Below are positions 1 to 42,112 of a stretch of DNA of 42,112 nucleotides, one piece after another. Position 1 is the stretch's first letter. Each line of letters starts with the position of its first letter. Origin of the DNA: Verrucomicrobium sp. BvORR106 (GTDB lineage Bacteria > Verrucomicrobiota > Verrucomicrobiia > Verrucomicrobiales > Verrucomicrobiaceae); NCBI RefSeq assembly GCF_000739655.1, contig NZ_BATR01000061.1, positions 1 through 42,112 of the forward strand. The letters run 5' to 3'. The notes beneath the pieces were generated by a model. The model was not told the DNA's origin and did no database searches. It saw only the letters and a list, made by a program, of their open reading frames with translations. Made by a program: the position numbers and the translations under genes.

Positions 1-2
1 GG

Positions 3-446
3 AAGAACGAGTCACGTCTGGTGCTGGTGCCCGGGGACACTTTCCGCAAGCCCGTCGCCGCAGAGTGGGATGGCAAGGAGTTCGCCGTGCAGGGGCCTGG
101 TTTCCACGAACCGCGGTCCGCCGGGCGGGTGGTATCGGACGACAGCGGGGCCTTCCTCCGCTTCGCCGGCACGGACCGCGCGGGAGCTTATCGGGTGACC
201 GTGGCAGGTGAGCCGGCGGCGATGTTCGCCGTGCAGATGGCGGCGCAGGAGTCGGATCTGCGGCTGGTGGACCAGGAGAAGATCAAGACGGCACTCACCG
301 TCACGCGGGCCCCTGGTGCGCTGGTGCCTGCCACACAGCTGGTGGTGAAGCAGGAGTTCTGGACCCCGCTGATGTGGCTGGTGGGGGCCTTTTTCCTGAT
401 TGAAGCCTTTTTTGCCCATCGCCTCAGCCGGGCCCGATCAGCATGA
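3..446 (+). CDS. BatA-like membrane protein, C-terminal fragment
   Basis: The reading frame is open from the window edge (first full codon at position 3) to the TGA at 444-446, so only the C-terminal end of about 147 residues is present. It shows a beta-rich segment (AYRVTVAGEPAAMFAVQ) and ends in one membrane helix (TPLMWLVGAFFLIEAFFAHRL) with a short basic tail. That layout is usual for the large BatA/VWA-type membrane proteins found beside MoxR ATPase and DUF58 genes in Verrucomicrobia and Planctomycetes. Its stop overlaps the next start as ATGA, so the two are probably translationally coupled. The family call rests on the tail and the neighbours only, because the diagnostic N-terminal domain lies outside the window. 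Confidence 0.75.
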   Translation, partial: KNESRLVLVPGDTFRKPVAAEWDGKEFAVQGPGFHEPRSAGRVVSDDSGAFLRFAGTDRAGAYRVTVAGEPAAMFAVQMAAQESDLRLVDQEKIKTALTVTRAPGALVPATQLVVKQEFWTPLMWLVGAFFLIEAFFAHRLSRARSA

Positions 447-2857
447 GTTTCCCGTCCCCCAGTTTTGACTTTGCCCTGGCCGCAACTGCTCCGCAGTGGA
501 CGTTGGGGTTCGAGGGCATATCACCCGGGCTGGCTGCCGGATTCTTCCTGGTGCTGTCCGTGGCTTGCATCTGGGCCTATGCTCGCTGGTCAACGGGGGT
601 GGGCACGGGACGGCGCGTGGCCATGGTGATGCTGCGCGTGCTGGCGGCGCTGGTGCTCTGTCTGCTGCTGGCGCGCCCGGTGCTGCGGCTTTCTTTGAAG
701 GAGCGGGTGCGGCAGCCCCTGCTGGTGCTGGTGGATTCCTCAGAGAGCATGCAGTTCCCTGATCAACGCCAGCAACGGGAGGATCTGCAACGGGCGGCCA
801 TCGCCACGGGCATGGCCTCGCCTGAAGGCGGTCTGGGACAGAGTTTGCCACCGAGTGCCGCCACGGAACTGGGTGAGGTGAGCCGTTGGGACCTGCTGCA
901 GAAACTGGCGGCCAATGACCGCCTCGCGCTCTGGAACCGTCTTTCCGAGCAGGCGGATCTCCAGTTCTACCAGTTCGGCCGCAGTGCCTTCGCCCCCGCG
1001 CAGCCGCCTGCGATGGAGGAGGGGCGGCTGAGCACAGGCGAGGCGTCGGCTTTCTTCAGCCGGCTCAAACCGCTGGAGCAGGCCACGGCCATTGGCGAGT
1101 CCCTTCGGCAGGTGTTGCAGGAACCGCGGGCCCAGGCCCCGGTGGGCGTGCTCCTGCTGACGGATGGCGGAAACAACACCGGCACCTCGGCCATTGAGGC
1201 CTCGCAGATCGCCCTGGAGCAGAAGGTGCCCTTGTTCATCTACGGGCTGGGCGTGACCTCGCCACTGGATCTGCTGGTGAAGGAAGTGCATGCGCAGAAG
1301 CTCGCTTTTGCCGGGGAACGCACCGAGGTGAAGGCGCACGTGCTTTCCCAAAGCCTGCCAGAGCAGCGGGTGGTGGCCGTGCTGAAGGCCAACGGCGAGA
1401 CGGTGGATGAACAGGAGCTCACGCTGGGCGGTGACCGGGATGTGGAAGTGGTGTTCCACTTCATCCCCCGCACCGCGGGCGAGCTGAAGCTGGAGGTGTC
1501 CGTGCCGCTCCTGCCCGGTGAGGCGGGGAAGGGGAACAACGTGGCGGCCAACACGATGCGGGTGACGGACACGAAATTCCAGGTGCTGCTCATCGAGCAG
1601 GAGCCGCGATGGGATTTCCGTTATCTCCTCGATTACCTGCAGCGCGATCCGCGTCTGGAGGTGAAGTGCGTCATGATCGACGGCGAACCCGGCCTGGAGC
1701 AGGCACCGGGGTCGCCCTTCCTCCCCAAGCTGCCGGAGGATCGTGAAACGTTCTTCAAATCTCACGTGATCATCCTGGGCGATGTGAATCCGGAATCACT
1801 GGGGCAGCAGCGCATGGAGATCATTGCCGAGTGGGTGGAGGCAGGGGGCGGCATCATTTTCCTGACGGGCTCAAATCACAACCCAAGGTCCTATGTGGGG
1901 ACGCCCCTGGAACCTTTACTGCCGGTGGTGCCGGACACCGTGTCGCCGCGGGAGTGGGTGAGGCAGCGTGCGGCGGAGCCTTTCAAGCTGGAGCTTACCC
2001 GCCCGGGGCGGGAGTCGGCCTACCTGCAGATGGATCCCAACCCTGAGGTGAGCCAGGAGATCTGGAGCCGCTTCCCCGGGGTGCGGTGGACGGCACCGGT
2101 GTCCCGCGTGAAGACTGGAGCGGAAGTGTTATTGGTAGATACCCGGCCGGATCGCGAGGGCCGCTACGGACAGTTACCGGTGTTTGCCATGCAGGGCTAC
2201 GGTGCGGGCCGGAGTGTGTACTTCGGGACCGATGAAACTTACCGCTGGCGGAGCCGCACGGGGGAGAAGTACTACTCTGTGCTCTGGGGCCAGATCATGC
2301 AGACGCTTTCCCTGCAACTGCTGGAGGGGGCCTCCCCGCTCACGCAGTTGAAGAGCGACCGCAAGCAGTACGTGGTGGGCGACCGGGTGGTGATCAGCGG
2401 CAATGCCTACACGGAAGGTTTCAGCCCGCTCATTCAGCCCTCTCTGGACGGGATGCTGAAGGTGGAAGGGGCGGAGGGGCAGCAGCCCTTCAGCCTGCAT
2501 GCCACGGAGCGGAATGCCTTCCGCGGTGACTTTGTCGCAGAGAAGCCCGGACTCTACACCTATGTGACGCAGCGGGATCCAGATGGCATTGTTAGTTTCG
2601 AGGTGTTGGATGCCCGCTTGGAGCAGTCTCAAACTGCGCTGAATGACAAGCTGCTAAAGGCGATGGCGGATGCGGGTGGCGGGAAGTTCTTCCGTGAGGA
2701 GGATCTGCACACGCTGCCGGATCTGGTGGGGTCGCGTGCCGCCACGGTGACGTCCTTCAAAAAGCTGGACCTCTACCACTCAGGCTGGTTCCTCACGGCG
2801 CTGCTGGCGTTTCTGTTTGGAGAATGGCTGCTGCGACGTCTGAGCCGCCTCAAGTAA
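443..2857 (+). CDS. VWA / glutamine amidotransferase-like membrane protein
   Basis: An 804-residue inner-membrane protein. Two N-terminal helices (about residues 31-49 and 58-79) are followed by a von Willebrand A domain with the metal-binding motif DSSES at 98-102, and LLLTDGGNNTG further on as the second metal-site segment. A segment near residues 442-480 (ILGDVNPES, then GGGIIFLTG) resembles the class I glutamine-amidotransferase-like fold often fused to these VWA proteins. The catalytic Cys is not evident, so it is probably structural. A last helix (about 780-798) ends in a basic tail. Its ATG overlaps the upstream stop by 4 bases. The family is associated with MoxR/Bat clusters proposed to act in envelope protein maturation or stress tolerance; no substrate can be read from the sequence. 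Confidence 0.85.
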   Translation: MSFPSPSFDFALAATAPQWTLGFEGISPGLAAGFFLVLSVACIWAYARWSTGVGTGRRVAMVMLRVLAALVLCLLLARPVLRLSLKERVRQPLLVLVDSSESMQFPDQRQQREDLQRAAIATGMASPEGGLGQSLPPSAATELGEVSRWDLLQKLAANDRLALWNRLSEQADLQFYQFGRSAFAPAQPPAMEEGRLSTGEASAFFSRLKPLEQATAIGESLRQVLQEPRAQAPVGVLLLTDGGNNTGTSAIEASQIALEQKVPLFIYGLGVTSPLDLLVKEVHAQKLAFAGERTEVKAHVLSQSLPEQRVVAVLKANGETVDEQELTLGGDRDVEVVFHFIPRTAGELKLEVSVPLLPGEAGKGNNVAANTMRVTDTKFQVLLIEQEPRWDFRYLLDYLQRDPRLEVKCVMIDGEPGLEQAPGSPFLPKLPEDRETFFKSHVIILGDVNPESLGQQRMEIIAEWVEAGGGIIFLTGSNHNPRSYVGTPLEPLLPVVPDTVSPREWVRQRAAEPFKLELTRPGRESAYLQMDPNPEVSQEIWSRFPGVRWTAPVSRVKTGAEVLLVDTRPDREGRYGQLPVFAMQGYGAGRSVYFGTDETYRWRSRTGEKYYSVLWGQIMQTLSLQLLEGASPLTQLKSDRKQYVVGDRVVISGNAYTEGFSPLIQPSLDGMLKVEGAEGQQPFSLHATERNAFRGDFVAEKPGLYTYVTQRDPDGIVSFEVLDARLEQSQTALNDKLLKAMADAGGGKFFREEDLHTLPDLVGSRAATVTSFKKLDLYHSGWFLTALLAFLFGEWLLRRLSRLK

Positions 2858-2880
2858 TATTTGAATGCTGTCCTTTCCGA

Positions 2881-4587
2881 ATGAGCACTGAAACCGCACC
2901 GCAACGACCCACTGCTGCCAGCAGGCCTGAGCTGCCCGTGGCCATCGGTCGCATGCTGGACCGCGTGCGCTGGCGGGAGGCCGGGCTGCAGGCGGCGGTG
3001 GGGCCGCTGTTGGTGCTGGCGGTCCTCGTGTTGCTCTGGGTGATCCAAGCTTGCCTGGACCGGCATCTGGATTTCTCGCTGCCGGTGCGTCGCTTGTTGA
3101 TGGGGCTGGAGGTGGTGGCAGCGGTTGTTACTCTTTATTTCCTCGCCCTGCGTCCGCTGATGCGTTTGCGCTCCCGACGGCAGGCAGCGCAGTTGGTGGA
3201 GGGGCTGCGCCCGCAGTTCCGCTCAGCGTTGATCTCCGCGGTGGAGCTGACCTCACCACAGGCGCAGGTGGAGACCGCGCCGCAGTCCCGGGCACTGGTG
3301 GCGCATCTGTTGACCGATGTGTCTGAAGAGGTCGGGCGCTCCGATTTGGCTGCGGACCTGTTTCGTGCCGATCGGGTGAGGCGGTGGACGTGGATCTTAC
3401 TGGCAATTCTGGTCGTGGCTGGCGGGCTCTGGCTGACGCAGCGGCCTCTCTCCACGCTGCTGGTGCAGCGGCTGTTCCTCTCCAGCGTCGCGCTGCCGGG
3501 TGACACGACCGTGGTGTCACTTACCGGGGACCTGCGTCTGGATCCGGGTATGGATGCGCGTCTAAGCGCCCGGGCGGAAGGACGGATCCCGCAGATGGGA
3601 CGGCTCGTGGTAACCTATCCCGGTGGCCAGCAGGATGTGGTGGAAGTGACGCCTTCTGCCGAAGATGCCGCCGTCTTCACGCATACGGTCAAAAATGTGC
3701 GGGGTTCGTTTCAGTATCGTTTTGAGCTGAATGACGGCGTCGGTCCAGAGCATCGGGTGAGGGTGGTCATTCCACCCGCGCTGAAGGAGATCCGCTTCAC
3801 CCAGATCTATCCAGGCTACACCGGACTGCCGGAGACGCGCATGGCGCCCTCGGCTCTGCGGCTGTTGCATGGTTCCAAGCTGCGCATCGAGGCGGTGGCG
3901 ACTCTGCCTCTGGACTCGGCGGTTCTTGAAATAACGGGCGGAGAATCACGTCCGCTGGCCGTGACGGGTGAGGATCGGGCTGCCATGACGCTGGAGCTGC
4001 CGGTGCCGGCCCGTGGCTGGACGGGGCTGAGCCTGCACCTCAAGAGTGCGGATGGCACTCCGTCCGTGAATGACCCGGTGTACCGGATCGAGATCGCCAC
4101 CGACCAGCCGCCGATGGTGGCGCTGCTTCAGCCGAAGAAGGACCGCCTCAGCTTGTTGCCCCGGGACAAGGTGCCGCTGGCGTTTCGTGTGACAGATGAC
4201 TACGGCTTGAAGGGTCTCGTGCTGCAGTATCGCATTTTCCGACCGGGGTTGAGTGAACTGAGCGAGGCCACGGAGAAGGGCAGCGTGGGCATCGAGTTCC
4301 CTGCCGGTGAGAAGACCTTCGTTCACAAGATGGAATGGGACCTCGGCCGGGTGGTGCCGCCGCTCACCGCAGGCTGCCGCGTGACCTGCTGGATCGAGGC
4401 GGAGGACAATAACACAGTCACGGGGCCTTCCGTTGCGAAGAGCCTCGAGAAGCTCATCGACATCGTGACCGAAGAACAAAAGCGCCTGGAGCTGCTGGAA
4501 CTCTTGGGTGAGCGTGCCCGCGCCATTGAGAAGCTCTATGACATGCAGCGGGCCACCAATGAGAAGACGGACCAGTCCATCCGCTAG
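2881..4587 (+). CDS. DUF4175-like membrane protein
   Basis: A 568-residue protein starting at ATG 2881. An in-frame ATG at 2824 would overlap the upstream gene by 34 bases and add an unlikely N-terminus, so 2881 is preferred, although no clear ribosome site precedes it. Three membrane helices lie at about 41-57, 72-91 and 169-187, followed by a large region of beta-sandwich character (repeated VTYPGG/ELNDG-like strands) and a charged helical end (LLELLGERARAIEKLYDMQ). The topology matches the N-terminal half of DUF4175-type proteins. In alphaproteobacterial members the Gln-rich coiled coil is fused on; here it appears as the separate next gene. Function is unknown; an envelope scaffold role with the VWA partner is plausible. 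Confidence 0.75.
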   Translation: MSTETAPQRPTAASRPELPVAIGRMLDRVRWREAGLQAAVGPLLVLAVLVLLWVIQACLDRHLDFSLPVRRLLMGLEVVAAVVTLYFLALRPLMRLRSRRQAAQLVEGLRPQFRSALISAVELTSPQAQVETAPQSRALVAHLLTDVSEEVGRSDLAADLFRADRVRRWTWILLAILVVAGGLWLTQRPLSTLLVQRLFLSSVALPGDTTVVSLTGDLRLDPGMDARLSARAEGRIPQMGRLVVTYPGGQQDVVEVTPSAEDAAVFTHTVKNVRGSFQYRFELNDGVGPEHRVRVVIPPALKEIRFTQIYPGYTGLPETRMAPSALRLLHGSKLRIEAVATLPLDSAVLEITGGESRPLAVTGEDRAAMTLELPVPARGWTGLSLHLKSADGTPSVNDPVYRIEIATDQPPMVALLQPKKDRLSLLPRDKVPLAFRVTDDYGLKGLVLQYRIFRPGLSELSEATEKGSVGIEFPAGEKTFVHKMEWDLGRVVPPLTAGCRVTCWIEAEDNNTVTGPSVAKSLEKLIDIVTEEQKRLELLELLGERARAIEKLYDMQRATNEKTDQSIR

Positions 4588-4643
4588 AGAGCGCCCGTAG
4601 AAAAGTCGCCTGCCGCCACGTATTTATCCCCACCCTGAACGCC

Positions 4644-7256
4644 ATGAAACCGCATCCCGCCCTGGCCACTGCGTTCGTCCTGCCCTGCTGCCTCACGGGC
4701 ACCTTGCTGGCGCAGACCACCCTGCCGCCCCGCACGGCTGCCTACCAGCACAGCGTGTCCCAGGAGCAACTGCGACTGGAAACGCGGAGACAGGAGGTGG
4801 AGATGCTGGAGGTGCTGGGGGAACTGGGGCAGTACCAGTTTACCAAGACGGAGCACGGCGAACTCAAGGACGTGCTCGGGCAGCTGGACGGCGTGGCGGA
4901 GAAGAACATGCCTGAGGTGGTGCGCCTTTTGCGGGAGGCCAGCCGCCAGGATCAAGTGGACCAGACCAAGGCCCGCCTGGTCACTGCCAGCACGGGACAG
5001 AAGACCATCCAGGCTCAACTGCGCGCCATGGCGGATCGTCTGTTGCTTCAGCGCGATGAAGCCACCCTGCGGGAGCGGTTGCGGGCGCTGGCCCTGCGGC
5101 AGAAGACCAATCAGCGTGAAACGGAGCGGTTGGCGAAGCAGAATCATCGTCCTGAAGAGCTGCCCGCAGAACAAAGTGGGGCGCTGGCCCTGGCGAAATC
5201 CGAGCAGACCGGACTGCAGGAGGAGCTGCGTCTCATGAAGGAGTCGCTGGACCGTCTGGCCAATCATGCGAGCCCTTCACGGGATGCTTTCCGTGAGGCG
5301 CTCAACACGGCCAAGGGACGGGGGCTGGAGAATCTGCCCCGCGAAGCGGTGGAGAAGCTTCAGCGCAATCTCAACGAGGCCGCCCACGCGGAGGACCGCA
5401 TTCATGAAGGGCTCATGGCAGTGATGGAGAACCTGGATGCGCGCAAGCCCAAGGAGCAGCAGTTGCAGGAGCTGGCGAAGGACCTGCGCCAGATGGCGGC
5501 CCAGCAGGAACGTCTTGCCCAATCCACTCCTCAAGCCAAGACGGCCGACCAACAGAGTTTGAAGAAGGAGCAGGAAAAGCTCTCTGACCAGATGGAGCTG
5601 GCTAGAGAGGCGCTTGAGAAGCTCGACCAACAAGCGGTGAGCGAGGCGCGAAAGATCGAGGAAACTTCCAATCAGCTTTCCGAGAAGCTGGACACCCAGG
5701 ATCTGTTGTCCAAGGCCGACAAGGTGGCGGAAGTGGCAGACACCCAGCAGGCACTCGCGGACAAGCTGGAGGCCCTGGCTGAGAATCTCACCGCGCAGGC
5801 GAAACAGATTGCTGAGAACGATGCCTCGCAGCCGGAGCGTCAGGCCCGGGCTCTGGCGGAGAAACTCCAGGATCTGGCCAAACAACAAGACAACCTCGCC
5901 AAAGAAACGGCGGAGGCCACCGGAGCCAAACAGGAAGAGCTGAAGAAGCAGCAGGACCAGCTCGCGGCTCAGGTGGAGTCCGCGCAAAAAGCGATCGAAA
6001 ATCTGAGCCCCGAAGCTGGCCAGAAGACGCAAGAAGCCGCCAAGGAATCCAACCGGGTTGAGGAAATGCTCGGGCAGCAAAGTTTCCTTGATACCCCGGA
6101 GAACAAGCCGCAGGTGGCAGACGCCCAGAAGAAAGTGTCGGAGCAATTGCAATCGGCCAGCAAGGCGCTGCAGGACAAGGCGCAAGCGCTGGCCGAAGCC
6201 CGCGCCCAGCAGCCGGATGCCGCGCAGATGGCAGAGCAGGCCGCGGCGGCAGCGGAGAAGCTGAAATCGCTGGCCCAGCAGCAGGAGCAACTGGCGGAGG
6301 CGGCGGAGGAAGCAGCTGGCGCAGAGGCCCAGGCAGATCTGCAACAGAAGCAGGCCGCGTTGTCGGAACAGATCCAGCAGGCTCAGGCGGAAGCGGCCCA
6401 GCTCAATCAAACGGCAGGGGCCAAGACGGCCGAGGCGGCCAAAGGTTCGCAGTCAGCCTCTGAGCAACTCAAACAGCAAAACATGCTGGCTCAGGCAGAC
6501 CAGAAGGCGAAGCTTGGCGAAACGCAGCAGCAGGTGGCGGATCAACTCAACGCTGCCGGTGAGCAGTTGCAGGCGCAGGCTGAAGCGATGCTCCAGTCCC
6601 AGCAGGATGCTGCCCAGCAAGCCCTGGCCGCTGCGGTGAATGAGGTGATGAATGCCCGCAGTCAGGTGCAGCTCGCCCAGCGGCAGATGGAGCAGGGGAC
6701 GGCTGCGGAGCAGGTGCAGGAGCGGCTCGGAAAAGCGGCGGAGGCTTTCGACAAGGCGAACCAGATGGCCGCGGCTCTGGCCAGCCCGGTGCCCAAGGCC
6801 GTGGGTGAGGCGCTGCAAGAGGGCAAGGAGAATGCCGGTGAAGCCAAAGCAGGACTGGACAAGAACACTCCGCAAGCCCTGCCCGCTGAGAAGGTGGCAG
6901 AGAAGACCGCAGAGGCGCTGCAAAACGCGGATCAGGCTCTGGCCGGACTGCAAGAGGCCGCCGCCCAATTGGCAGCGCAACAGGCGGTGGAAGATCAAAA
7001 GATGGCCCAGAACGCTGCCAAGCCGGGCCAGCAGCAGGGCAAGAACCAGCCGTCATCCTCCAAGAATGCGAACTCGCGGGGTGAGTTCATGGAAAGCAGG
7101 TCAGAGGTGTCGGATTTCTCTGCGATCTCGAAGCTGCGCGGTGGCCAGCGGGATGCCCTGGACCTGCTTAAGCAGGAAAAGGTCTCTCCCGAGTACGAGG
7201 CTCTGGTCCAGCAATACATTCGCAATCTGGCAGACGGCCAGGTGCCCACGCCCTGA
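4644..7256 (+). CDS. Exported Gln/Ala-rich coiled-coil protein
   Basis: An 870-residue protein with an N-terminal signal peptide (hydrophobic core ATAFVLPCCLTGTLLA, cleavage near AQ-TT). Nearly all the rest is heptad-like helix rich in Ala, Gln, Glu, Lys and Leu, with degenerate repeats of the type LAEKLQDLAKQQDNLAKE spaced about 80-150 residues apart from residue 270 to 800. The only non-repetitive part is the C-terminal end (SDFSAISKLRGGQRDALDLL), which may be a docking tail. It lies 56 bases after the DUF4175-like gene and 13 before the first PA14-like gene, so it is probably in the same operon. A long periplasmic coiled coil working with the membrane VWA/DUF4175 proteins is the best reading. 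The composition makes database matches unreliable. Confidence 0.8.
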   Translation: MKPHPALATAFVLPCCLTGTLLAQTTLPPRTAAYQHSVSQEQLRLETRRQEVEMLEVLGELGQYQFTKTEHGELKDVLGQLDGVAEKNMPEVVRLLREASRQDQVDQTKARLVTASTGQKTIQAQLRAMADRLLLQRDEATLRERLRALALRQKTNQRETERLAKQNHRPEELPAEQSGALALAKSEQTGLQEELRLMKESLDRLANHASPSRDAFREALNTAKGRGLENLPREAVEKLQRNLNEAAHAEDRIHEGLMAVMENLDARKPKEQQLQELAKDLRQMAAQQERLAQSTPQAKTADQQSLKKEQEKLSDQMELAREALEKLDQQAVSEARKIEETSNQLSEKLDTQDLLSKADKVAEVADTQQALADKLEALAENLTAQAKQIAENDASQPERQARALAEKLQDLAKQQDNLAKETAEATGAKQEELKKQQDQLAAQVESAQKAIENLSPEAGQKTQEAAKESNRVEEMLGQQSFLDTPENKPQVADAQKKVSEQLQSASKALQDKAQALAEARAQQPDAAQMAEQAAAAAEKLKSLAQQQEQLAEAAEEAAGAEAQADLQQKQAALSEQIQQAQAEAAQLNQTAGAKTAEAAKGSQSASEQLKQQNMLAQADQKAKLGETQQQVADQLNAAGEQLQAQAEAMLQSQQDAAQQALAAAVNEVMNARSQVQLAQRQMEQGTAAEQVQERLGKAAEAFDKANQMAAALASPVPKAVGEALQEGKENAGEAKAGLDKNTPQALPAEKVAEKTAEALQNADQALAGLQEAAAQLAAQQAVEDQKMAQNAAKPGQQQGKNQPSSSKNANSRGEFMESRSEVSDFSAISKLRGGQRDALDLLKQEKVSPEYEALVQQYIRNLADGQVPTP

Positions 7257-7269
7257 CGGGAGAGTCTTG

Positions 7270-8076
7270 ATGAAACAACTTCTGCGCCACCTTTCCATCC
7301 TCTTCATGCTGGGCTGCTGTGTCGTCGCCAGGGCGGCAGAGGAGGATGAGATCCTCTTTGGCAGCAAGGAGAAGGATGCCGCTGGGCTGATTGCGATCAT
7401 CTACGACCTGAAACAGACGCAGGCCCGCCAGCCGTCCAACGTCTCTGCAGGCGAGTACCCTGACGTCATCAAAGAATTCCTGCAGAAGGGCTGGGATGAA
7501 CAGGTGCTCAACCGGTTCTTCCGCATCACCCGGCCGCTCTACTCCACTCAGATTTTCATTCCGCGCATCTCCGCCAATGTCGCGCCCAAGGCCTATGGCG
7601 TGGACAATGTGATGCGCCCCTCCGCCTGGGTCATTCATTACAAGGGCCAGGTCTCGCCCCCTGAGGACGGCACCTATCGTTTTGTTGGCTATGCCGATGA
7701 TGTGCTGGCGGTGGCCGTGAACGGCAAGACGGTGTGCATTGGCGCCCGGCCAGACATGGAGATGAAGAGCGTCTGGAAATCCCCTGAGCCCTTGGAGGGG
7801 GCGGATGCCTTCAATGGCAATCTCGTGTATGGCGACTGGATCCCGATGAAGAAAGACGAGCCCGTCGATCTGGATGTGCTGGTGGGTGAGCGTCCCGGCG
7901 GTGAGTTCGGCGCCTTCCTGCTCTTCCAGAAACAGGGCGAGACCTATGGCAAGGACCGCCACGGCAAGCTCGTGCTCCCGGTGTTCCAACTCGCCCGACA
8001 GCCGATCCCTGGCAAGGACGACGGGAGGTCACCGCCTTTCCAGAAGTCGGACCTGCTGTGGAAGCAGCATCGGTAG
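7270..8076 (+). CDS. Exported PA14-like domain protein, copy 1
   Basis: 268 residues starting at ATG 7270, with a GGAGAG ribosome site 6 bases upstream, which rules out the much longer upstream frame. It has a signal peptide (LLRHLSILFMLGCCVVARA) and then a single compact domain. The segment SPPEDGTYRFVGYADDVLAV followed by VNGKTV is the typical core strand pair of a PA14 domain, a beta-barrel found in carbohydrate-binding and adhesive secreted proteins. It is clearly paralogous to the next gene: shared ILFGSKEK/AFGSSEK, IIYDLKQTQ, GWDEQVL, and GETY near the end. It is downstream of the VWA/coiled-coil operon and probably co-transcribed. The ligand is unknown. Confidence 0.8.
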   Translation: MKQLLRHLSILFMLGCCVVARAAEEDEILFGSKEKDAAGLIAIIYDLKQTQARQPSNVSAGEYPDVIKEFLQKGWDEQVLNRFFRITRPLYSTQIFIPRISANVAPKAYGVDNVMRPSAWVIHYKGQVSPPEDGTYRFVGYADDVLAVAVNGKTVCIGARPDMEMKSVWKSPEPLEGADAFNGNLVYGDWIPMKKDEPVDLDVLVGERPGGEFGAFLLFQKQGETYGKDRHGKLVLPVFQLARQPIPGKDDGRSPPFQKSDLLWKQHR

Positions 8077-8093
8077 GGGGGGAAAGACATTAA

Positions 8094-8290
8094 TTAACCA
8101 CAGAGGCACAGAGAACACAGAGACTGATTTTTTTGACAGAATTAACGGAATTAACAAAATTGAGTTTCCTGTTACGAACGCAGGTGAAAACACTCCTCAC
8201 AGGAAGCTGAACCCTAATTCCGTAAATTTTGTTAATTCTGTCTAAACCTCAGTTTCATTCCTCTGCGTTCTCTGTGCCTCTGTGGTTTAA
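8094..8290. repeat. Palindromic dispersed repeat (NHRGTENTE type)
   Basis: About 197 bases forming a long imperfect inverted repeat. The left arm begins TTAACCACAGAGGCACAGAG and the right arm ends CTCTGTGCCTCTGTGGTTTAA. A second nested pair (GACAGAATTAACGGAATTAAC / GTTAATTCTGTC) follows inside. Conceptual translation of the left arm gives INHRGTENTET, a peptide that recurs as a spurious ORF in many environmental bacterial genomes where this element is multicopy. It separates the two PA14-like paralogues and could fold as a very large hairpin in the mRNA. No transposase is present, so it would be a non-autonomous element. Confidence 0.85.
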
Positions 8291-8306
8291 CCGAAATTGC
8301 CGCCAC

Positions 8307-9104
8307 ATGAATCGCGCCCTTCTCCTCATCTTTATTTCCTTAATGCCCCTGGCCGTGCCGGCGGTTGTCGCGCAGGAGCTGGGGCCGGCGGCGTTTGGTT
8401 CTTCTGAAAAGACAGATGGGGCGATGATCGGCATTTTCTACGATCTGAAGCAGACTCAGAAGCGGGAGAACCTGCCCAATGACTATCTGAGAACCCTGGG
8501 CGAGTTCCTCGACAGCGGATGGGATGAGAACGTCTTGAGTCGTTTTTTCCGCGGCACCAAGCCGGTCTATGCCACCGAGGTGTTGATCCCCACGATGAAG
8601 GCTGCGGCAGCTCCGCAGGCGTTCCATCTGGAGAACGTGGTACGGCCTTCTAGCTGGTTCGTGATCTACAAGGGGCAGGTATCACCGCCTGAGGATGGCA
8701 CCTATCGCTTTGTGGGCGTGGCCGATGACGTGCTGGCGGTGGGGGTGAATGGGCGCACAGTGCTGGTCTCGCACTTCAGCGGGATGACGGATCACAGTCA
8801 CTGGGTGGAACCATCGCCCAAGGAGCGGATTCCCTGCTGGGCCGGCGTCATGAAGCGAGGCGACTGGTTTGAATGCAAAAAGGACCAGATCATTGATCTC
8901 GACATCCTCGTCGGTGAATTCCCTGGCAATCTCTTCGGCGCCTGGCTCCTCATTGAAAAGAAAGGAGAGACCTATCCGGTCGTCAAAGACTCCGGCGGGA
9001 AACCCATTCTCCCCCTCTTCCAAGTCAAAGCCCGTCCAGACAACGACAAGAAGAAGGACGTTCCCTTTAGCATCAACGACAAGCCCTGGACGTGTCACAG
9101 GTAG
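8307..9104 (+). CDS. Exported PA14-like domain protein, copy 2
   Basis: 265 residues from ATG 8307, with a signal peptide (LLLIFISLMPLAVPAVVA, cleavage near AQ). The mature part is co-linear with the upstream paralogue: AFGSSEK, IFYDLKQTQ, GWDENVLSRFFRG, then the PA14-like core SPPEDGTYRFVGVADDVLAV, VNGRTV, and the end IDLDILVGEFPG...GETY. The start was placed at the ATG just after the palindromic repeat; an earlier in-frame start would put repeat sequence inside the protein and ahead of the signal peptide. This is a tandem duplication with the repeat element inserted, or retained, between copies. A bidirectional terminator follows about 95 bases downstream. Function beyond a likely envelope or extracellular binding role is unknown. 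Confidence 0.8.
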   Translation: MNRALLLIFISLMPLAVPAVVAQELGPAAFGSSEKTDGAMIGIFYDLKQTQKRENLPNDYLRTLGEFLDSGWDENVLSRFFRGTKPVYATEVLIPTMKAAAAPQAFHLENVVRPSSWFVIYKGQVSPPEDGTYRFVGVADDVLAVGVNGRTVLVSHFSGMTDHSHWVEPSPKERIPCWAGVMKRGDWFECKKDQIIDLDILVGEFPGNLFGAWLLIEKKGETYPVVKDSGGKPILPLFQVKARPDNDKKKDVPFSINDKPWTCHR

Positions 9105-9198
9105 GCGATCCGGTTTTGGACTCAAAAGCTGTAAGACCAGCTTTTGCATGCCTGATCCCACGGTCACACGTAGGGAAAGTGCAATGAAATAAGTGCAC

Positions 9199-9228
9199 AA
9201 AAAACCCGCAGCTCGGGCTGCGGGTTTT
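9199..9228. terminator. Bidirectional Rho-independent terminator
   Basis: A perfect 12-bp stem (AAAACCCGCAGC at 9201-9212 with GCTGCGGGTTTT at 9217-9228) around a TCGG loop. It is flanked by an A-run on the left and a T-run on the right, so it can end the plus-strand PA14 operon and the minus-strand glycine-zipper gene. Confidence 0.9.
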
Positions 9229-9244
9229 GCCAGCGAAAGGAGAC

Positions 9245-9766
9245 TTACTTGCCGTCCCGATCGGCATCACCAGGCAGTGCTCGCTCCACCCTGTCCCACG
9301 CGGCTCGTGAGGCGTGCCTGGCTTTTTCCCAGGCGAGTCGGGACTTGCCTTTTACGGAATCCCAATTTCGTTCAAGGTCTGTTTCCGCCTCGTTGTACGA
9401 GGCATACTGGCCCGAGCGATAGCTTTCGTATCCGGTCCGGTAGGCCGGTCCCAGATCATCATAGGTGCTGTCGACATCCACGTAGTCCTCGTTTCGGTAG
9501 TTCTCATTCCAGTAGGCGTCTTCAACGGTGGGATCGACCGCTTCTGCGACGCCTTTGCCCGCGAGACCGCCTGCTACGGCACCAATTGCCCCGCCTACGA
9601 TCACACCCACTGGGCCTCCAGCCGCGCCAATTGCGGCTCCAGCGGCGGCACCGCCTGCTGCACCGACTCCGGTGCCAACGGGATGGGCCCCAGGTTCACC
9701 CGTGATAGGGTCCTCGTTTCGGTCGCCTTCGGAAGGATTCTCTCTCTGTGGTTGTGATGTGCTCAT
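9245..9766 (-). CDS. Glycine-zipper domain protein
   Basis: 173 residues. After a polar N-terminus, residues 27-73 form an Ala/Gly-rich stretch with the GxxxG-type spacing of glycine zippers (GAAGGAAAGAAIGAAGG, then GGAIGAVAGGLAGKG), able to insert in or associate with membranes. The C-terminal half is acidic and Tyr-rich (YWNENYRNEDYVDVD, YRTGYESY) and ends in a Trp-containing helix (DRVERALPGD). Such proteins often accompany general-stress genes. It lies 42 bases downstream of the GlsB/YeaQ-like gene on the same strand, so the two probably form a stress operon ending at the 9199-9228 terminator. No enzymatic motif is present. Confidence 0.75.
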   Translation of the reverse strand: MSTSQPQRENPSEGDRNEDPITGEPGAHPVGTGVGAAGGAAAGAAIGAAGGPVGVIVGGAIGAVAGGLAGKGVAEAVDPTVEDAYWNENYRNEDYVDVDSTYDDLGPAYRTGYESYRSGQYASYNEAETDLERNWDSVKGKSRLAWEKARHASRAAWDRVERALPGDADRDGK

Positions 9767-9808
9767 GGGATTTTTTTGTTTGATGTTCGTGTTCAGTTTC
9801 TGATTGGG

Positions 9809-10066
9809 CTAAGCCACCCGGCGTCGGCCTGTCACCATCCGGTAGACGACCAGCAGCAAGACAGCCCCGATCACGGAGGCGATGAACCCCACCGGTTCAC
9901 CTTCATTGTACCAGCCCAGGTTCCGGCCCAAGAAGCCGGCGACAAAGGCGCCTACGACGCCGATCACCATGGTGATGAAGATGCCGCCGGGGTCTTTTCC
10001 GGGCATCAGTAGCTTGGCGACAGCTCCTACGATAAGGCCGATGATCAACATCCAGATGAATGACAT
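9809..10066 (-). CDS. GlsB/YeaQ/YmgE family stress membrane protein
   Basis: 85 residues with three hydrophobic segments (IWMLIIGLIVGAVAKLLM, IFITMVIGVVGAFVAGFLG, VGFIASVIGAVLLLVVYRM) and the conserved motif LLMPGKDPGGIFITMVIG, the signature of the transglycosylase-associated (PF04226) family. Members are small inner-membrane proteins induced in envelope, acid or stationary-phase stress; their biochemical role is not settled. The length is normal for the family. It is the first gene of a two-gene minus-strand unit with the glycine-zipper gene. A GlsB-glycine zipper pairing fits a general stress function. Confidence 0.9.
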   Translation of the reverse strand: MSFIWMLIIGLIVGAVAKLLMPGKDPGGIFITMVIGVVGAFVAGFLGRNLGWYNEGEPVGFIASVIGAVLLLVVYRMVTGRRRVA

Positions 10067-10341
10067 ATTTTTAGGTGGTTGATTTTGAACGGGCTTGGGC
10101 CCAGTGCCATGAGATCGGCAAGTTATGGTGTCGCGCGCTTACATTATTTACGGATTGCGAAATTTTGATAAGCTCATCGAACCCGCGCTCTCGCCTCATG
10201 CGAGTCAGGTGCTGAGTGACCCCGTCCGACGCTTGCCTGCACTGTTGCACCGTTGAGCAGCAGGCGACGACATGCCTGTGTCCATGACCCAAAATCTGTG
10301 GTGACAGAACTGCTGGGGTCACTTGAAGTGCCCTGAGGGAA

Positions 10342-11163
10342 CTATCCCTGCCGGGCAAAGGCCGCGGCTCTTGCAATGAGGGCAGGCTCTGGACGGATGC
10401 CGGTGTAGAGCACGAACTGCTCGACCGCCTGCAGGACAATGACATCCGCTCCCGAAATGCAGGGTTTGCCCAAACTGGTTGCCAGTTGGATCAACGGCGT
10501 TTCGGCGGGAATCGCGACCACATCAAACACGGCCTGTGCCGAGCGTACCTGTGGTTCGGTAAAGGCCAGTTGCCCTGCTTCAGTGCCGCCGGTCATGCCG
10601 ATAGGCGTGACGTTGATCAGCAGGCCCGGGGTTTCATGCTTGAGCTCCTGCTTCCAGGCATAGCTGTATCGGGAGGCCAGCGCTTCTCCTGCGGATTGAT
10701 TTCGCGCCACGATGGTGCCCTTGGTGAATCCCGCATCTCGCAAGGCGCAGGCGACGGCCTTGGCCATGCCTCCGCTCCCACGAAGAGCGAAATCCAAATA
10801 AGTCGGGATGGCGTGCGACTTCAAGAGCGAGAAAACCGCGGTGTAGTCGGTGTTGTAGCCTTTGAGTACCCCTGCAGTGTTGACGATTGTGTTCACCGAC
10901 ATGATGCCTGCGGCGGAAGGTTCCAGCCCGTCGAGGTATTCGATGCAATCTTCCTTGAAGGGCATGGAAACGGCGCAGCCGCGAATGCCCAGCGCCCGGA
11001 TGCCAGTGATCGCCCCCGCGAGATTTCCCGTGGTGAAGGCCTTGTAAACAAAGTTCAGCCCCAGCTCGCGATAAAGGAAGTTGTGGAAGCGGGTGCCGAA
11101 GTTTCCCGGTCGCCCCGAGAGCGACATGCAAAGCTGGGTGTCTCTGTTGATGGAGGATTCCAT
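10342..11163 (-). CDS. Shikimate dehydrogenase-like protein (HI0607 type)
   Basis: 273 residues from ATG 11163; the longer frame to 11322 adds 53 unrelated residues. Motifs of the shikimate dehydrogenase superfamily are in order: N-terminal substrate region CMSLSGRPGNFGTRFHN, catalytic Lys in SMPFKED (K70), VNTIVN (90-95), NTD with the catalytic Asp (D106), the dinucleotide-binding loop GSGGMAKAV (129-137), NVTPIGM, and the C-terminal ISGADVIVLQAVEQF. The start CMSLSGRPG rather than the usual HSxSP, and the ISGADVIVLQAVEQF end, match the HI0607 (SDH-L) subfamily. That subfamily oxidises shikimate slowly and its true substrate is uncertain. No aro gene is nearby, which argues against a housekeeping AroE. 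Confidence 0.9.
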   Translation of the reverse strand: MESSINRDTQLCMSLSGRPGNFGTRFHNFLYRELGLNFVYKAFTTGNLAGAITGIRALGIRGCAVSMPFKEDCIEYLDGLEPSAAGIMSVNTIVNTAGVLKGYNTDYTAVFSLLKSHAIPTYLDFALRGSGGMAKAVACALRDAGFTKGTIVARNQSAGEALASRYSYAWKQELKHETPGLLINVTPIGMTGGTEAGQLAFTEPQVRSAQAVFDVVAIPAETPLIQLATSLGKPCISGADVIVLQAVEQFVLYTGIRPEPALIARAAAFARQG

Positions 11164-11489
11164 GAGGAAACCAAATGATGCGGTTGAAAAGGTGAGTGGA
11201 GCCCTTCTATCGGATCCCTGATTACGAACACCACGGCCAATTGGGTGCACGTTTGCAAGTATCCAGGGGGCCGCGGAGCATAGCGGTTCATCTGGAATCT
11301 TAATCTGGAGCCGTGCCGTCACGAGTTCGAAAAACTATGATGGGGGGCAATTCCCAATGACAACTCCCCGGAGCGACACAATATGTCGACGGGCTGTCGT
11401 AATGCATCTGGCCGTGTCGCCTCGCTGTTTCTGGGAGGTGCGCTCAGCGGAGCTCTGCGAACGATGGCTCCAACAATTGGTCCTGTATT
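11164..11489. other. Intergenic spacer, no gene
   Basis: 326 bases between divergent genes. I see no tRNA, terminator or repeat. A CGGCAC-N7-AGA string on the minus strand (11318-11304) looks faintly like the -24/-12 elements found further on, but it lacks the upstream dyads. Confidence 0.6.
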
Positions 11490-11963
11490 ATGAGTGAGCG
11501 ATCGAAGAGCACGCTATTTTTGGAATACGAAGGCAAGTTGGACCACGCTGCAGATGCTGTTCGGAGGGATCCCGAAAACAGGAAGTCCGTAGAGAATCTG
11601 CTTGGACTCTTGGAGTATTACGTTGGCCGTGCAATTCCAGGCGACTTCGAATTGGAGATGGAAGTGTATGGCGAGGCCAGATACTGGCTGGCAGAGGACA
11701 GGTGCCGCGATCAAGTATGGGCATGGATGCTGAAGATGGCAAGGGAGGCCAAAGGAGAGCAACAAGGTAGAATGTGCGTTAAGATCTTTGAATATCTTAC
11801 TTTGCCCAATGTGGGGGTGGAGTGGATGACTTTGGTGTTCGACACTTGGTGCGATAATCGGCTGAAATGGATCTTGCCTGAAATTTACCGACACAAGCCT
11901 GAGCAGCTTTGTTGGGATATGCTGGCGGTCTCAAACGCTGTGGAGGCTAGAAATGGCAAATGA
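11490..11963 (+). CDS. Hypothetical protein
   Basis: 157 residues, predicted cytoplasmic: no signal peptide or membrane helix. It is highly charged and Trp-rich in the middle (EARYWLAEDRCRDQVWAWMLKMA) and looks all-helical. I do not recognise the family. Local GC is lower than in the flanking metabolic genes and codon choice is less biased (frequent TTG, AAA and GAA). Together with the next orphan gene this suggests more recent acquisition. The start ATG 11490 has no strong ribosome site. It stands alone between spacers. Confidence 0.6.
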   Translation: MSERSKSTLFLEYEGKLDHAADAVRRDPENRKSVENLLGLLEYYVGRAIPGDFELEMEVYGEARYWLAEDRCRDQVWAWMLKMAREAKGEQQGRMCVKIFEYLTLPNVGVEWMTLVFDTWCDNRLKWILPEIYRHKPEQLCWDMLAVSNAVEARNGK

Positions 11964-12048
11964 GAATACGTTGCGTGGTGGGTGGTGGCGTATCGGCTAC
12001 CCATGCGGCACGCGGGTTCATTCGCGTAAAAAATTTAGGAGGGGCCCA

Positions 12049-12096
12049 ATGTTGGTAATATCACAGACCCGCGCCAACACCTTGCCCAAGTCGTAG
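12049..12096 (+). CDS. Possible 15-codon ORF with a strong ribosome site
   Basis: ATG at 12049 is preceded by AGGAGG with 6-base spacing, unusually good for this window. It encodes MLVISQTRANTLPKS and stops at 12094-12096. It could be a leader peptide for the exported protein starting 100 bases downstream, or chance. No attenuator hairpin was found. Confidence 0.25.
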   Translation: MLVISQTRANTLPKS

Positions 12097-12196
12097 GGAT
12101 GGTCAGATTAGAACCATGACCGAGAACCATGGTGTGCTGTGGCAAAGAGGAGAAGCAGGCCGTCGCATCTCATTCTAAACCAAATCCTTAGGAAGT

Positions 12197-12622
12197 ATGA
12201 AGATGCTGAATAGACGTAGTTTCTTGTTACGGTTGATGTGCACGCTGCCCTCGCACAGTGTGTTTTGTGATGACGTGAAGGATCGTTCAAGCTATGTCAA
12301 GCTGTATGAGCAATGGGAGGCTGTGATTGAAAAGGCACATCGTGATGGTCGAAGCACCATCACGTTTGTGGATATGGATCTAAGGAAAAAGCTGGGCGAG
12401 GGGGCGTGGCTTGAAGCTCCCTTGCTCAAGAAGAAATTGGAGCACAATAGCTATGTGGTTTTCATTCTTGATGCCAGCCAGCAACTGGTCGCGTTCTCGA
12501 AACAACGTGGTGTGAATATTGAAGAAGGAGACCTTTCGGAAAAAGGTTTGAGTAGGTGGGGCGAAATCTTGGATGAGTGGATTGCCTTGAACAAGAGCAA
12601 GAATTCGAGTGGCGGCAAGTAG
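12197..12622 (+). CDS. Hypothetical exported protein
   Basis: 141 residues. The N-terminus (MLNRRSFLLRLMCTLPSHSVF) has a twin Arg followed by a hydrophobic stretch, like a short Tat- or Sec-type signal, with likely cleavage near VFCDD. The mature part is soluble and charged (YVKLYEQWEAVIEKAHRD; VVFILDASQQLVAFSKQRG) and could be a small alpha/beta domain. A thioredoxin-like reading was considered, but no CxxC is present. I do not recognise the family. The gene lies in a lower-GC stretch together with the orphan at 11490. Confidence 0.55.
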   Translation: MKMLNRRSFLLRLMCTLPSHSVFCDDVKDRSSYVKLYEQWEAVIEKAHRDGRSTITFVDMDLRKKLGEGAWLEAPLLKKKLEHNSYVVFILDASQQLVAFSKQRGVNIEEGDLSEKGLSRWGEILDEWIALNKSKNSSGGK

Positions 12623-12708
12623 CGCCAGAAGACGGGCTATAGATGAATCTGCTGTGCGAAATTGCCGTGGAATCTTCAGAGGGCGTGGGAGATGTGAGGC
12701 GCAGCAGC

Positions 12709-13377
12709 TCAACTAAGCAGCTTGATCATCTTCTCCGCGACCCCCTGTGCTGATGCAGGGTTTTGTCCGGTGACGAGGAGCCCGTCAGTGATGCTGTTCG
12801 GTTGCCAGGGCGGTACGGTGTGGAAGATGGCACCCTGGCTGGTGAGCGCTGTTTCCAACTCGAAGGGCACATCGGTCTTGGCGTAGTTCTCCTCTTCCTC
12901 ATTGGTGAAGGACGTGATGTTTTTGCCGTCCACGATGTAGGAGCCGTCGCTCAACCTCACGTTTAGCAGTGCCACGGGCCCGTGGCACACTGCGCCCACC
13001 ACTGCCTTGCGCTCATACGTCTCACGGACGACTTGCTTGAGCAGCGGGTGTTCGGGCATGTCGACCATGGGGGCCAGTCCTCCAGGAACGAAGATGGCGT
13101 CGTAGGGGCGGACATCGACGTCCGAGAGCTTTCCGGCCTTCTGCATCCGGGCCCATCCGTCGCCGACGAGGAAAGACAGGTTCGCTGGATCATCGGCGAG
13201 ATGGAGCGCATCAAGGTAGGGTGTGTCTCCCGTGAGACTGACGAAGTCCACTTGGTATTTGACCTTGTCGAACTCTGCATACGGATGCGCCACTTCGGGA
13301 AGAAAGATGCCCGTTCTCCGGTTGTGGGGACCGATGACGTTGGCGTTCGAAAGGATGATGAGAATCTTCTTGGACAT
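12709..13377 (-). CDS. DJ-1/PfpI family protein, cytosolic (copy 1)
   Basis: 222 residues with no signal peptide. The DJ-1/PfpI (class I glutamine-amidotransferase-like) fold is shown by the conserved acid in IFLPEVAHPY (E28), the IFVPGGLAPM strand-turn near 95-104, and the nucleophile elbow GAVCHGPVAL with C131 and H132. The insertion of about 50 residues before that region and the NITSFTNEEE segment resemble the Hsp31/glyoxalase III-like subgroup, which acts on methylglyoxal or glycated substrates. It is the last gene of the five-gene minus-strand unit led by the aldo/keto reductase, 37 bases after the ABM gene. A carbonyl detoxification role fits the neighbours; an exact substrate cannot be stated. 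Confidence 0.88.
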   Translation of the reverse strand: MSKKILIILSNANVIGPHNRRTGIFLPEVAHPYAEFDKVKYQVDFVSLTGDTPYLDALHLADDPANLSFLVGDGWARMQKAGKLSDVDVRPYDAIFVPGGLAPMVDMPEHPLLKQVVRETYERKAVVGAVCHGPVALLNVRLSDGSYIVDGKNITSFTNEEEENYAKTDVPFELETALTSQGAIFHTVPPWQPNSITDGLLVTGQNPASAQGVAEKMIKLLS

Positions 13378-13414
13378 AGTGAAGGTGAGTTTGGGTTGAT
13401 AACGATGTGCTGGT

Positions 13415-13705
13415 TCAATGAAGCTTTCTGACGATGGTCACGGTGCGGGATTCCAGACGGGGGACGATCTCTCCCACCACGATCTGCTGGTAGTGGTCCG
13501 ATTGCCGGTGAGCATCGGCGGCATACTGGTCGGCATAACATTCATGCAGGATGAACTCGTTGGGGTCAGTCTCTGACTGGTAGACGGAGTAAAAGAGGTT
13601 TCCCTCTTCCTTCCTGGTCTGTGCGGCCAGCTCTGGCAGCAGCTCCAGGACTCGCTGTGTTTCCGATACTTTGACCTTCCAGATGGCGATGATCTCTTTT
13701 TGCAT
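13415..13705 (-). CDS. Antibiotic biosynthesis monooxygenase (ABM) domain protein
   Basis: 96 residues forming a single ABM-type dimeric alpha/beta barrel (PF03992): an IIAIWKVKV strand, ELLPELAAQTRKEEGNLFYSVY (the EEGNL turn typical of the family), FILHECYADQYAADAHRQS, and a C-terminal strand RTVTIVRK. The start at 13705 was chosen over the longer frame because GAGGAGG sits 7 bases upstream. Members act as cofactor-free oxygenases or quinol/aldehyde-handling proteins (YgiN, LsrG type). It sits between the hydrolase and DJ-1 genes in one transcription unit. The same two domains are fused in the gene at 25442-26892. Confidence 0.9.
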   Translation of the reverse strand: MQKEIIAIWKVKVSETQRVLELLPELAAQTRKEEGNLFYSVYQSETDPNEFILHECYADQYAADAHRQSDHYQQIVVGEIVPRLESRTVTIVRKLH

Positions 13706-13745
13706 GGTGTGCCTCCTCTCAATCACTGGGGATGCTGGCAAATCT

Positions 13746-14510
13746 TCACTTGGCGGTGCTCTTCACGGCATCGAGGATGACGGCGAGCACCTCCTTGGGT
13801 TTGGACAGCATCGCCACATGGCCCGCGTCAAGAACAGTGGTTTTTGATTTGGCCCGCTTCGCCATCCACTCTTCCAGCTTGGGGTTGATGGTCTTGTCTT
13901 CTGAGGCGACCACATACCAGGAGGGTTTCGTCTTCCATGCGGCCTGCTGGCTCACTCCGGCGAAGACTTTGGGCGAGGCGGGTTGCTGTACGGCGTAGAT
14001 CATCTCCTGCTCGCTCTTCGACAAATCCCCGGCGAATGCCTTGGCCACTCCTTCTTTGGAAACCGTGAGGAGGCCGTTTGTTTCCTTGAGAAAATCGGAG
14101 AGCTGGGTTGCCGCGGCGTTCGCACTCAGGGTCGGCACGGTTTCGCCTTTGTCGGGAGCAAAGGCCGCGATATAGACCAGGCCTTTGACCTTGGGATGTA
14201 CTCCTGATTCCGTGATGACAAATCCACCCCAGGAATGGCCCACCAGAATCACGTCGCCCTTGGCTCGCTCAAGCGCCGCGTTCGTTGCTGCCACATCTTC
14301 ATCGAGGGATGTGGTAGGGTTCTGGACAGAGATGACTTCAAATCCGTCCTCGACCAGCGGAGTGATGACTTTGTTCCAGGATGTGCCGTCAGCCCAGAGG
14401 CCGTGGACGAAGACGATGGTGGGTTTTGCGTTCATGGCTTTTTCGGTTTGAGCAATAACACTTGAGAACAGGCCGCAGACGGCGGCAGCTAGGGCAATGG
14501 CGAGTTTCAT
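13746..14510 (-). CDS. Exported alpha/beta hydrolase
   Basis: 254 residues with a signal peptide (LAIALAAAVCGLFSSVIAQ), so probably periplasmic. The fold is clear: oxyanion segment VFVHGLWADGTSW, nucleophile elbow GHSWGG (S93), an acid candidate near ASEDKTINP (D205) and the catalytic His in DAGHVAML (H231). It resembles the short esterase-like hydrolases often seen next to oxidoreductases in stress clusters (PF12697). It is the third gene of the unit, 123 bases after the old yellow enzyme gene and 40 bases before the ABM gene. Ester or lactone hydrolysis is likely; the substrate is unknown. Confidence 0.88.
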   Translation of the reverse strand: MKLAIALAAAVCGLFSSVIAQTEKAMNAKPTIVFVHGLWADGTSWNKVITPLVEDGFEVISVQNPTTSLDEDVAATNAALERAKGDVILVGHSWGGFVITESGVHPKVKGLVYIAAFAPDKGETVPTLSANAAATQLSDFLKETNGLLTVSKEGVAKAFAGDLSKSEQEMIYAVQQPASPKVFAGVSQQAAWKTKPSWYVVASEDKTINPKLEEWMAKRAKSKTTVLDAGHVAMLSKPKEVLAVILDAVKSTAK

Positions 14511-14633
14511 ATGCGGATGTCGGGTTATGGAGGGGTGGGTGTAGGGTGGAATTCAGAGACGACGATCCCCTTCGCCGCAGTCACTTCGGAATGCGGTTCG
14601 TGGATCCTGTCTGGAGATGTCTGACTGGAGCGG

Positions 14634-15743
14634 CTAAGGTGTGGCGGCAAACAAGTTGCCGTGTTGCCTGGGCTGGCAACGGAGGTATTGCTTGGGTGCC
14701 TTGATCTGTGCTCCGAGTGCGGCTGCCGCATGCCAGGGCCAGCGTGGGTCGTATAACATGGTGCGAGCCAGCGCGATCATATCGGCGTCACCCGTTCCGA
14801 TGATGGCCTCTGCCTGCTCATATGAGGTGATCAGCCCCACAGCGACGACCGGCATCTTGACCGCTGCTTTGACAGCCCGCGCCAACGGTACTTGATAGCT
14901 GGGGCCCACCGGAATCTCCTGGGCTGGATGCAAGCCTCCGCTGGAGATGTGGATGGCGCTACAGCCGCGCTTCTCCAGTTCCCTGGCAAAGATGATGGAC
15001 TGCTCCACATCCCATCCACCAGCGACCCAATCCGTCGCAGAGAGGCGCACGCTCACGGGCTTCTCTGCAGGAAACACGGCGCGCACGGCATCAAAAACCT
15101 CCAGTGGAAATCGCATGCGATTCTCGAGCGTGCCCCCGTATTCATCTTCACGCTGATTCGAAAGCGGCGAAAGGAACTGGTGCAGCAGGTACCCATGTGC
15201 CGCATGAAGCTGGATCAACTGGATGCCCAGCCGGTCGGCGCGGGTGGCGGCGGCCGCGAAGGCATCGCGGATCCGCGTCATGTCCTCGATTGTGAGCGCG
15301 GTGGGAGGATGATCGCTGCTCTCGAAGGGAATGGCGGAAGGTGCCACCGTCTGCCACCCGTGGGCGTCTCCAGGGGGAAGCTGGTCACCTCCCTTCCACG
15401 GCACATCGGTCGAAGCCTTCCGTCCGGCGTGAGCCAGCTGGATGCCGATGGGCATGTCGAAACAGTTTCGAATGCCTTCCAGAACCCGGCGCATCGCGGC
15501 TTCCGTCTCATCATTCCACAGGCCGGTGTCTGCGTAGCTGATGCGCCCTTCAGGCAGCACTGCTGTCGCCTCAATGGTGAGCAAGGCTGCGCCAGAGAGC
15601 ATGAACTGGCCGAGGTGAACGAAGTGCCAGTCCGTCATGCAGCCCTCCACCGCCGAATACTGGCACATGGGTGCCACGACAATGCGGTTGGCCAGGGCGA
15701 GATTGCCAACCTGGATGGGCTTGAAGAGAGCAGGATGATTCAT
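14634..15743 (-). CDS. Old yellow enzyme (NADH:flavin oxidoreductase, YqjM-like)
   Basis: 369 residues from ATG 15743; the frame is open to 15848 but the start MNHPALFKPIQVGNLALANR is the family's normal N-terminus. It is an FMN-dependent ene-reductase of the bacterial YqjM-like class. Visible markers are C27 and Y30 in APMCQYSA, the Q102/H105 segment IQLAHAGRKAS, the H180/H183 pair in LHAAHGYLLHQFLSP, and EDEYGG. These enzymes reduce alpha,beta-unsaturated aldehydes, ketones and quinones with NAD(P)H and are commonly induced by electrophile or oxidative stress. It is the second gene of the unit, 46 bases after the aldo/keto reductase. Confidence 0.95.
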   Translation of the reverse strand: MNHPALFKPIQVGNLALANRIVVAPMCQYSAVEGCMTDWHFVHLGQFMLSGAALLTIEATAVLPEGRISYADTGLWNDETEAAMRRVLEGIRNCFDMPIGIQLAHAGRKASTDVPWKGGDQLPPGDAHGWQTVAPSAIPFESSDHPPTALTIEDMTRIRDAFAAAATRADRLGIQLIQLHAAHGYLLHQFLSPLSNQREDEYGGTLENRMRFPLEVFDAVRAVFPAEKPVSVRLSATDWVAGGWDVEQSIIFARELEKRGCSAIHISSGGLHPAQEIPVGPSYQVPLARAVKAAVKMPVVAVGLITSYEQAEAIIGTGDADMIALARTMLYDPRWPWHAAAALGAQIKAPKQYLRCQPRQHGNLFAATP

Positions 15744-15789
15744 GAGAATGCGGCTTGATGTGGGAGGAGTACTTTTAGCTGTAAACCAA

Positions 15790-16821
15790 TCACAGTTGGG
15801 AAGTTTCCCGCCACAGATCGATTCCCGCTTCCTTGGCGAACTGATCAATCTCCTCCAGCTCCGCGGTGCTGAATTCGAGGTTCTTCAGCGCATCGAGTGA
15901 GTCATCCAGTTGCTCGATGCTGCGAGCGCCGATGAGAGCTGAGGTCACGCGTTTGTCTCGCAACACCCAGGCGATAGCCATCTGAGCCAGAGTCTGCCCA
16001 CGGCCTTTGGCAATGGCTGCCAACCCACGGACGTTGCCTAGATTCTGCTCCGACAGAAACTCCTGCAGGAAGGTGCCGCCATCAAGCACCCGGCCTGTGG
16101 GGGCAGCGCCGCTGAGATACTTGTTGGTCAGCAAGCCCTGGGCCAGTGCGGAGAAGCCGATGCAGCCCACCCCCAGATCTCCGAGGACCTCCAGAAGACC
16201 GTCTTCGATGTGACGGTTGAGCATGGAGTAGGAGGGCTGGTGGATGAGGAGGGGAACACCTTCGCTCTGCAAGAGCTCATAAGCGCGCCGGGTCCGCTCG
16301 GGGCTGTAGGACGAGATGCCCACATGCAGGGTTTTGCCTTGCTTCACGAGTTGAGCCAGGGCTGACATGGTCTCTTCCATCGGTTCCCCGGGCCAGGGAC
16401 GGTGGGCATAGAAGATATCGACGTAGTCCACACCCAGTCGCCGCAGACTCTGGTCTATGGACGCGATGAGATGTTTCCTGGAGGCACCGATGCCGTAGGG
16501 GCCGGGCCACATTTCGTATCCTGCCTTGGTGGAAATCAGAAGTTCATCGCGCAGATGCCCGCGAAAGTCTTTTTTCAGGATCGCTCCGAGGTTCTCCTCA
16601 GCACTGCCGTTTGGTGGTCCGTACATGTTCGCCAGATCGAAGTGCGTCACCCCACGGTCAAACGCACGCTGGACGACAGCACGGCAAGTCTCGAAGACAT
16701 TCACCCCGCCGAAATTCTGCCAGAACCCCAGTGAAATGGCAGGCAGGGACAGGCCGCTCTTTCCGCAGCGGCGGAACTTTGCACTCTCGTATCGGGTGGG
16801 ATTGGGTTCGTAGGTATTCAT
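15790..16821 (-). CDS. Aldo/keto reductase (YghZ-like)
   Basis: 343 residues with the full AKR catalytic tetrad: D62 in THFDLANMYGPP, Y67, K99 in LLISTKAGYEMWPGPYG and H140 in IFYAHRPWPGEP. The MWPGPYG insertion and the SAEENLG motif match the YghZ/Kv-beta-like group, which reduces L-glyceraldehyde 3-phosphate and methylglyoxal with NADPH. It is the first gene of a five-gene minus-strand unit (AKR, OYE, hydrolase, ABM, DJ-1). The -24/-12-like element at 16840-16854 would place the transcript start only about 7 bases before this ATG. There is no ribosome site, so the mRNA may be nearly leaderless. Confidence 0.93.
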   Translation of the reverse strand: MNTYEPNPTRYESAKFRRCGKSGLSLPAISLGFWQNFGGVNVFETCRAVVQRAFDRGVTHFDLANMYGPPNGSAEENLGAILKKDFRGHLRDELLISTKAGYEMWPGPYGIGASRKHLIASIDQSLRRLGVDYVDIFYAHRPWPGEPMEETMSALAQLVKQGKTLHVGISSYSPERTRRAYELLQSEGVPLLIHQPSYSMLNRHIEDGLLEVLGDLGVGCIGFSALAQGLLTNKYLSGAAPTGRVLDGGTFLQEFLSEQNLGNVRGLAAIAKGRGQTLAQMAIAWVLRDKRVTSALIGARSIEQLDDSLDALKNLEFSTAELEEIDQFAKEAGIDLWRETSQL

Positions 16822-16839
16822 CGGTGTGTCATGACCAAG

Positions 16840-16854
16840 TCAGTTTTCGTGCCA
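16840..16854 (-). promoter_or_regulatory. Sigma-54-like -24/-12 promoter, unit A
   Basis: On the minus strand the sequence reads TGGCACGAAAACTGA. The -24 part TGGCACG is a perfect match to the sigma-54 consensus, with GG and the -12 G separated by 10 bases; the -12 part is CTGA rather than TTGC. It drives the AKR-OYE-hydrolase-ABM-DJ-1 unit. The paired dyads upstream start exactly 87 bases from its last base. Confidence 0.7.
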
Positions 16855-16926
16855 TGTGATTTCGAGCTTCCTTATCCGCTGAGGAAGAGCGTCTTGCGCT
16901 CAGGTGAGCTGTGTCGGTACCTGCTG

Positions 16927-16953
16927 CGAAAATTCGTTGCTTGCGAGTTCTCG
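16927..16953 (-). promoter_or_regulatory. Paired CGA-N4-TCG activator sites, unit A
   Basis: Two 10-bp dyads, CGAAAATTCG (16927-16936) and CGAGTTCTCG (16944-16953), have starts 17 bp apart and lie about 99-125 bp upstream of the predicted start of unit A. This is the distance expected of NtrC-type enhancer sites. A 10-bp inverted repeat GCTCAGGTGA / TCACCTGAGC (16898-16907, 16972-16981) brackets the pair. Confidence 0.72.
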
Positions 16954-17002
16954 TGAGAAGATGACGAGACTTCACCTGAGCGTCATGGAGGGTCTCGGTC
17001 GC

Positions 17003-18058
17003 TCAATACTTGATCACCGCCCGTCCGACGACCTCGTTCGCTCGCAGCAGGTCGAGATACTCGTTGACCTGCTCGAATGCGATCGTCTTGATGGTGTGGC
17101 GGATCTTGTCCTGTGCGGCCAGTGCCATGACCTCGGTCAAGTCGGCATTGTTTCCCCAGAATGAGCCGTGGAAGGTCTGCTCGCGCGAGACTCGAGGAAA
17201 CAGCGGGACGTCGATGCGATCTCCCACAAACCCTACATCGACATAGTGACCGGAGATGCCCAGCAAGCTGAATCCCAGCTGCATCATTTCCGGAGCGCCC
17301 ACGGAGTCGATGATGGCGTCGAGATCACCCTGGCCGGTGGCCTTGCCAAGTTCCGCCGCGATCTCCTTGGGGGTCTTGTTCTTGACGCTGATGACGTGAT
17401 CCGCACCATAGCCTTTGGCGATCGCGAGTTTGTCCGGATTGCGGGCGAAGGCGACGACCTGTGCTCCACCCCCCAGTAGCTTGGCATACTGCACCGCATA
17501 GACGCCAAGTCCACCCACCCCGAAAACTCCAATCACCCGGCCCGGACCCAGCGCCCCGGCATCACGGAGTTTCTTGACGCCTCGATAAGGGGTCAAACCC
17601 GCATCGGTGAGTGGCGCGAGTTCCTCGAACTTCAGACGGCGCTCCACCTTGATGGCATAGCGGGACGGGACGGGGAGGTATTCCGCGAACCCGCCGTGAA
17701 GTCCGAACCCGGGCCAACGCACGTGCGTGCAGATCTGCGTATTGCCCACCAGGCAATGGCGGCAGGTGCCATCACCCCAGCCGGGCGCGACGACCACATG
17801 GTCACCTTCCTCGAATCCCACCGATTTCGATACGGCTCCGCCGATCTTGCTGACAATGCCTGTGATCTCATGACCCGGGGTGACCGGAGGTTTGATGTCG
17901 CCGTAACCCTGGAAGAACTTGTCCACCAGGAGCACGTCGCTGCGGCACATGCCGCAGGCCTTGACGTTGACGAGGATTTCATCGCCCTGGATATCAGGAA
18001 CCGGGATGTCTTCAAGGATGAGGGGTTTGCCATATTCGTGAATGCGGGCTGCTTTCAT
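17003..18058 (-). CDS. Zinc-dependent alcohol dehydrogenase (MDR family)
   Basis: 351 residues from ATG 18058 (MKAARIHEYGKP is the usual N-terminus; the frame opens earlier). Catalytic zinc ligands are C38 in ACGMCRSD and H63/E64 in PGHEITG. The structural zinc loop GWGDGTCRHCLVGNTQIC has C99, C102 and C110, but the first ligand is Asp (D96) instead of Cys, similar to archaeal ADHs with one acidic ligand. The Rossmann loop is GVFGVGGLGVYAVQYA. It would oxidise alcohols or reduce aldehydes with NAD(P). It belongs to unit B, behind a small ORF, under its own -24/-12-like promoter at 18361-18375. Confidence 0.93.
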   Translation of the reverse strand: MKAARIHEYGKPLILEDIPVPDIQGDEILVNVKACGMCRSDVLLVDKFFQGYGDIKPPVTPGHEITGIVSKIGGAVSKSVGFEEGDHVVVAPGWGDGTCRHCLVGNTQICTHVRWPGFGLHGGFAEYLPVPSRYAIKVERRLKFEELAPLTDAGLTPYRGVKKLRDAGALGPGRVIGVFGVGGLGVYAVQYAKLLGGGAQVVAFARNPDKLAIAKGYGADHVISVKNKTPKEIAAELGKATGQGDLDAIIDSVGAPEMMQLGFSLLGISGHYVDVGFVGDRIDVPLFPRVSREQTFHGSFWGNNADLTEVMALAAQDKIRHTIKTIAFEQVNEYLDLLRANEVVGRAVIKY

Positions 18059-18129
18059 AGTGTTTTGCTTTCTACTGTGGTGGGTTATCACTGAAAGGTT
18101 GTGTGGTGAGGCGGCGGATACTGAGCCGG

Positions 18130-18330
18130 TCAGTCAGAGCTGCTGCGGATCACCTGGGCAGTTTGGTTTTGTGGCGGCGAACCGAGACCGAGGAGCTCGG
18201 CGAGCCGTGTTTCGTAGTTGTCGTAGATGGGCGAGGCACCATCGGGCTGCACCCAGCCCGGATTCTGGCTGCGAAGGGCCTCAAGCACTTCCTGCTGGAG
18301 CTCGGCCAAAGAGAGACGCTTGGCATTCAT
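18130..18330 (-). CDS. Small hypothetical protein upstream of the ADH gene
   Basis: 66 residues, with a helical and acidic start (LSLAELQQEVLEALRSQNP) and a second helix (NYETRLAELLGLG), no Cys pair and no signal peptide. It lies 71 bases upstream of the alcohol dehydrogenase gene on the same strand. It begins about 20 bases after the transcript start predicted from the -24/-12-like element, where a first gene of the unit would be expected. I do not recognise the family. The overlapping plus-strand frame has an Arg/Gly-rich composition and is less credible. Confidence 0.6.
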   Translation of the reverse strand: MNAKRLSLAELQQEVLEALRSQNPGWVQPDGASPIYDNYETRLAELLGLGSPPQNQTAQVIRSSSD

Positions 18331-18360
18331 GGCGAAGATGGGTGGTTCGCCCCATCAGTT

Positions 18361-18375
18361 TCAGGTTTCGTGCCA
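18361..18375 (-). promoter_or_regulatory. Sigma-54-like -24/-12 promoter, unit B
   Basis: The minus strand reads TGGCACGAAACCTGA, identical to the unit A element at 14 of 15 positions. The predicted transcript start is near 18349, upstream of the small ORF and the alcohol dehydrogenase gene. The dyad pair begins exactly 87 bases upstream of its last base, as in units A and E. Confidence 0.7.
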
Positions 18376-18447
18376 GGTGAGATTGCCGGGAGTTTCTCAC
18401 TCACTGCGAGCCTGTTGAGAAGACGATGCCCGCGAATGGAATTGCTT

Positions 18448-18474
18448 CGAAACTTCGCGGGCTGCGAAATGTCG
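18448..18474 (-). promoter_or_regulatory. Paired CGA-N4-TCG activator sites, unit B
   Basis: CGAAACTTCG (18448-18457) and CGAAATGTCG (18465-18474) are two perfect dyads with starts 17 bp apart. The proximal one overlaps a 9-bp inverted repeat GCCCGCGAA / TTCGCGGGC (18428-18436, 18454-18462). The sites also lie 117 bp before the start of the FixJ-type regulator gene on the plus strand, so they could serve both directions. Confidence 0.72.
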
Positions 18475-18590
18475 ATGTGGGGGATGCGTTAACTTGAACC
18501 CAGCTGAAACATCCGCCGATGTAGTGGTGACAAGCCGATTCCCGGTGTAGAGAATCCTGTTTGCCTCTGTAACTTCTGCCTGATTAAAAA

Positions 18591-19223
18591 GTGGCGTCGA
18601 TCCGACAGCATGAAAAATCGCCCACCGTGTTTGTGGTGGATGATGACTCGTCGATGCGCGAGTCGTTGAGCGGTTTGATGCGCTCTGTCGGGCTGCGCGT
18701 GGAGACGTTTTCCACGGCCAGGGAGTTTCTCCAGCGACCTCTACCCACGGGGCCCTCCTGCCTGATCCTGGATGTGGGGTTGCCGGATCTCAGTGGCATC
18801 GAACTCCAGCGCGAACTTCTCAACGCGCAACGCGTCATCCCCATCATCTTCATCACCGGTCATGGCGACATTCCGATGACGGTGCAGGCGATGAAGGCGG
18901 GCGCGGTGGAGTTTCTGACCAAGCCGTTTCGCGAGGATGTCCTCCTGGAATCCCTCCATCAAGCACTGGCCCGCGACCAGGCAGCGCTCGCTGGTCGGGC
19001 GGATTCAGACGGGCTTCGTACCCGCTACGAGACGTTGACGCCTCGCGAACGTGACGTGATGACACTGGTGGTGCGGGGGCTGCTGAACAAGCAGGTGGCG
19101 GCAGAGCTGGGCACCCACGTCATCACTGTGAAGACTCATCGCGGCCGGGTCATGCGCAAGATGAAGGCGGAATCTCTCGCGGATCTGGTGCGGATGGCGG
19201 AGAAGCTCCAGCTCGGAGCGTGA
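18591..19223 (+). CDS. FixJ-type response regulator (REC-LuxR)
   Basis: 210 residues with a GTG start at 18591. The receiver domain has the acidic pocket DDD (17-19), phospho-acceptor D61 in [12 protein letters not shown] and conserved K111 in FLTKPF. The C-terminal LuxR-type helix-turn-helix (about 147-205) contains [21 protein letters not shown] and the recognition helix around [14 protein letters not shown]. The receiver has the FixJ-like [19 protein letters not shown] segment. It is the first of three regulator genes in a row on the plus strand and divergent from the ADH unit. Its cognate kinase is most likely the FixL-like kinase at 23460-25292. Confidence 0.95.
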
Positions 19224-19309
19224 ACGTCGAGCCTCTGATCCAGGGTGTGAGACCTTGGTATAATAGATTTTGAGCGAAAGAAGACGCACTCTGGTGGAAC
19301 GCCCATCCG

Positions 19310-19675
19310 ATGACCAAAGTGCCCCTCATTTCCGTAGTAGACGACGACGAATCGCTCCGCGAATCGCTCAAGGGTCTGCTAAGATCGCTCGGCTACGGGC
19401 ATGCCGTTTTCTCATCGGCCGAGAGTTTTCTGGAATCAGAGGCGCTGTTCACGGCGGACTGCCTGATTCTTGATGTCTGCATGCCGGGGATGAGCGGGCC
19501 TGACCTCCAGAGAGAGCTCATCCGGCGGGGGCTGAAGATTCCCATCATCTTCGTCACCGCGCATGGAGATGAGAATGCTGCACGCATGAAGGCTGCCGGT
19601 GCCGTGGACTGCCTGCTCAAGCCCTTCAGAGAGGAAGCTTTGCTGCATGCGATTGATCGAGCCCTTTCCGACTAA
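19310..19675 (+). CDS. Single-domain (REC-only) response regulator
   Basis: 121 residues, receiver only, with DDD at 11-13, phospho-acceptor D55 in LILDVCMPGMSG and K104 in LLKPF. Compared with its neighbours it is about two residues shorter between the HGD motif and AAGAVD, and has AHGDENAARMKAAGAVD instead of the usual [16 protein letters not shown]. That changes the alpha4 face used for dimerisation. With no output domain it probably acts as a phosphate sink, relay or competitor in the HK-FixJ-NtrC system. It lies 86 bases after the FixJ-type gene and 41 bases before the NtrC-type gene. Confidence 0.93.
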   Translation: MTKVPLISVVDDDESLRESLKGLLRSLGYGHAVFSSAESFLESEALFTADCLILDVCMPGMSGPDLQRELIRRGLKIPIIFVTAHGDENAARMKAAGAVDCLLKPFREEALLHAIDRALSD

Positions 19676-19716
19676 CCGAATGACTCCGAGAAAAACAACC
19701 TGCCCACAATTGTGTC

Positions 19717-21114
19717 ATGAAGCTTGTCGATGCTCTCGTCTGTGTAATTGATGATGATGCCTCCATCCGGGAAGCCGTTTGCGGATTGCTGCGGTCAGAG
19801 GGATTGCGCGTGGAGACCTACAGTTCCGCGGACGATTTCCTGACGCGGGACCGTGCCGAGCCACCTGGCTGCCTTGTCCTTGATGTGGAGTTGCCCGGAC
19901 TAAGCGGCCTGCAGTTGCAGCGTGAACTCTTCCGTCAGGAGCCGCACATCCCCATTGTGTTTTTGACCGGACATGGGGATATCTCCATGTCGGTGCGCGC
20001 GATCAAGGCGGGTGCCTTCGAGTTCCTCACCAAGCCTTTCGATCCTGAGGAACTGCTCGATGCGGTGCAAGAGAGCCTGCTGACGCGCGAGTACCGAGGC
20101 CCTCGGACGAAGGACCAAGAATCGTCGCTATCTGGTGAGATTGTCGGACTCGGCCATGCTTACCGCGCGTTGATCAAACAGATCGCCGTGGTGGCGCCGA
20201 CTGATTCCACCGTCCTGATCCAGGGAGAAACGGGCACAGGCAAAGAACTGGTAGCACGTGAAATTCACAAGCTGAGCCGCCGGAAGGAGAAGCCTCTGGT
20301 CCGTGTGAATTGTGCCTCCATCCCGAAAGAGCTGTATGAGAGTGAGTTCTTTGGGCATGTGCGTGGAGCCTTCACGGGAGCCGTCAAGGATCGCATGGGG
20401 CGCTTTGAAGCGGCTCACGGTGGCACGCTCTTCCTCGATGAGATCGGGGAAATTCCCATTGAACTTCAAAGCAAGCTCTTGCGTGCGCTCCAGGAGAAAC
20501 AATTCGAGCGGGTCGGTGATGAACGAACGAGGCGCGTGGATGTGCGGGTCGTGGCCGCGACGAACCGTGATCTCAAGGCCGAGGTGGCTGCAGGGAGATT
20601 TCGCGAGGATCTCTACTATCGGCTGAATGTCTTTCCTTTGCGCGTCTGTCCGCTTCGTGATCGTCGGGAGGATATCCCGCAGCTTGCCCGATACTTCGTG
20701 GAACTGATCGCCAAGGAGATGAAATGCACCAAGCCACGTCTGACCGAGGCAGGGGTGATCCGGTTGCAGGAGTATGACTGGCCGGGCAACATCCGCGAAC
20801 TGCGCAATGTCATCGAGCGTGCCACCATCCTGGCACGTGGCAAGGTGCTCGAATTCGATCTTCCGACTGCGGCGGCTCCCGCGAGCGTGGCACCGGTGCT
20901 CCCGGCCTATCGACTCGGCAGCCAGGCAAACGCAGAACCCGAGTTCATGACCGAACCGGAAATTCAGCGTCGCGAGCGGGAGAACCTGCGCATTGTTCTG
21001 AACAAAACCGGCTGGAAAGTGGGTGGCCCCAGTGGTGACGCGGAGTTGCTGGGCATCAAGCCCACCACGTTGATCTCGCGGATCAAGAAGATGGGCTTGA
21101 GTCGCGAGACGTGA
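19717..21114 (+). CDS. NtrC-family sigma-54 activator (REC-AAA+-Fis)
   Basis: 465 residues. The receiver (1-125) has acidic pocket D12-D14, phospho-acceptor D56 in LVLDVELPG and K107, and is FixJ-like in sequence. The AAA+ domain (about 141-380) contains Walker A GETGTGKE (170-177), the sigma-54 contact loop GAFTGA (217-222), Walker B LFLDEIGE (about 238-245), and the arginine-finger region [13 protein letters not shown] Fis-type helix-turn-helix ends the protein (about 421-462, recognition helix [13 protein letters not shown]). It should activate sigma-54 promoters by binding dyads about 100 bp upstream. The five -24/-12-like elements with paired dyads in this window are the obvious candidate targets. 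Confidence 0.97.
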
Positions 21115-21158
21115 GCCGGGAGGACTGCTAATCACGTAGCGGTTGCGCGCGCAGCGCC

Positions 21159-22226
21159 TCACGGTTGGGGCCGTGGCGTGGTGGCGGTCTCCACGGGAAG
21201 TTGAGGTATCTGCACGGCAGGCTGTTTTCCTGTGAGCGTCTGCAGGAATTCAGTGATTTCATCGATCTCCATCTCTGTCAGCGTTGCGCCGAGCTGGCTG
21301 GAGCCCATGATGGCCACTGCCTCCTTCAGATCCCACACCTGTCCCGAATGGAAATAGGGGGCCGTGAGAGCAATGTTGCGCAGAGGCGCTGCGCGAAACA
21401 CGTAGTTGTCGGTTTCGGTCTTGGTCACGGCAAAGCGACCCCGATCACCGGGTGGCCGCACCTTTGCATCCGGTGCGGCCACGACACCAAACGGGAAATA
21501 GGATTGCCCGCCGAGATTCACTCCGCTATGGCAGGCCACGCAGCCTTTGCTCATGAAGTGTTGCAGACCACGCAGTTCCTTGGTCGAAAGCGCCTTGGAG
21601 TCCCCTTTGAGCAGTTGGTCGAATCGAGAATCGGGCGTGATCAGCGTGGCTTCGAATGCCTCGATGGCCTTGGCCACATTCGCAAAGGTCACGGGCTCGG
21701 CGTCATCCGCGAATGCCTCCTCAAAACGTCGCACGTACTCCGGCAGACTCTTGATCACGGCGACGACGGCGGCGGGATCGCTCGCCATCTCGACACTTGC
21801 CTGCAAAGGGCCGGGCGCTTGCGTCTTCAAGTCTTCGGCACGTCCATCCCAAAACTGCGCCACATTGAACACGGCATTGAGCACGGTGGGTGAATTGCGC
21901 GGCCCTCTCTGCCAATCATGGCCAATGGAGGTGACGAGGTTGTCATCCCCGCCCATGCCGAGGTTGTGGCAGGTGTAGCAGCTGATGACGCCGCTCTTGG
22001 AAAGTCGCGGATCGAAGAAGAGCATGTGGCCCAGTTCACTGCGGCCAGGAGTCACGGTATTGCCCTTCAGTTCGGGAATGCCGTAGGGCACAGGTCTGAA
22101 CATTGCCTGGGCCTGGGTGATGAGCATCGGTTCTGTCGGCTCTGCCAGCAATCTCCCGACAGCAAGGGCAATGGCGACGATGGGCAGAAAGATGCCTGCA
22201 GAGGGGGTAGCCATGCAATCGCGCAA
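21159..22226 (-). CDS. Di-haem cytochrome c peroxidase (CcpA/MauG family), TTG start
   Basis: 355 residues. Two haem c sites, CYTCH (83-87) and CVACH (229-233), lie in the typical two-domain spacing, with family motifs ELGHMLFFDPRLS, NSPTVLNAVFN, FWDGRAEDL and TAPYFHSG. A signal peptide (IFLPIVAIALAVGRLLA) sends it to the periplasm, where it would reduce H2O2 with electrons from cytochrome c. The start is set at TTG 22226: AGGAGG lies 6 bases before it, whereas the nearest ATG (22214) is 18 bases from that site. It is the second gene of unit C, 117 bases after the exported PfpI gene. Confidence 0.92.
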   Translation of the reverse strand: MRDCMATPSAGIFLPIVAIALAVGRLLAEPTEPMLITQAQAMFRPVPYGIPELKGNTVTPGRSELGHMLFFDPRLSKSGVISCYTCHNLGMGGDDNLVTSIGHDWQRGPRNSPTVLNAVFNVAQFWDGRAEDLKTQAPGPLQASVEMASDPAAVVAVIKSLPEYVRRFEEAFADDAEPVTFANVAKAIEAFEATLITPDSRFDQLLKGDSKALSTKELRGLQHFMSKGCVACHSGVNLGGQSYFPFGVVAAPDAKVRPPGDRGRFAVTKTETDNYVFRAAPLRNIALTAPYFHSGQVWDLKEAVAIMGSSQLGATLTEMEIDEITEFLQTLTGKQPAVQIPQLPVETATTPRPQP

Positions 22227-22343
22227 GGTGTTCCTCCTGGCAGCGGATGGGGATGTCGTGGAGAGCTTCGGATTGGGCTTCATCTCGGCGCGGCAATTGA
22301 GGGCCCGGGACATGTGTCCCGGGTCCTGAGTTCGAGGTTTGTT

Positions 22344-23141
22344 TTACTTGGCGATCAGCCAGTCCTTCAGCGCGACTGAGAAGTCAGCCACATCGATGGG
22401 ATGTCGGCTGGTGATGAGATTGCCATCGACCACCACCGGTTGCTCCAGCACCTGCCCGCCGGCGTTGGTGAGGTCACTCTGGATGTTCCAGTAGCCGGTG
22501 AGTTTTCTGCCCTTGAGGATGTCCGCAGATGCCAGCACGACTGGTGCATGGCAGATGGCGGCGATGAGCTTCCCGGATTTGTTGAACTCCTGGACGAAGC
22601 GGATCACATCCTTGTCGTAGCGCAGGTTGTCAGGATTCCATGCGCCACCAGGGATGAAGATGGCATCGTACTCGGCAACCTTGATCTGATCGGCAGTGCG
22701 GTCGACCTTGATCCAGCCCACCGGGTTGAGGTACTGAATCGCCATGATGTGATCCTTCGCCATATCCGGCGTGCTGAGGCCATATCTCGCGGGTGCTGGA
22801 TTGAACTTTGGCGCCACGATATCCACTTTGGCTCCCAGCGCCTTCAGGTACCACACAGGTCCGGTGAGCTCGATCTCTTCGAAGCCGTCGGCGGCCAGCA
22901 CCGCGATGCGTTTCCCTTTGAGCACCTCCTTGTCCTTGATCGGGGTGAAGAAGAAAGCCTTCAGCGCTTCATTGCCCGGCGCATTGAGCAACTGAGAGAC
23001 GGGCATCGTGGACACGGCCGTCTTGGTCGCGAGTTGATTCATAACATCCAGCTCATAGGAGCTGTTCCCCTGGGCTGGGGCGTCGAATGCGGTGAGTGCA
23101 CTGAGCGCGCCCGCGATGAGGATGGTGTTCAAGGTTTTCAT
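22344..23141 (-). CDS. Exported DJ-1/PfpI family protein (copy 2)
   Basis: 265 residues from ATG 23141, with a signal peptide (LNTILIAGALSALTAFDAPAQG). A helical linker of about 50 residues precedes a PfpI-type domain: LAADGFEEIELTGP (E88/E89/E91), IFIPGGAWNPD, and nucleophile elbow AAICHAPVVL with C197 and H198; the end has the usual DVADFSVALKDWL. Unlike copies 1 and 3 it belongs to the compact PfpI/YhbO-like branch. Periplasmic placement next to a cytochrome c peroxidase suggests protection of envelope proteins against oxidants or reactive carbonyls. It is the first gene of unit C, with a 100-base leader from its -24/-12 promoter. Confidence 0.9.
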   Translation of the reverse strand: MKTLNTILIAGALSALTAFDAPAQGNSSYELDVMNQLATKTAVSTMPVSQLLNAPGNEALKAFFFTPIKDKEVLKGKRIAVLAADGFEEIELTGPVWYLKALGAKVDIVAPKFNPAPARYGLSTPDMAKDHIMAIQYLNPVGWIKVDRTADQIKVAEYDAIFIPGGAWNPDNLRYDKDVIRFVQEFNKSGKLIAAICHAPVVLASADILKGRKLTGYWNIQSDLTNAGGQVLEQPVVVDGNLITSRHPIDVADFSVALKDWLIAK

Positions 23142-23251
23142 GGATTCTGTCGGTCTGTGTTTAGCGGTTATGGCGAAGCGCGGGCCCACCGCTGGAATGG
23201 CGGCAGCCTCACGCGTGGTTTTTAAGGACGCATGTCCCGCCACACTCTTAA

Positions 23252-23266
23252 GCAAGGCAGATGCCA
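23252..23266 (-). promoter_or_regulatory. Sigma-54 -24/-12 promoter, unit C
   Basis: The minus strand reads TGGCATCTGCCTTGC, the closest match to the canonical sigma-54 consensus in the window (TGGCA, GG-N10-GC, TTGC). The predicted start near 23240 gives a leader of about 100 bases before the PfpI gene. The -24 box overlaps an inverted repeat ATGCCA / TGGCAT (23261-23266, 23278-23283). Confidence 0.78.
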
Positions 23267-23336
23267 CTTATGTTATTTGGCATAACCACCTGTCCGACAA
23301 CGCTTTGGGAAATGCCGGACCCCCTGCGGTCAGCTT

Positions 23337-23364
23337 CGATATTTTGGAGCCCAACGAAAGTTCG
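23337..23364 (-). promoter_or_regulatory. Paired dyad activator sites, unit C (partly degenerate)
   Basis: The distal site CGAAAGTTCG (23355-23364) is a perfect dyad and shares 13 of 14 bases (CGAAARTTCGTTGC) with the unit A site. The proximal site CGATATTTTG (23337-23346) keeps CGA but has TTG. Positions are within 1-2 bp of those in units A, B and E. Confidence 0.6.
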
Positions 23365-23459
23365 TTGCCTCGATGCAGCGATTCGTGCCCGGTAGACGAA
23401 AACTGTAGCAGGGAGTGCTTCTTAACCTTGGCCTCAACCTCTGCTTGCTACCTGTCGTG

Positions 23460-25292
23460 CTACTCGATCGGCAAGGTGAAGAGAAATGTCGCGCCATGGC
23501 CCTCATTGGACTTGGCGGTGAGGCGTCCTCCATGGGACACGACAATCGACTGGCAGATGGTGAGGCCCATGCCCAGTCCATCTGCTTTCGTGGTAAAGAA
23601 GCGGTCAAAGAGGCGCTCGACCGTGGACGGGCTTAATCCTATTCCGGTATCCTGCACCTGCACCGAGACAGCTTCCGCCTCGCGTCCGGTATGGATTCGC
23701 AACACCCGGGGTCGGTCCGCGATGCCATTCATGGCATCGAGACCATTCCGCACCAGGTTCATGATGACCTGCTGGATCTGGACGCGGTCTATCGCCACTT
23801 CAGGAAGGTCCTCGCTGAGGTCGCATTCCAATTTTACGCTCCGTTTCCGGATGTCGGTGGTGAGCAGCGGCAGGATCTCTTCGATGACCGCATTGATGCT
23901 CGACGACTCACGAATGGGCTTGTCTTTTGCGAGCAGGGCGCGGATGCGCATGATGATCTGCCCGGCGCGATCACCATCGCTGATGATCCGCTGGACCGCG
24001 GCCCGCGCCTCTTCAATGTCGCAGCGCTCTGGGCTCAGCCAGCGCAGACAGGTGCTGGCGTTGGTGGTCATGGCGGAGAGGGGCTGGCTGATCTCGTGAG
24101 CAATGGATGCGGTGAACTCCCCGAGCGTGGTGGCGCGAGCCATGCGATTCATCTCCACCTCTGCTTTGCGCAGCGCCGCCTCCTTCATCTTGTTGAGTTC
24201 TTCACGCAGCCGCTGATGCGCAATGTATCGGCTCAACCCAAAAGCCAGGGCACTGATGCCGAACACTGCCAGGGTCCACACCTGAGGCTGCTTCCACCAG
24301 GGAGCGAGCACGGTGATGGAAAGGGTGGTCTCCGCGCCATTCGGCAGGCCCTGGAGATCCACCGGCTGGACGCGCAGTTTATAGGTCCCCGGTGCGGGGT
24401 GGTTGTAGTCCTGAACCGAAAGGGTTCCTCCGCCCACGCTATGAGCCTGGCTCCATTCGATTTCCAATTGGTCGTTCCCGGCCACGGCGGGGGCATTTTC
24501 CTTGACCGAGCGCCATTCCGCATGAGCGCCCACGTCGTCATCGATAAGTGCAAAGCATTGCTCCCCTTGTCCGCCCGGTGAAGCTGGCGCGAGGGTGAGG
24601 AGCCGGGCCATTTTCGGATGGATTCCATCGGCGACGAACCCATTGGGCGCAGGCAGTACGGGTGAGAAGCGGGTATCGTTCCCCACCGGAGCGCGCAGGA
24701 TGACCTCTGGAGGGCCACCTTCACGGGTGCGTGTGATTTTGAGATCCTTCACCAGCAATGTGCCCAGAGTATCCGGCGGGCCCCCACCTGAGGTAATGAT
24801 GAGCCAGAGATTCTGGCTGCCCGGGGGAACGGTCACCGTCGCCTTCCGGGTGGTGAACACGGGTTTCTCCAAGCTGCCATTCCAGTCCGGTGTTTCCCCA
24901 ATGACACTCTCTATTTCCTGCTCCACTGGTTCTCGCTTTTCATTGAAGAACCGGAGGCGGATGCCCATCTGGCAGGTGTTTTCACGCCACTGTGTATCAA
25001 TCCCTTCCAGCAGGTACTTCCGCCGCCGCGGCTGATCCGGCTTCATGTAAACGGCGAACCGTCGAATCGCAGGTGGCAGTGAAAGGGACGGCATCCCGAG
25101 TGTCGGAAAGATCTCTCCATCAATGGCGACTTCGATGATTTCCGCCCCTGGCTGGGCAGGCAATGAAAGGGGAATCGACTGGGCCTGTACGTCCTGGGCC
25201 AACACCAACCCCACCGTGGCAGTCACGCAGCAAAGCGGCCGTGCAAGCGGGTGATGCCAACGGTCAATATTGGGACGGAATACTCTGGACAT
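23460..25292 (-). CDS. Sensor histidine kinase with periplasmic Y_Y_Y-like domain
   Basis: 610 residues from ATG 25292. A signal or anchor region (about 15-38) is followed by a periplasmic beta-rich sensor (40-330) ending in PGTYKLRVQPVDLQG...TTLSITVLAPWW, the typical end of a Y_Y_Y domain. A membrane helix lies at about 336-355. A HisKA domain follows with phospho-acceptor H399 in SIAHEISQPLSAM, then HATPase_c with N516 (NLVRNGLDAMNG), DTG (548-550) and GLGMGL (572-577). The H-box resembles the FixL family, which pairs with FixJ/NtrC-like receivers. An alternative GTG start at 25445 overlaps the upstream stop and would extend the N-terminus. It is the second gene of unit D, so the kinase sits inside the regulon it presumably controls. 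Confidence 0.93.
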   Translation of the reverse strand: MSRVFRPNIDRWHHPLARPLCCVTATVGLVLAQDVQAQSIPLSLPAQPGAEIIEVAIDGEIFPTLGMPSLSLPPAIRRFAVYMKPDQPRRRKYLLEGIDTQWRENTCQMGIRLRFFNEKREPVEQEIESVIGETPDWNGSLEKPVFTTRKATVTVPPGSQNLWLIITSGGGPPDTLGTLLVKDLKITRTREGGPPEVILRAPVGNDTRFSPVLPAPNGFVADGIHPKMARLLTLAPASPGGQGEQCFALIDDDVGAHAEWRSVKENAPAVAGNDQLEIEWSQAHSVGGGTLSVQDYNHPAPGTYKLRVQPVDLQGLPNGAETTLSITVLAPWWKQPQVWTLAVFGISALAFGLSRYIAHQRLREELNKMKEAALRKAEVEMNRMARATTLGEFTASIAHEISQPLSAMTTNASTCLRWLSPERCDIEEARAAVQRIISDGDRAGQIIMRIRALLAKDKPIRESSSINAVIEEILPLLTTDIRKRSVKLECDLSEDLPEVAIDRVQIQQVIMNLVRNGLDAMNGIADRPRVLRIHTGREAEAVSVQVQDTGIGLSPSTVERLFDRFFTTKADGLGMGLTICQSIVVSHGGRLTAKSNEGHGATFLFTLPIE

Positions 25293-25441
25293 GGACGCAT
25301 GAATTATCCTCAACAGCAGACTCAAAGCAACCATCCAACGTATAGGTGTGGCAAAACCTTGGCAGCAGGTCCAATGGACCTGCCGCCTCGCTGTGCTGTG
25401 CCGGGGGAGAGAGGCGTTCCGATCCCCAAAGGTTCCTCGGT

Positions 25442-26892
25442 TCACTCGCGCGCAGGCGATGCAAACTCGACAAGGAGATGCAGACCTGCCTGAAAGGGTT
25501 GTTTCTGGATGCTCGTCTGCAGGTATGCCAGCACTGGCTTGATGGGTGGGAATTCCAGGTGGCGTTGGAAGGCGTCCTTGCTCCGGAACTTCTCGAAGGT
25601 GACAAACTTCGTGTCTTCACCTTCCACCCGGGACAGCTGGTAAGTGACCACGCCAGGCTGGCTGCGGAATGGCGGCATGGCCACGTGATAGGTATCCATG
25701 AAGGCCTGCTGCGTTCCCGGTTGCGAGTCAACGAAGAGCATCACGGTGAGCGGTTGATCCTCCACGCGTGGTGCCCGGCGCCACTGCTCCTTCGAGAGCG
25801 GTTCCAGATCCTTTACATAGTAGATCTCCGCTTTGGCATCCAGCGCTGCGGTCTTTAACACATCGATGGCTTTTGCGTGCTCACTGAGGTCGAATTGCCG
25901 GAGCTCATTCCTGTCTGTCCATCTTTCGATCAGCCAGAACACGGAGATCTTATCCTGCTCTGAGAAAGCTTCTGCCTGGATGTTGCCCTCCTCGTTTCTG
26001 GCTTGCGTCACATAGTCCGTCAGCACTTTGCGGAAGTCATCACGTGATGCCGGTTTCACAGAATATCGGGTGAGCCTACCCACCACGGTGAGATGCTTTA
26101 CCTGCTCAAGCACCGCTTTTCCCACAGCCGTTGCCGACTGCGGGTTCTGTCCGGTTACGACTCGCTGGTCGGCGACGGCATGAGGAAGAAACGGACCGGA
26201 CTTCTCGAAGATGGCGCCACGTTCTTGCAGCTTCGACTCCAGCAGAAAAGGAACCACCTTGTCCAGCTTCACAGCCACCTCTTCTTCATTGGTGAAGGCA
26301 TTGATCTTCTTGCCCTTCACGAGGTATTCGCCGTTGGAGAGTTTGAGGTTGACCAGTCCCGCCGGACCATGGCACACCGCGCTCACGATGCCATTGTTCT
26401 CGTAAATGGTGGTCGCAAGCTTCGCCAAGGTGACATCGTCTGGGAAGTCCCACATCGTGCCATGCCCGCCGGCGAAATGAATGGCGACATACTCCCTGGG
26501 GTCAATCTCCGACGGCTTCTTGGTGTGCTCGATCTTGTCCCGATACACTTTATCCCCCAGAATTTTCGGTTGATCGGGTCCGCAAGGTCGAAGCCATCCA
26601 CGGGAGCTTTCCCGCCCTTGGGACTTACGAAGTCGATTTCATAGCCGGCACTCACCAGCACCTCCCAAGGGTGTGTGACTTCCGACAGGTAGAAGCCCGT
26701 GGGCTCTCCCGTGTCGCCCTTCTTGTCATGACTGGTGACTGCAAACAGCACCTTTCCCTTCCGCGACTCCGATGGTTGTGCCTGCGTGGATGCAAGATTC
26801 ATGATGATCATAAGGCTTGTGATCGTGATCACCATCCAGCGTCTGGATCCCAGTGTCAGCGTGCTTGAGTTTCTCTCTGTGGATGTGTTCAT
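25442..26892 (-). pseudogene. Exported DJ-1-ABM-ABM fusion (DJ-1 copy 3), split by a frameshift
   Basis: The N-terminal frame (ATG 26892) carries a signal peptide (VITITSLMIIMNLASTQAQ) and the first part of a DJ-1 domain (TGFYLSEVTHPWEVL, E71; DLADPINRKFWG). It then runs into unrelated sequence. The DJ-1 domain resumes in another frame from about 26556 (DKVYRDKIEH, then SAVCHGPAGL with the nucleophile Cys). It continues through two ABM domains (LTVVGRLTRYSVKP... and LTVMLFVDSQPG...) to the stop at 25442. The break falls in a G5 tract (26554-26558); six Gs would restore one frame of about 483 residues. It could be a sequencing error, phase variation or a true mutation; both halves look otherwise intact. 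First gene of unit D. Confidence 0.85.
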
Positions 26893-26973
26893 GCGTGTTG
26901 TTGTGATCAGGTTTGGTGGAGGGGTGCTGGGGGCGTCGTGTGAGGCACCACCCGTTTCGTCGGTGAGAGATAC

Positions 26974-26988
26974 TCAGATTCCATGCCA
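26974..26988 (-). promoter_or_regulatory. Sigma-54-like -24/-12 promoter, unit D
   Basis: The minus strand reads TGGCATGGAATCTGA. Predicted start near 26962, about 70 bases before the DJ-1-ABM-ABM gene; the histidine kinase gene follows in the same unit. Confidence 0.62.
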
Positions 26989-27060
26989 TTCACTTCCCAC
27001 TCGCGTTGGACGCTCAGGTTGAGGGATTTCGTCGCCATCGACTCGCTGCTGCGGCCGACG

Positions 27061-27087
27061 CAGAATCTCGCAGACTACGAAAAATTG
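27061..27087 (-). promoter_or_regulatory. Dyad activator sites, unit D (partly degenerate)
   Basis: The distal site CGAAAAATTG (27078-27087) starts exactly 104 bases from the last base of the -12 element, as the distal sites of units A, B and E do, and shares CGAAAAWTYGTTGC with unit A. At the proximal position (27061-27070) only the TCG half remains (CAGAATCTCG). A further perfect dyad CGAGGGCTCG lies at 27099-27108. Confidence 0.58.
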
Positions 27088-27153
27088 TTGCTCGCTGACG
27101 AGGGCTCGCTGTTTCAATGCCTCTCCGTCATCGATCATCTGTAGCAGCAGGCA

Positions 27154-30100
27154 TTACCTCTCTGCCACCGCTCCAACCCCCACCTCTGCGTCGGAGAGTC
27201 GTGTCGTCGATATCCCAGCCACCTTTTCCGCAAGCCGCTGCACCACGACATACAGCCACGGGATGAAGAACACGCCGACCACGGTAGCCAGGGTCATGCC
27301 AAAACACACTGCCGTGCCCAGGCTCTGGCGACTGGCTGCGCCAGCACCGGAGGAGATCACCAAGGGCACCACTCCGAGGATGAACGCCAGTGATGTCATC
27401 ACGATGGGACGCAAACGCAGTTTCGCCCCTTCCAGCGCGGCCTCTTCAATGGTCATGCCCTGCTCACGTCGCACTTTGGCGAATTCAACGATGAGGATGG
27501 CGTTCTTTGCCGCGAGCCCAATGAGCATGACCAGACCGATCTGCACATAGACATCATTCGTAAGTCCGCGCAGCCACGCGCCGAGGAACGCTCCGAATAC
27601 GCCAACAGGCAGGCCGAACAACACGGCAAACGGCACCGCCCAGCTCTCATACTGCGCGGCCAGCACGAGGAACACGAACAGCAACGCCAGCGCAAGGATC
27701 GTCGTCTGTTGCCCTGCGGCTTGCTGCTCCTGGAGGGCTGTCCCGGTCCACTCGTAGCCGTAGCCTTCAGGCAATTGTTTCCTCGCCAGTTCCTCCATGG
27801 TGGCGATCACCTGACCGGAGCTGTATCCCGGCGCGGCAGAGGCCGTGATCTCTGCCGCGCGGTAGACATTGTAGTGGGGCAAGAGGTCCGCACCGGTCAC
27901 GGGCTCCACCCTGGCGAAGGTGCTAAAGGGGACCATGCTCCCATCCATGCTGCGCACATAGATTTCATCGATATCCCCCGGACTCATCCGGTAGCCAGGC
28001 TCCGCCTGCACCTTCACCTGGAAGGTGCGGCCGAAGGCGGTAAGGTCATTCACATACAATCCGCCCAGATAGGACTGCAGCGCGCCAAAGACTGTATCCA
28101 GGGGAATGCCCAGTGTCTTGATCTTGTCGCGGTCCAGCTCGACGGAGAGTTGCGGCACCCGCGTGCTGTAGAAGGTGTAGGCCCTGGCGATGCCTCGTTG
28201 ATTCGAGACCGCCCCCAGAAATTGATCCGCGACCTGCTGCAACTCCTCGGCGGTTCCTCCACTGCGATCTTGCAGCTCAAACTGCACCCCGCCCGCATTT
28301 CCCAAGCCCTGGATGGGCGGAGGAGCGGTGGGAATGATGATCGCCTCGGGGATCTTGCTCAGTTTCGCAAACAATGACGGCACGATGTGCGCCATCTGCT
28401 CCTCAGGCTTCAGACGCTCGGACCAATCCTTCAGGGCGACAATGCAGGCACCGGAGTTCGAGCTGCGAGCGCCGCTCAGCAAGTTGACGCCGCCAATGGT
28501 GATCACCTCGCTTACGCCAGGGGTGTCTCTCAGGACAGCCTCCACCTGATGCAGCACGCGATCTGTGCGCTCCTGGGAGGCACCGTCTGGCAGGGCGGTG
28601 ATCACGAAGAGATAGCCCATGTCCTCATCCGGCAGAAACGAAGTTGGGAGGCGCTGGAGAAGTCCCACCGCTCCTGCGTAGATGGCGGCCAGGAGCACTG
28701 CTGAGATGAGGCCGAAGCGAATCAGTCTCCGGCACACGCTGACATACGTGCCTGTCACCCGGTCAAAGAACCGGTTAAAGGCCGCAAGCGCTCTCCCCAC
28801 CGGACCGCGGCTGGGACTGCGATGGCGCAGCAACATCACACAGAGGGCGGGGGTCAAGGTCAGGGCCACCAGCGCGGAGATCAAGACTGCGATGGAAAGA
28901 GTGACCGCGAACTGCTGATACAATCTGCCCGTGATGCCGCCCATGAAGGACACCGGGATGAATACCGAGCACAGCACCAGGGCAATGGCGACCACGGGGC
29001 CGGACACTTCAGTCATGGCGCGCTGGGTGGCGAGCAGCGGGCTCAGCCCTTGCCCAAGATGATGTTCCACCGCCTCCACCACCACAATGGCGTCATCCAC
29101 CACCAGGCCAATGGCCAGCACCAGTGCAAAGAGGGTCAGTGTATTGATTGAAAATCCGAGCGGACCCAAGATGGCGAAGGTGCCGATCAGGGACACCGGT
29201 ACTGCCAGCATGGGGATGAACGTCGCACGCCAGTTCCCCAGAAAAAGGAACACCACGATGACGACCAGCGCAAAAGCCTCAGCGAGCGTGTGAATCACCT
29301 CCTCAATGGAGGCCGTGACAAAGCGGGTGGTGTCAAAGCTCACTGCCACTTTCATGCCTGGCGGCAGTGCCTTCGCGAGCTCGTCCATGCGGGCCTTTGT
29401 GGCATTCGCCGTATCCAGGGCATTGGCCGTGGGCAACTGAAAGATGCCAAGCAACGCCGCAGGCGATCCATTGACGCGGCCAAAGCTGATGTAGTCCTTT
29501 CCACCGAGCTCCGTTCTCGCCACATCCCGAATGCGCACGACGGTTCCGTCTGGCAACGTCAGGATCACGATGTTGCCAAACTCCTCCGGACTGACGAGGC
29601 GTCCCTTCACGTTGACGGAGAATTGGAACTCCACGCCTTTCTCCGCAGGGGGCGACCCGATTTGCCCGGCCGCCGCCTGTACATTCTGCTCCTGAAGGGC
29701 GCGGGACACGTCATTCGCAGTGAGCCCCAGTTTTGCCAGCTTGTCCGGCTGCAACCACACACGCATGGAGTAGTCTTTCTGTGTGAAGATCTGTACCGCG
29801 CCCACGCCCGGTACGCGGGCCAGTTCGGATTGCAGATTCAGAAAGGAATAGTTGTTGAGGAAGAGATCATCATAGACGCCGTCAGGCGAGCTGAGAGAGA
29901 AGACGAGGAGGATGTCCGGCGACTGCTTGGTAACGGTGATGCCGTTCTTGGTCACGTCCGTCGGCAGCTTCGGCTGGGCACGCGCGACGCGATTCTGCAC
30001 GTCCACCGCAGCATCATCGATGTTCTTGCCCACCTTGAAGGTGACCTTGATGCTGCATTGTCCATCGCTGGTGCTGCTGCTGGACATGTAGATCATGTCC

Positions 30101-30318
30101 TCTGCACCATTGATCTCCTGTTCCAGTGGGGTGGTCACCGTTTCCTCTACCACCTTGGAACTTGCGCCGGGATAGATCGCCGTCACCTGGATGGTCGGCG
30201 GGGTCATGTCCGGATAACGGGCAATAGGCAGCGAACGCATTCCCAGATACCCCACGAGCACGATGAGGATCGAGAGTACCATCGCAAACACACGGCGCTG
30301 GATGAAGAAATGGGCCAT
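27154..30318 (-). CDS. RND multidrug efflux permease (HAE1/AcrB family)
   Basis: 1054 residues, full length for the family. The N-terminus FFIQRRVFAMVLSILIVLVG is typical of AcrB-type transporters. The proton-relay Asp pair is in LVVDDAIVVVEAVEHHLG (near residue 405, helix 4), the matching Lys in GLAAKNAILIVEFAKVRREQG (helix 10), and the porter-domain motifs (AIYPGASSKVVEETVTTPLEQEINGAEDM as spaced pieces) are intact. It sits in the inner membrane and exchanges protons for amphiphilic drugs or metabolites. It lies 18 bases downstream of its periplasmic adaptor gene in unit E. No TolC-like outer-membrane factor is encoded nearby, so the pump must borrow one. Confidence 0.97.
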   Translation of the reverse strand: MAHFFIQRRVFAMVLSILIVLVGYLGMRSLPIARYPDMTPPTIQVTAIYPGASSKVVEETVTTPLEQEINGAEDMIYMSSSSTSDGQCSIKVTFKVGKNIDDAAVDVQNRVARAQPKLPTDVTKNGITVTKQSPDILLVFSLSSPDGVYDDLFLNNYSFLNLQSELARVPGVGAVQIFTQKDYSMRVWLQPDKLAKLGLTANDVSRALQEQNVQAAAGQIGSPPAEKGVEFQFSVNVKGRLVSPEEFGNIVILTLPDGTVVRIRDVARTELGGKDYISFGRVNGSPAALLGIFQLPTANALDTANATKARMDELAKALPPGMKVAVSFDTTRFVTASIEEVIHTLAEAFALVVIVVFLFLGNWRATFIPMLAVPVSLIGTFAILGPLGFSINTLTLFALVLAIGLVVDDAIVVVEAVEHHLGQGLSPLLATQRAMTEVSGPVVAIALVLCSVFIPVSFMGGITGRLYQQFAVTLSIAVLISALVALTLTPALCVMLLRHRSPSRGPVGRALAAFNRFFDRVTGTYVSVCRRLIRFGLISAVLLAAIYAGAVGLLQRLPTSFLPDEDMGYLFVITALPDGASQERTDRVLHQVEAVLRDTPGVSEVITIGGVNLLSGARSSNSGACIVALKDWSERLKPEEQMAHIVPSLFAKLSKIPEAIIIPTAPPPIQGLGNAGGVQFELQDRSGGTAEELQQVADQFLGAVSNQRGIARAYTFYSTRVPQLSVELDRDKIKTLGIPLDTVFGALQSYLGGLYVNDLTAFGRTFQVKVQAEPGYRMSPGDIDEIYVRSMDGSMVPFSTFARVEPVTGADLLPHYNVYRAAEITASAAPGYSSGQVIATMEELARKQLPEGYGYEWTGTALQEQQAAGQQTTILALALLFVFLVLAAQYESWAVPFAVLFGLPVGVFGAFLGAWLRGLTNDVYVQIGLVMLIGLAAKNAILIVEFAKVRREQGMTIEEAALEGAKLRLRPIVMTSLAFILGVVPLVISSGAGAASRQSLGTAVCFGMTLATVVGVFFIPWLYVVVQRLAEKVAGISTTRLSDAEVGVGAVAER

Positions 30319-30336
30319 GATTCGGTGGGATAGAGG

Positions 30337-31569
30337 CTAGTTCACCTTGGGGAGGTCTGACTGGGCGGCAGCAGGAGGTGGCTCTGTCCGATCCTCTGCG
30401 AGGGACGGTGGGCTCTGGGGCACGGGACTCACCCGCATACCGGGCCTCGCCTTCTGCACTCCCTCCACAATGACCTGCTCGCCCTCCACGAGCCCCTTCG
30501 TCACCACGACGAAGCTCTCAAACGGCTCAGCCGTCTCAATGGCGCGCTGCTCCACCTGGTTCTCCTGTCCCACCACATAGACGAACCGCACGCTCTGTGT
30601 GGTCACCACCGCCCGCTGTGATACGAGAATGGCGCCGGAGCGCTCCTCCGGCCGGGCGCGTACGCGAGCGAACTGTCCCGGTCGCAGCAGCCCTTGTTCA
30701 TTGGGAAATGCCACGACCACCTTGAGCGTGCCGGCGCGTGCATCGAGTGTGCGATCCGCGAAGTCGAATTTCCCATCCTGCGCATACACGGATGCATCCC
30801 CCAGGATCAGCCAGAACGGCATGGCCACGCTGTAGCGCTCCTGCGCATCCTTGTCCCCCAGGAAACGTCTTTGGTACCGGAGGAACCATCCTTCTGGCAC
30901 ATGAAACACAGCCCTCATGGGATCCACCGTGGAAACGGTCGCCAGCAGAGTGGCGCTGCCCATGTTCCCCACGTAGTTGCCCACATCCACCTGGCGCTCA
31001 CCGATGATGCCATCAAATGGCGCGTGCATTTCCGTGTATCCTAGATCCAGGGTCGCCTTCTTGAGAGCGGCCTTTGCCCCCATCACATCCGCTTCTGCCA
31101 CCTGGGCGACGGCGAGCGCGTCATCCAGATCCTGCTGCGAGATGGCGCTCTGCTTCACCAGCGGGCGGAGACGTTCCACATCCGCCTCGGCCCGTGCGAG
31201 CGTGACCTCAGCCCTCCTCACTTGGGCGCGAGTCTGCTCCACGATCGCCTGGTAAGGCTGCGGATCGATCTGGAAGAGCAGGTCGCCCTCCTTCACGCGT
31301 CCTCCTTCCTTGAAGGGAGCTTGGGTGAGAAACCCCTGCACTCGCGCACGGATCTCCACCGTGGAGAATGCCTCCGTCTGCGCCACATGCTCCACGTAGA
31401 TGGGCACATTCTTCTTCTGCACGGTGGTCACGAGGACTGTCGGCGGAGGCGGATCAGCATGGCCCTCGTCCCGCCTGCCCCTGCAACTCGCGAGAGCCAG
31501 CGCGACGAGGCCTGCGATTAGATGAAGGAGTAAAGTGGTTGTAAAGGTCCTCTCGATCCTGATCCTCAT
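30337..31569 (-). CDS. RND efflux periplasmic adaptor lipoprotein (AcrA family)
   Basis: 410 residues. The lipoprotein signal (LLHLIAGLVALALASC) has a lipobox LASC, so the mature protein is anchored by a lipidated Cys. Lipoyl half-motifs (VEIRARVQGFLTQAPFKEGGRVKEGDLLFQIDPQPYQ and the later APFDGIIGERQVDVGNYVG region, here given as short pieces) flank a coiled-coil hairpin (about 105-165). Beta-barrel and membrane-proximal parts follow (RPGQFARVRAR, VVTKGLVEGEQVIVEG). It bridges the permease and an outer-membrane channel. The -24/-12-like element ends only 13 bases before this ATG, so the predicted transcript has almost no leader; a purine run (AAAGGGGGGG) precedes the ATG. Confidence 0.95.
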   Translation of the reverse strand: MRIRIERTFTTTLLLHLIAGLVALALASCRGRRDEGHADPPPPTVLVTTVQKKNVPIYVEHVAQTEAFSTVEIRARVQGFLTQAPFKEGGRVKEGDLLFQIDPQPYQAIVEQTRAQVRRAEVTLARAEADVERLRPLVKQSAISQQDLDDALAVAQVAEADVMGAKAALKKATLDLGYTEMHAPFDGIIGERQVDVGNYVGNMGSATLLATVSTVDPMRAVFHVPEGWFLRYQRRFLGDKDAQERYSVAMPFWLILGDASVYAQDGKFDFADRTLDARAGTLKVVVAFPNEQGLLRPGQFARVRARPEERSGAILVSQRAVVTTQSVRFVYVVGQENQVEQRAIETAEPFESFVVVTKGLVEGEQVIVEGVQKARPGMRVSPVPQSPPSLAEDRTEPPPAAAQSDLPKVN

Positions 31570-31582
31570 GCCCCCCTTTCAC

Positions 31583-31597
31583 TCACCTTCTGTGCCA
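31583..31597 (-). promoter_or_regulatory. Sigma-54-like -24/-12 promoter, unit E (RND pump)
   Basis: The minus strand reads TGGCACAGAAGGTGA. The dyad pair begins exactly 87 bases from its last base. The predicted start near 31571 leaves only 2 bases before the adaptor ATG, which is a weakness of this call unless the mRNA is leaderless. Confidence 0.6.
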
Positions 31598-31669
31598 GGG
31601 GACATGTGCTTCCATTTCTCTCTCAGCGCCTGCATCTTAGGTCCCACCCCCAAGCGCCGTGGCAGCATG

Positions 31670-31696
31670 CGAAACATCGTGTGCGACGAACTCTCG
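31670..31696 (-). promoter_or_regulatory. Paired CGA-N4-TCG activator sites, unit E
   Basis: CGAAACATCG (31670-31679) and CGAACTCTCG (31687-31696) are two perfect dyads with starts 17 bp apart, in the same position relative to the -12 element as in units A and B. A 29-base alignment with the unit A pair matches at about 19 positions, concentrated in the dyads. Confidence 0.7.
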
Positions 31697-32091
31697 ATGC
31701 CGTCACAACGACAATTCGAGCGCCACCTCGGCACAACTCATCTGGACTTGCGCCTGCGCAGCGGCTTTTCAGATCGGGTGCGGAGTGGGAACCGCCGATT
31801 CCGCATCACCTGTAATTTCCTGTTACCCTTCGTCACTTGGCCGCGTCCAGCTAGCCTGAGCCATCCTTTCAGCTTGCCTGTTCTCATTTGGCTCCACTAC
31901 CTCTCGCCGCCTTGATTCCCACAATCATAGGCTATTGGGAATGATCTCCTCTACTCTTGCCACTGTAAGCTTGCGCGTCTGTGTCACCTGCGTCAGGCTG
32001 ATGTGTTTTGGCAAAGGAACAATCAGTCTGTCCGAGGCTCCGGCCAAGGATGGGCGACTCGCTAGCGTTGCGTAGCCTATTCATTATGAGA
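31697..32091. other. Intergenic spacer, no gene
   Basis: About 395 bases between the unit E activator sites and the tRNA gene. I find no ORF with credible composition, no repeat and no terminator with a T-run. Confidence 0.6.
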
Positions 32092-32177
32092 TGCCGACAG
32101 CGGGACTCGAACCCGCACGGTGGTCACCCACCAACAGATTTTAAGTCTGGTGCGTCTACCGATTTCGCCATGTCGGC
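32092..32177 (-). tRNA. tRNA-Leu (anticodon TAA)
   Basis: 86 bases reading GCCGACA at the 5' end and pairing with TGTCGGC before the discriminator A. The D-loop is AATCGGTAGACGC, the anticodon arm AGACTTAAAATCT has anticodon TAA, there is a long variable arm (GGTGGGTGACCACC region), and the T-loop is GGGTTCGAGTCCC. The long class II variable arm and anticodon identify leucine. CCA is not encoded. Confidence 0.95.
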
Positions 32178-32351
32178 CGGTTGATCGGGGAAGGCGGAAG
32201 TGTCCTTGAGAATCGACGGCAGGCAAGTCGGAATCTGGTGATTCTCGCCGTTGTGTTTGAAGGCGCTGGGGCAGGGGGGCTGTTGGCGGAGAGAGGTCTT
32301 CCATTGAACATTCTGAGGTCTCGGCGCACTCAAGAGAAAACTTGTCCCCCC

Positions 32352-32948
32352 ATGTCCCTGTTTCGCTGCGTCCTGTCGGTGCTGTTTGTTGGCTGTCTTG
32401 GTACTTGCTTCTCGCCCTCGATGGCGTCCGCCCAAGGAGAGCCGTTTGCCACGTTTGACCGGGTGAAGGCGCGTCTGGCCAAGGGGGATGTGGAGGCGCT
32501 GACGGAGGTCAAAGCGCTGCCGGGCGACACGGCGATCTCGGGTCTGGTGAGGTTCTTTCGGGAGAACCATGAGGTGCCCCAGCCCACGGCGAAGCAGAAG
32601 GAAATTGCCACGAGGGCGGCCGTGTTGCTCACTGAAGCGCCGACGGCGGAGGAATACATCAAGAGGCTCTACAAGAAGGTCGAGGACCGACCGAACTCAC
32701 CGCAACTGGTGCGGCAGCGGACCACGGTGCTGCAATGCCTCGTGATCGCCCGTAACCGGTTTGCCGTGGGACAACTCGTGGAACTGCTGGAGGAGTCCAA
32801 CCTGGAGGTGCCAGTCAGTCAGTTCGTTGCAGCGCTTGGCCAGATGAATCTGCCCGGAGCCCCGTTTGGAAACACAAACGCCAACCCGGCGACAGTGGCG
32901 TCATGGGAGACGTGGTGGAAGGCGAATCAGGGCAACGTGCCCAAGTAG
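32352..32948 (+). CDS. Exported hypothetical protein, HEAT-like helices
   Basis: 198 residues from ATG 32352; the frame is open back to 32181, but the later ATG opens directly into a signal peptide (FRCVLSVLFVGCLGTCFSPSMASAQ). The mature part is a series of amphipathic helices (FATFDRVKARLAKGDVEALTEV as short repeats; TAEEYIKRLYKKVED; FAVGQLVELLEESNLEVP) that look like HEAT or armadillo-type repeats, with a Trp-rich end (ATVASWETWWKANQG). No catalytic motif is visible. It lies alone between the tRNA-Leu gene and a convergent GST gene. A periplasmic scaffold is possible. Confidence 0.7.
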   Translation: MSLFRCVLSVLFVGCLGTCFSPSMASAQGEPFATFDRVKARLAKGDVEALTEVKALPGDTAISGLVRFFRENHEVPQPTAKQKEIATRAAVLLTEAPTAEEYIKRLYKKVEDRPNSPQLVRQRTTVLQCLVIARNRFAVGQLVELLEESNLEVPVSQFVAALGQMNLPGAPFGNTNANPATVASWETWWKANQGNVPK

Positions 32949-33032
32949 GGCGGCGCAGGTTCGTGGTGGGCGAGAGGGGCACGCGCGCGTCTCTCGCGAC
33001 CCTTCAGGCCCGGATGGTCGTTCAATCTGAAC

Positions 33033-33695
33033 TCAGAACTTGAACCCGCTCATGCGGGCGCGCCACGCACCCAGCGCGGTGAGTTCTGTGGGGAGGGAGT
33101 TCCAGCCCTTCCAGGTGTAGTTGCCGATTATCCCGTAGAGCAAGAAGTCGGCGTACACTGGCTGATCGCCAATAAGGAAGGGCCTTTCCTGCACCATGGC
33201 ATCGAACCGCGCGAAGTGTGTGGCGGCACCGGCCCGGAGCTGGTCGATCTGTTGGCGCCACTGGTCCACGCACCCTTTCCCAAACTTCCGCTCCTTGTGG
33301 CGGATCAACATGGTGCGGGCGACCAAGTCTGTGATGGAGGGGACATAGAAGACATCGGTGGCGCGGAAGGTGGCCCCTTCCACTTCGTTGTCGAGATAGT
33401 CCACGAGGATGTCCTGGAGCCCGGCGTATTTGGCAGGGAAGAGTCTGCCACCGGCAAACGTGGCGTCGAGATACCGGGCAACGTCCTGCGTGTCCGCACC
33501 GGTTTCATAAACCACGCGATCTCCGTGCTTCAACGCAGGCATCTGGTAGTAGGCCCCCTGGGTGAGCTCAATCACCTTGGAGCGATCCCAGTTGGGAACG
33601 TCGATGACCTCATACGTCACGCCCGCGGCATCGAGGATGCGCTTAACAGGAATGCAGTAGGGGCTGTGGGAGAGGTCGTAGAGAGCGAGAGACAT
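33033..33695 (-). CDS. Glutathione S-transferase family protein
   Basis: 220 residues from ATG 33695. An N-terminal thioredoxin-like GST domain has the active-site start LYDLSHSPYCIPVKRILDAAG (Ser/Cys region near 9-14), the cis-Pro segment YYQMPALKHGDRVVYETGADTQDVARYLD with ET/GAD for glutathione gamma-Glu binding, and an all-helical C-terminal domain (FLIGDQPVYADFLLYGIIGNY) with the N-capping box. It may conjugate or reduce electrophiles, but it lies outside the dyad-controlled units. An 8-bp tandem repeat follows immediately upstream (33731-33762). The longer frame to 33836 would run through that repeat and was rejected. Confidence 0.88.
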   Translation of the reverse strand: MSLALYDLSHSPYCIPVKRILDAAGVTYEVIDVPNWDRSKVIELTQGAYYQMPALKHGDRVVYETGADTQDVARYLDATFAGGRLFPAKYAGLQDILVDYLDNEVEGATFRATDVFYVPSITDLVARTMLIRHKERKFGKGCVDQWRQQIDQLRAGAATHFARFDAMVQERPFLIGDQPVYADFLLYGIIGNYTWKGWNSLPTELTALGAWRARMSGFKF

Positions 33696-33730
33696 GGCGG
33701 GCGGGTGAAAATTAGGAATTGGGAATGCGG

Positions 33731-33762
33731 AGTGGTGGAGTGGTGGAGTGGTGGAGTGGTGG
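33731..33762. repeat. 8-bp tandem repeat (AGTGGTGG)4
   Basis: Four perfect copies of AGTGGTGG upstream of the GST gene and downstream of the lexA terminator. Copy number could vary between strains. Confidence 0.9.
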
Positions 33763-33833
33763 CGCAATTTCAGAATGAGGGATCGAGAATACAGAATCGT
33801 GCGGCACAGAATCATACGCTCTACGCATGCACA

Positions 33834-33866
33834 CAAAAAAGGGACGCGTCTGGAAGAGCGTCCCTT
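33834..33866 (-). terminator. Rho-independent terminator of lexA
   Basis: Read on the minus strand: stem AAGGGACGC (from 33866) pairing with GCGTCCCTT (to 33839), then a T-run (33840-33835). It lies 33 bases after the lexA stop. Confidence 0.85.
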
Positions 33867-33898
33867 AGAAGGAAGAAATGGGTGGGGAGAAGCGAGAC

Positions 33899-34507
33899 CT
33901 ACCGCCCGTTGTAGGGGCGGAAGAGGCCGACCATCACGCCCTGGATCATGAGTTCCCGGGCGGGAATGAGATCGGGGTAAGACGGGTTCTCAGCGCGGAG
34001 GAAAGGCTGGCCGTTGTCCACAAGGTACCGCTTGAGGGTGGTCTCACCGTCCATGAGGGCGGCGACGATGTCCTTGGGCCGGGGATCGCGCTGCTCGAGG
34101 ATGACATAGTCTCCCTGCACGATGTGAGCGCCGGTCATGGAATCGCCTCGCACCTTGAGGGCAAATGGCTTGGACCGTGGGGAGAGTCCCATGGTGCGGA
34201 GGTCGAGGGTCAGATTGCCATCGGACTGCTCCGGGTTGTCCGCCGTGAAGCCAGCGGGAATGAGACCGAAAATGGGAATATCCACAGTTTCGCGCTCCAT
34301 CACCTCCGGGAAAACCACAGCACGGGCCTTGCCTGCGAGTCTGCGGATGACGCCTTTACGCTCCAGGGCCTTGAGGTGACTCATGGCGGCTGTTTGACTG
34401 GCGAAGCCGAAGTGGAGTTGGATATCACGCGTGGAGGGCATGACGCCCTGTTGGCGTTGATAAACTCTCAGGAAATCCAGTAGCTCTTGTTGCCGCTCCG
34501 TAAGCAT
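33899..34507 (-). CDS. lexA: LexA repressor
   Basis: 202 residues from ATG 34507 (MLTERQQELLDFLRVYQRQ is the normal LexA N-terminus). The winged helix DNA-binding domain (1-65) contains PSTRDIQLHFGFASQTAAMSHLKALERKG as short segments. The autocleavage site is A85-G86 (LIPAGF), and the catalytic dyad is S123 (GDSMTG) with K159 (ETTLKRY). It represses the SOS regulon and is cleaved when RecA filaments form on damaged DNA. It is monocistronic, with its own terminator and a promoter that contains a candidate LexA box, so autoregulation is likely. Confidence 0.96.
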   Translation of the reverse strand: MLTERQQELLDFLRVYQRQQGVMPSTRDIQLHFGFASQTAAMSHLKALERKGVIRRLAGKARAVVFPEVMERETVDIPIFGLIPAGFTADNPEQSDGNLTLDLRTMGLSPRSKPFALKVRGDSMTGAHIVQGDYVILEQRDPRPKDIVAALMDGETTLKRYLVDNGQPFLRAENPSYPDLIPARELMIQGVMVGLFRPYNGR

Positions 34508-34513
34508 GGTTAG

Positions 34514-34542
34514 ATGTGAACACTGTTCGATTGTGCAGTCAA
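34514..34542 (-). promoter_or_regulatory. lexA promoter with candidate LexA box
   Basis: The minus strand has -35 TTGACT (34542-34537), 17 bases, then a weak -10 TCACAT (34519-34514). Between them lies TGCACAATCGAACA (34537-34524), which fits TGTTC-N4-GAACA, the motif I recall reported for verrucomicrobial LexA, at 8 of 10 positions. The predicted start falls at or next to the ATG, so the message may be leaderless. Confidence 0.55.
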
Positions 34543-34609
34543 GAGTTTTTTGGCCATTTGTGTTTTCCACTTGGAGCCGGGCGCAAGCAGGCGTTATTCC
34601 CCGCATCCT

Positions 34610-35404
34610 ATGAAGCGCCTCATTGTGCCCCTCCTCCTTGCCTCACTGGCTCTGCCTCTGGCCGCGGCCCAGGAAAAGAAGAGCGAAGCCAAGAAGCCCG
34701 CTGCCGCTTCCTCCAAGAAGAGCGCGGCGAAGCCGGCTGAGGACACGACCAGCAAAACAGAGGCGGCCTCTGACACGAAGAAAACCGACGGCGGCAAGGC
34801 CACGGAGCTGGGACTGCCTGACCAGAAGAAAGCGGGGGCGTTGCCTCCTTTGACCACAGGCCTCTCTGAACTGGCCTCCCAAGCTTTCGCACGCAAGGAC
34901 TGGAAATCAGCCCGGAAGTATTACCAACAGATGCTGGAGGTGGACCCTCTCAACGCCCTGACCCATGCCAACCTCGGGGCTGTGGAACAGCAAGCGGGCC
35001 GCTTGAAGGATGCTCAGTCTCTTTTCAGCCGGGCCGTGGCCATCAACCCCTCCCTCCAGCAGACCTGGGTGGCGCTGGGCATGGTGAGCTATGAAAACGG
35101 GGATCTCTACTATGCACTCTCCGCGCTCGGTCGCGCCATCCATGAGGATCCGGCGGATGCCCGCGCCCACAACTACCTGGCCATCGTGCTGAAGAAGCTC
35201 GGGTGGCTGGATGCGGCGGAACTCGAACTGCTCCGCGCCATTGAGCTGAACCCTGACTACGCCAATGCCAACTTCAACCTGGCGCTGATGTATCTGGAGC
35301 GGAAGCCCCCGGCGATCGAGCTGGCCCGCCGCCACTATGACCGGGCCGTGGCCCTCGGTGCGGCCAAGGATGAGCTGGTGGAAGAGAAGCTGAACCAGCA
35401 GTAG
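34610..35404 (+). CDS. Exported TPR protein
   Basis: 264 residues from ATG 34610, with a signal peptide (RLIVPLLLASLALPLAAAQ). A low-complexity Lys/Ala/Ser/Thr linker follows (about 22-75: KKPAAASSKKSAAKPAED and similar), then four or five tetratricopeptide repeats: SARKYYQQMLEVDPLNALTH, AQSLFSRAVAINPSLQQTW, YALSALGRAIHEDPADARAH, AELELLRAIELNPDYANAN and a partial last one. TPRs mediate protein-protein contacts; a periplasmic or envelope scaffold is likely. It is divergent from lexA and about 60 bases upstream of bioF on the same strand. The longer frame to 34550 lacks a reason for use. Confidence 0.85.
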   Translation: MKRLIVPLLLASLALPLAAAQEKKSEAKKPAAASSKKSAAKPAEDTTSKTEAASDTKKTDGGKATELGLPDQKKAGALPPLTTGLSELASQAFARKDWKSARKYYQQMLEVDPLNALTHANLGAVEQQAGRLKDAQSLFSRAVAINPSLQQTWVALGMVSYENGDLYYALSALGRAIHEDPADARAHNYLAIVLKKLGWLDAAELELLRAIELNPDYANANFNLALMYLERKPPAIELARRHYDRAVALGAAKDELVEEKLNQQ

Positions 35405-35466
35405 CCGCAGTGAATCAGGGTCTGTTGACTCCTGAATCTCTATCGTTCTTACTTCGATCCCCAAAG

Positions 35467-36693
35467 ATGTCGGAGCCCCTCCCGTCAGGTGATGCCGCTG
35501 CTGCGCGCGATGTGGCGGATGAGCTGGCAGACCTGGAGGCGCAGGGCCTGCGTCGGCGCCTGCGAACGTTCCTGCCGCTCCCGGCCATGTCGGTGCGTGC
35601 AGAGAGCGGGGCCGAGGTGATCAACTTCTCCTCCAACGACTACCTCGGTCTTGCTGCCAGCGAAGAGCTGAAAGCGGCGATGTGTGAAGGGGTGGGACGT
35701 TATGGCAGCGGCTCCGGGGCCTCCCGTCTGGTCTGTGGTACTCTGCTTCCGCACCAGCAACTTGAGGAGCGCCTGGCGGACTTCAAGAAGACCGAGGCGG
35801 CGCTGACCTTCTCCAGCGGCTATGCGACCTCCGTGGGCGTGATCCCTGCGCTGTGCGGCAAGGATGACGTCGTGATTCTGGACAAGCTCAGTCATGCGTC
35901 GCTCATCGATGGTGCAAGACTGAGTGGGGCTACCATCCGTGTGTTTCCTCATAACCATCTGGAAAAACTGGAGCGGTTGCTCGCCGGGGCCCGGGCGGAT
36001 CACCCATGCAGGCGGGTCTTGATCGTGACGGAATCGATTTTCAGCATGGACGGCGATGCAGCCGTCTTGCGCGAGATTGTCGCGCTAAAGGAGCGCTACG
36101 GTGCCTGGCTGATGCTGGATGAAGCCCATGCGGTGGGCGTGCTGGGGCCACAAGGGCGGGGCCTGGCCGCCCAGTACGGCGTGGAGGATCGCGTGGAGAT
36201 TCAGATGGGCACGCTGAGCAAGGCGCTGGGGGTGAGCGGAGGCTACATCGCCGCCAGTCGCGCCATGGTGGATCTCTGCCTAAACAAGGCGCGCAGCCTC
36301 ATCTACAGCACCGCGCCGCCACCCGCGGTCGCGCATGCTGCGCTGGAGGCGGTGAACCTCGTTGCCGGCGCTCACGGAGACGCTCTGCGCGCCCGATTGT
36401 TTGCGAACCGGCAGACGTTGGAAAGCGGTCTGCGCACCTCGTTTGCGGATCTTCCTGCGGCGATTCTGCCACTGCTGGTGGGGGATGAAAGGGCGGCGCT
36501 GGATGCGAGCACCCAGATGCTTGCACGGGGCTATCTCATCCCTGCCATCCGCTACCCCACGGTCTCGCGAGGTTCAGCGCGGCTGCGGCTGACGATGAGC
36601 GCTGCCCATGAAAAGCTCCAGATCGAAGGTCTTGTCGCGAGCCTTCTCCACATGATGCCGCAGTTGCGGCAGGGCGGAGAGCAAACGCTTTGA
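35467..36693 (+). CDS. bioF: 8-amino-7-oxononanoate synthase (BioF family)
   Basis: 408 residues from ATG 35467 (an in-frame GTG at 35410 is possible). It is a PLP-dependent alpha-oxoamine synthase. Visible features: NFSSNDYLGLA, GSGASRLVCGTLLPHQQLE, the PLP-stacking FSSGYATSVG, LDKLSHASLIDGA, ESIFSMDGD, D218/H221 in LDEAHAVGVLGPQGRG, and the Schiff-base Lys K252 in GTLSKALGVSGGYIA. It condenses pimeloyl-ACP/CoA with alanine in biotin synthesis. No other bio genes are nearby, so a related alpha-oxoamine synthase cannot be fully excluded. Its last 120 bases are antisense to the end of the glycosyltransferase gene. Confidence 0.92.
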   Translation: MSEPLPSGDAAAARDVADELADLEAQGLRRRLRTFLPLPAMSVRAESGAEVINFSSNDYLGLAASEELKAAMCEGVGRYGSGSGASRLVCGTLLPHQQLEERLADFKKTEAALTFSSGYATSVGVIPALCGKDDVVILDKLSHASLIDGARLSGATIRVFPHNHLEKLERLLAGARADHPCRRVLIVTESIFSMDGDAAVLREIVALKERYGAWLMLDEAHAVGVLGPQGRGLAAQYGVEDRVEIQMGTLSKALGVSGGYIAASRAMVDLCLNKARSLIYSTAPPPAVAHAALEAVNLVAGAHGDALRARLFANRQTLESGLRTSFADLPAAILPLLVGDERAALDASTQMLARGYLIPAIRYPTVSRGSARLRLTMSAAHEKLQIEGLVASLLHMMPQLRQGGEQTL

Positions 36694-37968
36694 GTAGCCG
36701 AAGAGCAGCCCATGGCGGATGGCCAGGGCCCCCTCGAAGCGCATGCCGCTCTTCTCCGCAAAGGCCTTCAGCAGATGTTTGCTGGTCGTTTCCTTGGCAA
36801 AGTGCTTCTTCGCATGCTCCAGACCAGCCTGGCCCATCGTTTCGCAACGGGCGGGGTCCTTGAGCAGTGTTTCTAGGTGATTGGCAAAAGCTTCTGGCTG
36901 ACCTTCTTCGGCGACAAGGCCGTTCACGCCGTCCAGCACCATCTCCGGCACACCGGCCAGACGGGTGGAGACGCAGGGGAGCCGCGCGGCCATGGCTTCC
37001 ATCAGGACGGTGGGCAGGTTGTCTTTGCCGCCGTCATGTTCTGTCTTGCAGGCCAGGGCGAAGACTTGAGTTTCCTCGGCCAGCAGCTTGATGATGGCGG
37101 GCATGGGAAGGGGACCGGTCAGCGTGACGCGATCTTCCAGGCCCAGGCGGCTGATTTGGCTCTTGAGCTGGGCTTCCAGAGGCCCTTCGCCCACGATCCG
37201 GCACTGGAAGGGCACGCCGCGGTCGCGAAGGATGCCGCAGGCGGTGATTAGGTCATCGTAGCCCTTCTTCTCAATGAGCCGGCCAACGCTGAGGATGCCC
37301 CCCGGAGCCTTGGAGCGGTCGGCGGAAGCCCGGGCGGCCATGAAGGGCTCCAGGTCCAGCCCGTTGTACACCCGGCGCACCCGGTCGGCGGAGTCGGGAT
37401 ATCTTTCCCGGAGATCGCGTGCGGTGAAATCGCTTACGGTCACCACCAAGCTGGCGTCTCTCACGAGCTGACTGCAGCTGGGAATGGACTCGGACTGCTT
37501 GCAGAAGATGTCGTTGGCGTGGGCGGTGAAGCTGAAACTCGTGCCGTGAAACTTCCTCAGCCACCAGCAGGTGCGTGCTCCGATGCCTGCGAAGTGGGAG
37601 TGGGTGTGCCAAGGGGCGTCGCTGCCCATCTTCTTCAGCACGTGGCTAATGTAGGCCGCCTCATACACCCGCATTTTGTCCGGACGGTCCCCCCACTGGC
37701 GCAGCGTCAGCACCACGCTCTGGGGCAGCAGTTTGGATTCCTTCCACTGCTTGATGAGCTCGATCAGGCACTCCTCCTTGGGGAGGAAGTGCACCCGGTC
37801 CATCAGTTCGGCGGGGAAGTGGCGGATGCTCTCTTCCCGGGTATCGTGAATGGAGAAGATCTGCACCTGCACACCCAGGCGCTCGAGTTCCAGGATTTCC
37901 CGCACGCAGAAGGTCTGCGTGAACGTGGGAAACCGTTCGAACACATAAGCGATGTGAGGGGATGGCAT
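36574..37968 (-). CDS. Glycosyltransferase family 4
   Basis: 464 residues, GT-B fold. The N-terminal acceptor domain starts IAYVFERFPTFTQTFCVREI, a start shared by exopolysaccharide-type GT4 enzymes. HTHSHFAGIGA and FTAHANDIF lie in the middle. The donor domain has GILSVGRLIEKKGYDDLI, CRIVGEGPLEAQLK and the E-x7-E-like motif in GGKDNLPTVLMEAMAARLPCVST. It would transfer a sugar from a nucleotide donor to a lipid or polysaccharide acceptor at the inner membrane. It converges with and overlaps bioF by 120 bases, and is divergent from the exported protein gene at 38161. Confidence 0.93.
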   Translation of the reverse strand: MPSPHIAYVFERFPTFTQTFCVREILELERLGVQVQIFSIHDTREESIRHFPAELMDRVHFLPKEECLIELIKQWKESKLLPQSVVLTLRQWGDRPDKMRVYEAAYISHVLKKMGSDAPWHTHSHFAGIGARTCWWLRKFHGTSFSFTAHANDIFCKQSESIPSCSQLVRDASLVVTVSDFTARDLRERYPDSADRVRRVYNGLDLEPFMAARASADRSKAPGGILSVGRLIEKKGYDDLITACGILRDRGVPFQCRIVGEGPLEAQLKSQISRLGLEDRVTLTGPLPMPAIIKLLAEETQVFALACKTEHDGGKDNLPTVLMEAMAARLPCVSTRLAGVPEMVLDGVNGLVAEEGQPEAFANHLETLLKDPARCETMGQAGLEHAKKHFAKETTSKHLLKAFAEKSGMRFEGALAIRHGLLFGYSKRLLSALPQLRHHVEKARDKTFDLELFMGSAHRQPQPR

Positions 37969-38160
37969 TGTTCTGAGTTAGGCTTTTCCGGCAGCGAGCG
38001 CAAGCCCGGAGCGGGGGCCGGGCGCGTTTCCTGCGATGTTACTTTATCGTCACCGTTTGGACGAACGATCTCCTTTTTTCTTCGCACGCTTGCAGTTTTT
38101 CCCAAGGGTCCTAAAATCGCCCGTCACGGTGGTATCCACCCTGACAAACAGACTCAAACC

Positions 38161-39246
38161 ATGAAAACACTGCCTCTTCTGCCGTTGTTTGTACTCACGC
38201 TTGCCACTGCGCAGGCTCAGGAGCTGGAAAAAATCACCCAACCGGGGGCGATTTCCGGCACGGTGAACATCAATTTCGCCACCCGCACGCGCCTGACCGA
38301 CGAAGGCAAGCCTCAGGTGGGCGCCAAGGACACGTACGATCTCGCCCTCGCGGTGGCCAAGACGACGGAGTTCAAGGGCAAGGTGGAGCGCCAGCCGCTG
38401 CTCACCAGCAAGCTGTTGGGCCGCGTGGAACAGCCCGGGCAGCTCTTCTACTCCCTGGATCTGGCTGTGATCAACCCGGCCAACATGACCCAGAAGAAGA
38501 CCGTGGGCAAATGGGTGGGCACCGTACCGATCACCTCCGAGGGCGTGTACGAACTGGAAGGCTCCGGCGAGAGCAAGCAGCGTATCAGCGTGGACGCGAT
38601 CGGCAAAGCTCCGGCCTTCACCGACAACTTCGGTGGCCGCCTCTACGGCAAGGGCAAGAAGACCCAGGGCGTGATGTCTTATGTCCGCCAGCTTCAGGGC
38701 AAGGAAGTGAAGATCGAGGTCAAGAACACGGACCCGATGCGTTTCGAAGGCGTGCAGGTCGCCTCCGGCCCCTCCCAGAACTATCCCAAGACGACCGTCA
38801 GCGGGAATCTGGACTTCGACTACGAAACCGGCAACTGGCTGACCAACGGCATCCGCTTCAGCTACAGCGTGAACGGCAAGGCCTATGAAGATGTGGTGAC
38901 TGGCTCCATCAAGTGGGTGGAAGATCCGAACCGCGCTACCAACGGCAAGGGCCAGTACGAGTTCAACCTCCGCTGGAACGAGGCCGCCAACAAGCCCGCC
39001 AGCACCGAGGCCGATGCCTTCAAGGGTGCGACCGATGAAGAGGCCTTCTTCGCCGTGGACAACAGCATCCCCTCCCTTACCGGGGTGGTGAAGTACGAAG
39101 ACACCATGACCAAGATCAAGGGCGAAGACTCCTGCACCGCGAGCAAGATCACCTACCAGCTTGACGCCAACCAGCTCACCAAGCAGCAGGTCATGAACTT
39201 CCTCAAACTCTGGCTCATCGGCATCGGACCCACGAACGACGAGTAA
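38161..39246 (+). CDS. Exported protein of unknown function
   Basis: 361 residues from ATG 38161, with a signal peptide (LPLLPLFVLTLATAQAQ). The mature part is beta-rich and polar with a strongly biased, highly expressed-looking codon use (nearly only AAG, CTG/CTC, ACC). Recognisable strings such as AISGTVNINFATRTRLTDEGKP and LDFDYETGNWLTNGIRFSYSVNGKAYEDVVTGSIKW suggest a repetitive beta structure, perhaps an abundant envelope or extracellular protein. I do not recognise the family. It ends at a strong terminator (39264-39296). The frame extends upstream to 37519 but that part is antisense to the glycosyltransferase gene. Confidence 0.85.
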   Translation: MKTLPLLPLFVLTLATAQAQELEKITQPGAISGTVNINFATRTRLTDEGKPQVGAKDTYDLALAVAKTTEFKGKVERQPLLTSKLLGRVEQPGQLFYSLDLAVINPANMTQKKTVGKWVGTVPITSEGVYELEGSGESKQRISVDAIGKAPAFTDNFGGRLYGKGKKTQGVMSYVRQLQGKEVKIEVKNTDPMRFEGVQVASGPSQNYPKTTVSGNLDFDYETGNWLTNGIRFSYSVNGKAYEDVVTGSIKWVEDPNRATNGKGQYEFNLRWNEAANKPASTEADAFKGATDEEAFFAVDNSIPSLTGVVKYEDTMTKIKGEDSCTASKITYQLDANQLTKQQVMNFLKLWLIGIGPTNDE

Positions 39247-39263
39247 GATCTTGAACTCCCTCT

Positions 39264-39296
39264 GGGGTGTGGAGCGAACCTCCACGCCCCTTTTTT
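39264..39296 (+). terminator. Rho-independent terminator
   Basis: An 11-bp stem GGGGTGTGGAG / CTCCACGCCCC (39264-39274, 39280-39290, one G-T pair), loop CGAAC, then six Ts. It lies 17 bases after the exported protein's stop. Confidence 0.92.
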
Positions 39297-39327
39297 GATC
39301 CCATTTCCAACGAACTCACCGACGACT

Positions 39328-40869
39328 ATGAACAAAGGACGCACCCCGCTTTTCCGCTCCCTCATGCGTGCCATGCAGCAGGCCGGCCCTGCCGTTTCCG
39401 GCAAGACCCGCCGTGACTTCATGCGCCTGGCCGGCGCTGCCATTCCCGCCACCGTGGTGGGCCTGCGCGCCCAGGAAAAAGAGGCGAAGAAGATCTCCGG
39501 TGCTGTCGCCGTGGTCGGTGGGGGCATTGCGGGTCTCACGGCCGCCTACCGCCTGCAGAAGGCCGGGGTGGAGGTGCACCTGTATGAGATGCAGGACCGC
39601 TTCGGCGGCCGCATGTTCACCAAGCGGGACTTCAACAAGGACGGCATGTTCGTGGAGTTGGGCGGTGAGCTCGTGGACTCCAATCACGAGGACCTCATTG
39701 CCCTCGCCGCGGAGCTGGGTGTGGAGCTGCAGAGCCTGAAAGAGGGCGAGCAGGGTGTGGATTTCTACCACTTCGGCGGGAAGGTCTATACCGACAAGGA
39801 CGTCATTGCCGCCTTCGGGCCTCTCGGGACGAAGATTGCCGCCGACGCGGAAGGCCTCTATGACGACAAGGAGGAGTTCACCGCCAAGGCCAAGCAGTTC
39901 GACAACATCAGCCTGAAGGACTACCTCAAGAACGTGGGCGCTGGCACCGACCGCTGGCTCATCAACATGCTGGAGACCGCCTATGTGCCCGAGTACGGCC
40001 TGGACTCCGACCAGCAGTCCGCGCTGAACCTCATCGATTTCATCAACCCGGACACTCGCGAAGGCTTTGAAATCTTTGGTGACAGCGATGAAGCCATGCG
40101 TGTGAAGGGCGGCAACGACACGCTGCCCACCGCAGTGCATCGCGCTCTGGACGGCAAGGTCAAGTTGAACGGCGGCCATCGCCTCGTTCGTATTCAGGAG
40201 GACGGCAGCAAGCTCAAGCTGACCTTCAGCACGGATGCCAAGACCGTGGTGGCGTCCTATGAGAACGTCCTCATCACTGTTCCCTTCACCATGCTGCGCA
40301 GCGTGGACGGCATCTATGACCTGAAGCTGAGCGACGAGAAGAAGCGCTCCATCAAGGAGATGGGCTTCGGCACGAACCTCAAGGTCATGTACGGGTTCAC
40401 GGAAAAACTCTGGCGCAAACCCGGTGCCGGCCGTGACTTCTTCTGCAACGGCAGCGTGTACGCGGACCAGCCCTACCAGACCATCTGGGAGACCAGCCGT
40501 GGCCAGTCGGGCGAGAGCGGCATCATCACGAACTTCATGGGCGGCTCCCCCGGTGCCCAGTACACGCCAGATCGCGTGGACAAGTTCCTCTCCGAGGTGG
40601 ACGTGGTGTTCCCGGGCCTGAAGGGCAAGTTCGACGGCAACAAGATCATGATGAACTGGCCGCAGATCAAGTTCATGAAGGGCAGCTACAGCTGTCCCAA
40701 GGTGGGCCAGTACACCTGGGTGTACACCGCCGCCGCTGCTGCCGAACTGGATGGTCACCTGCACTTCGCCGGTGAGCACACCAGCTCCGAGTCCCCGGGG
40801 TATATGAACGGTGGGGTCGAGTCCGGCAACCGCGCGGCGAATGAGTTGCTCGGGGTTGAGGAGGCGTAA
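39328..40869 (+). CDS. Tat-exported flavin amine oxidase
   Basis: 513 residues from ATG 39328. The twin-arginine signal is KTRRDFMRLAGAAIPATVVG (R28-R29). The FAD-binding Rossmann motif VGGGIAGLTAAYRL (63 onward) with EMQDRFGGRM follows, then substrate-domain segments typical of monoamine oxidases (MRVKGGNDTLPTAV, ITVPFTMLRSV) and the C-terminal FAD motif LHFAGEHTSSESPGYMNGGVESGNRAANEL (given as short pieces). It would oxidise an amine or amino acid with O2, releasing H2O2, in the periplasm; the substrate is unknown. The gene shares the strongly biased codon use of the upstream exported protein and has its own terminator. Confidence 0.92.
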   Translation: MNKGRTPLFRSLMRAMQQAGPAVSGKTRRDFMRLAGAAIPATVVGLRAQEKEAKKISGAVAVVGGGIAGLTAAYRLQKAGVEVHLYEMQDRFGGRMFTKRDFNKDGMFVELGGELVDSNHEDLIALAAELGVELQSLKEGEQGVDFYHFGGKVYTDKDVIAAFGPLGTKIAADAEGLYDDKEEFTAKAKQFDNISLKDYLKNVGAGTDRWLINMLETAYVPEYGLDSDQQSALNLIDFINPDTREGFEIFGDSDEAMRVKGGNDTLPTAVHRALDGKVKLNGGHRLVRIQEDGSKLKLTFSTDAKTVVASYENVLITVPFTMLRSVDGIYDLKLSDEKKRSIKEMGFGTNLKVMYGFTEKLWRKPGAGRDFFCNGSVYADQPYQTIWETSRGQSGESGIITNFMGGSPGAQYTPDRVDKFLSEVDVVFPGLKGKFDGNKIMMNWPQIKFMKGSYSCPKVGQYTWVYTAAAAAELDGHLHFAGEHTSSESPGYMNGGVESGNRAANELLGVEEA

Positions 40870-40889
40870 GAGAGTGTTTTGATTTTGAG

Positions 40890-40927
40890 AACGCTCCGCT
40901 GGGCTTTGAGCCCGGCGGGGCGTTTTT
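40890..40927 (+). terminator. Rho-independent terminator
   Basis: A 15-bp stem AACGCTCCGCTGGGC / GCCCGGCGGGGCGTT (40890-40904, 40910-40924, two G-T pairs), loop TTTGA, then a T-run. It lies just after the amine oxidase stop. Confidence 0.92.
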
Positions 40928-41015
40928 GTTTGGGGGAAGGGGTTGGAAGTTAGGAGTTAAGAGTTATGAGGTGAGTGGTGAGGGGGATTGGGAGTTGGTG
41001 GGGTTTCGCGGGGCG

Positions 41016-41108
41016 TGACCGCATAAATGCGGAACTCCAACCCTCTCCGCTCCCATCGCACGATCGGAGGTGCTTCAACAGGGTTGGAGTCCCGCATTTA
41101 TGCGGTCA
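41016..41108. repeat. 29-bp inverted repeat, MITE/REP-like
   Basis: The left arm TGACCGCATAAATGCGGAAC... and the right arm ...GTCCCGCATTTATGCGGTCA match over 29 bases with one difference and enclose 35 bases. No transposase is present. The form suggests a mobile palindromic element copied elsewhere in the genome. Confidence 0.85.
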
Positions 41109-41346
41109 GGAGGCGAATGTCCAAGACGTATCCAGTATGCGATGCCGGCGGAGACGGTGGCCACTATGGGCCTACCGCTCCGCGGTAGAGCGCGCGGTGC
41201 AGGTTTCCATGGGTTGCACTCGCTCCGCTCGCTTCACCCATGGCTATGCATGGTGAACCCTCCGGGTTCAGGGGGATGCACGGCGGCTGTCGGAAAAAGA
41301 TGCGGAAGCTGCATTGACGCAGTGTCTGCGCCCGCACTGAGTTATT

Positions 41347-41388
41347 CCAAGAACCAAGAACCAAGAACCAAGAACCAAGAACCAAGAA
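41347..41388. repeat. 7-bp tandem repeat (CCAAGAA)6
   Basis: Six perfect tandem copies end exactly where the stop codon of the minus-strand propeller gene begins. Confidence 0.92.
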
Positions 41389-42112
41389 CTAAGGCCCTCC
41401 GCCTCTCAAGTCATAGCAAATCATCCGCTGCCCGGTGCTTCCTCGTACCTGCTCATCATAGTTCTGGGTCACGTAGAGCAGGCCGCGGCTCACGGCGGGG
41501 AGGCACCAGGTGTGGGGGGCGTAGAAGAGCTGGGTCTTGGCGGTGACTTTGCAGCCTTGGGCATTGAGGTCCAGCCAGAGCAGGCTGCCCAGCTCACCCA
41601 GGCACAGGAACTGGCCGTCCACCAACAGCAGGCTGGCGCGCTGGGCACCCATGCGGGCGGTGCGGCCGGGGTTGAGCTCGGTGTCATCCCAGTAGAGGTC
41701 TTCACGCCAGTTCTCCTTGCCGGTCGCGACGTCGTAGCAGACGAGAACCGCCTGGCGCTCGGTCTCGCCGTGGATGCCGTAGAGGCAGCCGTCTTTGTAC
41801 ACGGGGTTCATCCAGTGCACGGCGAACTTCTTGGAGTTCCAGAGTTCCTTGGATTTCAGTTTTTCATCGAACTCCAGCATGACGCCGCCGAGCGGGCGGT
41901 TCTTGGGATAGGCGGTGGAGATGAAGACTCGGTTTTGACCGGGAATGGCCACCGGGGAGGTGCCCGTGGCCTGGATGTACTCTTCCGCACGCCAGGCGTG
42001 GCGATCATACACAGAGCCATCTTCAGGATTGATCGTGAGGAGGCCTCCGGTGGCGGGATTGCCTTCGCCTCCGGCATAGACCAGTACCACCGGCTTGCCA
42101 TGGATGACGGCG
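41389..42112 (-). CDS. PQQ-like beta-propeller protein, C-terminal part
   Basis: The frame is open to the window edge, so about 240 C-terminal residues are present. Repeated propeller blades are visible: VLVYAGGEGNPATGGLLTINPEDG, PVYKDGCLYGIHGETERQAVLVCYDVATGKENW, LLVDGQFLCLGELGSLLWLDLNAQGCKV and LPAVSRGLLYVTQNYDEQ (shortened here). Each has the A-x-D-x-x-T-G-K-x-x-W-like pattern of PQQ/BamB-type propellers. Whether it binds PQQ or is a structural propeller cannot be told from this fragment. Such proteins are abundant and often exported in Verrucomicrobia and Planctomycetes. The stop codon TAG abuts the 7-bp tandem repeats. Confidence 0.88.
   Translation of the reverse strand, partial: AVIHGKPVVLVYAGGEGNPATGGLLTINPEDGSVYDRHAWRAEEYIQATGTSPVAIPGQNRVFISTAYPKNRPLGGVMLEFDEKLKSKELWNSKKFAVHWMNPVYKDGCLYGIHGETERQAVLVCYDVATGKENWREDLYWDDTELNPGRTARMGAQRASLLLVDGQFLCLGELGSLLWLDLNAQGCKVTAKTQLFYAPHTWCLPAVSRGLLYVTQNYDEQVRGSTGQRMICYDLRGGGP

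Follow-up and report, generated by a model that had tools for sequence, protein, structure and literature searches.

Recurrent pairing of DJ-1-type and ABM genes suggests that their products work together, probably in reactive-aldehyde clearance

DJ-1 and ABM genes in Verrucomicrobium sp. BvORR106

The window analysed here, a 42,112-nt stretch of DNA from Verrucomicrobium sp. BvORR106 (contig NZ_BATR01000061.1, assembly GCF_000739655.1), encodes DJ-1 and ABM proteins in two places, unit A and unit D. In unit A the minus strand carries ABM_A (13415-13705), a 96-aa LsrG-like single-domain ABM protein, and downstream of it DJ1_A (12709-13377), a 222-aa DJ-1 protein of the Hsp31/glyoxalase III-like kind without a signal-like start. 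The two genes are separated by 37 bases (13378-13414), which confirms the coordinates and the gap given in the first-pass annotation, and the plus strand across both is interrupted by stops. DJ1_A was assigned by Pfam, by alignment to Candida Glx3 and yeast Hsp31 and by residue conservation; ABM_A was assigned by Pfam, by a family alignment (A1, built from 26 hand-picked ABM sequences) and by profile matches in the PDB. Both exceed their Pfam cut-offs (DJ-1_PfpI, PF01965: 56.5 against 26.6 bits; ABM, PF03992: 62.2 against 23.1 bits). The phmmer matches of DJ1_A in the PDB include 4lru and 4qyx, with the whole of DJ1_A covered by the alignment. It stays under the NCBIfam HchA equivalog cut-off (50.8 versus 365 bits) and, judged by sequence, is a relative of HchA and not HchA itself. 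ABM_A stays under the NCBIfam LsrG equivalog model NF007791 (36.4 versus 135 bits). Its profile has 18 PDB matches at E up to 0.01, which include PA3566 (PDB 1x7v) and, as the best characterised match, LsrG; no entry among the 18 is labelled YgiN, as judged by name only. A promoter/terminator scan gave no signal clearly exceeding shuffles.

Upstream of the pair, also on the minus strand, follow an alpha/beta hydrolase with a signal-like N-terminus (13746-14510; Pfam Abhydrolase_6, 103.3 bits), an NADH:flavin oxidoreductase of the old yellow enzyme type (14634-15848; Pfam Oxidored_FMN, 208.1 bits, best NCBIfam matches under cut-off), an aldo/keto reductase of the NCBIfam L-glyceraldehyde 3-phosphate reductase subfamily (15790-16821; 449.4 bits against a cut-off of 448) and a zinc-type alcohol dehydrogenase (17003-18091; Pfam ADH_zinc_N and ADH_N). 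The gene order hydrolase-ABM-DJ-1 recurs in Haloferula (L083) and in G061, a genome of the window's family. Downstream of DJ1_A, a minus-strand gene (10342-11322) matches the shikimate 5-dehydrogenase model NF009202 at 435 bits (cut-off 306), Pfam picking up the N-terminal domain alone.

Unit D holds a gene that fuses a DJ-1 domain to two ABM domains and that is broken by a frameshift into two frames of the minus strand. The N-terminal half (26383-26892), with a signal-like stretch and the first half of the DJ-1 domain, lies in a different frame from the remainder (25442-26548), which encodes the second DJ-1 half, ABM 1 and ABM 2 (Pfam: two ABM stretches, 83.3 bits; DJ-1, 35.8 bits). Compared with the intact fusion of G062, another genome of the family, both sides are under purifying selection (omega 0.08 over 70 codons and 0.10 over 367 codons, respectively), and the break would therefore be recent or an assembly error. 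Close to the fusion, a further minus-strand gene (22344-23267) encodes a DJ-1 protein of the PfpI/YhbO type with a signal-like stretch, DJ1_P (Pfam, 160.2 bits; NCBIfam TIGR01382, 144.2 bits against a cut-off of 139.05). This type is a recurrent partner of tandem-ABM and fusion genes. A sensor histidine kinase (23460-25445, minus) lies between the fusion and DJ1_P, a di-haem cytochrome c peroxidase (CCP/MauG; 21159-22313, minus) adjoins DJ1_P on its other side, and the plus strand at 18591-21114 carries three consecutive response regulators, one of them of the sigma-54 type. Sigma-54-type regulators precede the fusion in G644 and G692 too.

The first-pass annotation had described unit D as joining the same DJ-1 type to two ABM domains. 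One DJ-1 and two ABM stretches are indeed there, but split across two frames in the window, and sameness of the DJ-1 type holds at the level of a broad Hsp31-like class: the fused DJ-1 shares 44% identity with DJ1_A over residues 78-218 and 35% over residues 4-69, and in a quick tree that carries a long-branch warning it falls outside the DJ1_A clade and groups with proteins from Persicobacter, Azotobacter and Sinorhizobium. We rejected the possibility that the fusion consists of joined unit A genes on the basis of this quick tree and since phmmer finds no match of ABM_A on the fusion ORFs at an E limit of 1e-4. As the DJ-1 of the fusion and that of unit A come from different branches, adjacency and fusion look like parallel cases, the fusion apparently joining this other DJ-1 branch to a tandem-ABM branch. 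Relatives of the fused DJ-1 have ABM close by in Azotobacter (order DJ-1, SDR, ABM) and on pSymA of S. meliloti (DJ-1, DJ-1, ABM), and none nearby in Persicobacter (L017).

Recurrence of the pair and of the fusion

A scan of named genomes with DJ-1 alone yielded 62 DJ1_A loci at 65-82% identity, a set that is strongly weighted to Flavobacterium and related genera, contains two loci from a single contig (L028 and L058) and includes some short ones. In 54 of them an ABM ORF lies on the same strand within 2.5 kb, as detected with profiles built from our own matches, while across the same 963 kb all but two ABM ORFs have a DJ-1-type ORF within 2.5 kb; chance pairing is thus excluded. Counted by subfamily, ABM_A precedes DJ-1 in 14 loci and follows it in 40; counted by the nearest ABM the split is 15 to 39, since in L053 a tandem ABM sits closer than ABM_A, which is ~2.2 kb downstream. 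The pair spans Bacteroidota, Cyanobacteriota, Gammaproteobacteria and Verrucomicrobiota, with Nostoc, Methylomonas and Haloferula among its carriers, so that the refutation named in the first-pass annotation, pairing in no second genome, can clearly be dismissed. The eight loci with no ABM beside DJ1_A come from Nostoc (two), Methylobacterium (two, of which L034 is a contig of only 3.5 kb), Planctomycetota (three) and Xanthocytophaga (one). In a quick tree, many of whose forks are weak, the DJ1_A proteins are not grouped by phylum, which suggests that DJ-1 genes were transferred between phyla.

ABM is the commonest family besides DJ-1 among the clustered neighbours (54 of 66 sources), the next being a Crp-like family (45). 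Over 61 of the 62 loci (L030 is not counted because its DJ-1 was in none of the clusters), and with each cluster named by Pfam on a single representative, the Crp-like cluster is directly upstream in 39, and 19 have an aldehyde dehydrogenase cluster in the same orientation no more than four genes away. This aldehyde dehydrogenase scores best with the NCBIfam lactaldehyde dehydrogenase model, though under the cut-off. An aldehyde dehydrogenase is also among the neighbours of the pair in G061. Old yellow enzyme neighbours occur in the window, G061, G644 and Neorhizobium, and alcohol dehydrogenase neighbours in the window, G061 and Neorhizobium.

Searching from the ABM side, we covered 23 of the 24 genomes reached through DJ-1 loci (that of L042 was left out) and found 24 ABM matches at E 1.5e-15 or better, 22 of which adjoin DJ-1, the one of L053 at ~2.2 kb. 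The two unpaired ones (L152, 9324-9626, and L153, 7804-8181) are close ABM_A relatives in G448 and G467 with no DJ-1 within several kb; both genomes carry DJ1_A elsewhere. In three of the 23 genomes, all with DJ1_A, there was no ABM_A match at E 1e-5. A fairer test is provided by 296 evenly drawn Bacteroidota genomes: seven ABM matches at E 1e-10 or better in six genomes all lie beside DJ-1, and five of the seven come from five genomes not selected via DJ-1, in one of which (G636) the partner is a more distant DJ-1 type. Among 398 Pseudomonadota genomes there were seven ABM matches, and only the genome from which the Methylomonas locus was taken has the pair; the other six (32-42% identity) have no DJ-1 within ~5 kb, one of these regions being cut by a contig end. 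The sole match in 244 Cyanobacteriota genomes is the unpaired one of G448.

With 0 of 6 of the more distant Pseudomonadota matches paired, we rejected the notion that ABM genes generally stand beside DJ-1. The converse, that Hsp31-like DJ-1 genes generally stand beside ABM, was rejected as well: none of 28 more distant Hsp31-like DJ-1 loci of the window's phylum has an ABM within ~1.5 kb on each side (L090-L117), and none of three loci from the window's family has one beside DJ-1 (L024-L026). Seven regions with more distant plasmid-borne DJ-1 genes, picked from listings, have ABM nearby in three cases (L018, L019 and L121) and not in four (L017, L122, L123 and L124). Since distant DJ-1 loci are thus mostly unpaired, the link belongs to particular subfamilies, and the module is real, conserved and largely subfamily-specific. 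In L122 and L123 the plasmid-borne distant DJ-1, with no ABM match around it, lies amid aldo-keto reductases, a DUF1330 protein, a glyoxalase, an alcohol dehydrogenase and an NADH-flavin oxidoreductase.

The upstream-type and downstream-type ABMs form two groups (mean distance 0.637 between and 0.41-0.42 within), whereas their DJ-1 partners differ little (0.236 between versus 0.18-0.22 within). Recruitment of ABM on two occasions beside nearly the same DJ-1 is a plausible reading of these distances. ABM and DJ-1 distances covary over 58 pairs (r 0.62; 0 of 1000 permutations as high), the pairs including four added by ORF as well as those of the window, L020, L023 and L118.

The DJ-1-ABM-ABM fusion occurs in six genomes from the window's phylum and Bacteroidota: three of 68 genomes of the window's family (G000, G061 and G062), additionally G368 among 387 genomes of the phylum, and G644 and G692 among the 296 Bacteroidota genomes. 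It is one open frame in four of them, including G062 (525 aa) and G368 (504 aa); in G061 the frame is broken at a different point, where one ABM domain gives way to the other. With Pfam, two ABM stretches are recognised in G644 and one, at its limit, in G692, where our own profile finds two. Another feature of the G692 fusion (L170, 8778-10199) is that serine replaces the catalytic cysteine in its DJ-1 domain. In both G644 and G692 a PfpI-type DJ-1 gene comes after the fusion, followed in G644 by an old yellow enzyme and an aldo-keto reductase; another contig of G644 has a separate run of Crp, DJ1, ABM and aldehyde dehydrogenase genes. G368 combines DJ1_P, fusion, ABM_A and DJ1_A as four neighbouring genes in one run. 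Unfused tandem ABM genes adjoin PfpI-type DJ-1 in L016, L049, L052, L053, L054 and L172, and no DJ-1 lies close to the tandem ABM of G750 or, within 2.5 kb, to the second tandem ABM of L053. None of 691 matching plasmid records had one place covering 80% of the fusion query, and of 11 matches in phage records, several of them short and possibly from bacterial contigs, the ten listed concern the DJ-1 part only.

Conserved residues, predicted fold and predicted export

C131, H132, E161 and E162 are present in all 67 rows of the DJ1_A alignment, and E28 in 66, the remaining row having a gap there. By alignment to Candida Glx3 and yeast Hsp31 we take E28, C131, H132 and E161/E162 to be the candidate positions of a Glu-Cys-His active site. 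In ABM_A the invariant polar residues are W8, E32, N35, Y38, E54, H65 and R86 (positions in alignment A1, whose first position is residue 2).

The AlphaFold2 model of the intact G062 fusion without its leader has a mean pLDDT of 92.3 and a pTM of 0.77. Structures of Hsp31 and glyoxalase III (4lru) align with it over ~220-240 columns, and 3f44 and 3mcs, two ABM structures with two domains each, over 213-216 columns. Because of the latter matches, the two fused ABM domains probably pair within one chain, like the two subunits of an ABM dimer.

Most fusion, tandem-ABM and PfpI-type proteins have signal-like hydrophobic starts, as judged from a hydropathy peak rather than from a trained predictor, and most DJ1_A and ABM_A proteins have none. 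A clean compartment split, with unit A cytosolic and unit D exported, holds only in part, given a signal-like extension in 22 of 66 DJ1_A rows, nearly all from Flavobacterium. Avrilella (L039) carries the DJ-1/ABM pair twice; in one copy both proteins have a signal-like N-terminus, in the other neither does.

A possible role in carbonyl clearance and relation to known systems

The direct evidence covers linkage, recurrence, subfamily specificity, conserved active-site residues, partner genes and a confident fold prediction for the fusion. That DJ-1 and ABM are functionally linked, as the first-pass annotation proposed, is strongly supported by recurrence across phyla and by fusion in six genomes. 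Since they adjoin across several phyla and are sometimes fused, we suggest that the two proteins work together, probably in reactive-aldehyde clearance. The earlier guess at the substrate, a quinone or a reactive aldehyde, is better supported in its second half, because of the glyoxalase III-type active-site residues, the aldehyde dehydrogenase neighbours, the LsrG match and a published precedent: according to PMC12274486, glyoxal upregulates no other region of P. aeruginosa as strongly as that of arqI and gloA2, arqI being an ABM gene and its protein most similar to LsrG. Support for the quinone half comes chiefly from a name used in annotation and from the old yellow enzyme neighbours. The consecutive steps raised in the first-pass annotation, like a transfer of product between the two proteins, are hypotheses.

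From this evidence we infer substrate, catalysis by either domain, export and direct cooperation as follows. With moderate confidence, we read DJ1_A and ABM_A as a two-protein module against small reactive carbonyls, with alpha-oxoaldehydes such as glyoxal or methylglyoxal as the most likely substrates. DJ1_A, a predicted glutathione-independent glyoxalase of the Hsp31/Glx3 type, would use its Glu-Cys-His site to convert a 2-oxoaldehyde to a 2-hydroxy acid; the LsrG-like ABM_A may bind or convert a related dicarbonyl, its hydrate or an isomer; and what is left over could be oxidised or reduced by the neighbouring aldehyde dehydrogenase, aldo-keto reductase, alcohol dehydrogenase and old yellow enzyme. 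The fusion, with its signal-like start, one Hsp31-like domain, two ABMs and a PfpI-type DJ-1 nearby, would be a second, probably exported version. Several observations run against the aldehyde reading: the eight of 62 DJ1_A loci and the two of 24 ABMs that are unpaired, the plasmid pairing in only three of seven regions, and the Cys-to-Ser exchange in G692. Given those eight loci and the three of 23 genomes lacking an ABM_A match, DJ-1 can act alone.

Other explanations account for parts of the same data. One is quinone or hydroquinone detoxification: ABM would act as a quinol monooxygenase of the YgiN type, quinones and enones would be reduced by old yellow enzyme and alcohol dehydrogenase, and the part of DJ-1 would be to repair or protect proteins. 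This would explain why two such ABMs are annotated 'putative quinol monooxygenase', and the old yellow enzyme and alcohol dehydrogenase neighbours listed above fit quinone chemistry equally. We consider it unlikely, as the ABM profile matches LsrG and no YgiN-labelled PDB entry among its 18 matches (E up to 0.01), aldehyde dehydrogenase is a frequent neighbour and the published precedent concerns glyoxal. ABM might instead be a non-catalytic, aldehyde-responsive protein that alters another process while DJ-1 removes the aldehyde. This is modelled on ArqI, which the available text of PMC12274486 proposes as a regulator rather than as a demonstrated enzyme, and which according to the same text interacts with PqsA, its induction abolishing PQS production. 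The greater divergence of ABM (mean between-arrangement distance 0.637 versus 0.236 for DJ-1) would suit such a sensor, but the invariant polar residues of ABM_A could make up a binding or active site, and we regard this reading as quite unlikely.

Finally, both families might simply ride in the same stress operons as co-regulated genes with no common substrate, which would agree with close DJ1_A relatives in several phyla and with the other oxidoreductases that travel along. Against it stand the rank of ABM as the commonest partner (54 of 66 sources, ahead of the Crp-like family with 45), the absence of pairing in two distant control sets (0 of 28 and 0 of 6, set against three of the seven plasmid regions), the covariation of distances (r 0.62, unmatched in 1000 permutations) and fusion in two phyla, and we hold it to be very unlikely.

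Clearance of alpha-oxoaldehydes by DJ-1 and ABM could go further and form one glutathione-independent pathway with direct hand-over, DJ-1 acting on the 2-oxoaldehyde and ABM on whatever isomer, hydrate or adduct is no substrate for DJ-1. The pathway would come in two versions, one cytosolic and made of two genes, the other exported, with a DJ-1 joined to two ABM domains that form a pseudo-dimer within the chain. We regard this extension as doubtful; if true, the ABM family, which is large and for the most part uncharacterised, would gain a general function in the defence against reactive carbonyls. Both DJ-1 and ABM families are large and poorly assigned, and a subfamily-specific, multi-phylum pairing with fusion offers a direct handle on the function of such ABM proteins, gives bacterial DJ-1 relatives a defined partner and allows a common substrate class to be tested for with just two purified proteins.

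Among known systems, DJ1_A resembles the glutathione-independent glyoxalase III enzymes Hsp31 and Glx3, which it matches over its full length with the Glu-Cys-His residues kept; it differs in lying far under the HchA cut-off and in being paired with ABM, and we know of no ABM pairing for the Hsp31/Glx3 glyoxalases. ABM_A belongs to the same ABM fold family as LsrG of AI-2 catabolism and fails the curated LsrG model. DJ1_P of the window is above the cut-off of the family that holds P. aeruginosa PfpI and YhbO, from which it differs by its signal-like N-terminal extension and by adjoining tandem-ABM or fusion genes. In the available sections of PMC11987610, PfpI of P. aeruginosa is a methylglyoxalase and the ABM protein PA3566 is lowered in the pfpI deletion mutant (log2 -1.109), as one of the 20 most lowered proteins listed there and with no special role assigned to it.

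The closest parallel is arqI-gloA2 together with the ABM-VOC glyoxalase fusions, of which 24 proteins are described in the available text of PMC12274486, from a fusion search that used PF00903 and not DJ-1. As far as that text goes, an LsrG-like ABM is encoded with a glyoxalase there and with a candidate glyoxalase here, fusions also occur in both systems, and there the tie to alpha-oxoaldehydes comes from experiment. The partner there is GloA2, whereas here it is a DJ-1-fold protein of another family, a glyoxalase by prediction only, and the fusion has two ABMs and a signal-like start. Among the open-access PMC papers listed, neither titles nor abstract starts mention a DJ-1-ABM pair or fusion. 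The DJ-1-ABM module looks like an undescribed form of a known partnership, one that extends the ABM-glyoxalase association of P. aeruginosa to a glyoxalase candidate of a different fold: the association is already known, and the DJ-1-type partner appears to be new.
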